Below are positions 1 to 40,407 of a stretch of 40,407 bases of DNA, one piece after another. The position numbers were made by a program, and so were the translations under genes. The notes under the pieces are model-generated. The model was not told the DNA's origin, did no database searches, and saw only the letters and a program-made list of their open reading frames with translations. Numbering within the stretch: the stretch's first letter is position 1; each line of letters starts with the position of its first letter. The DNA is from an uncultured Acidimicrobiales bacterium (GTDB taxonomy: Bacteria > Actinomycetota > Acidimicrobiia > Acidimicrobiales > AC-14), in NCBI GenBank assembly GCA_902805665.1, contig CADCTB010000213.1:1-40407 (forward strand). Direction: 5' to 3'.

Positions 1-7
1 GGCGGGG

Positions 8-331
8 GTGACATGCCGCGCCGAGCGGCCCGACGACCATCGCGCCATCGCCGACGTCGTCGCAGCCGCCTTCGGCTCTCGCGCCGAGGCCGAGCTGGTG
101 GAGAAGATCCGTGAGTCGGAGTACTTCATGCCGGAGCTGTCGGTGGTCGCAGAAAGTGATGGACGGATCGACGTCGTGGGCACCGCCGGAGGCGGCGCGC
201 CTGTCGGCGGCAACCGGCGACATGGAGCGTCGTCAGACGACATAAAGCGACACCGGAACCTGAGGCGCCAGTTTTCTGGGTCACTTCACATCGCCAGGAC
301 GACGTCGGTTGACCCAGGTTCCGGTGGGTGA
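8..331 (+). pseudogene. Truncated GNAT N-acetyltransferase fragment
   Basis: Residues 1-55 read like the N-terminal half of a YhbS-type GNAT acetyltransferase: an R-x-E-R-P-x-D-H opening, the helix IADVVAAAFGSRAEAELVEK, then a strand with VVAESDGRI. After about base 180 the likeness stops, and the remaining 50 residues are low-complexity Gly/Arg/Ser with no acetyl-CoA loop (Q/R-x-x-G-x-A). Intact members run about 160-180 residues, so the acetyl-CoA binding half is missing. GTG at 8 is the first start in the window, but the frame is open to the left edge, so the true start could lie outside. It converges on the aminotransferase gene. I read it as a decayed remnant; a sequencing frameshift is the alternative. 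Confidence 0.5.
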
Positions 332-341
332 GCCACGTTCT

Positions 342-1634
342 TCATCGGACAAGGGCGAAGGCCCGCCGGGCCGCTTCGACTGTCTCGTCGATGTCATCGA
401 TGGTGTAGGCCGCGCAGATGCGTGCGTCGGTGATGACGTACGGCGGCAGGAGGATCCCCGCGTCGAGCATGGCCACCCGGAACGACTCGGCTCGGTCGAA
501 GTCGGCGTCCGCGGCCTCCGAGAAGGTGACCGGCGGCGTCTCCCGCCAGTTGATGATCCAGCCTGATCCGACACCCGTGACATTGGCCACGACGCCCGTG
601 TCGCGGATGGCCGCGGTGAGCCCTTCACGCAGACGCTCGCCGAGTGTCCAGAGGTGTTCCACCGCACCGGCCTCGAGAAGCGCGATCGTCGCAAGCGACG
701 CTGCTGCGCCATACGGATTGGCGTAGTAGGTGCCGTCGATCGTGACCTCCGTGCCCAGCAGGTCCATCAGGTCCGCTCGGCCGGCGAGGGCCGAGATGGT
801 GAACCCGTTGCCCATTGCCTTTCCGAGGGCCGTGAGGTCCGGTGTGACGCCGGCGATCACCTGGTAGCCGCCCACGTGATGCCGGAACCCGGTCTTCACC
901 TCGTCGAACACGAGCACGGCGCGGTGAAGGCTCGACAGCTCACGCAGGCGCTCGAGGAACCCGGGCGCGGGCGCCGCGTTGGTGTAGCTGTGGAGATACG
1001 GCTCGGTGAAGACGGCGGCGAGGTCGCGTCCGTGCGCCAGGAAGACCTGTTCGACGGCCTCGATGTCGTTCCAGTCCACGACGATCACGTCGTCCGCCAC
1101 GTCCGGCGCCGAACCGCCGGAGTTCGGCGTGCTCGCCGCCGGCGCGGCACCCGGTTCGACGTCGAAGTTCGCTCCGACTCCGAGCTCACCGACCCAGCCG
1201 TGGTAGTGCCCGTGGAACTTGAGGATGCGTTGCCGACCGGTCGCAGCACGGGCCACGTGCAGGGCGTGCTGAAGGGCGTCGGTGCCTGTGTTCATCAGGA
1301 CGACCTTCTCGGCCGACGGGACCAGGGCCACGATCTTCTCGGCGAGCTCGACCTCGTTGGCCTGCGGCCCCACCCAGTTCAGATCCACGCGGCTCATCGT
1401 CGACGCCACTGCGGCGTTCACGACCTCGTCGGTGTGGCCGATCACGATGGGGCCGTACGACAGCAGGTGGTCGATGTAGCGCTTGCCAGTCGGGCTGTAC
1501 AGGTACGCGCCGTGGGCGGAGTCGATCACGTCGTCGTACAGGGGCCGCCCGCCGGCTGAGGCGCCCCCCGGGATGACCCGGCGGGCGCGAGTGAGGAGGT
1601 CTTCACGGTCGATGGTTGCTGCGGGTGCACTCAT
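342..1634 (-). CDS. Class III aminotransferase, glutamate-1-semialdehyde aminomutase-like
   Basis: A 430-residue PLP enzyme of aminotransferase class III, in the branch with glutamate-1-semialdehyde 2,1-aminomutase. Visible features are the N-terminal RRVIPGGASAGGRP, the PLP-phosphate contact region MNTGTDALQHALHVARA (about 114-130), HGHYHGW (141-147), the PLP-nitrogen aspartate in VFDEVKTGFR (D244) and the Schiff-base lysine in LGKAMGNGF (K272). The family moves or transfers amino groups on small acids. The divergent GKAMGNGF loop and the clustering with an ABM protein and a flavin reductase suggest a specialised substrate rather than haem synthesis; this is inference. The start lies 12 nt after the stop of the upstream ABM gene, with AGGAC-like purines in front, so the two are co-transcribed. 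Confidence 0.85.
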   Translation of the reverse strand: MSAPAATIDREDLLTRARRVIPGGASAGGRPLYDDVIDSAHGAYLYSPTGKRYIDHLLSYGPIVIGHTDEVVNAAVASTMSRVDLNWVGPQANEVELAEKIVALVPSAEKVVLMNTGTDALQHALHVARAATGRQRILKFHGHYHGWVGELGVGANFDVEPGAAPAASTPNSGGSAPDVADDVIVVDWNDIEAVEQVFLAHGRDLAAVFTEPYLHSYTNAAPAPGFLERLRELSSLHRAVLVFDEVKTGFRHHVGGYQVIAGVTPDLTALGKAMGNGFTISALAGRADLMDLLGTEVTIDGTYYANPYGAAASLATIALLEAGAVEHLWTLGERLREGLTAAIRDTGVVANVTGVGSGWIINWRETPPVTFSEAADADFDRAESFRVAMLDAGILLPPYVITDARICAAYTIDDIDETVEAARRAFALVR

Positions 1635-1646
1635 GCTCGAGTCCTT

Positions 1647-2018
1647 TCAACGGTCGATGCAGATGCCGGGCACGGCGACCTTCTGGAACAGATGGGGTGA
1701 CGCAACCGTGCTGTCGGGATAACGGCCGAACGTTTCCTGGAACTTCGGGTCGCCGAAGGCGTTCCTGAACGCCTCGACCGACTCCCACACGGCGATGTTG
1801 AGGAACGTGGCGCTGCCCGCCACACCGCGGTGAAGCTGGGTGGAGATGAAGCCTGGCTTCTGCTTGAGGTAGGCGGCGTCGCCTGACCAGGCGTCAAGAA
1901 GGGCATCGGCGTCCTCGGGCGCGACGTGGAAGGTGTTCACCAGGACGACCGGCCCGACCTCCTTCGAAAGCTGGTCGAACAGGGTCACGTGCTGGTCCAT
2001 CTCGACTCGCTTCAACAT
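1647..2018 (-). CDS. Antibiotic biosynthesis monooxygenase (ABM) family protein
   Basis: A 123-residue ferredoxin-like alpha/beta-barrel protein of the ABM/YgiN-like family. The core runs from about residue 22 to 100: VVLVNTFHVAPEDADALLDAW, then KPGFISTQLHRG, then FLNIAVWESVEAFRNAF. Family members include cofactor-free monooxygenases acting on quinols and polyketides, haem-degrading enzymes, and many of unknown role. The start is well supported: AAAGGAG lies 6 nt before the ATG at 2018, and only 11 nt separate it from the stop of the reductase upstream. A second ATG six codons in is possible but poorly spaced. It sits between the reductase and aminotransferase genes, so a shared pathway is likely. 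The exact reaction cannot be read from the sequence. Confidence 0.85.
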   Translation of the reverse strand: MLKRVEMDQHVTLFDQLSKEVGPVVLVNTFHVAPEDADALLDAWSGDAAYLKQKPGFISTQLHRGVAGSATFLNIAVWESVEAFRNAFGDPKFQETFGRYPDSTVASPHLFQKVAVPGICIDR

Positions 2019-2029
2019 GGCTGCTCCTT

Positions 2030-2857
2030 TCAGTGCGAGCGACTCTTGCGGTCGATTGGGAGTGTCTGGGTTGACATCCGGAGCCGGCGTGGCGGGAGGC
2101 GAAGGTCACGGAGGACGGTCCTGACCTCAGTGACCATGGCCGCCGGGCCGGTGAGGTAGAACACCGCGTCGGGGAGCTCCTCCAGTTGCCGGCGGAGGAG
2201 CCTTTCGTCGATCCGCCCCACGTGGGCATCGCCGATCGCCGGAGCGAAGCCGGCTGGGTCGGAGAGCGCCCAGGTGATCTGCAGGAGCGGGTCGGAGCCC
2301 GCCAGCTGCTCGAGCTCATGCCGGTAGGCGATCTCGTCCACGCTGCGGTTGCCGTACAGGAGCCGGATCGGCTGATCGTGTCCGGTTGCGGCGGCGTCGC
2401 GGAGCATGCTGCGCAGTGGCGTGATGCCGATGCCGCCGGTCACGATGACGGCGGGACGCGACCGCTCGAAGTGGAACGAGCCCATGGGCCTCGAGACCTT
2501 CACGGCGGCGCCGGGCTGGAGGGCGACGAGCGCACGCTTGAAGGCGCTCGGCCCCACGCGGGTGGCGAATTCGAGGCTGCCGTCGTCGGGCGCGCTGGCG
2601 ATCGACAAGGGGCGCATGTCGGGGCCCTCCTCCGTCTCCAGCCGCAACATCGCGTAGTGCCCTGCGCGGTACCGGAAGCCGGCCGGACGTTCCACCTCGA
2701 GCGATACGACCGTTTTCGTCTCGCGCCGGAGACCGACGACAGCACTGGGTCGAGCGTGCAGGAATCGGTCGATCACCGGGAAGGCGAACGCGGGCGCCAG
2801 GGGAGGTCGCCCGGCGACTGCCGTCGCCTCGGTGCGGGTCATCGTGTGCTCCGTCAT
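2030..2857 (-). CDS. FAD/NAD(P)H oxidoreductase of the ferredoxin-NADP reductase family
   Basis: About 275 residues containing only the FNR module. The FAD-binding barrel has the RPLSIASAP motif, a variant of RxYSxxS, near residue 88. The nucleotide-binding fold has GGIGITPLRSML, and FYLTGPAAMVTEV lies near the C-terminus. No 2Fe-2S domain or cysteine cluster follows, so it probably passes electrons to a separate ferredoxin, flavodoxin or oxygenase. Two starts compete: ATG 2857 has no clear ribosome site, while ATG 2842, five codons in, is preceded by GGAG at 7 nt and is the better supported. It follows the SARP gene after 85 nt and precedes the ABM gene by 11 nt, making it the likely reductase partner in this set. 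Confidence 0.8.
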   Translation of the reverse strand: MTEHTMTRTEATAVAGRPPLAPAFAFPVIDRFLHARPSAVVGLRRETKTVVSLEVERPAGFRYRAGHYAMLRLETEEGPDMRPLSIASAPDDGSLEFATRVGPSAFKRALVALQPGAAVKVSRPMGSFHFERSRPAVIVTGGIGITPLRSMLRDAAATGHDQPIRLLYGNRSVDEIAYRHELEQLAGSDPLLQITWALSDPAGFAPAIGDAHVGRIDERLLRRQLEELPDAVFYLTGPAAMVTEVRTVLRDLRLPPRRLRMSTQTLPIDRKSRSH

Positions 2858-2942
2858 GCGAACAGCGTCTCGTGAGCCGCTTTCACGGCACTGGCACGGC
2901 ACTGCAACGGGCGTCCGCGCCCCTCGGCGGGGGCAGGGACGC

Positions 2943-5915
2943 TCAGCGCCCGGCGTGCAGAAGCAGTCCCAGGACGTCGGCGGCGCGCTCCTCGCCTTGC
3001 AGCTCTCCGATGGGGACAGCTTCGAGCAGTGCCTCCAGGCGGTGTCGATCGGCTCGTCGCACCGGAATTCCCGTCTCATGCCGTTCGCGAGATGCGATCG
3101 TGAGCAGGTGGGCGGCACGTTGCCGGTCGCCGGCCTCGAAGGCCAGCACGGCCAGGTCCTCGAGCGCCTCTGCGGTGGCACCGGCGTGGCCGATGCTGAC
3201 GGCGAGCTCGAGCGCGCGCAGGTGAACGCTCCCCGCGAGGTCATTCTCACCCGCCGCCCGTCTCGCCATGCCCAACACGTGCAGCGCGGCGGCCGTCCCC
3301 TCAGGTGACCCGATCGACTCGTGAAGCGCAAGGCACTCGGACGCGGCGGCCACGGCGCCCCGGACGTCACCGAGCCGTAGCGCAAGGCGAGCTTGCTGTT
3401 CGGCGACCAGAGCGAGGATGTGCCGGTCGCCAGTGGCCTTGGCGCCGGTGGCTGCTGCGTGGAGAAGAGCCGGCGCCTCCGGGTCTCCTCGGTCGACCGC
3501 CGTGCGGGCGAGGAGCGCACGGGCAACGCTCATCCCCCACTCGTTGCCCACCTCGGCGAACCGGGCGATCGCCTCGGTATGGGCGTCGATCGCCCGGTCG
3601 AAGTCGTCGAGCCCCCAGCGGGCCACCCCCGCCGTGATCAGGGCGTTGCCAACCGCCCAGTCGTCCCCCTCCTCGGCGGCGATGGCGGCGGCCTCATCGC
3701 AGGCGTCGCGGGCGTAGTCGAGGCGGCCGAGCGGCGCGGCGAGGTATCCGCTGGCCGTCAGGGCCTTCGAACGGAGCCGTGGCGGAAGATTCGGCGTCGC
3801 CACCGCCCGGTCCAGCCAACGACATGCCTCGATGAGCATGCCCTCCAACGTCCAGAACCAGCTGAGCGCCGTAGCCAGGCGGGCACCGAGCTGCGGATCC
3901 CGATCGAAGGCCCACTCGAGAGCCCGCCGGAAGTTCGGAAGCTCGCCGTGAAGGCGCCGCAGCCACACGTCCTGCTCGTCGGAGCGGACCTTCACATCGG
4001 CGTCTTCGGCAAGGGTGGTGAACCACTGCGCGTGTCGGGCGGCGACGGCGTCGCAGGAACCACTCGCGGCCAGCAGCTCGTTGGCGTACTCCCGGAACGA
4101 ATCGAGAAGACGGAACCGGTCATCTCCCGTGGCGACCACCATCGACTGCCTCACCAGGTTGGTCACGAGTCGCAGGGCTTCCGGATACTCGTCGCCGACC
4201 ACCGCGACGGTGGCATCGAGGTCGAAGGAACCGGAAAAGGCCCCGAGCATGGCGAAGACCTCCCTTTCGGGGGGGTCGAGCAGCGCCAGGCTCCAGTCGA
4301 ACGTGGCCCGAAGCGTCTGCTGGCGGGCGGCGGCATCTCGGCCGCCACCGACGAGAAGCCGGAAACGGTCGACGAGGCGGGCGCGGATGGTGCCGGGGGT
4401 GAGGACGTCGACTTGTGCTGCGGCCAGCTCGATGGCCAGGGGGAGGCCGTCGAGGGCGGCGCAGATCGCGGCGACATGGGATGCGTTGCCGGCGTCGAGC
4501 GAGAACCCCGGCCGTACTTCCGTCGCCCGCACGCAGAACAGCTGGACCGCCGGGTAGCGGGCGATCGCCGCGGGATCGGTTGCTTCCGCCGGCGGCACGC
4601 TCAAGGGCGGAAGCGGCCACGCCACCTCGCCGGTGATCGCCAGTGGCCGTCGGCTCGTCGCCAGCACCGCCATCCGCGGACAGCGACGGAGGATGGCGCT
4701 CACGGCGCCGGCAACGGAGTCGACGACGTGCTCACACGTGTCGAGCAGAACGAGACCCTCGTGGTCCGACAGGGCACGGCCGATCAGGTCGACCGGATCC
4801 TGGCCAGGGGGCGTCGGTACTCCCAGGGTCGCGGCGATGGCCAGCGGTACGTCTTCGCCGTCCCGCACGCTGGAGAGGTCGACCAGCCACGCGCTCCGCC
4901 CCGCAGGGTGTCGATGCGCCAGCTCGAGGGCGAGCCTGCTCTTGCCGGCTCCGCCGGGTCCGGTGATCGTCAGCAGCCGTCTCCGCACGAGCAGTTCCTC
5001 CAGCCGCTTCAGCTCGTCGTCACGGCCGATGAAGTCGGAAAGGAGGGCCGGAAGCGCCCGGGCGGCCGGGCGGGCGAAGGCGGCGTCGACCGTGGCCAGG
5101 ACCGGTCCGCCGTCGTGACCGGGCGGCGGGGTCCAGCCCAGCTTCGGATCGTGGGACAACACCGCTGACTCCAGCGAGCGGAGTGAAGGCCCCGGGTCTA
5201 TCCCGAGCTCGTCGGCCAGCAGTCGGCGAGCCGACTCGAACGTACGCAGCCCCTCGGCCTGCCGGCCGGAACGGTACTGGGCGACGATCAGCTGCTCGTA
5301 GAACCGCTCCCGGAGCGGGTGGTCGCGCACGAGCTTCACGAGCTCCTCGGTGGCGTCCTGGTGGCGACCCAATGCCAGGAGTGCGTCGACGCGCGCCTCG
5401 ATGGCGCCGAGCCGCAGCTCGTCGAGCCGGGTGGCTTCGGCCCGGGCGAACTCGCGGTCGACTGCGTCGGCCAACGCGTCACCACGCCAGAGCGACAGTG
5501 CTGCATCGAACCGGTCGACGGCCGCTGCGAGCGCGGGAGCGGTTCCGCTGTCCAGCAGCCGCCGGGCTTCGGCGACGAGCCGCTCGAACCGACGCACGTC
5601 CACCTCGTCGGCCGTCGCCCGGAGGCGGTAGCCGCCCGACACCCTCTCGAGGACCTCGACCCTGCACCCCCCGGTGGCGGCGCCCGCGGCGGCGAGGACC
5701 TTCCTGAGATAGGAGATCTGGGTCTGCAACGCGTTCAGGGGGTTCGCCGGGAGCTCCTCGCCCCAGAGATTGTCGATGAGCGTGTCCACCGACACGACGT
5801 CGCCCGCTCGCAGGACGAGGCTGGTGAGGAGCACCCTTGGCAAGCCGGGGCGGACGTGCACGTGCTCGTTCCCGACCAGCACGTCCAGCGGTCCGAGAAT
5901 CGCGAACTCCACCAC
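2943..5915 (-). CDS. SARP-type transcriptional regulator with BTAD, NB-ARC/AAA ATPase and TPR domains (AfsR-like)
   Basis: A 990-residue large SARP. In order: an OmpR-type winged helix (1-100, with NALQTQISYLRKVL and GGYRL), a bacterial transcriptional activation domain (about 105-250, ending ADELGIDPGPSLRSLE), a STAND-type NTPase with Walker A GPGGAGKS (319-326) and Walker B-like LVLLD (388-392), then TPR-like helical repeats to the C-terminus (about 640-980). Such proteins are activators of specialised metabolism, binding direct heptameric repeats at target promoters in response to nucleotide state and TPR-sensed signals. The gene starts GTG-GTG. It is the first gene of the same-strand set that includes the reductase, ABM protein and aminotransferase, which are its most obvious candidate targets. 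Confidence 0.9.
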   Translation of the reverse strand: MVEFAILGPLDVLVGNEHVHVRPGLPRVLLTSLVLRAGDVVSVDTLIDNLWGEELPANPLNALQTQISYLRKVLAAAGAATGGCRVEVLERVSGGYRLRATADEVDVRRFERLVAEARRLLDSGTAPALAAAVDRFDAALSLWRGDALADAVDREFARAEATRLDELRLGAIEARVDALLALGRHQDATEELVKLVRDHPLRERFYEQLIVAQYRSGRQAEGLRTFESARRLLADELGIDPGPSLRSLESAVLSHDPKLGWTPPPGHDGGPVLATVDAAFARPAARALPALLSDFIGRDDELKRLEELLVRRRLLTITGPGGAGKSRLALELAHRHPAGRSAWLVDLSSVRDGEDVPLAIAATLGVPTPPGQDPVDLIGRALSDHEGLVLLDTCEHVVDSVAGAVSAILRRCPRMAVLATSRRPLAITGEVAWPLPPLSVPPAEATDPAAIARYPAVQLFCVRATEVRPGFSLDAGNASHVAAICAALDGLPLAIELAAAQVDVLTPGTIRARLVDRFRLLVGGGRDAAARQQTLRATFDWSLALLDPPEREVFAMLGAFSGSFDLDATVAVVGDEYPEALRLVTNLVRQSMVVATGDDRFRLLDSFREYANELLAASGSCDAVAARHAQWFTTLAEDADVKVRSDEQDVWLRRLHGELPNFRRALEWAFDRDPQLGARLATALSWFWTLEGMLIEACRWLDRAVATPNLPPRLRSKALTASGYLAAPLGRLDYARDACDEAAAIAAEEGDDWAVGNALITAGVARWGLDDFDRAIDAHTEAIARFAEVGNEWGMSVARALLARTAVDRGDPEAPALLHAAATGAKATGDRHILALVAEQQARLALRLGDVRGAVAAASECLALHESIGSPEGTAAALHVLGMARRAAGENDLAGSVHLRALELAVSIGHAGATAEALEDLAVLAFEAGDRQRAAHLLTIASRERHETGIPVRRADRHRLEALLEAVPIGELQGEERAADVLGLLLHAGR

Positions 5916-6043
5916 CTTTCACTCTGGCTGACGCGTGAGTGGTTTTCCAGCGCCTCGAGCCGTGCCAGCGCCATGAAAGCGATGTGGGCGAGGGCGGTGT
6001 TCTTCTGCCTCTTGAGAACCCCATCGCCGACCAAGGGAGCGCC

Positions 6044-6388
6044 GTGATCGGCTCCGTCTCACGCCAGCAACTCGTCGCCCTTCTTCAGGCCGACGAGCCG
6101 ATCGTGCTGGTGGAGGCGCTCGGTCCGGCGTTCTTCGCCGACGCCCACCTCCCAGGAGCGGTCAACCTGCCTCCCGCACTGGTGGAGGAACTGGTGGAGT
6201 CAGCCGTTCCCCATCGAGACGCCCGCATCGTCGTGTACTGCAGCCGCTCGTGCGAGATGTCCCTCGACACCGCTCGCCGGCTGGTAGCACTCGGCTACAC
6301 CCGGGTCGAGCACTACTCGGGCGGCAAGGAGGACTGGGTGGAGGCAGGTCTGCCGGTTGAGCGGGGACAAGGGCGATCCATCGGCTGA
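6044..6388 (+). CDS. Rhodanese-like domain protein
   Basis: A single-domain rhodanese of 114 residues. It has the entry SRQQLVALLQADEPIVLVEALG, the DAHLPGAVNLP motif, and the active-site strand IVVYCSRSCEMS, whose first cysteine is the persulfide candidate, followed by the usual ARRLVALGYTRVEHYSGG...W tail. Such proteins carry sulfane sulfur or act as sensors. GTG 6044 is chosen because AAGGGAG lies 4 nt upstream and the domain begins there; an in-frame GTG at 5939 would add 35 residues of no recognisable homology. It is divergent from the SARP gene across about 130 nt and converges on the TfoX-like gene. Confidence 0.8.
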   Translation: MIGSVSRQQLVALLQADEPIVLVEALGPAFFADAHLPGAVNLPPALVEELVESAVPHRDARIVVYCSRSCEMSLDTARRLVALGYTRVEHYSGGKEDWVEAGLPVERGQGRSIG

Positions 6389-6408
6389 CCGTGAAGGTGC
6401 GCGGTGGC

Positions 6409-6744
6409 CTACTGCTTCGAGGGCAACGACCGGGCGTAGGTCGCTCCCCGCCGGACCCACTCGGCGAGCTGCCGCTTTGTGCGAAGGTCCGCCGTGCCAA
6501 CGCGCAACCACCCCTGCATCGGTCGTCCACGCATCTCGACGGGCTGAGCCGTCGTCGTCGAGACAAGTCGATCGGAGCTCGCCGGATCCACCCGGACCAT
6601 GATCCCGCCCTCACCGCTTGCGGCCACGGCCATGTTGCCGCCGACCAGAAACGCGAGCCCGCCGAACATCTTCATCTCGGTGAGATCCGCTTCCGTCGAC
6701 AACAGCTCGCGGATGCGCTGGGCCAGAGCCTCGTCGTAGGCCAT
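6409..6744 (-). CDS. TfoX N-terminal domain protein
   Basis: A 111-residue protein matching the TfoX/Sxy N-terminal fold. It has the opening AYDEALAQRIRELL, the diagnostic EMKMFGGLAFLVGGNM (about 23-38), then VRVDPASSDRLV and the C-terminal helix KRQLAEWVRRG. In gammaproteobacteria TfoX controls competence, but stand-alone N-domain proteins in actinobacteria have no assigned role. The last residues LPSKQ are consistent with a complete protein. It is followed, on the opposite strand, by the end of the rhodanese gene 20 nt away. Confidence 0.8.
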   Translation of the reverse strand: MAYDEALAQRIRELLSTEADLTEMKMFGGLAFLVGGNMAVAASGEGGIMVRVDPASSDRLVSTTTAQPVEMRGRPMQGWLRVGTADLRTKRQLAEWVRRGATYARSLPSKQ

Positions 6745-6801
6745 GGCGCAACCGTAGTCAGCGCACCCAGGGTCGAATCTCCGTGGGCGGTCGCCGATCC
6801 G

Positions 6802-7347
6802 TCACCCGTCGAGGAGGGCTAGCAGCTTCGTCGTCGTGGCCCAGTTACGGATCGTCATCCGCGCATACTCCGGGGTGCCGACGATGCGGCTCATCCGGCT
6901 CTGTGTGCGACGCTCGCTCAGGCGGGCAAAATAGAGCACTCCCGTACCCGGCCAGGCCTGGTCGACGCCCTCCCGCCGTTCAACGACCTTCATGGCCTGC
7001 CGGCTCGACAGCGGGGCCTTCAGAAAGATCACATCTGAGTGGTACGTCTCGGGCTCCGCGCCGAACCCGTCAGGAGCCTCTTCGACGACCTTCCTGAGTT
7101 GGAGGTGCGACCGCACCACGACGACGAGTGGGAAACCGAACCGACGCTCCAGCATCGCCTCGAGTTCACCCTCCAAGGAGTCCGGCGGTGCGCCGGACTC
7201 GAAAAGCACGTTGCCGGAATTGATGTAGGTACGAACCGCTTGGTATCCATCGGCCTCGAAAGTTGACCGCAGGTCCGCCATCGGGACCTTGTTCCGCCCA
7301 CCGACGTTGATCCCACGGAGCAACGCCACGTATTGCTTCGTTCCCAT
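6802..7347 (-). CDS. DUF1697 family protein
   Basis: A 181-residue DUF1697 protein. The family hallmark is at the N-terminus: YVALLRGINVGGRNKVPMADL, then YINSGNVLFES at about 43-53. The family has an alpha/beta fold of unknown function and is common in soil actinobacteria. ATG 7347 is preferred over the in-frame GTG at 7356 because AGGAGG lies 8-9 nt before the ATG, whereas it would abut the GTG. The gene follows the VOC gene after 21 nt on the same strand, so both probably share a transcript with the methyltransferase upstream. Confidence 0.85.
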   Translation of the reverse strand: MGTKQYVALLRGINVGGRNKVPMADLRSTFEADGYQAVRTYINSGNVLFESGAPPDSLEGELEAMLERRFGFPLVVVVRSHLQLRKVVEEAPDGFGAEPETYHSDVIFLKAPLSSRQAMKVVERREGVDQAWPGTGVLYFARLSERRTQSRMSRIVGTPEYARMTIRNWATTTKLLALLDG

Positions 7348-7368
7348 GGCTGTCACCTCCTCTCGCTC

Positions 7369-7743
7369 TCATGGACCGCCGAGGTGGACGGCTTCCACAT
7401 TGTTGCCGTCTGGATCCCGAACGAAGCCGCCGTAGTACCCGGGGCTGTACCACCACTCCTTCGGTTCATGCAGCACCTCGGCGCCCCGAGCACGCGCCAC
7501 CTCTACAAACGCGTCGACCTCCGCCCGCGACCTCGCCCGGAAGGCGAGGTGGACGTCGTCGTGCGGGCCACCGGGCGTGTTGACCGGGCCGATCCAGAAG
7601 TCGGGCCCGGCGTCCGAACTGCCGAAGCCGACGTGATCGCCGTAGACGAGAAGTGCCTTCCCGCCGAGCGGCCCCAGCACTGCCTCGTAGAACGCTCTGC
7701 TGGCACCCGGGTTCGCACATTGAATGGAAACGTGAGCAAGCAC
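7369..7743 (-). CDS. VOC superfamily (glyoxalase/bleomycin resistance-like) protein
   Basis: A 124-residue single VOC domain with two beta-alpha-beta-beta-beta modules: LAHVSIQCANPGASRAFYEAV, then DVHLAFRARSRAEVDAFVEV, ending GGFVRDPDGNNVEAVHLG. The candidate metal ligands are the early His, the central His of DDVHLAF and the late Glu of NVEAVH. The reaction is not predictable from the sequence; relatives include isomerases, dioxygenases and drug-binding proteins. The open frame extends to 7860, but the domain starts at GTG 7743, and the longer version would read into the methyltransferase coding region. It lies 28 nt after the methyltransferase. Confidence 0.8.
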   Translation of the reverse strand: MLAHVSIQCANPGASRAFYEAVLGPLGGKALLVYGDHVGFGSSDAGPDFWIGPVNTPGGPHDDVHLAFRARSRAEVDAFVEVARARGAEVLHEPKEWWYSPGYYGGFVRDPDGNNVEAVHLGGP

Positions 7744-7771
7744 ACACCGAACGTACAGCGGCGTGTCGCGC

Positions 7772-8503
7772 TCAGGCGGGGCGGAGGCGGAAGAACAGAA
7801 ACTGCGGCTGCGTGGCGAGGAGCGCATAGGCCTCAGGGTCTCGATCTCGAATCTCTGCACTCGGCTCCGGTTCGAGTACTCGCTCGATGACGAAACCGGC
7901 GGCCGCTATCGCCGCGGTCATGGCCGTCAGCGGTCGTCGCCAGAAGGTCACCCGGAAATCTTGTGACCCCTTCGACCATGTCTCGGTGACCTGTTTGACG
8001 ACGAAATAGTCGTCGGGACAGTGGAGCTGCCAGTCCATGGTCGGATGGTGCGTCGAGAACACGACGGCTCCGTCCGCGGTCAGCAACCGACGGAACTCGG
8101 CCAGGGGCGTCTCCCAGTCCTTCACGTAGTGCAAAACAAGGGAGGCGACGACAAGGTTGAACGTCGCGTGCGGGCCGAAGGGCAACGTATCTGCCAGGTC
8201 TGCGAGCACGAATGCCGCCCGGTCACCCACTCGCTCTCTCGCGAGCTGCAGCATGACCGGGCTCACGTCCAGAGCGGTCACGGCTGCGCCGTGGTCGACG
8301 AGCCACCCGGTGAGCGGGCCCGCGCCACAGCCCGCTTCGAGCACGCGCCGCCCTTCCACTTCGCCGACGAGTGAGATCGTCGCCGGTCGCTCGTAGTGGG
8401 CGTTGCATGCGTTCTCGGCGTTGTCGGCGGTGTACTGGACGGCCATGGCGTCGTACTGGCCGGCGCTCCGCTGCCCGTCCCTCACGATTGCCCATCGTGC
8501 CAC
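7772..8503 (-). CDS. Class I SAM-dependent methyltransferase
   Basis: A Rossmann-fold methyltransferase of up to 243 residues. Motif I is VLEAGCGAGPLTGWL (about 54-68), followed by VTALDVSPVMLQLARERVG, the acidic motif FVLADLADTLPF, and the post-motif strand FNLVVASLVLHYVKDW. This is the methyltransferase 11 type. The substrate is unknown. GTG 8503 has only weak Shine-Dalgarno purines; ATG 8446 would give 224 residues beginning MAVQYTADN, still with the complete fold, and is a fair alternative. It heads a run of VOC and DUF1697 genes. Confidence 0.8.
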   Translation of the reverse strand: MARWAIVRDGQRSAGQYDAMAVQYTADNAENACNAHYERPATISLVGEVEGRRVLEAGCGAGPLTGWLVDHGAAVTALDVSPVMLQLARERVGDRAAFVLADLADTLPFGPHATFNLVVASLVLHYVKDWETPLAEFRRLLTADGAVVFSTHHPTMDWQLHCPDDYFVVKQVTETWSKGSQDFRVTFWRRPLTAMTAAIAAAGFVIERVLEPEPSAEIRDRDPEAYALLATQPQFLFFRLRPA

Positions 8504-8537
8504 CGGCCGATGGTTCCAGGGGCCCGACCGGGCGCCG

Positions 8538-8987
8538 TCAGGTCTGGACTCTGCGGTAGACGAGGTCGAAGTCGGTCGCGTAGTTCGTGCCGTCCTCGGC
8601 GATCTCCCAGCGTCCGGTGATCGTGTTCCCGTCGTCGCTGAAGGTCGCGGTGAAGCGCTGGGCGAACGGCTCGCCCTCCCGCCAGAGCTTCCACTCGCCG
8701 TCGCCGATGCTCATCTCGTACACGCGGCAGACGCCGCGCTCGTCGGAGTACAGCTGGAAGTACGTTCCGTTGGCCGCATCGCATCCGATGACGGAGACGT
8801 TGTCCGGCGCCTCGGGCAGGTCGGCGGTCCCCCGCTCGACCACATGAGCCCCCGAGGCGTGCCACTCGAAGGTGACCCTTCCGCCCCCCGGCCAGGGCTC
8901 ACCGCCGGGCCATCTCGCCTCCAAGGCCCACTCGCCGACCAGAGGCTCGAGCCGGCGTAGCGCCTGCTCCGCGGTTAGTTGATCCAT
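8538..8987 (-). CDS. DUF1579-like beta-barrel protein
   Basis: A 149-residue protein with the outline of a small lipocalin/nitrobindin-like barrel: LEPLVGEWALEARWPGG at the start, FEWHASGAHVVERG, YFQLYSDERGVCRVYEMS, FSDDGNTITGRWEIAEDG, then a final DFDLVYRRV strand. These match the DUF1579 pattern, whose function is unknown. The ATG at 8987 has AAGGAG about 8 nt upstream. It lies upstream of the methyltransferase on the same strand with a 34-nt gap, so they may be co-transcribed. Confidence 0.7.
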   Translation of the reverse strand: MDQLTAEQALRRLEPLVGEWALEARWPGGEPWPGGGRVTFEWHASGAHVVERGTADLPEAPDNVSVIGCDAANGTYFQLYSDERGVCRVYEMSIGDGEWKLWREGEPFAQRFTATFSDDGNTITGRWEIAEDGTNYATDFDLVYRRVQT

Positions 8988-9170
8988 CGATCCGCTCCTT
9001 CCTCGGGGGCCGTCACCGGATACGACGCCCGCCGAGGACGGAACTCGTCGGTGGGCCGCGCTCGGGCCCGGGCCACCGGCGGCTGTATCGTCGCCCTCGC
9101 CGCTGACCCCGCCCTTGCACGCGTCTTGACGCTGTCTGTCGTCCGGTGTGTCGGGGGAACGGAGGAGTGC

Positions 9171-9473
9171 ATGGGACGGGAGTCAATCGAACCGGTGTTG
9201 TGGGCGGTCGCCGGCTGCCTGTTCGAGGTGTCCCTACCCGAGCGGGCGGGCACCAGCTGGCACTGGGCCGATCCCCCGCCCGGGGTCACCCTCCTCGGCG
9301 AGTCGGTGCGGGGGGACCAGCGGCACTTCCGCTTCCGAGCCGAGGCCGAGGGCGCCGCGCGGGGCGAGGTCGCCCTGCGGTTCCGCGCCCGGACGACGGA
9401 GCGGGCGGTCCTCCTGCGGAGCGTCGTCGTCCACGTCGCCCCCGAGCAGGATCCGACCGAGCCGGGCACCTAG
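9171..9473 (+). CDS. Small beta-rich protein, possibly chagasin-like
   Basis: A 100-residue protein, all beta by pattern: LFEVSLPERAGTSWHWADP, VTLLGESVRGDQRHFRFRA, EVALRFRARTTERAVLLR, VVVHVAP. The order of strands and the AGTSWHW turn recall the chagasin/ICP family of cysteine peptidase inhibitors, where NPTTGYxW occupies that place, but the central GxGG and RPW motifs are not convincing. GGAGG lies 5 nt before ATG 9171, which decides the start against an in-frame ATG at 8979. No signal peptide is seen. It converges with the subtilase gene, whose stop overlaps this stop by 4 nt. Confidence 0.6.
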   Translation: MGRESIEPVLWAVAGCLFEVSLPERAGTSWHWADPPPGVTLLGESVRGDQRHFRFRAEAEGAARGEVALRFRARTTERAVLLRSVVVHVAPEQDPTEPGT

Positions 9474-10627
9474 GACGAACGCCGCCTCCAGAGCGCCAGA
9501 GTGGCGACCGCGGCCACCACGGCGAGGACGGCCGCGATTCCCGCCACCAGTGGGCTCACATCGTCGTCCGGAGCAGCCACGGCCGCCGGGGGACCAGCGG
9601 AGGCAGGTGCGGTCGACGGGACGGCCCGGGCCGTGACCGCGGCGCGGGCGTCGAGACGGCCGCGGCAGCCCAGGCCGCAGTCACCGGAGTGGTCGAGGGT
9701 GCGCAGAAGGCGCTCGACCGCGTCCGACGGGCTGAGGCCCTGGGCCAGGAGCAGCGCCAGCGCCCCGCTGACGTGGGGAGCGGCCATCGACGTGCCGGCC
9801 ACCCATTCGTACCGACCACCCGGGATGGGGGAGATGACGTCCTGGCCGGGGCCGTCTCCGTTTCCTCCAGGGGCGACCAGGCCCCACATGGCGTTGCCCA
9901 GGGACGTGGAGTAACGCGGCACACCGCCCTTGATGTCGGTGGAGCCCACCACCACGGCGTGCAGGTCCCCGTAGTCGGCGCTGCCCTGGCCGTTCAGGTC
10001 GTCGTAGTTACCTGCGGCGAGCACGGGTATCGCCCCCCTGCTCCACGCGTACTCGATGCCAGGTCGGAGCGGGGTGCCGAGGCGGGAGACGATGACCAGG
10101 TCCGGCTCACCCAGGCTGAGGTTGACGATGCGGGCGCCCTTGTCGACGACCCACTGAATGGCCCGGTTGATGTCCTCGGTGACCCCGCTCCCGTCGTCGC
10201 CGAGGACCCGGGCCACGACCAGGCGGGCGTCGGGAGCCACCCCTGCGATCCCGGCGCTGTTGTCGGTCCTGGCCGCGGCAATGCCGGCGACAGCCGTCCC
10301 GTGCCCGTCCCGGTCCCTGGCCGTACCCTCCCGGCACGTGCCGCCCAGGCAGTCGGCCTGGGCGTCGATCTTCCCGGCCAGGTCCGGATGCGAGGCGTCG
10401 ATGCCCGAATCGACGATGCCGATCACCACGCCTTTCCCGGTCGACACCGTCCACGCGTCGGCTGCGCCGATCTGGGTCAGGTTCCACTGCTCGGCGAAGT
10501 ACCGGTCGTTGCTGGCGGCCCTGCCCGACCCTGCCCCTGCGCCGGCCGCCGCCGCCCAGAGGACCAGGACGGCGCACACGCCGACGCCCACTGCTCGCAC
10601 CCGGCGTCCTCGGTTCCGCTTGCCCAT
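9470..10627 (-). CDS. Secreted membrane-anchored subtilisin-like serine protease (mycosin type)
   Basis: A 385-residue S8 peptidase. A basic N-terminus (GKRNRGRRVR) and a hydrophobic stretch form a signal peptide (about 1-35). The catalytic triad is D73 in GIVDSGID, H109 in DRDGHGTAVAGIAA and S280 in AGTSMAAPHVSGALA; the oxyanion Asn is in VLAAGNYDD (N207). A second hydrophobic segment, DVSPLVAGIAAVLAVVAAV (about 353-371), followed by LWRRRSS forms a C-terminal anchor, as in mycosins. No ESX/type VII genes are nearby. AGAGGA precedes the ATG at 10627. It is divergent from the PknB-like kinase over 96 nt, so the two may share control of cell-envelope processes. Confidence 0.9.
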   Translation of the reverse strand: MGKRNRGRRVRAVGVGVCAVLVLWAAAAGAGAGSGRAASNDRYFAEQWNLTQIGAADAWTVSTGKGVVIGIVDSGIDASHPDLAGKIDAQADCLGGTCREGTARDRDGHGTAVAGIAAARTDNSAGIAGVAPDARLVVARVLGDDGSGVTEDINRAIQWVVDKGARIVNLSLGEPDLVIVSRLGTPLRPGIEYAWSRGAIPVLAAGNYDDLNGQGSADYGDLHAVVVGSTDIKGGVPRYSTSLGNAMWGLVAPGGNGDGPGQDVISPIPGGRYEWVAGTSMAAPHVSGALALLLAQGLSPSDAVERLLRTLDHSGDCGLGCRGRLDARAAVTARAVPSTAPASAGPPAAVAAPDDDVSPLVAGIAAVLAVVAAVATLALWRRRSS

Positions 10628-10723
10628 CGACGTCCTCTGCTCGCAGCCGTACCCGTGGAGCTTGGCATCCCCTCCTGAGGTGCGCCTGCCGGAGAGGCCG
10701 CACGGTCTCCTAGGCTGCGTCCC

Positions 10724-12184
10724 GTGGCAGAGCGGGTCCTTGGAGGGCGGTACGAGATCGTCCGTCACCTGGCCCGGGGCGGAATGGCCGAGGTGTACGT
10801 GGCCGAGGACCAGCTCCTCAACCGCGTCGTCGCCCTGAAGCTGCTGTTTCCCGAGCTGGCCCGCGACGAGGCGTTCGTGGAGCGCTTCCGCCGCGAGGCT
10901 CGGGCGGCGGCGAGCCTGAACCATCACAACATCGTGTCCGTGTACGACTTCGGCGGGGACGAGGACTCCTGGTTCATCGTCATGGAGTACGTCGAGGGCC
11001 TGACGCTCCGCGACATCATCCGCCAAAACGGCCCGATGGACCCGGCCCGGGCGGCCGAGCTGGCCAGCGAGGTGGCCGCGGCCCTGGCCGCGGCCCATGC
11101 CCAGGGCATCGTCCACCGCGACGTCAAGCCGGCCAACGTCCTCATCGCCGCCGATACGGGCACGGTCAAGGTGGCCGACTTCGGGATCGCCCGAGCGGCC
11201 AATGTCCGCCAGGGGCTCACCATGCCGGGCACGGTGCTCGGCACCGCGTCCTACCTGTCGCCCGAGCAGGCCCAGGGCGCCGAAGTCGACCACCGCAGCG
11301 ACATCTACTCCCTCGGGATGGTCCTGTGGGAGATGTTGACCGGAAAGGCGCCGTTCACCGGCGACAGCCCGGTGGCCATCGCCTATCAGCAACTCAGCCA
11401 GACCGCCCCGCCCCCCTCGACCCACAACCCCCGGGTCCCCCCGGCGCTCGACGCCGTGGTCATGAAGGCCATGTCCAAGGATCCGGCGGCGCGGCAGGCC
11501 TCGGCCGAGGAGCTGCGGTCCGACCTGCTCGACATCGACCGGGCGGTCGGCGATCCCGACGCCACTGCGGCGATCGTCTCGCCCGTGACGGCCGTCGGGG
11601 ACTCCACGACCGTGATGGCCGGATCGTCCACCTCCGTGCTGCCGCCCGCCGCCCAGGAGCGGTACGTCGAGCGGGTGCCCGCCGGACCGGTCCCCGCCGA
11701 TGTCTACCGGCGCCGCCGGGCCGCAGTGATCGGCGCGCTCGCCCTCCTCGCCCTCGTCGTCATAGCCATCCTCGTCCTTTCGAGTGGTGACGACGACCGG
11801 GGGACCGTCGCGGTGCCGAGCGTGGTGGGCCTGAGCGTGGCGGACGCCACCCGTTCCCTCGACGACGCCGGCCTCAAGGCGCAGGTCACCGAACGCGACT
11901 CGCCGCTGGCGGCCAATCAGGTCGCCGACCAGGACCCCGACGCCGGCGTGATGATCAGCCGGGGGGCCACCGTGACCCTGTTCGTACCCAGGGCCGCGCC
12001 GACCACCACCGTACGCCCGACGACGAGCGCCCCCGTGACCACCGCGCCCGCGACCACCACCCCCACCACCCAGGCGCCGGCCACCACCCAGGCCCCGACC
12101 ACTGCCCCGACCACGACCCGCCCGGCGCCCACCACGACGGTCGTGGTCCCGACCACGTCGGCGGTGACGACCACGAGGCCGTAG
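10724..12184 (+). CDS. PknB-like transmembrane Ser/Thr protein kinase with one PASTA domain
   Basis: A 486-residue receptor kinase. The kinase domain (about 10-270) has the glycine loop LARGGMAEVY, the lysine in VVALKLL (K39), the catalytic loop HRDVKPANV and the DFGIA motif. A single transmembrane helix, AAVIGALALLALVVIAILVL (about 332-351), leads to one extracellular PASTA domain (VPSVVGLSVADATRSLDDAG...VTLFVP), then a Thr/Pro-rich tail. Typical PknB proteins carry three or four PASTA repeats, so this one is short. It presumably senses muropeptides or envelope state. The start is GTG 10724. The following gene also encodes a Thr/Pro-rich exported protein. Confidence 0.92.
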   Translation: MAERVLGGRYEIVRHLARGGMAEVYVAEDQLLNRVVALKLLFPELARDEAFVERFRREARAAASLNHHNIVSVYDFGGDEDSWFIVMEYVEGLTLRDIIRQNGPMDPARAAELASEVAAALAAAHAQGIVHRDVKPANVLIAADTGTVKVADFGIARAANVRQGLTMPGTVLGTASYLSPEQAQGAEVDHRSDIYSLGMVLWEMLTGKAPFTGDSPVAIAYQQLSQTAPPPSTHNPRVPPALDAVVMKAMSKDPAARQASAEELRSDLLDIDRAVGDPDATAAIVSPVTAVGDSTTVMAGSSTSVLPPAAQERYVERVPAGPVPADVYRRRRAAVIGALALLALVVIAILVLSSGDDDRGTVAVPSVVGLSVADATRSLDDAGLKAQVTERDSPLAANQVADQDPDAGVMISRGATVTLFVPRAAPTTTVRPTTSAPVTTAPATTTPTTQAPATTQAPTTAPTTTRPAPTTTVVVPTTSAVTTTRP

Positions 12185-12243
12185 CCGGGCGACCCACCCT
12201 CCGCAGCCCACCGGGCTCCGGCGGCTAGCCTTTCCCCTCATTC

Positions 12244-12807
12244 ATGGGGAGGAACGCGGCTTTCGGCCGCCCACAGGCGCATGAGCGGCTGCGCGAGTGG
12301 TGGTTCGCCCAGAGCAGGAAGACCCGGAACAACATCGTGCTGGCCGCGGTCGTCGGCACCATATCGGTGGCTCTCGTCATGGCGGCGACGTCCGGTGACG
12401 CGGCAAGAACCAGCCCGCGGGGGATCACGAACAGGCCCAGTCTCACCCTGGCCCCGGCGGTGACCACCACCTCGACAACGCTGCTCGGGAGCCTCTTCGC
12501 CGCGGTCGAGCCCTCCACCTCGACCACCACCAGCACCGTCGCGGTGGCGACCACGGTCACCTCTGCGCCGCCCGTCCGTTCGTCAACCCCGCCGGCGCCG
12601 GCAACCACCGTGCCCAGTCCGGGCGTGACGATCACGGAGGTGCCCACCACTGTCCCCCCCACGACGCCGGTGACGACTCCGCCCGTGACGACGACCGCGC
12701 CTCCCATCACTGTCCCCCCGGTCACCACGACCCGACCGGCGCCGACGACGACGCCCACCACGGCTGCCCCGGTCGTACGGTTGTCGCCCGTCCTCGGTCC
12801 CGGCTAG
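12244..12807 (+). CDS. Thr/Pro-rich single-pass membrane protein of unknown function
   Basis: 187 residues. A short basic cytoplasmic segment (HERLREWWFAQSRKTRNN) is followed by one hydrophobic helix, IVLAAVVGTISVALVMAA (about 31-48). The remaining 130 residues are almost only Thr, Pro, Val, Ser and Ala with runs such as TTVPPTTPVTTPPVTTTAPP. This looks like an extracellular, extended, possibly O-mannosylated stalk with no globular domain. The tail composition closely resembles that of the kinase before it. The gene lies 59 nt after the kinase and 8 nt before the glycosyltransferase, suggesting a joint transcript. I do not recognise a family. Confidence 0.65.
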   Translation: MGRNAAFGRPQAHERLREWWFAQSRKTRNNIVLAAVVGTISVALVMAATSGDAARTSPRGITNRPSLTLAPAVTTTSTTLLGSLFAAVEPSTSTTTSTVAVATTVTSAPPVRSSTPPAPATTVPSPGVTITEVPTTVPPTTPVTTPPVTTTAPPITVPPVTTTRPAPTTTPTTAAPVVRLSPVLGPG

Positions 12808-12815
12808 CGGCGGCA

Positions 12816-13808
12816 ATGCCGCGCCTGCGGGTGCTGACGTGGCACGTCCACGGCAACTACCTCTGGTACCTCTCGTCGATCCCTCACGACATCTTCCTCC
12901 CGGTGCGGGCGGGGGCGCCTGAGGGCTACGGGGGCCGGGGGGCGAGCTTCACGTGGCCCGACAACGTGCACGAGGTGCCGGCGGAGGCGGTGCGCGACCT
13001 CGAGGTCGACGTGGTCGTCACCCAGTCGCACCGCAACTGGCTGGAGGACCGTCCGGCCATCCTGTCGCCCGCCCAGCTCGGCCTTCCCCACGTCCACATC
13101 GAGCACGACCCTCCCCGGGCGTCGCCGACCGACACCCCACACCCCATCGACGATCCGTCGGTGCTGATCGTCCACGTCACGCCCTTCAACCGCCTCATGT
13201 GGGACAGCGGCCGCAGCCCGACCCGGGTCATCGAGCACGGTGTCACCGTGCCGGAGACGGCCAGATACACCGGCGAGCTGGAACGGGGTCTCGTGGTGGT
13301 GAACGGGCTCTCCAAGCGGGGTCGCCGTCTCGGCTCCGACGTGTTCGAGGAGGTGCGGCGGTCCGTGCCGCTCGACCTGGTCGGGATGCAGTCCGAGGCC
13401 GCGGGCGGTCTGGGCGAGGTGCCGCCCACCGAGCTGGCCGCCTTCGAGGCCCGGTACCGCTTCTTCTTCAACCCCATCCGCTGGACCAGCCTGGGCCTTG
13501 CCGTGTGCGAGGCGATGATGGTCGGGCTGCCGATCGTCGCCCTGGCCACCACCGAGATGGCAACGGTGGTGGAGAACGGGGTGTCAGGGTTCGTGGACAC
13601 CGATGTGGACCGCCTCGTCGGCCGTATGCACCAACTTCTGGGCGATCCCGGCCTGGCCCGGGAGCTGGGCGAGGGGGCCAGGCGAGCTGCGCGGCAGCGG
13701 TTCTCGATCGACCGCTTCGCCGCCGACTGGGACGCCACCCTCCGCGATGTGGCTCAGCCGGCGGCGGGGACAACCGAGCGCACGAACTCGTCGACCCTGC
13801 GAACGTAG
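12816..13808 (+). CDS. Glycosyltransferase, GT4-like
   Basis: A 330-residue GT-B glycosyltransferase. The N-terminal half starts VLTWHVHGNYLWYLS and contains VDVVVTQSHRNW. The C-terminal nucleotide-sugar half has VVVNGLSKRGRRLGSDVFEE and the family signature LGLAVCEAMMVGLPIVALA with EMATVVENGVSGF. Domains are compact compared with the usual 370-400 residues. The acceptor is unknown; modification of an envelope glycan or of Thr-rich proteins encoded upstream is conceivable. The last 18 codons overlap the end of the convergent hydrolase gene (13754-13808), so either C-terminus could be shorter in truth. Confidence 0.82.
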   Translation: MPRLRVLTWHVHGNYLWYLSSIPHDIFLPVRAGAPEGYGGRGASFTWPDNVHEVPAEAVRDLEVDVVVTQSHRNWLEDRPAILSPAQLGLPHVHIEHDPPRASPTDTPHPIDDPSVLIVHVTPFNRLMWDSGRSPTRVIEHGVTVPETARYTGELERGLVVVNGLSKRGRRLGSDVFEEVRRSVPLDLVGMQSEAAGGLGEVPPTELAAFEARYRFFFNPIRWTSLGLAVCEAMMVGLPIVALATTEMATVVENGVSGFVDTDVDRLVGRMHQLLGDPGLARELGEGARRAARQRFSIDRFAADWDATLRDVAQPAAGTTERTNSSTLRT

Positions 13809-14584
13809 TCCGCCCGATCGGTGTCGAACGCCTTGGTGTGGCGGACGCCGGGCAGCAACCACAGCCGGCCGTTGGTGAGTTCGGCGAGCCGGGTGCCGTC
13901 GGACGGCGGGATCGTCCGGTCGCCGGTGCCCTGGATGATGAACGCCGGAACGTCGAACCGGCGTCGGTCGATCTCCTGCGCCAGCGCCACGAGGTCCGCC
14001 CCTCCGCTCACCAGGGGGTACAGCAAGGGGAGCAGGTTGGTGACGACGTAGGGCACGTGGGCCCGGAAGGCCACCACGCTGCGGAAGCCGGTGAAGCCGC
14101 TGTCCGCCACGATCGCCGCCGGTGTGGTCCCCCGGGCGACGGCGGTCAGCGAGGCGAACGCCCCGCCCGAGAACCCGAGGATCACCGCGGGCACCTGCTG
14201 GGTGTCGCCGACCCATCGCACGGCGTCGTCGACCTCAGCGGCCTCCCGCTCACCGCCGCCGTAGCGCCGGGCGCCCGTGACGTAGCCCAGGTCCACGAAC
14301 AACAGGCCGTAGCCCAGCTGGCGGAGGGGTGGGCCGATCTCGACCGTGGCGGTGCGATTGCCGCCGTAGCCGTGCACGACCACGATCACCGGCCGCCGGG
14401 GCTCTCCGGCCACGTACCAGGCGGGAAGGCCGTCGCCGTAGGTCACGTTGTCGAACGCGAGCCCCACCGACGCCGGGTCGGGCGTCTGCCTGAGGTCCAC
14501 GCCCCCACGGGCGATCTTGGTGGCCGCATACGCGTTGAGTGTGAACCAGGCGGTGACAGCAGCGGCCAGAAGGCCGATCCCCAC
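13754..14584 (-). CDS. Membrane-anchored alpha/beta hydrolase
   Basis: A 276-residue alpha/beta hydrolase of the BAAT/DLH-like type. A hydrophobic N-terminal segment (GLLAAAVTAWFTL) acts as a signal anchor. The oxyanion strand is VIVVVHGYGGNRTA, the nucleophile elbow GFSGGA (Ser), the acid probably D in IIQGTGDRTIPP, and the His lies in PGVRHTKAFD. The substrate is unknown. It starts (GTG) 23 nt after the MarR-family gene stop on the same strand, implying a MarR-controlled two-gene unit. Its 3' end overlaps the glycosyltransferase gene by 55 nt. Confidence 0.82.
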   Translation of the reverse strand: MGIGLLAAAVTAWFTLNAYAATKIARGGVDLRQTPDPASVGLAFDNVTYGDGLPAWYVAGEPRRPVIVVVHGYGGNRTATVEIGPPLRQLGYGLLFVDLGYVTGARRYGGGEREAAEVDDAVRWVGDTQQVPAVILGFSGGAFASLTAVARGTTPAAIVADSGFTGFRSVVAFRAHVPYVVTNLLPLLYPLVSGGADLVALAQEIDRRRFDVPAFIIQGTGDRTIPPSDGTRLAELTNGRLWLLPGVRHTKAFDTDRADYVRRVDEFVRSVVPAAG

Positions 14585-14607
14585 CCGGCGAGGCCAGCGG
14601 CGGCGGC

Positions 14608-15099
14608 TCAGGTGCGGGCTGGGGGCGGGCTCTGGCCGACGGAGCTCTCGACGACAGCGTTCAGGGACTTCGTGAAGGTCTCCAGGTCCTCGCTGCTCAG
14701 CTGGGAGAGGAAGTGGCGGCGGACGCCTTCCACGTGGGTGGGCGCCGACTGTTCGAGCCGGCTCCGCCCGGCAGGTGTGAGCACGGCGTAGACGCCCCGA
14801 CGGTCGGTGGGGCAGCTACGCCGTTCGACCAGGCCGGACTCGACGAGGCGGTCGAGGCGGCGGGTGAGCCCGCTGCGGGAAACCAGCGTGCGGGCGGCCA
14901 ATTCGGTCATGCGCAGCTCGCCCGTGGGCTCAGCCGAGAGGTGCACCAGGATCTCGTAGTCCGCCAGTGAGATGCCGTGTCCGGTGAGCTCGGAGTCGAG
15001 GCGCTCCATCAGCCGGATGCTGGCGCGCAGGAACGCCTGCCACGCCTCCATCTCCCTTTCGTTCAACCACGCCGCCGTCGCCGTCACCACGACCTCCAC
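14608..15099 (-). CDS. MarR-family transcriptional regulator
   Basis: A 163-residue MarR protein. A helical dimerisation start (EREMEAWQAFLRASIRLMER) leads to the winged helix: ISLADYEILVHLS, LRMTELAARTLVSRSGLTRR recognition region, then the wing SCPTDRRGVYAVLTPAGR. Members are repressors released by small phenolics or oxidants. It is divergent from an SDR gene over about 71 nt and followed by a hydrolase gene 23 nt downstream, both plausible targets. The intergenic stretch holds TTGTGCAA at 15121-15128, a weak operator-like half-symmetric site that I would not call firmly. Confidence 0.88.
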   Translation of the reverse strand: MEVVVTATAAWLNEREMEAWQAFLRASIRLMERLDSELTGHGISLADYEILVHLSAEPTGELRMTELAARTLVSRSGLTRRLDRLVESGLVERRSCPTDRRGVYAVLTPAGRSRLEQSAPTHVEGVRRHFLSQLSSEDLETFTKSLNAVVESSVGQSPPPART

Positions 15100-15170
15100 G
15101 GTATCCCTCCCCCTGGCGGTTTGTGCAATCGACCGGCCGGGTACCGGTGGGCCAGGTGGGAAACGTCGAC

Positions 15171-15848
15171 ATGGGGACAGTGCTGGTGACCGGCGGGTCG
15201 TCCGGCTTGGGCGCCGCGGTGGCCCTTGCGGTCGAACGCGCCGGCGGCACGCCCGTCGTGCTCGACCGCGTCCCGCCGCCCTCCGGCGCCGTCCACGAGA
15301 TCGTCGACCTGGCCGACGGCCGGGCCGCGGAGGCCGCGGTCCGCCGAGTGCTCGGGCGTCATCCCGACCTGAGGGCGGTGGTCACCGCCGCCGGGACCGA
15401 CGCCTGCGGCCGCCTGGAAGACGTCGCCGGCGACGACTGGGAGCGGGTGGTGAACGTCAACCTCCTCGGCACGGTGGCCGTCGTCCGCGCCGCTCTTCCC
15501 ACCTTGGCAGCCAACGACGGACGGGTGGTGACCGTGGCCTCCACGCTCGGGCTGCGGGCGCTGAGCGACGCCACCGCCTACTGCGCCAGCAAGTTCGCCG
15601 TCGTCGGCTTCACCAGGGCACTGGCCGCCGAGACCGCAGGGCGGGTCGGCGTGACCCTGCTCATCCCGGGCGGAATGCAGACCGCCTTCTTCGACAGTCG
15701 GGACGAGCGCTACAAGCCTCCGCCCGACGCCAAGCTGAACCGCCCGGAAGATGTCGCCGACGCCGTCGTCTTCGCCCTGAGCCAGCCGCCGGGATGCGAG
15801 GTCCGGGAGCTGGTCGTGTGCCCGTCGCTCGAGACCTCCTGGCCTTGA
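15171..15848 (+). CDS. Short-chain dehydrogenase/reductase
   Basis: A 225-residue classical SDR. The cofactor motif TGGSSGLGAA lies at about 6-15, the structural NVNLLGT in the middle, the catalytic Ser in VASTLGLRA, and Tyr-Lys as AYCASK. The residue after strand 2 is Asp (VVLDRV), favouring NAD(H) over NADP(H). The late PGGMQTAFF motif is typical. The substrate is unknown. ATG 15171 starts directly at the first beta strand; the open frame extends to 15123, adding 16 residues without homology. It is divergent from the MarR gene. Confidence 0.85.
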   Translation: MGTVLVTGGSSGLGAAVALAVERAGGTPVVLDRVPPPSGAVHEIVDLADGRAAEAAVRRVLGRHPDLRAVVTAAGTDACGRLEDVAGDDWERVVNVNLLGTVAVVRAALPTLAANDGRVVTVASTLGLRALSDATAYCASKFAVVGFTRALAAETAGRVGVTLLIPGGMQTAFFDSRDERYKPPPDAKLNRPEDVADAVVFALSQPPGCEVRELVVCPSLETSWP

Positions 15849-15929
15849 GCGGACACGACGGAAGCGTCCGCATCAGCACCTGATCCTCCCGGCGGAGCAA
15901 TGATGGACCCGAGACCGAGGGAGAAGACC

Positions 15930-16253
15930 ATGCCGAACCACGAGAGCAGTTGGGAGCCTCACGACCACGAGGCGGTCGTCCACGCCCACCGGCACTATCA
16001 CGTGACCCACAACTACCGGGACATGACCGGCGGGTTCGAGCACCTCAGCTCGGAGCACGAGCACGAGCACGACCACGCGGCACTGAGCCACAGCCACCAC
16101 CCCCACGAGGACTTCGACGCCGAGCACGCGGGCGAGGCCCATGTGCACGACCACGCCGCTCCGGTCGACGGTGGCGCCGAGGCGGCAGCCGCCAAGCCCA
16201 AGAAGGCGGCGGCCAAGAAGACCACCAAGGCGGCGGCCACGCCGGGCAGCTGA
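15930..16253 (+). CDS. Histidine-rich protein with Lys/Ala tail
   Basis: A 107-residue hydrophilic protein. Residues 1-85 are packed with His, Glu and Asp (HAHRHYHVTHNY, EHEHEHDHAALSHSHHPHE, EAHVHDHA), and the C-terminus is Lys/Ala-rich (KPKKAAAKKTTKAAA), like histone H1-type tails. Binding of Zn, Ni or Co by the first part and of nucleic acid by the tail would be in keeping, but neither is shown. GAGGGAG at 15917-15923 is 6 nt before ATG 15930; the upstream ATG 15900 is less well placed. The pattern WEPHDHEAVVHAHRHYHVTH matches a conserved actinobacterial protein of unknown function that I have seen before. Confidence 0.75.
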   Translation: MPNHESSWEPHDHEAVVHAHRHYHVTHNYRDMTGGFEHLSSEHEHEHDHAALSHSHHPHEDFDAEHAGEAHVHDHAAPVDGGAEAAAAKPKKAAAKKTTKAAATPGS

Positions 16254-16291
16254 GCACCCTGACGGTCCCAAGGCGGGCGGCAGCTGCGGCG

Positions 16292-16609
16292 ATGTTGGTG
16301 CTCCTGTCCGCCTGCTCGTCCGGCGACTTCAGCTCCGGGCCTCCACCGCCGACGACCACCACCACCCTGGCGCCCGAGGTCACCCATCGGGTCGTCATCG
16401 CCACGTTCACCCCGAGCGCCCGGATCATCAACCTCGCCCAGCCGGTGGCCGGCTTCACCACCGTGGCGCTCGCCGCCGACACCGAGATCGTGAGGGCCGA
16501 CGGGTCGGCGGCCGGCGCCACAGATCTGGTGCCGCGGGCGAGCGTCGAGGTCACTGGACGGCCCGGCGCCCCCGGCACCCTCGTCGCCCGGCGGATCGTG
16601 CTGCGCTGA
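16292..16609 (+). CDS. Small lipoprotein, DUF5666-like
   Basis: About 105 residues from ATG 16292. It opens with MLVLLSACSS, a lipobox-like LSAC, then a Pro/Thr linker and a small beta domain: VATFTP-type strand, FTTVALAADTEIVRADGSA, then RASVEVTGRPGAPGTLVARRIVLR. This repeats the DUF5666 pattern of an oligonucleotide/OB-like fold. From this ATG the signal peptide lacks its basic n-region, while the frame upstream encodes VPRRAAAAA, so initiation at a nonstandard codon near 16259 is likely. It follows the His-rich gene closely. Confidence 0.6.
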   Translation: MLVLLSACSSGDFSSGPPPPTTTTTLAPEVTHRVVIATFTPSARIINLAQPVAGFTTVALAADTEIVRADGSAAGATDLVPRASVEVTGRPGAPGTLVARRIVLR

Positions 16610-16644
16610 GTTAGAGAGCGGCCACCGCATAGCCTCGTCCAGCG

Positions 16645-18528
16645 ATGCGCGGCTACGGATACGGCTTTCACCACCGGATGAGCCGGGATCCGGATCTGGT
16701 GGCCGGCAAGGCCGTCGACAAGGCAGTCCTGCGCCGGGTCCTGGGCTTCGCCCGGGCGTACCGGAGGCTGCTCATCGCCTTCGTGCTCGCCATCCTGGCC
16801 GGCTCAATCGTCGGAATCCTGCCGCCGCTGGTGTTCCGCAGCATCGTCGACCATCACGCCGTCCCCCGGCGCCTGGGCGGCCTCGACCGGCTGGCCCTCC
16901 TCGCCCTCTCGCTCGCCTTCGCCGACGCCGCGCTCAACATCCTCCAGCGCTGGCTGTCGGCCCGGATCGCCGAGGGCCTGATCTTCGACCTGCGGTCGGC
17001 GCTGTACGACCACGTGCAGGGCATGCCCCTCGCCTTCTTCACCCGCACCCAGACCGGGTCGCTCATCAGCCGCATGAACAACGACGTGATGGGCGCCCAG
17101 CAGGCCTTCACCGGCACCCTGGGCAGCGTCCTGCAGAACGTGCTCGACCTCAGCGTGACGCTGTTCGTCATGGTCCAGCTGGAATGGCGACTCACGCTCC
17201 TCGTTCTGCTGGTCGTCCCCGTGTTCCTGCTGCCCGCCCGGCGGGTCGGGCGTCAGATGCAGAAGCTGACCCGGGAGTCCTTCCAGCTCGACGCGACCAT
17301 GAACGCGGCGATGACCGAGCGATTCAACGTTTCCGGCGCCCTGCTCGTGAAGCTCTTCGGCCACCCCAGGCGTGAGTCGGCGGAGTTCGCCGAGCGGGCC
17401 GGGCGGGTGCGCGACATCGGCATCCGCACCGCCATGTACGGCCGGCTGTTCTTCTCGGCCCTCGCGCTGCTGGGGGCCGCCGGCACCGTGGGCGTCTACT
17501 GGCTCGGCACCCGCCTGGTCATCTCCGGGTCCATCACGCTCGGCACCCTCACCGCCCTGGCCGTGTACGTGACCAGGATCTACAGCCCGCTGACGCGGCT
17601 GACCAACGCCCAGGTCGACATCATGACGTCGATCGTGAGCTTCGAGCGGGTCTTCGAGGTGCTCGACGCCACCCGGGCGATCGAGGACGCTCCGGGCGCC
17701 TACGACCTGGTCGATCCTCAGGGACGGATCGAAGCCGACGACGTGTGGTTCCGGTACCCGGCGCCGTCGACCGTCTCGATCGCCTCGCTCGAGGCCGACG
17801 CCAGTGCCGAGCTCTCGGTCGACCCGTCGGGCACGGTGCTGAAGGGGATCTCGTTCACGGCCGAGCCCGGGCAGATGATCGCCCTGGTGGGGCCGACCGG
17901 CGCCGGGAAGACGACGCTGTCGTACCTCGTGCCCAGGTTGTACGACGTCACCTCGGGGGCGATACGGGTCGACGGCCACGACGTGCGCCACCTGACGTCG
18001 GAGACGCTGGCCGCGGCGATCGGGATGGTGACCCAGGACGCCCACATGTTCCACGACACGGTGGCCGCCAACCTGCGCTACGCCAAGGCCGACGCCACCG
18101 ACGCGGAGCTGGTGGCCGTGTGCAAGGCGGCCCGTATCCACGATCTCATCGCCGGCCTACCCGAGGGCTACGACACCCTCGTCGGCGAGCGCGGGTACCG
18201 ACTGTCAGGCGGCGAGAAGCAGCGCCTGGCCCTGGCCCGGGTCCTGCTCAAGAGCCCGGCAATCGTCATCCTCGACGAGGCCACCGCCCACCTCGACTCC
18301 GAGACCGAGCTCCTCATCCAGCAGGCGCTGGCCGAAGCGTTGGCCGGCCGGACGTCGCTGGTGATCGCCCACCGGCTGTCCACCATCCAGGCGGCCGACC
18401 AGATCCTGGTGATCGACGACGGTCGCATCGTCGAGCGGGGCACCCACTCCGAACTGGTGGGCCGGGAGGGCCTCTACCGGGAGCTCTACCTCACCCAGTA
18501 CGCCCGAACGGCGACCGGCGCCGGGTGA
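16645..18528 (+). CDS. ABC transporter, fused permease and ATPase (exporter type)
   Basis: A 627-residue half-transporter working as a dimer. Six transmembrane helices fill about residues 35-320. The ATPase has Walker A GPTGAGKTT, Q-loop GMVTQDAHMF, signature LSGGEKQRLALAR, Walker B IVILDEATAHLD and H-loop IAHRLST. Between the A-loop aromatic (FRYPAPS) and strand 2 there is an extra stretch of about 25 residues (SIASLEADASAELSVDPSG) not present in standard MsbA-type domains. Substrate unknown: lipid, peptide or drug. No ribosome site precedes ATG 16645; ATG 16678 (MSRDPDLV) is an alternative. The gene's 3' end overlaps the convergent membrane-protein gene by 38 nt. Confidence 0.9.
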   Translation: MRGYGYGFHHRMSRDPDLVAGKAVDKAVLRRVLGFARAYRRLLIAFVLAILAGSIVGILPPLVFRSIVDHHAVPRRLGGLDRLALLALSLAFADAALNILQRWLSARIAEGLIFDLRSALYDHVQGMPLAFFTRTQTGSLISRMNNDVMGAQQAFTGTLGSVLQNVLDLSVTLFVMVQLEWRLTLLVLLVVPVFLLPARRVGRQMQKLTRESFQLDATMNAAMTERFNVSGALLVKLFGHPRRESAEFAERAGRVRDIGIRTAMYGRLFFSALALLGAAGTVGVYWLGTRLVISGSITLGTLTALAVYVTRIYSPLTRLTNAQVDIMTSIVSFERVFEVLDATRAIEDAPGAYDLVDPQGRIEADDVWFRYPAPSTVSIASLEADASAELSVDPSGTVLKGISFTAEPGQMIALVGPTGAGKTTLSYLVPRLYDVTSGAIRVDGHDVRHLTSETLAAAIGMVTQDAHMFHDTVAANLRYAKADATDAELVAVCKAARIHDLIAGLPEGYDTLVGERGYRLSGGEKQRLALARVLLKSPAIVILDEATAHLDSETELLIQQALAEALAGRTSLVIAHRLSTIQAADQILVIDDGRIVERGTHSELVGREGLYRELYLTQYARTATGAG

Positions 18529-19357
18529 CCCCCCGCACCTGCTGACGATCTGCCACCTCAGGGCGTGTCCGGTCGTCACCGGTGCGAGCGGTGATCTCCC
18601 GCTCACGCTCCTGGTCCAGCCCGTTCCGGCGGTCACGCTCGTCGTCGAGCACCTGCTCCTGCTGGATGGTCCTGTCGCGATCGCGGTCCCGCTCGAGCTC
18701 GTGGGCCCGAACCCGCCCTTCGGATCGGGCCAGCGCCAGGTTGGCCTGGGTGCGGGCCTCTTCGGCCTGGCGGGCGGCGGCGGCCTGGGCGCCGACGGTG
18801 GGGTCGACGGCCCGGGCGAACAGCCGGGCGTGCCAACGCTCACCGAGCACACCGCCCAGCAGCGAACCGATCACGAGCGCCAGCAGCGAGGCGATGCCTG
18901 CCACCGTGCCCGCATCTCCGTACTCGTCGGCCGTGGTGGGGATGCCCAGGGAACGCAGGTTCTCGGCGACGTTGTCGGCGCCGCCCGAGGACCGGGCGAG
19001 GGCGGCGACCCCACCGACGATCAGGACGCCCAGGATCAGGACGCCGGCGCCGTGGGCCAGGCCGTTGCGACGGGCCATGCGGCCGGCCACGTATCCGCCG
19101 AACAGGTAGGAGAGCAGGATGAGGCCGGCCACGACAAGGCCGGCGCCGGTGCCGAGCTCCTCCCAGCCGGTGCTCAGGTCGGTGTCGTCGCTGATGGCGC
19201 CGGCGATGGACGCGGCCAACCCGAGGAGGATGGCGAAGGCGCCATAGGCGACGAGCACGCCGGCCAGCACGCTGGTGAGGGAGAAGCCGCCGAATCCGGC
19301 GTCGCGGGCCAGCTCCCTTCGCTCGCGAGCGGTCTCTCGCATCGTTCGAGCCCTCAC
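18491..19357 (-). CDS. Tetraspan membrane protein with charged C-terminal tail
   Basis: 288 residues. Four hydrophobic segments are visible: LTSVLAGVLVAYGAFAILLG (about 27-46), GAGLVVAGLILLSYLFGGYVAGR (71-93), GAGVLILGVLIVGGVAAL (103-120) and AGIASLLALVIGSLLGGVL (153-171). The rest is a strongly charged Arg/Glu/Asp/Gln tail, probably a cytoplasmic coiled coil. No enzyme motif is seen. The start GTG 19357 overlaps the stop of the small acidic gene (GTGA), indicating translational coupling; ATG 19342 is also possible. The glycine-rich FGGYVAGR helix occurs in stress-associated tetraspan proteins, but I do not assign a family. Confidence 0.75.
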   Translation of the reverse strand: MRARTMRETARERRELARDAGFGGFSLTSVLAGVLVAYGAFAILLGLAASIAGAISDDTDLSTGWEELGTGAGLVVAGLILLSYLFGGYVAGRMARRNGLAHGAGVLILGVLIVGGVAALARSSGGADNVAENLRSLGIPTTADEYGDAGTVAGIASLLALVIGSLLGGVLGERWHARLFARAVDPTVGAQAAAARQAEEARTQANLALARSEGRVRAHELERDRDRDRTIQQEQVLDDERDRRNGLDQEREREITARTGDDRTRPEVADRQQVRGVTRRRSPFGRTG

Positions 19358-19506
19358 AGGTTCTCCTCTCCTGTCTCCACCTCGGCGATGACCTCTGCCT
19401 CGTCCGAGCGGTCGTCCTGCATGAGCTCGGTTTCGAGCCCCTCGCGCTTCAGGACCTGATCCTGCTTCTCCTGTCCGACCTGCTCTGCTTCGGTCTCATC
19501 AGGCAT
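19354..19506 (-). CDS. Small acidic protein
   Basis: A 50-residue, highly acidic and Gln-rich peptide beginning MPDETEAEQVGQEKQDQV and ending EVIAEVETGEENL. No cysteine, no transmembrane segment. It overlaps the start of the tetraspan gene by 4 nt (GTGA), so the two are translated together. ATG 19506 is chosen because the frame upstream to 19569 encodes a different, Pro/Gly-rich composition. Charge pattern suggests a disordered partner or adaptor; function unknown. Confidence 0.6.
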   Translation of the reverse strand: MPDETEAEQVGQEKQDQVLKREGLETELMQDDRSDEAEVIAEVETGEENL

Positions 19507-19580
19507 ACCTGGCCCGTACCCGGCCCTGCTGGCGGGGCAAACCACCGGACCTCGCCGAGGGCCTACCATCGCCGTGAGAC

Positions 19581-20522
19581 ATGCGATTGCCCACCCTTTC
19601 CCCGCCGGCGTACCGCCGGGTCACCCTCTTCGCCCTGCTGGCCCTGACGTTCATCGTGGTCACGGGAGGTGCCGTCCGGCTGACCGGCTCGGGGCTGGGG
19701 TGCCCGGACTGGCCGACGTGCGCCGAGAACCGCGTCGTCGCTCCCTGGGAGTACCACGCCATGGTGGAGTTCGTGAACCGGACCATCACCGGCCTGGTGT
19801 CGGTGGCGGTGATGCTGGCGGTGCTGGGCTCGCTGGTCCGGCGTCCCCGGCGTCGAGACCTGCTGTGGCTGTCGGTCGGCTTGGTGGCGGGGGTGCTCGG
19901 CCAGATCGTCCTGGGCGGGCTCACCGTGCTGTTCGAGCTGAAGCCGGGCTTCGTCATGGCCCACTTCCTCCTCTCCATGGTCCTGCTGGCCAACGCAGTG
20001 GTGCTCCACCACCGCGCCGGTCGACCGGCGGGCCCCACCCGCCCGGCCGTGGGGCCCGACCTGCTCGGCCTGGGCCGGCTGGCGGTGGCGGCCGCCGCCC
20101 TGGTGATCTTCCTGGGCACGATCGTCACGTCGTCCGGGCCGCACGGCGGTGACGAGGACGCCGAGCGCCTGCCCTTCCTCCTGCCCGACGTCACCCGGCT
20201 CCACGGCATCGCCGTCATGCTGTTCCTTGCCGTCACCCTCCTCACCCTGTGGAAGCTGCGCCGGGCTGGTGCCGACCCGCGCATCCTGCGGCGCGGCGAG
20301 GTGCTCCTGGCCGTCGTGGTGGCTCAGGGCGCCCTGGGCTACATCCAGTACTTCACGGGTGTCCCTGCCCTCCTCGTGGGGTTCCACATCGCCGGGGCGA
20401 CGGCGGTCTGGGTGGCCGTGCTGCGCCTCCACCTGGCGTTCTCGGTCCCCGTCGCCAAGTCCGGCCCCGAGTCCGACGGGGGTACCGTGGAGCCGTGGAC
20501 GGTGGCCCTCAGCTCCAGATGA
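19581..20522 (+). CDS. ctaA: Haem A synthase (COX15/CtaA family)
   Basis: A 313-residue membrane enzyme that oxidises the C8 methyl of haem O to make haem A for aa3-type cytochrome oxidase. Eight hydrophobic helices fit the CtaA topology. Visible are the extracellular cysteine pair [10 protein letters not shown], the [15 protein letters not shown] helix with its His-Glu pair, [10 protein letters not shown], the second-half [10 protein letters not shown] and [12 protein letters not shown] histidines. It ends with an ATGA overlap into clpS, so the two are coupled. No ctaB or cox genes are in the window. Confidence 0.92.
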
Positions 20523-20809
20523 CGGCCGTACCGGTCGAGGTCAAGGAGCCGGAGATCGACGATGTGGTCGTCCCCGACCGGCCGTGGATCGTCATCGTGT
20601 GGAACGACCCGATCAACCTGATGAGCTACGTGACCTTCGTGTTCCAGAAGCTGTTCGGCTACAGCCTCGAGAAGGCCACCAAGCTGATGCTCGACGTCCA
20701 TGAGAAGGGCAGGGCGGTGGTGTCGAGCGGGCCACGGGAGAAGGCCGAGCTCGACGTCTTCCGCCTCCACGAGCACGGCCTCTGGGCGACGATGGAACAT
20801 GATTCGTAG
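20519..20809 (+). CDS. clpS: ClpS, adaptor of the ClpAP/ClpCP protease
   Basis: A 96-residue ClpS, the N-recognin that delivers N-degron substrates to the Clp ATPase. Characteristic features are [16 protein letters not shown] (the N-end pocket region, about 23-38), [28 protein letters not shown], and the ending [21 protein letters not shown] disordered N-terminus of about 20 residues precedes the core, as usual. ATG 20519 overlaps the ctaA stop (ATGA), and the last 11 nt overlap the next gene. Confidence 0.95.
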
Positions 20810-21284
20810 GCGGGTAAAGCGGGCGCGGGGCGGCGGCTTCGAGCTGCGCATCCCGGCCGACGAGCGCGAGCTGCTCCGCTCCGTCGGTCCGCAACTGCGC
20901 GAGGTGCTGGTCCGCGAGGCGGCCGGCGCCCAGCAGGGGGAGGACTCCGCTGTCGCCCGGCTCTTCCCGGTCGCCTATCCCGATGACGAGGACCGCCAGA
21001 CGGAGTACCGCCTGCTGGTCCACGACGAGCTGCTGTCCTCCCATCTCGGCGCTCTCGCCGTGCTGGAGGAGACCGCCGACTCGGAACGCCTCGACGAGGA
21101 CCAGCTCCTGGCTTGGATGCGGGCGCTGAACCACGTCCGCCTGGTCCTCGGCACCCGGCTCGACGTCACCGAGGACGGCGACGAGCGGCCGACGAGCCCG
21201 CGCGACCCCCGCACACCGGCGTTCGCGGTCTACGACTACCTCACCTATCTGCAGGGCGAGATCATCGAGGCCCTCTCCGGCTGA
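20799..21284 (+). CDS. DUF2017 protein (AosR-like)
   Basis: A 161-residue DUF2017 protein. The pattern is [22 protein letters not shown] at the start, [19 protein letters not shown] (about 52-70), then a helical [23 protein letters not shown] and [15 protein letters not shown] end. In mycobacteria the protein next to ClpS, AosR, is described as a redox-linked regulator of cysteine biosynthesis; the gene order here is the same, though no cys genes follow. ATG 20799 starts inside clpS (11-nt overlap). The stop region overlaps the convergent DegV gene by 23 nt. Confidence 0.85.
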
Positions 21285-22125
21285 GCGGTTGCCCACCGGT
21301 CGGGGCGAACATGGCGCCTACCGTGCCGGGACCGGTGTGGGCGCCGACGCTCGGACCGATGCGGTAGCGCACCAGCTGGGCCACCCCTCGCGCCTTCCCG
21401 AGCCGGTCCTCCAGGGCGGTCACGAGCGGCAGGGTGCCGTCGTCGGAAAGTCCCACGCCCACCCGGAGCGACGAGCCCGAGGCCCGTATGAAGGTGGCCA
21501 TGGCCTCGGCGGCGGCGTCGGTGTCCGCGCATCGGTCGATCTCCCGCATCACCCCACCGGAGAGAGTGAGGACGGGGATGGCGGCCGGGGCCCGACTGAC
21601 CACATCTTCCGCCAGGCGCCCGCCCGCCCGGGCCACGTCCAGAGCGCCCACCACGAAGACGTTGCCGACGGTGGCGCCTACCTGTTCGGCGGCGGTGGCC
21701 GCCTCCTCGAGGCTGGCTCCCGCCGCAACCACCTCGGCCGCCTCCCACAGGCACAGGGAGACGGCGAAGGAGGCGGTGCCGGTGTCCACGATCCGGACCG
21801 GCACCGGCGAGACCTGGGTGGCCAGGCGAGCCGAGTTCACCGTTCCCGACACCGACGACCCGATGTGGACCGAGAGGATCTCCGTAGCCCCGCGCTCGGC
21901 CACCGCCTCGTATGCCGCCGCGAACCGGCCGGGGCTGGGCTGGGCGGTGGAAACCGTCGGACGTCCCGTCCGGAACCGGTCGTAGAAGGCATCAGCGTCG
22001 AGGTCGACCCCCTCGAGGTGCTCCTTGCCGTCCACGACCACCGTCAAGGGGACCACCTCCACGCCGTAGCGCTGGGCCAGGCCGGTCGGCAGCTGAGCGT
22101 TGGAATCGGTGACGAGCCCTATCAA
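21262..22125 (-). CDS. DegV family fatty-acid-binding protein
   Basis: A 287-residue DegV protein: GLVTDSNAQLP at the N-terminus, VVPLTVVVDGKEHLEGVDL, the TSQPSPG-like VSTAQPSPGRFAAAYE, ILSVHIGSSVSGTVNSAR, and VFVVGALDVARAGGR. Family members (FakB type) bind a fatty acid for phosphorylation by FakA. The start is TTG 22125, which overlaps the plsY stop (TTGA), so the two genes are coupled; this fits since PlsY consumes acyl-phosphate, the product of the FakAB system. No fakA is in the window. Confidence 0.88.
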   Translation of the reverse strand: MIGLVTDSNAQLPTGLAQRYGVEVVPLTVVVDGKEHLEGVDLDADAFYDRFRTGRPTVSTAQPSPGRFAAAYEAVAERGATEILSVHIGSSVSGTVNSARLATQVSPVPVRIVDTGTASFAVSLCLWEAAEVVAAGASLEEAATAAEQVGATVGNVFVVGALDVARAGGRLAEDVVSRAPAAIPVLTLSGGVMREIDRCADTDAAAEAMATFIRASGSSLRVGVGLSDDGTLPLVTALEDRLGKARGVAQLVRYRIGPSVGAHTGPGTVGAMFAPTGGQPLSRRGPR

Positions 22126-22748
22126 GGCTTCGACTTCATGCCGAGCAGGGGCGGCACCCCGGGCCCGCGGGCGGTCACGAACTTGTAGACGATCACCGCG
22201 CTGCTGGCGGCCGCCGACACCGGAAGGGCCGCAGTGGGCACCGGGCCCCAGCCGGTGGGCCAGCCCTTCCGCCACCAGAGCAGCCCGGCGAGCACCCACG
22301 TGGCGGAGGCCACGGCGGTGCCCGGAAAGGTGCGACCGGTCAGTCGACCGACGCCCCAGGCGACACCCAGGTCGACGGGCACGTATGCGGGAAACGTGGC
22401 GATGCAGTGGCCCAAGCTGACGGCGACACCCTTGCCTCCCCGGAAGCGGTTCCAGACCGGGAAGCAGTGGCCGACGAGCGCCGCCGTGCCCGCCACGTGG
22501 GCGCCCGTCGGTCCGGCGACGCGCCGGCCCACGGCGCAGGCGATGGCGCCCTTTGCCGCGTCTGCGGCCAGGATGCCGCCGCCCCAGGCCTTGCCCAGGA
22601 CGGTCATGGCGTTGACTGCCCCGGGGTTGCCGGTGCCGACGCCCCGCAGGTCGGTGGCCCCTCCGCTCGCCAGCCGGGCGGCCGTGTCGGCGCACGGGAC
22701 CGTGCCGATCAGGTAGCCGGCGACGGCCGAGGCGAGCGGAGCGAGCAC
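22122..22748 (-). CDS. plsY: Glycerol-3-phosphate acyltransferase PlsY
   Basis: A 208-residue membrane enzyme that acylates glycerol-3-phosphate at sn-1 using acyl-phosphate. The three conserved loops are visible: GYLIGTVPCADTAAR, then LRGVGTGNPGAVNAMTVLGK (the GSGNPGATN-like signature), and GHCFPVWNRFRGGKGVAVSLG. Five hydrophobic spans fit the known topology. GTG 22748 gives a length in line with the family; the open frame continues upstream to 22862 without homology. Its stop overlaps the TTG start of the DegV gene. Confidence 0.9.
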   Translation of the reverse strand: MLAPLASAVAGYLIGTVPCADTAARLASGGATDLRGVGTGNPGAVNAMTVLGKAWGGGILAADAAKGAIACAVGRRVAGPTGAHVAGTAALVGHCFPVWNRFRGGKGVAVSLGHCIATFPAYVPVDLGVAWGVGRLTGRTFPGTAVASATWVLAGLLWWRKGWPTGWGPVPTAALPVSAAASSAVIVYKFVTARGPGVPPLLGMKSKP

Positions 22749-22836
22749 TCGGTGGAGCGTAATTCCCGACCGACGTCGGCAGGCGTGGATCCGCGCCGGG
22801 TTCGAATCGGCCGTTTCCGGGGGAAGCAAGAGGATC

Positions 22837-22938
22837 GTGGTGTTTATCCAAGCCGACCCCAACCTCGACCTCTACCGGCTCGGCGTCCGCAACGCCCACA
22901 CCGACTTCCTGCGCACGCCGCCGGAAGTGGCGACATGA
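22837..22938 (+). CDS. Candidate 33-residue ORF coupled to the hydrolase
   Basis: A short frame beginning GTG-GTG after GAGG-type purines (AAGAGGATC) and encoding, from the second GTG, VFIQADPNLDLYRLGV then RNAHTDFLRTPPEVAT. Its TGA overlaps the ATG of the following hydrolase by 4 nt (ATGA), the mark of a translated, coupled frame. Composition is ordinary, not Arg/Pro-rich as in shadows. It may be a small protein, a leader peptide, or the tail of a formerly longer gene; upstream in-frame codons (ESAVSGGSKR) are also open. I do not recognise a family. Confidence 0.4.
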   Translation: MVFIQADPNLDLYRLGVRNAHTDFLRTPPEVAT

Positions 22939-23759
22939 GGGTCAAGGTCGATGAGGGCGTGGAGCTGGAGGTCGACACCTGGGACGGCGACGACGCGGTT
23001 CCGTTCCTGCTGGTGCACGGCCTGGCGTCGAACCGGCGGTTGTGGGAGGGGGTGGCGGCCCGCCTGCAGGAGCTGGGCCACCCTGTCGCCAGCGTCGACC
23101 TGCGCGGCCACGGCCGGAGCGACAAGCCTGACGAGGGCTACGACTTCACGACCATGGGCGCCGACCTGATCGAGGTCGTCGATGCGGCCGGCTTCGACCG
23201 CCCGGTGCTGGTCGGGCAGTCGACGGGCGGCAACATCGTCGTCGACCTGGCTGCCCGCGTGCCGGAACTAGCCCGCAGGGTCGTCGGGATCGATGGCGGC
23301 GCGCTCGAGCTCGCCCGGCAGTGGCCCGACTGGGAGGAGTGCAAGGCGGCGCTGACCCCGCCACCCCTGGCCGGGAGCGCAGCCGAGTCAGTGGAGGCGC
23401 GGCTGCGTCGGGCCCACCCCCACTGGCCGGACTGGGGGATCGAGGTCAGCATGGCGAACTTCGAGCACCTTCCCGACGGCACCATCCGGCCGTGGCTGAC
23501 CCTCGAACGCCATCTGGGCATCCTGCGGGCGCTGTGGGAGCACCACCCGTCGATCGTCATCCCGAAGCTGGATGTCGACGTGCTGCTCGTGATGGCCGAC
23601 ACGGGCGACGAATGGGCGGAGCAGAAGCGGGCGCTGGCCGACGAGCTCCTCGCCGCCGCACCGAACGTGCGGGTCGAGTGGATGTCACCCGGCGACCACG
23701 ACCTGCACGTGCAGTACCCGGTGGAGCTGGCGGACCTGCTGCACGCTGACTCTTCCTGA
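22935..23759 (+). CDS. Alpha/beta hydrolase
   Basis: A 274-residue hydrolase of the fold-1 type. The oxyanion strand is PFLLVHGLASNRRLW (about 28-42), DLRGHGRSDKPDEGYDF follows, the nucleophile elbow is VGQSTGGNIV with Ser, and the catalytic His is in SPGDHDLHVQYP near the C-terminus. The acid residue is probably in LLVMADTGDEW. There is no signal peptide. Substrate unknown. The start overlaps the stop of a 33-residue frame (ATGA), so it is probably translated by coupling. Confidence 0.85.
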   Translation: MRVKVDEGVELEVDTWDGDDAVPFLLVHGLASNRRLWEGVAARLQELGHPVASVDLRGHGRSDKPDEGYDFTTMGADLIEVVDAAGFDRPVLVGQSTGGNIVVDLAARVPELARRVVGIDGGALELARQWPDWEECKAALTPPPLAGSAAESVEARLRRAHPHWPDWGIEVSMANFEHLPDGTIRPWLTLERHLGILRALWEHHPSIVIPKLDVDVLLVMADTGDEWAEQKRALADELLAAAPNVRVEWMSPGDHDLHVQYPVELADLLHADSS

Positions 23760-23783
23760 CCCCAGGCTTCTAAGGTGAGCCGG

Positions 23784-25016
23784 ATGGCACGGTTGCTCGT
23801 CATCATGGGCTCGGGCGAGACCAGCCCCACCATGAGCAAAGTCCACAGGGCGCTGCTCGCCCGGGCCGGGCGGGGCCCGGCGGTCATGCTGGACACACCG
23901 TTCGGATTCCAGGAGAACGCCGACGACATCTCGGCCAAGGCGGTCGCCTACTTCAAGGAGAGCGTCCAGCACGAGATGGCGGTCGCGTCCTTCCGGACCG
24001 CAGACGGAGTCGACCCGCTGGCGTACGAGACGATGCTCGCCCGGCTGCGAGAGGCGGCCTACGTGTTCGCAGGCCCGGGCAGCCCGTCGTACGCCGTGGC
24101 CCAGTGGTCGGCCAGCCAGGTGCCCGCGGTACTGGCCCAGAAGCTGCGAACTGGCGGCTGTGTCACCTTCGCCAGCGCGGCCGCCTGCACCCTGGGCCCG
24201 TACGCCCTCCCGGTCTACGAGATCTACAAGGCGGGCGACAGCGTGCGGTGGTTGAAGGGGCTGAACCTCACCGGTGAGATCGGCCTGCCCGCGGTGATCG
24301 TCCCCCACTTCAACAACGCGGAAGGTGGGAACCACGACACCAGGTACTGCTACATGGGCGAACGCCGGCTGTCGGTGCTCGAGGCCATGCTCCCGCCGGA
24401 CGTCTTCATCCTGGGTGTCGACGAGCACACCGCCTGCATCCTCGATCTCGACGCCGGCACGGCCACCGTGGCCGGCCTCGGATCCGTAACGGTCCGGCGC
24501 GACGGCCAGATGTCGGCAATCGTCACCGGCACGACCGTGCCCATCGCCGAGCTGACACGGGCTGCGCCGGGGGAGCTCCGTACCGAGGCGCCGCCGCCGT
24601 CGGAGGTCGTTGAAGGCGGGAGGGGCGTCGATCCGCTGGAGGCCGACATCGACCGTTACGAGCGCGCCTTCGACGCCGCCCTGGTGGCCGGCGACGCTGC
24701 GGGTGCGGTGAAGGTGGCGCTGGAGCTCGACGACCTGCTGCACGACTGGTCCCGCGACACGACTCAGTCCGACCTGCTCGACCGAGGCCGGGCCGGGCTC
24801 CGGGCCATGATCGTGCGGCTGGGAGAAGCGGCGGAGACCGGCGTGCGTGATCCCCGCGCCGTCGTCGGGCCGTTCGTCGAAGCTCTGCTCGACGCCCGCC
24901 GCCAGGCCCGGGCCGACGGGCGTTGGGCTGACGCCGACACCCTCCGGAACCGCGTGGTCGCCGCCGGGGTGGAGGTGCGTGACACCGCAGGAGGCACTGA
25001 GTGGCAGCTACGATGA
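23784..25016 (+). CDS. Peptidase S51/cyanophycinase-like protein fused to a CysRS C-terminal-like domain
   Basis: 410 residues. The N-terminal part (about 1-235) resembles type-1 glutamine-amidotransferase-like S51 peptidases: LLVIMGSGETSPTM, YVFAGPGSPSYAVAQW, the nucleophile elbow as FASAAACTLGPYALPV (Ser where the family has GTSAGA), and GVDEHTACILDLDAGTATV. The C-terminal 60 residues (FVEALLDARRQARADGRWADADTLRNRV...TEWQL) match the end of cysteinyl-tRNA synthetase, without its catalytic core. AAGGTGA lies 5-6 nt before ATG 23784. The stop lies inside the direct repeat that also precedes tRNA-Glu. Function unknown; a tRNA- or Cys-related peptidase role is only a guess. Confidence 0.75.
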   Translation: MARLLVIMGSGETSPTMSKVHRALLARAGRGPAVMLDTPFGFQENADDISAKAVAYFKESVQHEMAVASFRTADGVDPLAYETMLARLREAAYVFAGPGSPSYAVAQWSASQVPAVLAQKLRTGGCVTFASAAACTLGPYALPVYEIYKAGDSVRWLKGLNLTGEIGLPAVIVPHFNNAEGGNHDTRYCYMGERRLSVLEAMLPPDVFILGVDEHTACILDLDAGTATVAGLGSVTVRRDGQMSAIVTGTTVPIAELTRAAPGELRTEAPPPSEVVEGGRGVDPLEADIDRYERAFDAALVAGDAAGAVKVALELDDLLHDWSRDTTQSDLLDRGRAGLRAMIVRLGEAAETGVRDPRAVVGPFVEALLDARRQARADGRWADADTLRNRVVAAGVEVRDTAGGTEWQLR

Positions 25017-25053
25017 GCCACCCGCAGGGACGGGCCCCCACCGTCTAGCGGCC
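25009..25053 (+). repeat. Direct repeat copy 1: 5' half of tRNA-Glu and flank (remnant)
   Basis: 45 bases with 43 identical to 26245-26289. It comprises TACGAT (shared -10-like element), a 19-base spacer, and the acceptor strand (GCCCCCA at 25034-25040) and D-arm start (GTCTAGCGG) of tRNA-Glu. It then diverges, with no anticodon arm or T-arm, so it cannot encode a tRNA. It also covers the last codons and stop of the S51-like gene. Confidence 0.85.
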
Positions 25054-25122
25054 ACTGCCGCGGCCAGGCCGCCCGCCCCTCCCGCGCCCGCTTCGTATCG
25101 CCGATCCGCCAGGGCGCTCCGA

Positions 25123-25602
25123 GTGCTGAGGCTGGCGAGAGTCGGGGCAGCGCTGGGCAAGCTCGGTCACGACGGCAGGCGCCTCCTGGTCCGGCACCAC
25201 CTGCACTACGCCTTGCTGGTGATCGGCATGGTCATCGTCGGCGCCGCTTCCGTGGCCCTTCTGGCGGAGGACGGCGGCGGCGGCTCCATTGACTCCTTCG
25301 ACGATGCCCTGTGGTGGGCGGTGTCCACGGTGACGACCGTGGGATACGGCGACATCTTCCCGGTCACGCCCGCGGGCAGAGGTGTGGCAGCTTTTCTCAT
25401 GGTCACCGGGATCGCCCTGTTCGGCGTCTTGACGGCAAACCTCACGACGTTCTTTGTCGAGCGTGGCGACGCTGTTCACACAGATGACGTGGCTGGCGAT
25501 GACCAAGTGGTCGCACGACTGGACGAACTGCTGCGGAGGATCGACCTGCTCGAGCGCAGGTTGGTGGCAGCAAGCACGCATGACCACCCTGCGGTCGACT
25601 GA
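25123..25602 (+). CDS. Two-TM potassium channel
   Basis: A 159-residue 2-TM/pore channel subunit, forming tetramers in the membrane. TM1 is YALLVIGMVIVGAASVALLA (about 29-48), the pore helix and filter are WWAVSTVTTVGYGDIFP (TVGYGD filter), and TM2 is GVAAFLMVTGIALFGVLTAN. A short cytoplasmic tail ends in a likely coiled coil (DQVVARLDELLRRIDLLERRL). There is no RCK domain. GTG 25123 is the best start after the S51-like gene, with poor ribosome site. It lies between the two copies of the tRNA-Glu-linked repeat. Confidence 0.88.
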   Translation: MLRLARVGAALGKLGHDGRRLLVRHHLHYALLVIGMVIVGAASVALLAEDGGGGSIDSFDDALWWAVSTVTTVGYGDIFPVTPAGRGVAAFLMVTGIALFGVLTANLTTFFVERGDAVHTDDVAGDDQVVARLDELLRRIDLLERRLVAASTHDHPAVD

Positions 25603-26269
25603 GCGCCTTCACCGCCGCTGAACGTGCCCGCAGCTCGTCGCCGTCGTCCTCGTCGGCGTCGTCCTCGGGAATCAGCCGACCGAAGCACACCTCGCGGCAA
25701 TGACAGTTTGTGGATGGGTTTGACCGAATGAAATGATTCATGCGGACGGCAGCCCAGGACACGTACCGGTCGAGCAGAGGCCGAGAACGGTGAGGTTCAC
25801 AATGCGGGCAGGACCGAGTGCTGGCGAAAACCCTACGCCGGATGATGCAGCGAAATGGTGGCGGTGGGATGCGTTTGTGGGGCGCTGGATGCCCTCGGAA
25901 CCTCCGGCCGTGAACACGGGCCGCACCCCATGGCGGGTGAGTTGCGGACCGCCTTCTGAACCGCCCGAAGGACCGCAGTACGAGGAAGCGCCGCACCGCG
26001 TTCGCAATCCTTACGCCGGGTAGGGCCTGAAGCCCGTGTCGCTTCCCCCCTTGCCGGGGGACACCCGTGACGAGTGGGGCCGGCACGTCGAAGAACTGGT
26101 CGACTCGGAGGCCGACAATCCCTGCCCGCCAAGGTCGCCGGGCCAGGAACAGCTCCAGGTCGTGCGTCGAGCACGCCACGAGCAGCTCTGTCGCCGGCTG
26201 CGTGGTGGTCACTCCATTCTCGCTCTCCCGGTGTCCGCCCGAAGTACGATGAGCCACCCGCAGGGACCG
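25603..26269 (+). other. Gene-poor stretch with no confident CDS
   Basis: 667 nt of visibly lower GC than its neighbours. Start-to-stop frames exist on both strands (plus 25733-26023; a long minus frame through the whole stretch) but none has a recognisable motif or good ribosome site. A minus-strand frame near 25610-25730 encodes a run of acidic residues (PEDDADEDDGDEL). The 3' end carries repeat copy 2. I see probable decayed coding DNA, possibly the remains of an inserted segment. Confidence 0.5.
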
Positions 26270-26289
26270 GCCCCCATCGTCTAGCGGCC
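26245..26289 (+). repeat. Direct repeat copy 2: flank and 5' half of the intact tRNA-Glu
   Basis: The functional counterpart of copy 1, 1236 bp downstream in the same orientation. TACGAT is at 26245-26250, followed by 19 bases and the tRNA start at 26270. Mismatches against copy 1 are at 26268 (C for G) and 26277 (T for C). Confidence 0.85.
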
Positions 26290-26342
26290 CAGGACACCGC
26301 TCTTTCAAGGCGGCAGCACGGGTTCGAATCCCGTTGGGGGCG
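26270..26342 (+). tRNA. tRNA-Glu (anticodon TTC)
   Basis: A 73-nt cloverleaf. Acceptor GCCCCCA (26270-26276) pairs with TGGGGGC (26335-26341), discriminator G 26342. The D-arm contains GTCTAGCGGCC, the anticodon loop is CTTTCAA with anticodon TTC, and the T-arm is ACGGG-TTCGAAT-CCCGT. The CCA end is not encoded. TACGAT, 20 nt upstream, may be the -10 box; no good -35 is visible. Confidence 0.95.
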
Positions 26343-26518
26343 CCGGTAGATGCGCGAGGCGGACGGCAAGAGTCGCGAAACCGCTCGCACATCGGTTTCG
26401 CCGATACACTGCCCGCCCAGCGGTTCAGCGTGCCGCCCTCGGTGGAAACTTTGCGGGGGCGAGGCCCATCACCGGGCGCTCGTCGAGGATCACCACCAAG
26501 CAGTAGGAGGGTGCCGGG

Positions 26519-27097
26519 ATGGATGCCGAGGAGAGCCGATCGCTCTCCGGTGCGGGGGGTGAAACGGTGGGCTCGAAGGGCAACCGTGGCCCCTACGTGA
26601 GGCCGCCGCGCACGGAGGAGTCCGGCGGGCCGGCGCAGGACCTCGGTCGCCCGGCGGATGCTCTGGCCCAGAACCTGCGCGCCTACCGGCTGCTCCGGCA
26701 CATGACGCAGGACCAGCTCGCCGCCCGTATGGCCCATCTGTGCCACGGATGGGGCCGCTCCACAGTGAGCGCGGTCGAGAGCAGGAGCCGCAACGTGACT
26801 GTGGACGAGCTGTTCGGACTGGCGGTGAGCGTCGGCGTGACGATCGGACAGCTGCTGGATCCGACCGGCCCCGACCACAGCCGCCGGCTCAGCCTCGACG
26901 TCGGGCTGCGGGCGGCCGACGAGGGCAACTCGCATCCGGTCAGCCCTCGACTGGCTCACCTGTGGGCCGCCAGCCGTGCGGTGATCCGGCTCTGGCACGA
27001 CGACGGTCGCCAGGTCCGGGTCGAGGTGGCCGACGAGCTCCCGCCCGCGACGCAGCGGGAGCTCGAACTGCTCCGGGCCGAATCCCAGCAGCAGTAG
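26519..27097 (+). CDS. XRE-family helix-turn-helix protein
   Basis: 192 residues. A disordered N-terminus of about 45 residues precedes an XRE domain: LAQNLRAYRLLRHMTQDQLA, then GRSTVSAVESRSRNVTVDEL and LAVSVGVTIGQLLDPTGP (about 48-118). The helix 2-3 turn is longer than usual (ARMAHLCHGWGRSTV). The C-terminal part (VSPRLAHLWAASRAVIRLWHDDG...RELELLRAE) has no family I recognise and could be a dimerisation helix pair. AGGAGG lies about 8 nt before ATG 26519. The neighbour upstream is tRNA-Glu. Targets unknown. Confidence 0.8.
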   Translation: MDAEESRSLSGAGGETVGSKGNRGPYVRPPRTEESGGPAQDLGRPADALAQNLRAYRLLRHMTQDQLAARMAHLCHGWGRSTVSAVESRSRNVTVDELFGLAVSVGVTIGQLLDPTGPDHSRRLSLDVGLRAADEGNSHPVSPRLAHLWAASRAVIRLWHDDGRQVRVEVADELPPATQRELELLRAESQQQ

Positions 27098-27193
27098 CCC
27101 ACGCCGGTCGTCCGTCGAGCGAGCGGCGGAAGCCTATTTCTTTCCACGCGTTCCCTCATACGGGGTCGAGGGTTGATCCGTAGACATGGACAA

Positions 27194-27238
27194 CGGGGAC
27201 CCAGAAACCCCGTCCCCACGTTTTCGCTGGTCAGCGAA
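27194..27238 (+). promoter_or_regulatory. Two hairpins in the leader of the tandem-repeat lipoprotein
   Basis: CGGGG (27194-27198) can pair with CCCCG (27208-27212) across a 9-nt loop, and a competing GGGGAC/GTCCCC pairing overlaps it. TTCGCTG (27223-27229) pairs perfectly with CAGCGAA (27232-27238) with only GT between, directly before the ribosome site AGGAAGAGAG of the gene at 27253. Two stacked stems this close to the start could stabilise the mRNA or modulate ribosome access. Confidence 0.45.
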
Positions 27239-27252
27239 AGGAAGAGAGAACG

Positions 27253-28467
27253 ATGTCCATCAAAACGAAGGCCTCTATTGCTGCGCTCGTCGGGACGCTC
27301 GCCCTGACCGGCGTCGCCTGCGGGGACAGCGGTTCGAGTGATTCCAATGCGTCTGGCGCGGCCCAGAGCAGCCAGTCCGGCGACAAGGTAACCGCAATCC
27401 CCAGCCTCACCGGTGTGGGCACGTCGGTGAAGATCGACGCCGGCACGGCCGAGGCCCTGAAGTCTCTGGGCGTGGCGCTGGCCCCCGTCGGTACGGCGAC
27501 CTTCGAGGCGTCGACCTCCACAATCACCTTCCCGATCACGTCGGGATACGCCGAAATCCACAGCGACCCGAACACCAAGCCCGGCTACATCCAGGGCTCC
27601 ATCGCCCACGAGGACAGCGGCTTCAGCCTGACCGCCGGCTCCACCAAGGTCGAGCTCACCGACTTCGTGGTCGACCCTGGCAACTCGATGCTCTACGGCA
27701 CCGTCGGCGGAACCCCCAAGGTCCCGCTGCTCCTCCTGGACGGCACGGCAGTCAAGGTCGGCAGCGACGGGGCCGGCAACGTTGTCCTCGAGGGCACCGT
27801 CGCCAAGCTCACCGACACCGCAGCCGGTGCCCTGAACAAGGCGTTCAACGTGACCGCCCTCAAGGCAGGCATCCCCCTGGGCTCGGTCAAGCTGGTCGCC
27901 AAGGGCAGCCCTTCGACGTATGACGCGGTGGCTGACAAGACCGCCCGCATCAGCCGCCTGGAGGGCAAGGCCACCAACGTGACCCTCGACGCCGGCACGG
28001 CCCAGGCCCTGCAGACCCTCGGTGTGGCAGTCGCCCCCAGCGGTTCGGCCAAGTTCGACACCGCCACGTCGACCGTCTCCTTCCCGATCACCGGTGGCTA
28101 CGCCGCCATCCACTCCGACCTCGGCTACAAGCCCGGCTACATCGCCGGCACGGTGAACCACGAGGCCAGCGGCCTGACCTTCAGCAAGGGCGACAAGTCG
28201 ATCACCGTCACCGACTTCGTGGTCGACCCCGGAAATTCGATCCTGACCGCCTCTGCCGGCGGCAAGTCAGGCATCCCGCTGCTGTCCCTGGACGGCAAGA
28301 ACGTCAAGGTCAGCATGGAGGGCTCCGACGTGGTCCTTCAGGGCACGGTCGCCAAGCTCACCGCTCCTGGTGCCGCCGCTCTGAACTCCACCTTCGGTGT
28401 CACGGACTTCAAGGAGGGCCTGCCCCTGGGCACCGTCCGCCTGGTCGCCGCCTCCGCCGCCAGCTAG
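27253..28467 (+). CDS. Secreted two-repeat protein, probable lipoprotein
   Basis: 404 residues. The signal peptide MSIKTKASIAALVGTLALTG ends with a lipobox-like GVAC (Cys24), and a Ser/Gly/Ala linker follows. Two homologous domains come next (about 50-215 and 235-402). Each has a variant of LDAGTAxALxxLGVAxAPxG, then the FPIT(S/G)GYA strand, KPGYI(Q/A)G, the V(E/T)LTDFVVDPGNS type turn, a (V/I)PLLxLDG strand, and an ending like ALNxxFxV...G(I/L)PLGxVxLVA. The same domain occurs in other actinobacterial surface proteins of unknown function. Codon use is strongly biased to GTC/ACC/AAG/GGC, suggesting high expression. The gene has a structured leader and a strong palindromic terminator. Confidence 0.8.
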   Translation: MSIKTKASIAALVGTLALTGVACGDSGSSDSNASGAAQSSQSGDKVTAIPSLTGVGTSVKIDAGTAEALKSLGVALAPVGTATFEASTSTITFPITSGYAEIHSDPNTKPGYIQGSIAHEDSGFSLTAGSTKVELTDFVVDPGNSMLYGTVGGTPKVPLLLLDGTAVKVGSDGAGNVVLEGTVAKLTDTAAGALNKAFNVTALKAGIPLGSVKLVAKGSPSTYDAVADKTARISRLEGKATNVTLDAGTAQALQTLGVAVAPSGSAKFDTATSTVSFPITGGYAAIHSDLGYKPGYIAGTVNHEASGLTFSKGDKSITVTDFVVDPGNSILTASAGGKSGIPLLSLDGKNVKVSMEGSDVVLQGTVAKLTAPGAAALNSTFGVTDFKEGLPLGTVRLVAASAAS

Positions 28468-28481
28468 TTCCTGCAGCACAG

Positions 28482-28521
28482 AGGGCCGGTACGGACGGGA
28501 GCTCCCGTCCGTACCGGCCCT
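28482..28521. terminator. Perfect 40-nt palindrome, bidirectional terminator
   Basis: Two perfectly complementary 20-nt arms, 28482-28501 and 28502-28521, with no spacer, followed by TTTCTC on the plus side. It sits between the convergent lipoprotein gene (stop 28467) and the protease-phosphatase fusion gene (stop 28531). Arms are GC-rich, starting AGGGCCGGTACGG. The U-tract is short, as usual in high-GC actinobacteria, so intrinsic termination in both directions is a reasonable reading. Confidence 0.75.
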
Positions 28522-28530
28522 TTCTCGCGT

Positions 28531-29973
28531 TCAGGCATCAGCCTCATGTCGCGGGGTCACGCCCCCACCTCGGGCTGAGACAGCGCTGCGGCGGTTCGGG
28601 TGAGCGGGGACGGCGCCGGCCGTGAGGCGCACACCGAGGAGGCAGATGTCGTCATCCCGGCGAAGGCGGGCGGTGCACGCCGCCAGCAGGTGCTCACAGA
28701 GATCCTCGAGCCTCTCGGGGCCGTCTGCGGCCGCCAGTCGCAGCCGCTCCAGGCCGACCGCCCTCGAAACGGAGCGACTCTGCACCAGCCCGTCGGTGAA
28801 CAGGAGCATCGTCGCATCGGCGGTCAGCTTCAGCGAGCCCTCGCACCGATCGGCCGTCCCCACCGCGCCCAAGGGCGCCCCCCCGCCAATGTCAACGAAG
28901 CGGCCATACGGCGCGCCGCTTCCCAGAAGCAACGGAGGACAGCCCCCGGCGCCGGCGTACCGGACCTCACCGGTGGCCGGCTGGAGGAGCAGGTACAGAA
29001 GCCGCGCCTGGCGGCCCAGCCCGGTGGCCTCGGCGAGGCGGTCGAGGTGACGCACGAGGCGGGACGGCGAGTCGCCGTCGAGGACGGTGTAGGCCCGGAC
29101 TGCAGCCCGTAGATCGCTCATGGCGCCCGCCGCCTCCACGCCCCGTCCGTCCACCTTCCCGACCACGATGCCCAGGGCCCCTCCGTCAAGAGGAACCACA
29201 TCGAACCAGTCGCCACCCCTCTCGATGAACACGCCCCAGGGGCGCAGCTGACCGACGAGGTTCACGCCGGAAACGGACAGCGTGTCCGTCAGGGCGGGGG
29301 CCCGGTGGGTCTGGAGGCGGGACTCGGCGTGGTGCTTGGCATAGCTGCGTAGGTCGTCGAGGGCCTCGCTGGGCTTCACCGGCTCATCGATCCCACGCGT
29401 CGCGATCGGCGGGGAGCCACATGTCGAGGCCTCGCCGGCGTCGAAGTCCCGGTGCCGTCCGGCGTCGTCACCCACTCCGCCGAGCTCCTCACGGACCATC
29501 TCCAGGATGGGGTCGAGACAGGCGGCGAGCTCCTCACTGAAGCCGAGGCCGAAGGAGGCTTCGGCCGGCTCGACCTCGATGACCACGGTGTCGACCGGCA
29601 GGCCTCCCCAGTGGCGGGCCATGGCCAGCGTGTGGTCGAGGTCGACCAGGCCCATCACCGACTCCTCGACACTGCGGTGGACCGCAGCGGGCGCCGGTGG
29701 AGTGAGGTCCACCTGGTAGCGCCGGAGCGTGGCGGGAGGGTCGAGGTCGCGGGCCACGGCCCCCAGGAGCACGACCTTGGCCGGTCGCAGCTCCTGGAGG
29801 CGGTGCAGCACCAGCGGTGCGGAGAACGAGAGGTCCTCGACCACCACTCCCTCGGGCCACTCCAGCTGCTGGAAGTACTCGACCACCTTCCGGCCGAAGT
29901 CGAGGTCCCGCATCCCCGGCCGGCCGAAGCCGCCGATCAGGACGCGGCACGGCGTCACGCTCCGGCCGGTCAT
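28531..29973 (-). CDS. Hydrogenase maturation endopeptidase fused to a SpoIIE/RsbU-like PP2C phosphatase
   Basis: 480 residues. Residues 1-170 match HybD/HupD-type maturation proteases, which trim the large-subunit C-terminus after nickel insertion: CRVLIGGFGRPGMRDLDFGR, then VVEDLSFSAPLVLHRL, ALGAVARDL-type strand, TLAMARHWGGLPVDTVVIEVEP. A linker (about 171-265) leads to a PPM/SpoIIE domain: GGDWFDVVPLDGG, LRAAVRAYTVLDG, LLYLLLQPATGEVRYAGAGG, LLFTDGLVQSRSV and DDDICLLGVR. The usual GDVxGHG metal motif reads GKVDGRG, losing the standard Asp. ATG 29973 overlaps the hydrogenase stop (ATGA), so both are coupled. I know separate families; this fusion is unusual. Role as coupled maturation and signalling is inference. 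Confidence 0.85.
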   Translation of the reverse strand: MTGRSVTPCRVLIGGFGRPGMRDLDFGRKVVEYFQQLEWPEGVVVEDLSFSAPLVLHRLQELRPAKVVLLGAVARDLDPPATLRRYQVDLTPPAPAAVHRSVEESVMGLVDLDHTLAMARHWGGLPVDTVVIEVEPAEASFGLGFSEELAACLDPILEMVREELGGVGDDAGRHRDFDAGEASTCGSPPIATRGIDEPVKPSEALDDLRSYAKHHAESRLQTHRAPALTDTLSVSGVNLVGQLRPWGVFIERGGDWFDVVPLDGGALGIVVGKVDGRGVEAAGAMSDLRAAVRAYTVLDGDSPSRLVRHLDRLAEATGLGRQARLLYLLLQPATGEVRYAGAGGCPPLLLGSGAPYGRFVDIGGGAPLGAVGTADRCEGSLKLTADATMLLFTDGLVQSRSVSRAVGLERLRLAAADGPERLEDLCEHLLAACTARLRRDDDICLLGVRLTAGAVPAHPNRRSAVSARGGGVTPRHEADA

Positions 29974-31850
29974 TCGAGGGTGCATCCGCAGGAGTTGATC
30001 TCCCGGCTGATGATGCCCCGGCCTGTGTCCATGTGGGTGGTGCAGGGCATGCACGGGTCGAAGCTGCGGATGGACCGCAGGATGTCGATGCCCTTCACCT
30101 GGTCGTCGTGGACCGACTCCAGGATGGGGGTGTCGACGATGGACTGCTCGTAGGGGCCCAGACCACCGAACGGGTCGGTGGGCGAGGCGTTGATCGTGGA
30201 CGGGGTGTTGATCTGGTAGTTCACGATCTTGCCCTTGTCCATGACCATGTGGTGGACCAGATAGCCCCGGCTGGCTTCCCAGAAGCCCGCCGAGACCCGC
30301 TCGTCGCGAGGGATCCTGAACGGGGTGTGGACCCGTGTCTCGCCCTTGCGCCAGTACTCGAAGGCCTTCAAGAGGCAGTTCATGCCGATGGTCGCCACGA
30401 AGGCCATGGAGTAGGCCCGGGCCCGATTCCGCTCCAGCGCGTTGAGCGTGCGCGGAAGGGGCCAGAACAGCTCGGTCTCCGGCAGGGCGTGGCGGGGCAG
30501 GACGAGCTGGAGGCCGTCGCCGGTCGGGTTGCAGAACGGGTTCTCGGCGTAGTCACCGCGAAGGGCGGTGCCCCACAGCTGTCCGTAGGCGCCGGTCTCC
30601 ACCACCTGGCGGTCCCAGCGGGGAGCAGTGGACCAGGTGTACTTGTCCTTGAAGTTGGTCCCGGTCGGCTTCGGGAGCGTGGTCTTGTTCCACGCGTGGT
30701 ACGGCGACAGAGGATTGCCGAGGGCATCGGCGCGGTAGCGCTGGGGGCCGACCTTGGTCCAGTCGTCGTAGAAGGAGTGCTCGACGAACTCCTCCATGCC
30801 GATGTTGATGTCGGTCAGGTTCGTGGTGACCAACTTGCCCTCGATGATCACCGAGGGGCTGGCCCAGCGGGCGTTCCCCCACTGGTTGCAGTTCGAGTAG
30901 GTGGCGTCGTAGATCTCGGAGTTGTCGTAGATGCCGGTCTGGATCAGGCTCGTGGGTCGGGCTCCGACCTGCTCGTAGGCGGGATTCGCCTCCAGGAAGA
31001 AGTCGCACAGGTCGTCCCAGATCCGACAGATCACCTTGCACCAGTCGAGGATCTTGCCCAGCTGCATGTAGTACTCGTTGAAGGTCGAGGTCGTCACCGT
31101 GGTCGACATCCCTCCGGGCACGATCGTCGACGGGTGGGGGAACTTGCCGAACATCAGCTGGCACATGATCCGCCCCACCCGGGTCCACTCGAGGGCCTCG
31201 AGGTAGATCTTCCCGGTCAGCGGGTTGAGCGCGTCCATGAGATCTTTCATGGTGGTGTAGCCGTGGAGCGCGCCGTGCGGGGCCAGAGTCTTCTCCGCCC
31301 TGGTGACCAGCTCGGGATTGGTGACGCTGACCAACGCGGTCGAGTAGTCCGGCCCGGCCAGGAGCCCCAGGTGCAAGGGACGGTCGTAGAACATCTCGCC
31401 GACCTCGCCCAGGTTGCGGACCTCCACCCCCAGCGGCGGGGGGCAGACGCCGAAGGCCTGCTCGATGTTGAGCGCGGAGCACGACGCGTGGGTGCCGCCG
31501 CACACCCCGCAGGCGCGGGAGGAGATGTCGATGGCGTCACGGGGGTCACGACCCTCGAGGATGACCTCGTAACCCCGGAAGAGCATGGCCCGGGCGTGGG
31601 CGTCGACCGCCCGACGGTTCTCCAGGTCGAGCACCGTGTGGACGGCGAGGGCGCCGGCCACCCGCGTCATGGGGTCGATGTTCCAGTCGCGTAGGCGAGG
31701 GGGCGCCGCGAGTTGGGCGCCGGGCCCTCCCTTCCGCCGCACATAGCCCTTGGGCTGGGCGACGGTGACCGAGTAGGGATCGACGACGCCGGCCCGAAGC
31801 CGGGCCTTGCCGGCGTCGTCGAACTCGATGGGCAGATTCTTGAAGCACAC
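29970..31850 (-). CDS. [NiFe]-hydrogenase large subunit
   Basis: 626 residues, the H2-activating subunit with the NiFe(CN)2CO site. L1 is RACGVCGGTH (C114, C117, H121) and L2 is DPCMPCTTH (C600, C603, H606), so all four nickel-binding cysteines are present. Past His606 there is a 20-residue extension ending NSCGCTLE, the expected peptide removed by the maturation protease. The body has the group 1-like blocks DPMTRVAGALAVHTVLDLEN, FRGYEVILEGRDPRDA and ERNRARAY. I recall similar blocks in actinobacterial high-affinity (1h-type) enzymes, but subgroup is not settled. GTG 31850 has AAGGAG about 7 nt upstream. No small-subunit gene adjoins it; upstream is a divergent regulator. Confidence 0.92.
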   Translation of the reverse strand: MCFKNLPIEFDDAGKARLRAGVVDPYSVTVAQPKGYVRRKGGPGAQLAAPPRLRDWNIDPMTRVAGALAVHTVLDLENRRAVDAHARAMLFRGYEVILEGRDPRDAIDISSRACGVCGGTHASCSALNIEQAFGVCPPPLGVEVRNLGEVGEMFYDRPLHLGLLAGPDYSTALVSVTNPELVTRAEKTLAPHGALHGYTTMKDLMDALNPLTGKIYLEALEWTRVGRIMCQLMFGKFPHPSTIVPGGMSTTVTTSTFNEYYMQLGKILDWCKVICRIWDDLCDFFLEANPAYEQVGARPTSLIQTGIYDNSEIYDATYSNCNQWGNARWASPSVIIEGKLVTTNLTDINIGMEEFVEHSFYDDWTKVGPQRYRADALGNPLSPYHAWNKTTLPKPTGTNFKDKYTWSTAPRWDRQVVETGAYGQLWGTALRGDYAENPFCNPTGDGLQLVLPRHALPETELFWPLPRTLNALERNRARAYSMAFVATIGMNCLLKAFEYWRKGETRVHTPFRIPRDERVSAGFWEASRGYLVHHMVMDKGKIVNYQINTPSTINASPTDPFGGLGPYEQSIVDTPILESVHDDQVKGIDILRSIRSFDPCMPCTTHMDTGRGIISREINSCGCTLE

Positions 31851-31972
31851 GGCAGAGCTCCTTCGGGGAAATCGCTGTGCTCAACACCCTGTCAGCATGC
31901 TGTTGCTATCGTCTATATGCATAAGCTCTGCTGATCGCGACGCCGGTTGGCTCCGGCCTGGAAAGGAGGACG
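31851..31972. promoter_or_regulatory. Divergent promoter region with two small palindromes
   Basis: 122 nt, AT-richer than surroundings, between the hydrogenase and the regulator. It holds CAGCATGCTG (31893-31902) and TATGCATA (31916-31923), both perfect palindromes 23 nt apart, centre to centre, about two helical turns. For the plus strand TGTCAG (31890) and CTATAT (31913) with 17 nt spacing could be -35/-10. These are natural operator candidates for the XRE regulator, autoregulation included. Confidence 0.45.
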
Positions 31973-33112
31973 ATGGACGGCATGGGTGATCGGGTGCCCA
32001 GCGGGGTGCCCGACGTCGACGAGCTGCTCGGCGGTCTGATCCTCGGGGACAATGTCGTCTGGGTGCTCGATGACGCCGACGTCGTCCGCCACCTCGAGGA
32101 CGCGCTGATCCGGGAGGTCCGAGCCCGGGGCGAGGTTGTCTTCTATGTGACCGCCGGCCCAGACCCCGCCCGGCTGCAGGCCCGCCTCGGTCCGGGGGTG
32201 ACGGTGCTCGACGCCCGGGCCCGCGGCCACTACGGCGACGCCGCAGTGCTCGAGACGGCCGTCATCGAGGGGGCAAGGAACAACCCACCCGGATATGTCA
32301 TCTTCGACGGTCTCGTGCAGTTCGCCCGCCGCTGGGGCACGGCCAAGGCCGTCGCCTTCTTCAGTCGGGTGTGTCCGCGGCTCTTCGACCTGGGGGCCGT
32401 CGCCTACTGGCGGGCCCCACGGGCCGAGCTGGGATCTTCGTTCATCGAGCAGGTGACGAACGTGACCCAGTGCGTGCTGGAGGTGGCCGGGGGCCACCTG
32501 AGAGTGATCAAGGCCGAGGGCCGTCCGGCCTCCGTACAGGGTCGTCTCCTTCGCCTGGACCTCACCGCCGGCGTCCTCCGATTGGAGGACGAAAGGGCCC
32601 TTGGACGCCTCGGCCAGGGCCTGGAGCGGGTGCGCCGGGAGCGACACCTGAACCAGAGCGACCTCGCTCGCCTGGCCGGCGTCTCTCAGAGCGCAGTGTC
32701 CCAGGCCGAAGCCGGTCGGCGCGGACTGTCACTCGAGACCGTGATGCTGCTGTCCGAACGCCTCGGCATGGGGCTGGACGAACTGCTCGCCTCCGCACCC
32801 GCCGGTGGGTACGTGTTGGCCCGACGCCCCCGAACGGTCGGTGACACCAGCACCGCCCTCCTCGATGACCCGAAGGCCGGCCTGCGGGCCTACCTGGTCC
32901 GTTTGGAGCCGGGCGAATCCGGCGCCCCGGACCGGCCCCATAAGGGAGCGGAGCTGGTGCTGGTGGCCTCCGGGCTCGTCCAGCTGACCATCGGCTCGGA
33001 CACGCCCGTCATGCGGGCCGGGGACGCGGCCCTGGCCACCAGCGTCGGCGTGTCCGGCTGGCGCAACCTCACGAACGCCACAGCTTTCCTCTTCTGGGTG
33101 CTTCGCGACTAG
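31973..33112 (+). CDS. Regulator with degenerate KaiC-like domain, XRE helix-turn-helix and cupin
   Basis: 379 residues. 1-205 resembles KaiC/RecA-like ATPases: GVPDVDELLGG is their usual opening, YVIFDG (108-113) sits at the Walker B place, but the Walker A loop is replaced by GDNVVWVLDDADV with no GKT/S. 212-270 is a clear XRE domain (LNQSDLARLAGVSQSAVSQAE). 300-378 is a cupin (AYLVRLEPGES, HKGAELVLVASGLVQLTIG, GWRNLTNATAFLFWVL), a common ligand-sensing fold. AAAGGAGG lies 3 nt before ATG 31973; ATG 31982 is the alternative. Divergent from the hydrogenase over 122 nt. I infer a repressor or activator of the hydrogenase operon responding to a ligand bound by the cupin and an inactive nucleotide fold. 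Confidence 0.85.
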   Translation: MDGMGDRVPSGVPDVDELLGGLILGDNVVWVLDDADVVRHLEDALIREVRARGEVVFYVTAGPDPARLQARLGPGVTVLDARARGHYGDAAVLETAVIEGARNNPPGYVIFDGLVQFARRWGTAKAVAFFSRVCPRLFDLGAVAYWRAPRAELGSSFIEQVTNVTQCVLEVAGGHLRVIKAEGRPASVQGRLLRLDLTAGVLRLEDERALGRLGQGLERVRRERHLNQSDLARLAGVSQSAVSQAEAGRRGLSLETVMLLSERLGMGLDELLASAPAGGYVLARRPRTVGDTSTALLDDPKAGLRAYLVRLEPGESGAPDRPHKGAELVLVASGLVQLTIGSDTPVMRAGDAALATSVGVSGWRNLTNATAFLFWVLRD

Positions 33113-33204
33113 GATCATAATTAGCAACAGTCATACCGATACGAATATGAATCACTGGAAGTTATTCTGCCAGGGCAGCGCAGTCCCGATCCAGGAGCAT
33201 TGCC
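33113..33204 (+). promoter_or_regulatory. AT-rich leader of the DksA-type gene
   Basis: 92 nt that stand out for low GC in this window. CATAAT (33116-33121) could be a -10 box. TAGCAACAG (33122-33130) is also found, on the minus strand, at 31908-31900 beside the palindromes of the hydrogenase promoter. AGGAG lies about 8 nt before the ATG at 33205. Confidence 0.35.
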
Positions 33205-33585
33205 ATGAGCGCATCTCTGCAGTTGTCGGTGCATGAACCAGTTCTCACTCCCGACGTGCTTGGCCGGCTTCGCGCCCTGCTCGTCGGCGAGGCGGCAACA
33301 GTGACGGCCCGCCGGACCGAGCACGAAGCGTTGGCCGAACAGCTCCGCGGCCTTCTCGATGCCGACAGCGTCATCGAAAGGGAGCTCGCCGAGACGGGCG
33401 CCGTTCGGGCCGCGGAAACGTTGGCGGACATCCGGCACGCGCTGCATCGACTCGAGATCGGCGCGTACGGATCCTGTGAGGCGTGCGGGCTGCCGATGCC
33501 ATTGGCGCGGTTGGAGGCCATTCCGTCGGCTCGCCTGTGCGTGGCATGCACCGGACGCCGCGCCGGCTGCGCCCGATCGTTCTAG
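33205..33585 (+). CDS. DksA/TraR-type C4 zinc-finger protein
   Basis: A 126-residue protein: a helical first half (LTPDVLGRLRALLVGEAATV...LRGLLDADSVIERELAETG), then LADIRHALHRLEIGAYGSCE and the zinc finger CEACG-PMPLARLEAIPSARLCVACT. DksA-like proteins bind RNA polymerase and modulate rRNA and amino-acid promoters, often with ppGpp; actinobacteria use other factors for ppGpp, so the effect here is open. AGGAG precedes ATG 33205. The stop lies 4 nt from the end of the convergent membrane-protein gene. Confidence 0.88.
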   Translation: MSASLQLSVHEPVLTPDVLGRLRALLVGEAATVTARRTEHEALAEQLRGLLDADSVIERELAETGAVRAAETLADIRHALHRLEIGAYGSCEACGLPMPLARLEAIPSARLCVACTGRRAGCARSF

Positions 33586-33589
33586 TCGC

Positions 33590-34048
33590 TCACCGCCCAG
33601 GTGCGGTTCGCAACCGGACGATGACCATCCCGGCGGCCACCGCCCAGACCACCCCGAGCACGACCAGAAGGTTGGCCGTGTAGTTGTGGGGGAGCGAGGT
33701 GGGGTTGTTGACGGCCAGGCCGTAGGCCCGCACCAGGGGGTAGGAGAAGAGCGCGACGATGCCGCTCACGGCCAGGGCGGCCTGGACGATTGCCCGCGCC
33801 CGGCCGGGGACGGCCCGGGCCAGCAGGACACCGAGCAGGATCACGAGCGGGGCGACGAGGAGGTCGTGCAGCAGGGCTCCGCCGACCACGAAGCGGGCCA
33901 GGTTCCCGGGCCGGGTGTCCAGGCTCTTCTCGAAGATGCCCCGCAGTCCGAATCCGATGATGGCCCAGCCGGCGGCGGCCGATATCCAGAAGCGCGGACC
34001 GGCCCGGCGGTCGTCGTCCCGCTCCGGCTCGAGGGTGGCCGGGCTCAC
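33590..34048 (-). CDS. Four-helix membrane protein at the end of the molybdoenzyme operon
   Basis: 152 residues with four hydrophobic segments: FWISAAAGWAIIGFGLRGIF, LLHDLLVAPLVILLGVLLA, IVQAALAVSGIVALFSYPLV and ANLLVVLGVVWAVAAGMVIV. The rest is a short charged N-terminus. GTG 34048 overlaps the oxidoreductase stop (GTGA). Position and coupling suggest it helps the molybdoenzyme in the membrane, for example as an electron-transfer or assembly partner, but no haem-binding motif is evident. Function unknown. Confidence 0.75.
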   Translation of the reverse strand: MSPATLEPERDDDRRAGPRFWISAAAGWAIIGFGLRGIFEKSLDTRPGNLARFVVGGALLHDLLVAPLVILLGVLLARAVPGRARAIVQAALAVSGIVALFSYPLVRAYGLAVNNPTSLPHNYTANLLVVLGVVWAVAAGMVIVRLRTAPGR

Positions 34049-35259
34049 AGGACCACGACTTTGGTCACCCATTTGGTCTGCAGGACGCCCGGGCGGTTCG
34101 GTGCGATGAGCCGGCACGGGAAACCGTGGTCCAGGGCGAGCGGCTCCCCGTCGAGGTGCGTGGCGAGGAGGGTGTCGCGATCGTCGGCCTGACCGGAGTT
34201 GAGCGTCGACGTGCGGTAGGCGCCTTGGGGCTCGAGGGACTCCAGCAGGATGGTGCGGTCGGGCTCGGCGCCGGCCATGTCGAGGAGGTCCCGCACGCGG
34301 ACACCGCTCCAAGGGGCTGAATAGCTCCAGCCCTCCACGCAGGCGATCGGCAGCACGGTGTCGTGGGCCGGCAGGGCGCGCAGCTGGTCGAGGGTGAGCG
34401 ACATCGGACGGGCCACCCGACCCGAGATCTCCAGCCGGTAGGCCGGCGAGTTGGCCAGGTCGACGACGCCGGCGTTGGCCGCCCCTCGGTTGACGGGAAA
34501 GCCCTGGGGCCCGACCGTAGGATCGCGCGGCGCCAGCAGCCCCAGATGGCGCAGGGGCCTGATGGTCTGCCCGATCGTCGTCAGGGTGAGCAGCCCCGAC
34601 GCGGCGGCGACCGTGGTCAGCAGGCCCCTGCGGGACAGGCCCTCGCCCGGGCCTTCGGCGGTTGTGCGCAGGACGGGGTCGGCGGCCGCGAGCGCAGGCC
34701 GGCGGGACGGACGCTTCAGTGCCCGGCGGGTGATGAACCACTTCGACCCCACGTGGGAGACGATCGCCCCCATCGTCACCCAGGCCATCCAGTAGTGGGA
34801 GGCGGTGAAGGAGAACCGCCACGGGTACCACTGGGCGATGTTGGCGATCCCCGAGAACGTCATGAAGATGCCCCCGGCCACCAACGGGAACAGGCCGATG
34901 CGCTCGACGACCTGGCTGGCCCGCTTGGCGACGGGGAACGCCACGAACCGCGGCCAGACCACCCAGAGCTTGGCCACGAGAACCGGCATGGAGGCGATCC
35001 CCGCCACCACGTGGAGGCTCTGGGTGAACCGGTAGAGGCCCGCAGGGCGGGCGGGGATGGGCAGCCATGACAGCGGGTGCTGATGCACGTGGGAGTACAG
35101 CCCGGTGACGAAGCAGATGGAGAAGAGGATCCCGAGCGACGCGCCGAGGATGGCCGCCAGCCGCTCGTCCCGGAGGGCCGAGCGGTAAGGGCCTTGACGC
35201 AGTGGCTCGTCGTGCTCCGTCGTGTACCGCTGGATCGGCTCCGGCAGCTTGACGCTCAT
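34045..35259 (-). CDS. Membrane molybdopterin-dependent oxidoreductase with cytochrome b-like N-terminus
   Basis: 404 residues in two parts. The N-terminal half has four membrane helices with histidines placed as in dihaem cytochrome b561-type proteins: GLYSHVHQHP, FTQSLHVVAG, SHYWMAWVTM, IVSHVGSKW. A linker bears LSRRGLLTTVAAASGLL, a Tat-like segment in the middle of the chain. The C-terminal part is a sulfite-oxidase-family Moco domain with the pterin-binding cysteine in LPIACVEGWSYSAPW, and ends VLQTKWVTKVVVL. It starts by overlapping the methyltransferase stop (ATGA). The physiological substrate is unknown. Confidence 0.88.
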   Translation of the reverse strand: MSVKLPEPIQRYTTEHDEPLRQGPYRSALRDERLAAILGASLGILFSICFVTGLYSHVHQHPLSWLPIPARPAGLYRFTQSLHVVAGIASMPVLVAKLWVVWPRFVAFPVAKRASQVVERIGLFPLVAGGIFMTFSGIANIAQWYPWRFSFTASHYWMAWVTMGAIVSHVGSKWFITRRALKRPSRRPALAAADPVLRTTAEGPGEGLSRRGLLTTVAAASGLLTLTTIGQTIRPLRHLGLLAPRDPTVGPQGFPVNRGAANAGVVDLANSPAYRLEISGRVARPMSLTLDQLRALPAHDTVLPIACVEGWSYSAPWSGVRVRDLLDMAGAEPDRTILLESLEPQGAYRTSTLNSGQADDRDTLLATHLDGEPLALDHGFPCRLIAPNRPGVLQTKWVTKVVVL

Positions 35260-35924
35260 GCCGCAGCTTGCAACCGGGCGAACCACCGACCCGAGGGCGT
35301 GGCGCCCAGCGCGGCGACCGCGAGGCCGGCCGGCGCGGCCACGTCGGCGATGGCGTCGGCTCCGATCACCGCCCAGGCGAAGGGCTCGCTGCGGTGCCCG
35401 TCGAGCTCGAACCATGCAGTCACACGGCGGGATCCGGTGCCCGGCGGCTGTACCTCGGCGACGACCTGTCCGCCGGCGGTGGTGAGCTCCCGGCACCGGG
35501 CCAGGAGGCGGGTGGGGTCGCCTCCGATCCCGACGTTGCCGTCGAAGAGCAGCGCAGTGGCCCACCGCCCCTCGCCGGGCAGGGGCTGGAACAGGTCGCG
35601 TTGCAGAACTGTCGCGCCGCGGGCGCGCGCCAGGGCTATGGCGGAGGGCGAGGAGTCGACGCCGAGCGCCGGCACGGATCGGGACGCCAGGCTGACGACA
35701 AGCCGGCCCGGGCCGCAGCCGAGGTCGATGACGGGCCCTTGGACCGCGGCCAGAAGGTCCTGCTCCTCAGCAGTGGCGGGGTCGTGCCAGCGGGTGAGGT
35801 CCATGTCGAGCGTGTCGCCGTCCTCGGTGCGGAGCACGACCGAGGGGCGCTGCGGAACCCACTCTGAAGGGTGGGCCTGCGACAGCGCAGGCCTGCGCCG
35901 GTAGGTGGCGGTGAGGACGGCCAT
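35256..35924 (-). CDS. Class I SAM-dependent methyltransferase
   Basis: 222 residues. Motif I is VIDLGCGPGRLVVSLASR (about 93-110), then LGVDSSPSAIALARARGATV, LLFDGNVGIGGDPTRLLARC and a C-terminal beta sheet with GQVVAEVQPPGTGSRR. The N-terminal 60 residues (PSVVLRTEDGDTLDMDLTRWHDP) are specific to this subfamily. ATG 35924 shares one base with the stop of the DUF2064 gene (TGATG); its own stop overlaps the next gene by 4 nt. The acceptor is unknown. Confidence 0.82.
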   Translation of the reverse strand: MAVLTATYRRRPALSQAHPSEWVPQRPSVVLRTEDGDTLDMDLTRWHDPATAEEQDLLAAVQGPVIDLGCGPGRLVVSLASRSVPALGVDSSPSAIALARARGATVLQRDLFQPLPGEGRWATALLFDGNVGIGGDPTRLLARCRELTTAGGQVVAEVQPPGTGSRRVTAWFELDGHRSEPFAWAVIGADAIADVAAPAGLAVAALGATPSGRWFARLQAAA

Positions 35925-36565
35925 CAGACGTGGGCGGCGATCGGAAGCACGCCTAGAGTTCGGGCCAGCGCGGCCGTCCGGATGGCCCGGCCATCGGCGG
36001 TGACGGCGGGGAGATCGGCGATCGTGTCGAGATCCACGAGCGTGGGCAGGGTCGTGATCTCGAGCCCCAGACCTATCAGCCGGGCCCGCTGCGCGGCGCC
36101 AGTGGCGCTGGTGCTCATGGGGATGTCGTGGAACACCCGGGCGTCGGCCCGGCGAAGGCCGATGGCCCACCAGCCGCCGTCCGCGGCGAAACCGAGTGCG
36201 GCGCTCGTGGTGTCGAGAGCGGACAGGGCATCGTCGAGCAGGCCGGCCGTCACCTGCGGTGTATCCATCCCGATCTGCACGCCCGGACCGCCGGCTGCTG
36301 CCCACGCCGCCGCCAGCCGGCGGTCGAAGGACCCCTCGACCTGGGGGACCACCTCGAAGCCGGAAGGCAGCCAGGGTCCCGGTTCCCCGTCGAGGGCGAT
36401 GATGCGCCGGCCGGCGCCGCAGGCGGCCACTGCGTCGAGCGTGTCGGCCAGTGCCGCCTCGGCCAGGCCGGCCGCCTCCTCCGGCGTGCACGGCGGGCAT
36501 AGGCGGGTCTTCACCCGCCCCGGCACCGGCGATTTGGCCATCACCAGCAGGTGCACGCCGCTCAC
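35924..36565 (-). CDS. DUF2064/TIGR04282 glycosyltransferase-like protein
   Basis: A 213-residue GT-A fold protein. VMAKSPVPGRVKTRLCPPCT at the start is the family hallmark. QIGMDTPQVTAGLLDDALSA carries the metal-binding Asp, and AADGGWWAIGLRR follows. TIGR04282 is named after arsenosugar biosynthesis, but its wide actinobacterial occurrence and lack of arsenic genes here argue for another sugar or nucleotide transfer. GTG 36565 starts 46 nt after the GT2 stop, and it overlaps the methyltransferase start. Confidence 0.85.
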   Translation of the reverse strand: MSGVHLLVMAKSPVPGRVKTRLCPPCTPEEAAGLAEAALADTLDAVAACGAGRRIIALDGEPGPWLPSGFEVVPQVEGSFDRRLAAAWAAAGGPGVQIGMDTPQVTAGLLDDALSALDTTSAALGFAADGGWWAIGLRRADARVFHDIPMSTSATGAAQRARLIGLGLEITTLPTLVDLDTIADLPAVTADGRAIRTAALARTLGVLPIAAHV

Positions 36566-36611
36566 CGGCCATCCGCCCGGTGATTGGCGCGGGAGCGGCC
36601 TCCCGGGCCAC

Positions 36612-37265
36612 TCATGTTGCGAGCACCCGGCTCATGTCCCGAACTGCCCGCATCGTCCCAGAGACGGTGCCGGTGACCTTGGACCGGCCGGTGCGGGGGA
36701 AGTAAGGGACGGGCAGCTCGTCAATGCGCCAGTTGGCGGCTGCGGCGCGCAGGATCATCTCCAGCGGCCAGCCGAACCGCCGGTCCTCGATGCCCAGGGC
36801 CAGCAGGTCGTCGCGCCGGGCCGCCCGCATAGGACCGAGGTCAGCCAGCTTGCGTCCGGTGCGCCGGCGTATCTCCAGGGCCAGGAACCGGTTCGCCATC
36901 CGGGCGTGCAGCGGCCAGGCGCCGGCCACGGTGGGGCGGCGGGCGCCCATGACGAGGTCGCTGGTGCCGGCGAGAACCGGCGCCGCGACCTGGAGAAGGT
37001 CGAACGGGTCGAGCGAGCCGTCACCGTCCATGAAGCAGACCACACCGTCGTCCGGCTTGGCCGCGAGGAGCCCCGCCCAGCAGGCGGCGCCGAAGCCGCG
37101 GGCCGGCTCCTCGACCACGATGGCGCCCGACCTCCGGGCGATGTCGCCCGAGCCGTCGGTGGAGCCGTTGTCGGCCACGACTGCCGTGTAGCCAGGAGGC
37201 ATGCCGGCCAGCAGCGCCGGCAGCGCCGCGGCCTCGTTGAGGACGGGAATCACGACGTGGGGCAT
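36612..37265 (-). CDS. Family 2 glycosyltransferase
   Basis: 217 residues, GT-A fold with VVIPVLNEAAALPALL, VVADNGSTDGSGDIAR and the DxD-type CFMDGDGSLDP (about 81-91). There are no transmembrane helices, unlike polyprenyl-phosphate mannose synthases with membrane anchors. The ending YFPRTGRSKVTGTVSGTMRA is typical of polyprenyl-phosphate hexosyltransferases. ATG 37265 is chosen since the frame up to 37328 gives non-homologous residues. First gene of the minus-strand operon, divergent from the epimerase across 131 nt. Confidence 0.85.
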   Translation of the reverse strand: MPHVVIPVLNEAAALPALLAGMPPGYTAVVADNGSTDGSGDIARRSGAIVVEEPARGFGAACWAGLLAAKPDDGVVCFMDGDGSLDPFDLLQVAAPVLAGTSDLVMGARRPTVAGAWPLHARMANRFLALEIRRRTGRKLADLGPMRAARRDDLLALGIEDRRFGWPLEMILRAAAANWRIDELPVPYFPRTGRSKVTGTVSGTMRAVRDMSRVLAT

Positions 37266-37396
37266 CAGCGGATCACCATGCGATGAGTTCTTCGCCGCCG
37301 GAGCCCTGCTCGGACGGACGTGGGGCACAATCGACCCGTGTCCCTCACCGCCTTCCCGCCGCCGGTTCTCGTCGTAGCGGGGGACCCTACCGTTTC

Positions 37397-38446
37397 ATGA
37401 GGGTCCTGGTGACGGGCGGGGCGGGCTTCATCGGCTCGCACGTGGTCGACGAGCTGCTCGGCGGAGGCGCCGACGTACGGGTCGTCGACAACCTCGTCGC
37501 CCATGCCGGCGTTCCCGACTACCTCGACCCGGCGGTCGACCTGATGGTCGCCGACCTCGCCGCGCCCGGGGTGGCCGAGGAGGCCGTGACCGGGGTCGAC
37601 GCCGTGTGCCACCAGGCCGCGAAGGTGGGGCTCGGCGTGGACTTCGGCGACGTCGGCGGCTACGTGACCGACAACGACCTGGGGACGGCCCGCCTGCTCG
37701 AGGCCCTGTGGCGGCGGTCGTTCACCGGCCGGCTGGTGCTGGCCAGCAGCATGGTGGTCTACGGCGAGGGGCGGTACCGGTGCGCGGAGCACGGCGACGT
37801 GCGTCCCGGCCCCCGCACCGAGGTCGACCTGGCCGCCGGCCGCTTCGACCCCGTGTGCCCGGCGGAGGGATGCGCCGAGCGGGCCAGCTGGGCCACCATC
37901 GACGAGACAGCTCCCGTCGACCCCCGGAACGTCTACGCCGCCACCAAGCTCCACCAGGAGCACCTCTGCGCCCTCTGGGCCCGAGAAGCCGGGACGACGG
38001 CCGTCGCCCTGCGCTACCACAACGTGTACGGGCCCCGGATGCCGCGGGACACGCCGTATGCCGGGGTGGCGTCGATCTTTCGCAGCGCATTGGCGGGCGG
38101 ACGGGCTCCGGAGGTCTACGAGGACGGCGGCCAGACCCGGGACTTCGTGCACGTGACCGACGTGGCCCGGGCCAACGTCCTGGCCCTCACCGCCCCGGTC
38201 CACGCCGCTTTCCTGGCCTGCAACATCGCCAGCGGGTCGCCCCACACCGTCGGCGACCTGGCCCGAGCCCTCGCCGGGGCCGGCCGGGCGAACCTGGAAC
38301 CGGTCGTCACGGGCAAGTGGCGCCTGGGCGACGTCCGCCACATCGTGGCCTCGCCCGCCCGGGCCGCGGACACGATCGGATTCGTCGCCGAGGTCGACTT
38401 CGCCGTAGGCATGGCCGAGTTCGCCCACGCCGTCCAGCGATCCTGA
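37397..38446 (+). CDS. NAD-dependent nucleotide-sugar epimerase/dehydratase
   Basis: A 349-residue extended SDR. RVLVTGGAGFIGSHVVDELL binds NAD, SSMVVYGEG has the catalytic Ser, and YAATKLHQE the Tyr-Lys pair. An insertion after VVYGEG bears CAEHG and CPAEGC, a candidate zinc-binding set also known from relatives. DFVHVTDVARANV is the late family motif. The substrate is presumably a UDP- or GDP-sugar. ATG 37397 begins right at the first strand. The stop is 5 nt before the GT-C gene. Confidence 0.88.
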   Translation: MRVLVTGGAGFIGSHVVDELLGGGADVRVVDNLVAHAGVPDYLDPAVDLMVADLAAPGVAEEAVTGVDAVCHQAAKVGLGVDFGDVGGYVTDNDLGTARLLEALWRRSFTGRLVLASSMVVYGEGRYRCAEHGDVRPGPRTEVDLAAGRFDPVCPAEGCAERASWATIDETAPVDPRNVYAATKLHQEHLCALWAREAGTTAVALRYHNVYGPRMPRDTPYAGVASIFRSALAGGRAPEVYEDGGQTRDFVHVTDVARANVLALTAPVHAAFLACNIASGSPHTVGDLARALAGAGRANLEPVVTGKWRLGDVRHIVASPARAADTIGFVAEVDFAVGMAEFAHAVQRS

Positions 38447-38451
38447 CCTCC

Positions 38452-39831
38452 GTGGAGCGACGTGGGGGCCCGGCCACCGCCTTCGTCATCGCCGGTGTCC
38501 TCGGCGTCGGGTTCTCCCTGGAGTTCGCCACGGGGGAGCCCTTGCGGAACGCCGGGTGGGCGCTGCTGGTGCGCCTTGCCGGGTGGACGGTGGTCTGGGC
38601 CGTGGCGGTGGTGTGCGCCCTCCGCCTGCCTCGCCGGGTGGCGGTTCCTGCGGTGTTGGCGGTGGCTGTGGTCCTCCGTCTGGCGTCGCTGGCCGGCCAG
38701 CCCATTCTCTCCGACGACCTGTACCGCTACGCCTGGGACGGGCGGGTGCAGGTCTCGGGCACCGACCCCTACCGCTACCCCCCTGACTCGGACCGTCTTG
38801 CCGGCCTCCGCGAGGAGTGGCTGTGGCCCGACGCCGAGGGCTGCGCCCGCCTGCAGCGGCCGGAGGGATGCACCCGGATCAACCGGGCTGCGGTGCACAC
38901 CATCTACCCCCCGGTGGCGGAGGCGTGGTTCACCGTCGTGTACCGGGTGGCGGGCATCGGAACGCACCACAAGGCCTGGCAGGTGGCCGGCCTTCTGGGC
39001 GATGTCGCCCTCGTCGCCCTGCTGCCGGCGGTACTGCGGGCCTACAAGCGCGACGAGCGGTGGACGGCCCTGTACGCCCTGTCGCCGATCCCGGTCGTGG
39101 AGGTGGTCAACAACGGGCACGTCGACGGGCTGGCCGCCCTGTTCGCCGTCCTCGCCCTGCTCGCGTTCGCCCGCCGCCGCCCCGGTTGGGCGGGTGCGCT
39201 CATCGGCGCGGCGGCGATGATCAAGCTCTACCCGGCTGTGCTCGGCCTGGCCTTCGTGGCGGGAGTCGGTCTCCGGCGCCGGGCTCCGCTGGCCCGGCTG
39301 ATCGGCGGCGCAGCCGCAGTGGTCGTCGTGGGCTACCTGCCCCATGTGGCCGCCGTGGGCCTGCGGGTCCTCGGCTACCTCCCGGGGTACCTGCGTGAGG
39401 AGAAGTACGCCGAGGGCGGCCGGTATCTCCTCGCCGGCCTGCTGGGCCTCCCGGCCGGTCCGACGGCGGTGCTTGCGGGCGCAGGCCTGGCTGCGGTCGC
39501 CGGATGGGTGCTGCTGCGCCGCCCGGACGTGCCCCGCGGCTGCGCCGCGCTCATCGGCGGCCTGCTCCTGGCCGTGACGCCCGTCCAGCCCTGGTACGCG
39601 GTGACCCTGCTGGCCGTGGCCACCATTGCCGTGCGGCCGGCCTGGACGGCGCTGGCCGTCGCCGGGTACCCCTACTTCTTCGCCGTCCTCCTCGACTCGC
39701 CCCATGCGGTCGCCATCGGCCGGGTCTCGTTCGGCCTGGCGCTGGTCGTGGTCGTGCTCGGAGGCCGGCTCCGCCCCCCGCATCCCGACCTCGTCGCGCC
39801 GCGGATGACGGGTGAGCTGAAGGTGACCTAG
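38452..39831 (+). CDS. GT-C mannosyltransferase-like membrane protein (GT87/DUF2029 type)
   Basis: A 459-residue polytopic protein with about ten hydrophobic helices. The first large extracellular loop has SDDLYRYAWDGRVQVSGTDPY, the acidic catalytic pattern of polyprenyl-phosphate-mannose-dependent GT-C enzymes, and VNNGHVDGLAALFAVLALLA and AAMIKLYPAVLGLAF follow as in GT87. It probably adds a sugar to an envelope lipid or protein, using a lipid-linked donor that the neighbouring GT2 could supply. GTG 38452 lies 5 nt after the epimerase stop. tRNA-Asp starts 19 nt after its own stop. Confidence 0.88.
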   Translation: MERRGGPATAFVIAGVLGVGFSLEFATGEPLRNAGWALLVRLAGWTVVWAVAVVCALRLPRRVAVPAVLAVAVVLRLASLAGQPILSDDLYRYAWDGRVQVSGTDPYRYPPDSDRLAGLREEWLWPDAEGCARLQRPEGCTRINRAAVHTIYPPVAEAWFTVVYRVAGIGTHHKAWQVAGLLGDVALVALLPAVLRAYKRDERWTALYALSPIPVVEVVNNGHVDGLAALFAVLALLAFARRRPGWAGALIGAAAMIKLYPAVLGLAFVAGVGLRRRAPLARLIGGAAAVVVVGYLPHVAAVGLRVLGYLPGYLREEKYAEGGRYLLAGLLGLPAGPTAVLAGAGLAAVAGWVLLRRPDVPRGCAALIGGLLLAVTPVQPWYAVTLLAVATIAVRPAWTALAVAGYPYFFAVLLDSPHAVAIGRVSFGLALVVVVLGGRLRPPHPDLVAPRMTGELKVT

Positions 39832-39850
39832 GCTGGAATTGTCATCGCAG

Positions 39851-39925
39851 GGTCCTGTGGTGCAGCTTGGAGTGCACGCCGCCCTGTCAAGGCGGAGGTC
39901 GCGAGTTCAAATCTCGTCAGGACCG
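39851..39925 (+). tRNA. tRNA-Asp (anticodon GTC)
   Basis: A 75-nt cloverleaf. Acceptor GGTCCTG pairs with CAGGACC, discriminator G 39925. The anticodon stem GCCGC/GGCGG has the loop CTGTCAA with anticodon GTC. The T-arm is GCGAG-TTCAAAT-CTCGT. CCA is not encoded. Confidence 0.95.
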
Positions 39926-39972
39926 CGGTAGTAAAGGGTTCAGTCGTTGTAGAGCAGTCCTAGGTAGTCCAC

Positions 39973-40045
39973 GGTCGGGTAGCTCAGTTGGTAGAGCGCG
40001 CGCCTGAAAAGCGCGAGGTCACCGGATCGACGCCGGTCCCGACCA
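39973..40045 (+). tRNA. tRNA-Phe (anticodon GAA)
   Basis: A 73-nt cloverleaf. Acceptor GGTCGGG (39973-39979) pairs with CCCGACC (40038-40044), discriminator A 40045. D-arm GCTCAGTTGGTAGAGC, anticodon arm CGCGC-CTGAAAA-GCGCG with GAA. The T-stem ACCGG/CCGGT encloses ATCGACG, in which position 54 is A, not the near-universal T. CCA is not encoded. Confidence 0.95.
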
Positions 40046-40046
40046 C

Positions 40047-40397
40047 GTGCACACTTTCCGCCGTTTCCTGCCCGCGAGCGTCGTCGGCCTCGCGCTCGTT
40101 CTCTCCGGCTGCGGCGGCAGCCCCGAGTCCCGCCGCCAGATCTCGGTGGTGTCCGGGTCGGCCGGCGCCGCCTTCGAGCCGAAGACAGTCACGGTGAACA
40201 AGGACGACAACGTCATCCTGGCCGTCGGCAACCCCACGGCCGCGGTCCACGGCTTCAGCGTCGAGGGCTACGGCATCCGGACCGAGATCCCGCCCGGCGG
40301 CTCCGAGGTGAAGATCAAGGCCACCCACCCCGGGACGTTCAAGGTGTACTGCCAGCTCCACGAGACCCACCAGATCGCCACGCTCGTCGTCCAGTAG
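40047..40397 (+). CDS. Cupredoxin-like lipoprotein
   Basis: 116 residues. MHTFRRFLPASVVGLALVLS then GCGG makes a lipoprotein signal with lipobox LSGC (Cys22). The mature part is a single cupredoxin fold: ISVVSGSAGAAFEPKTVTV, NVILAVGNPTAAVHGFSVEG with the first His ligand, and the ligand loop FKVYCQLHETHQIATLVVQ with Cys and His. The usual axial Met is not in place; a second His follows. GTG 40047 is the only start and lies two bases after tRNA-Phe, with no ribosome site, so the mRNA is probably leaderless. Likely an electron carrier or copper-binding protein on the outer face of the membrane. Confidence 0.85.
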   Translation: MHTFRRFLPASVVGLALVLSGCGGSPESRRQISVVSGSAGAAFEPKTVTVNKDDNVILAVGNPTAAVHGFSVEGYGIRTEIPPGGSEVKIKATHPGTFKVYCQLHETHQIATLVVQ

Positions 40398-40407
40398 GGC
40401 GCTCCGG

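Follow-up and report, generated by a model that had tools for sequence, protein, structure and literature searches.

[NiFe] hydrogenases are treated as pairs of large and small subunits that are encoded together. A 40.4-kb contig of the genome coded G000, from an uncultured Acidimicrobiales bacterium, carries a large subunit (LSU) gene with no small subunit (SSU) gene beside it and raises the question of what such an orphan LSU does and with which partner. The whole contig (C213) was analyzed and is referred to as the window. The LSU gene is followed by a gene joining a maturation-protease-like protein (PROT) to a PP2C domain and is faced by a divergent regulator (REG). This three-gene observation was made in the original prediction and is confirmed here together with its coordinates. 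The interpretation attached to it holds for the orphan LSU, the dedicated regulator and the unusual combination but not for a self-contained module with dedicated processing and a signalling enzyme.

Architecture of the Locus

The orphan LSU gene occupies positions 29970–31850 of the minus strand and encodes a protein of 626 amino acids matching PF00374 (E = 2e-63). Translation begins at a GTG codon with MCFKNLPIEF, which is kept in relatives, and both nickel CxxC motifs (CGVC and DPCMPC) are present, bearing out the description of an LSU with all four nickel cysteines. The fusion gene lies downstream on the same strand (28531–29973) with its ATG start overlapping the LSU stop as ATGA (...CTCGAATGACC...), and the proposed coupling is real as read in the sequence. 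REG (31973–33112, plus strand, 379 amino acids) was delineated by Pfam, homologue alignment, and structure prediction and is separated from the LSU by a divergent promoter region of 122 bp (31851–31972), an intergenic arrangement kept in eight loci. A DksA/TraR-type C4 zinc-finger protein (33205–33585, plus strand; PF01258) is encoded directly after REG. Elsewhere in the window, a CysS_C (cysteinyl-tRNA-synthetase C-terminal) domain is placed behind a long unrelated N-terminal part in an unusual combination (23775–25016), and a probable lipoprotein of 404 amino acids with two similar halves and no Pfam match is encoded at 27253–28467.

Large and Small Subunits in the Genome

A search of the genome with PF01058 and PF14720 shows its only hydrogenase SSU on contig C179 and none on either side of the window LSU, in agreement with the reported lack of a flanking SSU gene and with the suggestion that the small subunit might be elsewhere. 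C179 carries this SSU and an LSU with hypD, hypE, and hypF, HypD being a single gene there. The HypD, HypE, and HypF reference sequences have no match in the window, and the claim that hyp genes are missing stands for these three. C179 ends inside its LSU. Contig C150 opens with an LSU C terminus, behind which lie in turn an unfused PROT, a gene with a NifU domain, an unknown gene, an intact protease of the HycI type, and a TPR gene, and because this is the canonical order in relatives C150 is probably the continuation of the C179 operon. Complete LSUs are located on the window contig and on C58, and LSU C termini are located at the ends of C28 and C115. The totals for G000 are at least five LSU C termini and at least three LSU N termini, giving at least five LSU loci, against one SSU of the clade. 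Another copy in G000 is 91% identical to the window LSU. On C58 a second REG (82% identical) faces its LSU and the fusion is absent, and on C28 a second protease-PP2C fusion comes directly after the LSU end. Since the genome encodes an SSU-LSU operon of this clade, together with hypD/E/F, outside the window contig, the window module is an accessory paralogue and not self-contained as proposed.

A short stretch on contig C5 (10100–10345) is 65% identical to the N-terminal part of the SSU and has an internal stop codon; it is possibly the remnant of another SSU copy. Two genomes (L014 6887–10253 and L059 6637–9529) have phosphonate-binding-type and AurF-like genes in common near the SSU-LSU operon.

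Active Site of the Orphan Large Subunit

The nearest solved structure to the window LSU is the R. eutropha AH enzyme of group 1h (PDB code 5aa5), and in the tree its clade is sister to 1h-like LSUs of the same order, with about 40–44% identity to them. The window LSU, in this separate clade, is probably the large subunit of a group-1h-like [NiFe] hydrogenase. A difference with other hydrogenases occurs at the canopy arginine (Arg-509 of E. coli Hyd-1), which is absent from the window LSU with SPTD present instead of SPRD. Threonine occupies this position in every LSU copy of the genus, the SSU-linked one included (window, L014, L068, and L084), and some further SSU-linked LSUs within the order have leucine, valine, or glutamine instead. 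All three LSU copies of genome G006, the operon copy among them, have threonine for Arg-509 and asparagine for Asp-574. As the threonine is also present in the LSU that G000 encodes next to its SSU, the loss of Arg-509 is a lineage trait not linked to the orphan state and does not count as evidence of a new orphan role. Other changes are missing from SSU-linked LSUs, with Asp-407 replaced by serine, cysteine, or alanine in 7 of 12 orphan LSUs and HATV replaced by HASC in several, and these recurrent orphan-only changes could mark a different partner.

The Protease-PP2C Fusion Protein

The gene downstream of the LSU matches TIGR00072 (E = 4e-13, barely above its cut-off) and the SpoIIE/PP2C family PF07228 (E = 2e-32). 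The AlphaFold model has a mean pLDDT of 44 and is too poor for use, so the domain assignments rest on sequence only. The HycI/HyaD-type maturation-protease-like domain (29482–29940, minus strand) is defined by its TIGR00072 match and by an alignment that includes 5ttx and relatives, and the SpoIIE/RsbU-type PP2C domain (28624–29187, minus strand) is defined by PF07228 and by alignment to Rv1364c (PDB code 3ke6). TIGR00072 and the 5ttx alignment place PROT in the same family as the HyaD/HybD/HycI endopeptidases (PDB codes 1cfz and 5ttx), but equivalents of the three nickel ligands (Glu-16, Asp-62, and His-93 of HybD) are replaced in every aligned PROT, fused and unfused, the window protein having Leu, Gly, and Gly at these positions. 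The unfused PROT of the main operon likewise lacks the ligands, and a separate intact HyaD/HycI-type protease encoded there keeps them, which removes the basis for dedicated processing by the fusion.

The PP2C domain is matched by PF07228 over its full length and retains the GGDWFD, TDG, and DDD motifs. In the window protein the metal-binding Asp of the GD motif is replaced by lysine (GK), leaving the set of metal aspartates incomplete, and this argues against the signalling enzyme that had been proposed. The lysine and the fusion to the protease-like domain distinguish it from RsbU/SpoIIE-type PP2C proteins such as Rv1364c. The same Asp is asparagine in two relatives, a different Asp is lost in G321, and all four motifs are intact in the G006 homologue, suggesting that phosphatase function has probably survived only in G006-type members.

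The Regulator REG

REG is composed of a KaiC/RecA-fold domain without a Walker A motif (32006–32602; structure prediction and homologue alignment), an XRE helix-turn-helix (32621–32785; HTH_3, E = 2e-12), and a cupin domain (32894–33100; Cupin_2, E = 2e-8), all on the plus strand. The layout originally read from the sequence is thus recovered, the last two domains by Pfam and the KaiC-like part, for which the Pfam search gives no match, by structure prediction. The first 210 residues are predicted to adopt a KaiC/RecA fold with pLDDT mostly 70–86 over residues 31–180, and a fold search with the N-terminal model gives a VIA Z of 18.6 to 2dr3 and 17–18 to KaiC. A sequence search of the PDB with the same part gives chance matches only. 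The Walker A P-loop is absent from the aligned REG homologues with a readable N terminus and from six more distant ones. REG is therefore predicted to share the fold of KaiC and the archaeal KaiC-like ATPases (PDB code 2dr3) but differs in having no Walker A and in being joined to XRE and cupin domains. As in XRE-cupin regulators such as PuuR, the helix-turn-helix is followed by the cupin, although the additional N-terminal KaiC-fold domain and the gene context are different. The loss of key residues in PROT, PP2C, and REG means that "protease," "phosphatase," and "KaiC" here name folds, and the protease-like domain, the window phosphatase, and REG appear to be mostly pseudo-enzymes.

Relatives of REG with 38–47% identity occur in Acidimicrobiales-type genomes where the clade LSU was not found and adjoin DksA/TraR-like and glutamate dehydrogenase genes. 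A DksA/TraR family gene is located beside REG in eight loci, and glutamate dehydrogenase genes adjoin REG relatives in L130, L131, L134–L136, and L138. These contexts indicate that REG is older than its hydrogenase link and that its history is not specific to hydrogenases.

A Putative Operator in the REG Promoters

Comparison of eight LSU-REG intergenic regions yielded a palindromic core, AGCNNNGCTWA. In the window this is present as the putative REG operator AGCAGAGCTTA (31922–31932, minus strand), assigned from motif counts in REG promoters and constituting the one match in the window compared with 0.30 expected. Of 23 loci, 15 have the palindrome upstream of REG (0.15 expected), some of them in genomes that lack this LSU, and it is present in 7 of the 10 loci of the order that lie outside the motif definition (REG identity 38–58%). 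It was not found upstream of REG in L131, L132, and L134 within the order or upstream of the more distant relatives in L236–L240, and it is absent from the SSU-LSU operons and other orphan LSU loci examined. In L134 it is placed about 75 bp upstream of the glutamate dehydrogenase gene instead of REG, a hint that the ancestral role was related to nitrogen.

An extended pattern, AGCNNNGCTWAY, has seven matches genome-wide, two of which are the two REG-LSU intergenic regions. The remaining five are not clearly in promoters and a reversed-pattern control gives 29 matches, and a larger REG regulon in this genome was rejected on both counts. REG combines a helix-turn-helix with a palindrome in its own promoter, as is characteristic of an XRE autoregulator, and putatively binds there. 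Given the palindromes in REG promoters and the few sites genome-wide, the best reading is that REG regulates its own gene and the divergent LSU and hardly anything else in this genome.

Distribution and Evolution of the Large Subunits

An LSU of this clade is present in 29 of 397 genomes sampled from the order. In the order-wide search the SSU is directly upstream of the LSU in 14 of 14 loci with enough flanking sequence to be assessed, PROT is downstream in nearly all of these, and where sequence allows the order after SSU-LSU is PROT-NifU-g1539-HyaD-TPR. SSU-LSU-PROT is the rule and orphan LSUs are the exception, and the LSU-PROT part of the window resembles that segment copied without its SSU. 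A clade SSU, whole or partial, is present in 10 of 10 tested genomes holding this LSU clade. Orphan LSUs occur in families f1, f10, and f14 and, outside the order, in f77. The neighborhood comparison of the closest LSUs, which had been recommended as a check, shows the divergent REG/orphan-LSU pair in eight loci (the window, C58, G001, G002, G006, G111, G321, and G529) representing seven species and four families. Its recurrence, partly inside long contigs, indicates that the pair is not an assembly accident. The protease-PP2C fusion is found twice in G000 (window and C28) and in G002:C52, G006:C1, and G321:C234, whereas G001 and G111 keep REG and LSU with the fusion absent or decayed. Long contigs of G002 hold four complete orphan LSUs, and two further LSU C termini are present in this genome. 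Other orphan LSUs are placed beside a metallo-beta-lactamase-like gene (C58 and G002:C53) or a pyridoxamine-oxidase-like gene (C115, G002:C20, and G001:C7), both named from sequence inspection. An alternative-oxidase-family gene (PF01786) is located directly 3' of the fusion gene in G002 (L087 13576–14286).

The tree rules out orphan LSUs as one clade, as orphans group by family with the SSU-linked copy, some of them on longer branches. Between families REG identity is 57–68% and LSU identity 73–79%, and the lower similarity of REG suggests that the locus is older than the grouping in the LSU tree. LSU copies within G000 share 63–122 identical bases at their 3' ends, and the 3'-end pS is low in several LSU pairs. 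Grouping by family, private changes shared within lineages, and identical 3' ends together point to concerted evolution or repeated within-lineage duplication.

Between the window LSU and its congeneric copies dN/dS is 0.11–0.17, calculated from partly saturated, codon-biased synonymous sites, with a pS of 0.35–0.41. Over most of the gene pS is 0.3–0.4, while the protein stays about 90% identical. The window LSU differs at 5 of the 302 positions that do not vary among operonic (SSU-linked) LSUs, the leave-one-out departure among operonic LSUs themselves being 0–5%, and orphan LSUs retain 97–100% of the invariant positions. Twelve orphan copies have long open frames with every readable nickel cysteine present. 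The low dN/dS and the few departures from invariant positions argue that the orphan is under selection to stay a normal LSU, and by these measures orphan LSUs are under purifying selection. Gene conversion could nevertheless keep an orphan alike without a function of its own.

Discussion

The reading that best accounts for the locus, with a probability of about 0.55, is that REG, a local autoregulator, has been recruited to govern an alternative LSU, which in turn shares the single SSU of the genome. Subunit sharing itself, at the same probability, is suggested by several LSU loci against one clade SSU, by the SSU in every tested genome with this LSU clade, by the conservation of the REG/LSU pair across species with purifying selection on the orphan, and by lineage-private active-site changes common to orphan and SSU-linked copies. 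The window LSU would be an accessory alternative subunit that most likely assembles with the SSU and the Hyp and protease set of the main operon. REG would bind AGCNNNGCTWA through its XRE domain and control its own gene and the divergent LSU, with the cupin and P-loop-less KaiC-fold domains sensing a ligand or metabolic state. Translational coupling would make LSU and fusion protein together, the pseudo-protease domain holding or escorting the LSU precursor and the PP2C-derived domain serving as a protein-binding module. The matured orphan LSU would then replace the main-operon LSU on the shared SSU and give an isoform for another condition. A fuller version, in which one SSU serves four to six gene-conversion-homogenized, interchangeable LSU paralogues, at least one of them under a REG switch with a private operator and a pseudo-protease/pseudo-phosphatase escort, is more tentative.

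Regulatory H2-sensing hydrogenases of the HoxBC/HupUV type have an SSU and a partner histidine kinase encoded together. The window likewise places an LSU-family protein with regulatory genes but differs in having no SSU, and none of the neighbors scanned at the orphan loci was identified as a histidine kinase. An orphan LSU acting without an SSU as a stand-alone sensor of nickel, H2, or redox state, with the fusion reading its maturation state and passing it to REG or an anti-sigma system, would fit the link of an LSU-related domain to an RsbU/SpoIIE-type domain, the divergent regulator, the seemingly complete PP2C motifs of G006, and the orphan-specific changes at Asp-407. It is less supported than the sharing of an SSU and appears doubtful, as a metal Asp is missing from the window PP2C and another from that of G321, G001 and G111 keep REG and LSU with the fusion absent or decayed, the history of REG is not tied to hydrogenases, no recurrent kinase or anti-sigma partner was seen among the neighbors scanned, and the orphan retains positions invariant in SSU-linked LSUs. 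It is unlikely that the extra LSUs are decaying duplicates or gene-conversion reservoirs with little function of their own that recombination keeps alike. The identical 3' bases of the G000 copies, the low 3' pS of several pairs, the lineage-private changes common to all copies, and the longer branches of some orphans would be expected in that case, but the twelve orphans whose open frames are long and whose readable nickel cysteines are all intact would not, and a pS of 0.3–0.4 over most of the gene with a protein about 90% identical indicates largely independent evolution. The loci are also kept between species, with the operator conserved between REG and LSU.

Loss of the Arg-509 equivalent, together with Asn at Asp-574 in G006, might be taken to mean that the LSU has turned to other chemistry and is no longer a hydrogenase. 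This is very improbable because the SSU-linked LSU of the same genome shares the threonine and some other SSU-linked relatives have Leu, Val, or Gln. An assembly or binning artefact, in which a contig break cost the locus its SSU or the contig came from another organism, is hardly credible. The genome is a MAG of 227 contigs with 4.4% contamination and one contig (C179) does stop within the main-operon LSU, but the same REG-LSU-fusion arrangement is found inside contigs of 198 kb (G002) and 221 kb (G006), which largely refutes the misassembled boundary considered originally, and the window LSU is located 8.6 kb from the nearer contig end and has the 91% identical copy in the same genome.

Among known systems the actinobacterial-type group 1h (Hhy) enzymes, such as R. 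eutropha AH and M. smegmatis Hhy, are close to the present hydrogenase, which resembles them in its nearest solved structure (R. eutropha AH) and in the hyp genes of the main operon. The NifU-domain gene of that operon resembles HhyE, a NifU-domain protein (PMC6883350). The window differs in the missing SSU, the Arg-509 to Thr replacement, and the separate clade. Among openly licensed papers none was found joining a hydrogenase maturation protease with SpoIIE, none on a KaiC, XRE, and cupin regulator, and nothing relevant on orphan large subunits. The parts are thus known families in an arrangement that, as originally supposed, has no counterpart described in the openly licensed papers searched, which as the only literature covered are weak evidence of absence.

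A lineage with many LSUs and one SSU, in which LSU loci are kept across species, breaks the pair rule and opens subunit exchange to testing. That the canopy arginine is naturally replaced in an SSU-bearing lineage bears on how essential this residue is for H2 activation, and the REG family with its palindrome provides a concrete handle in organisms without genetics.
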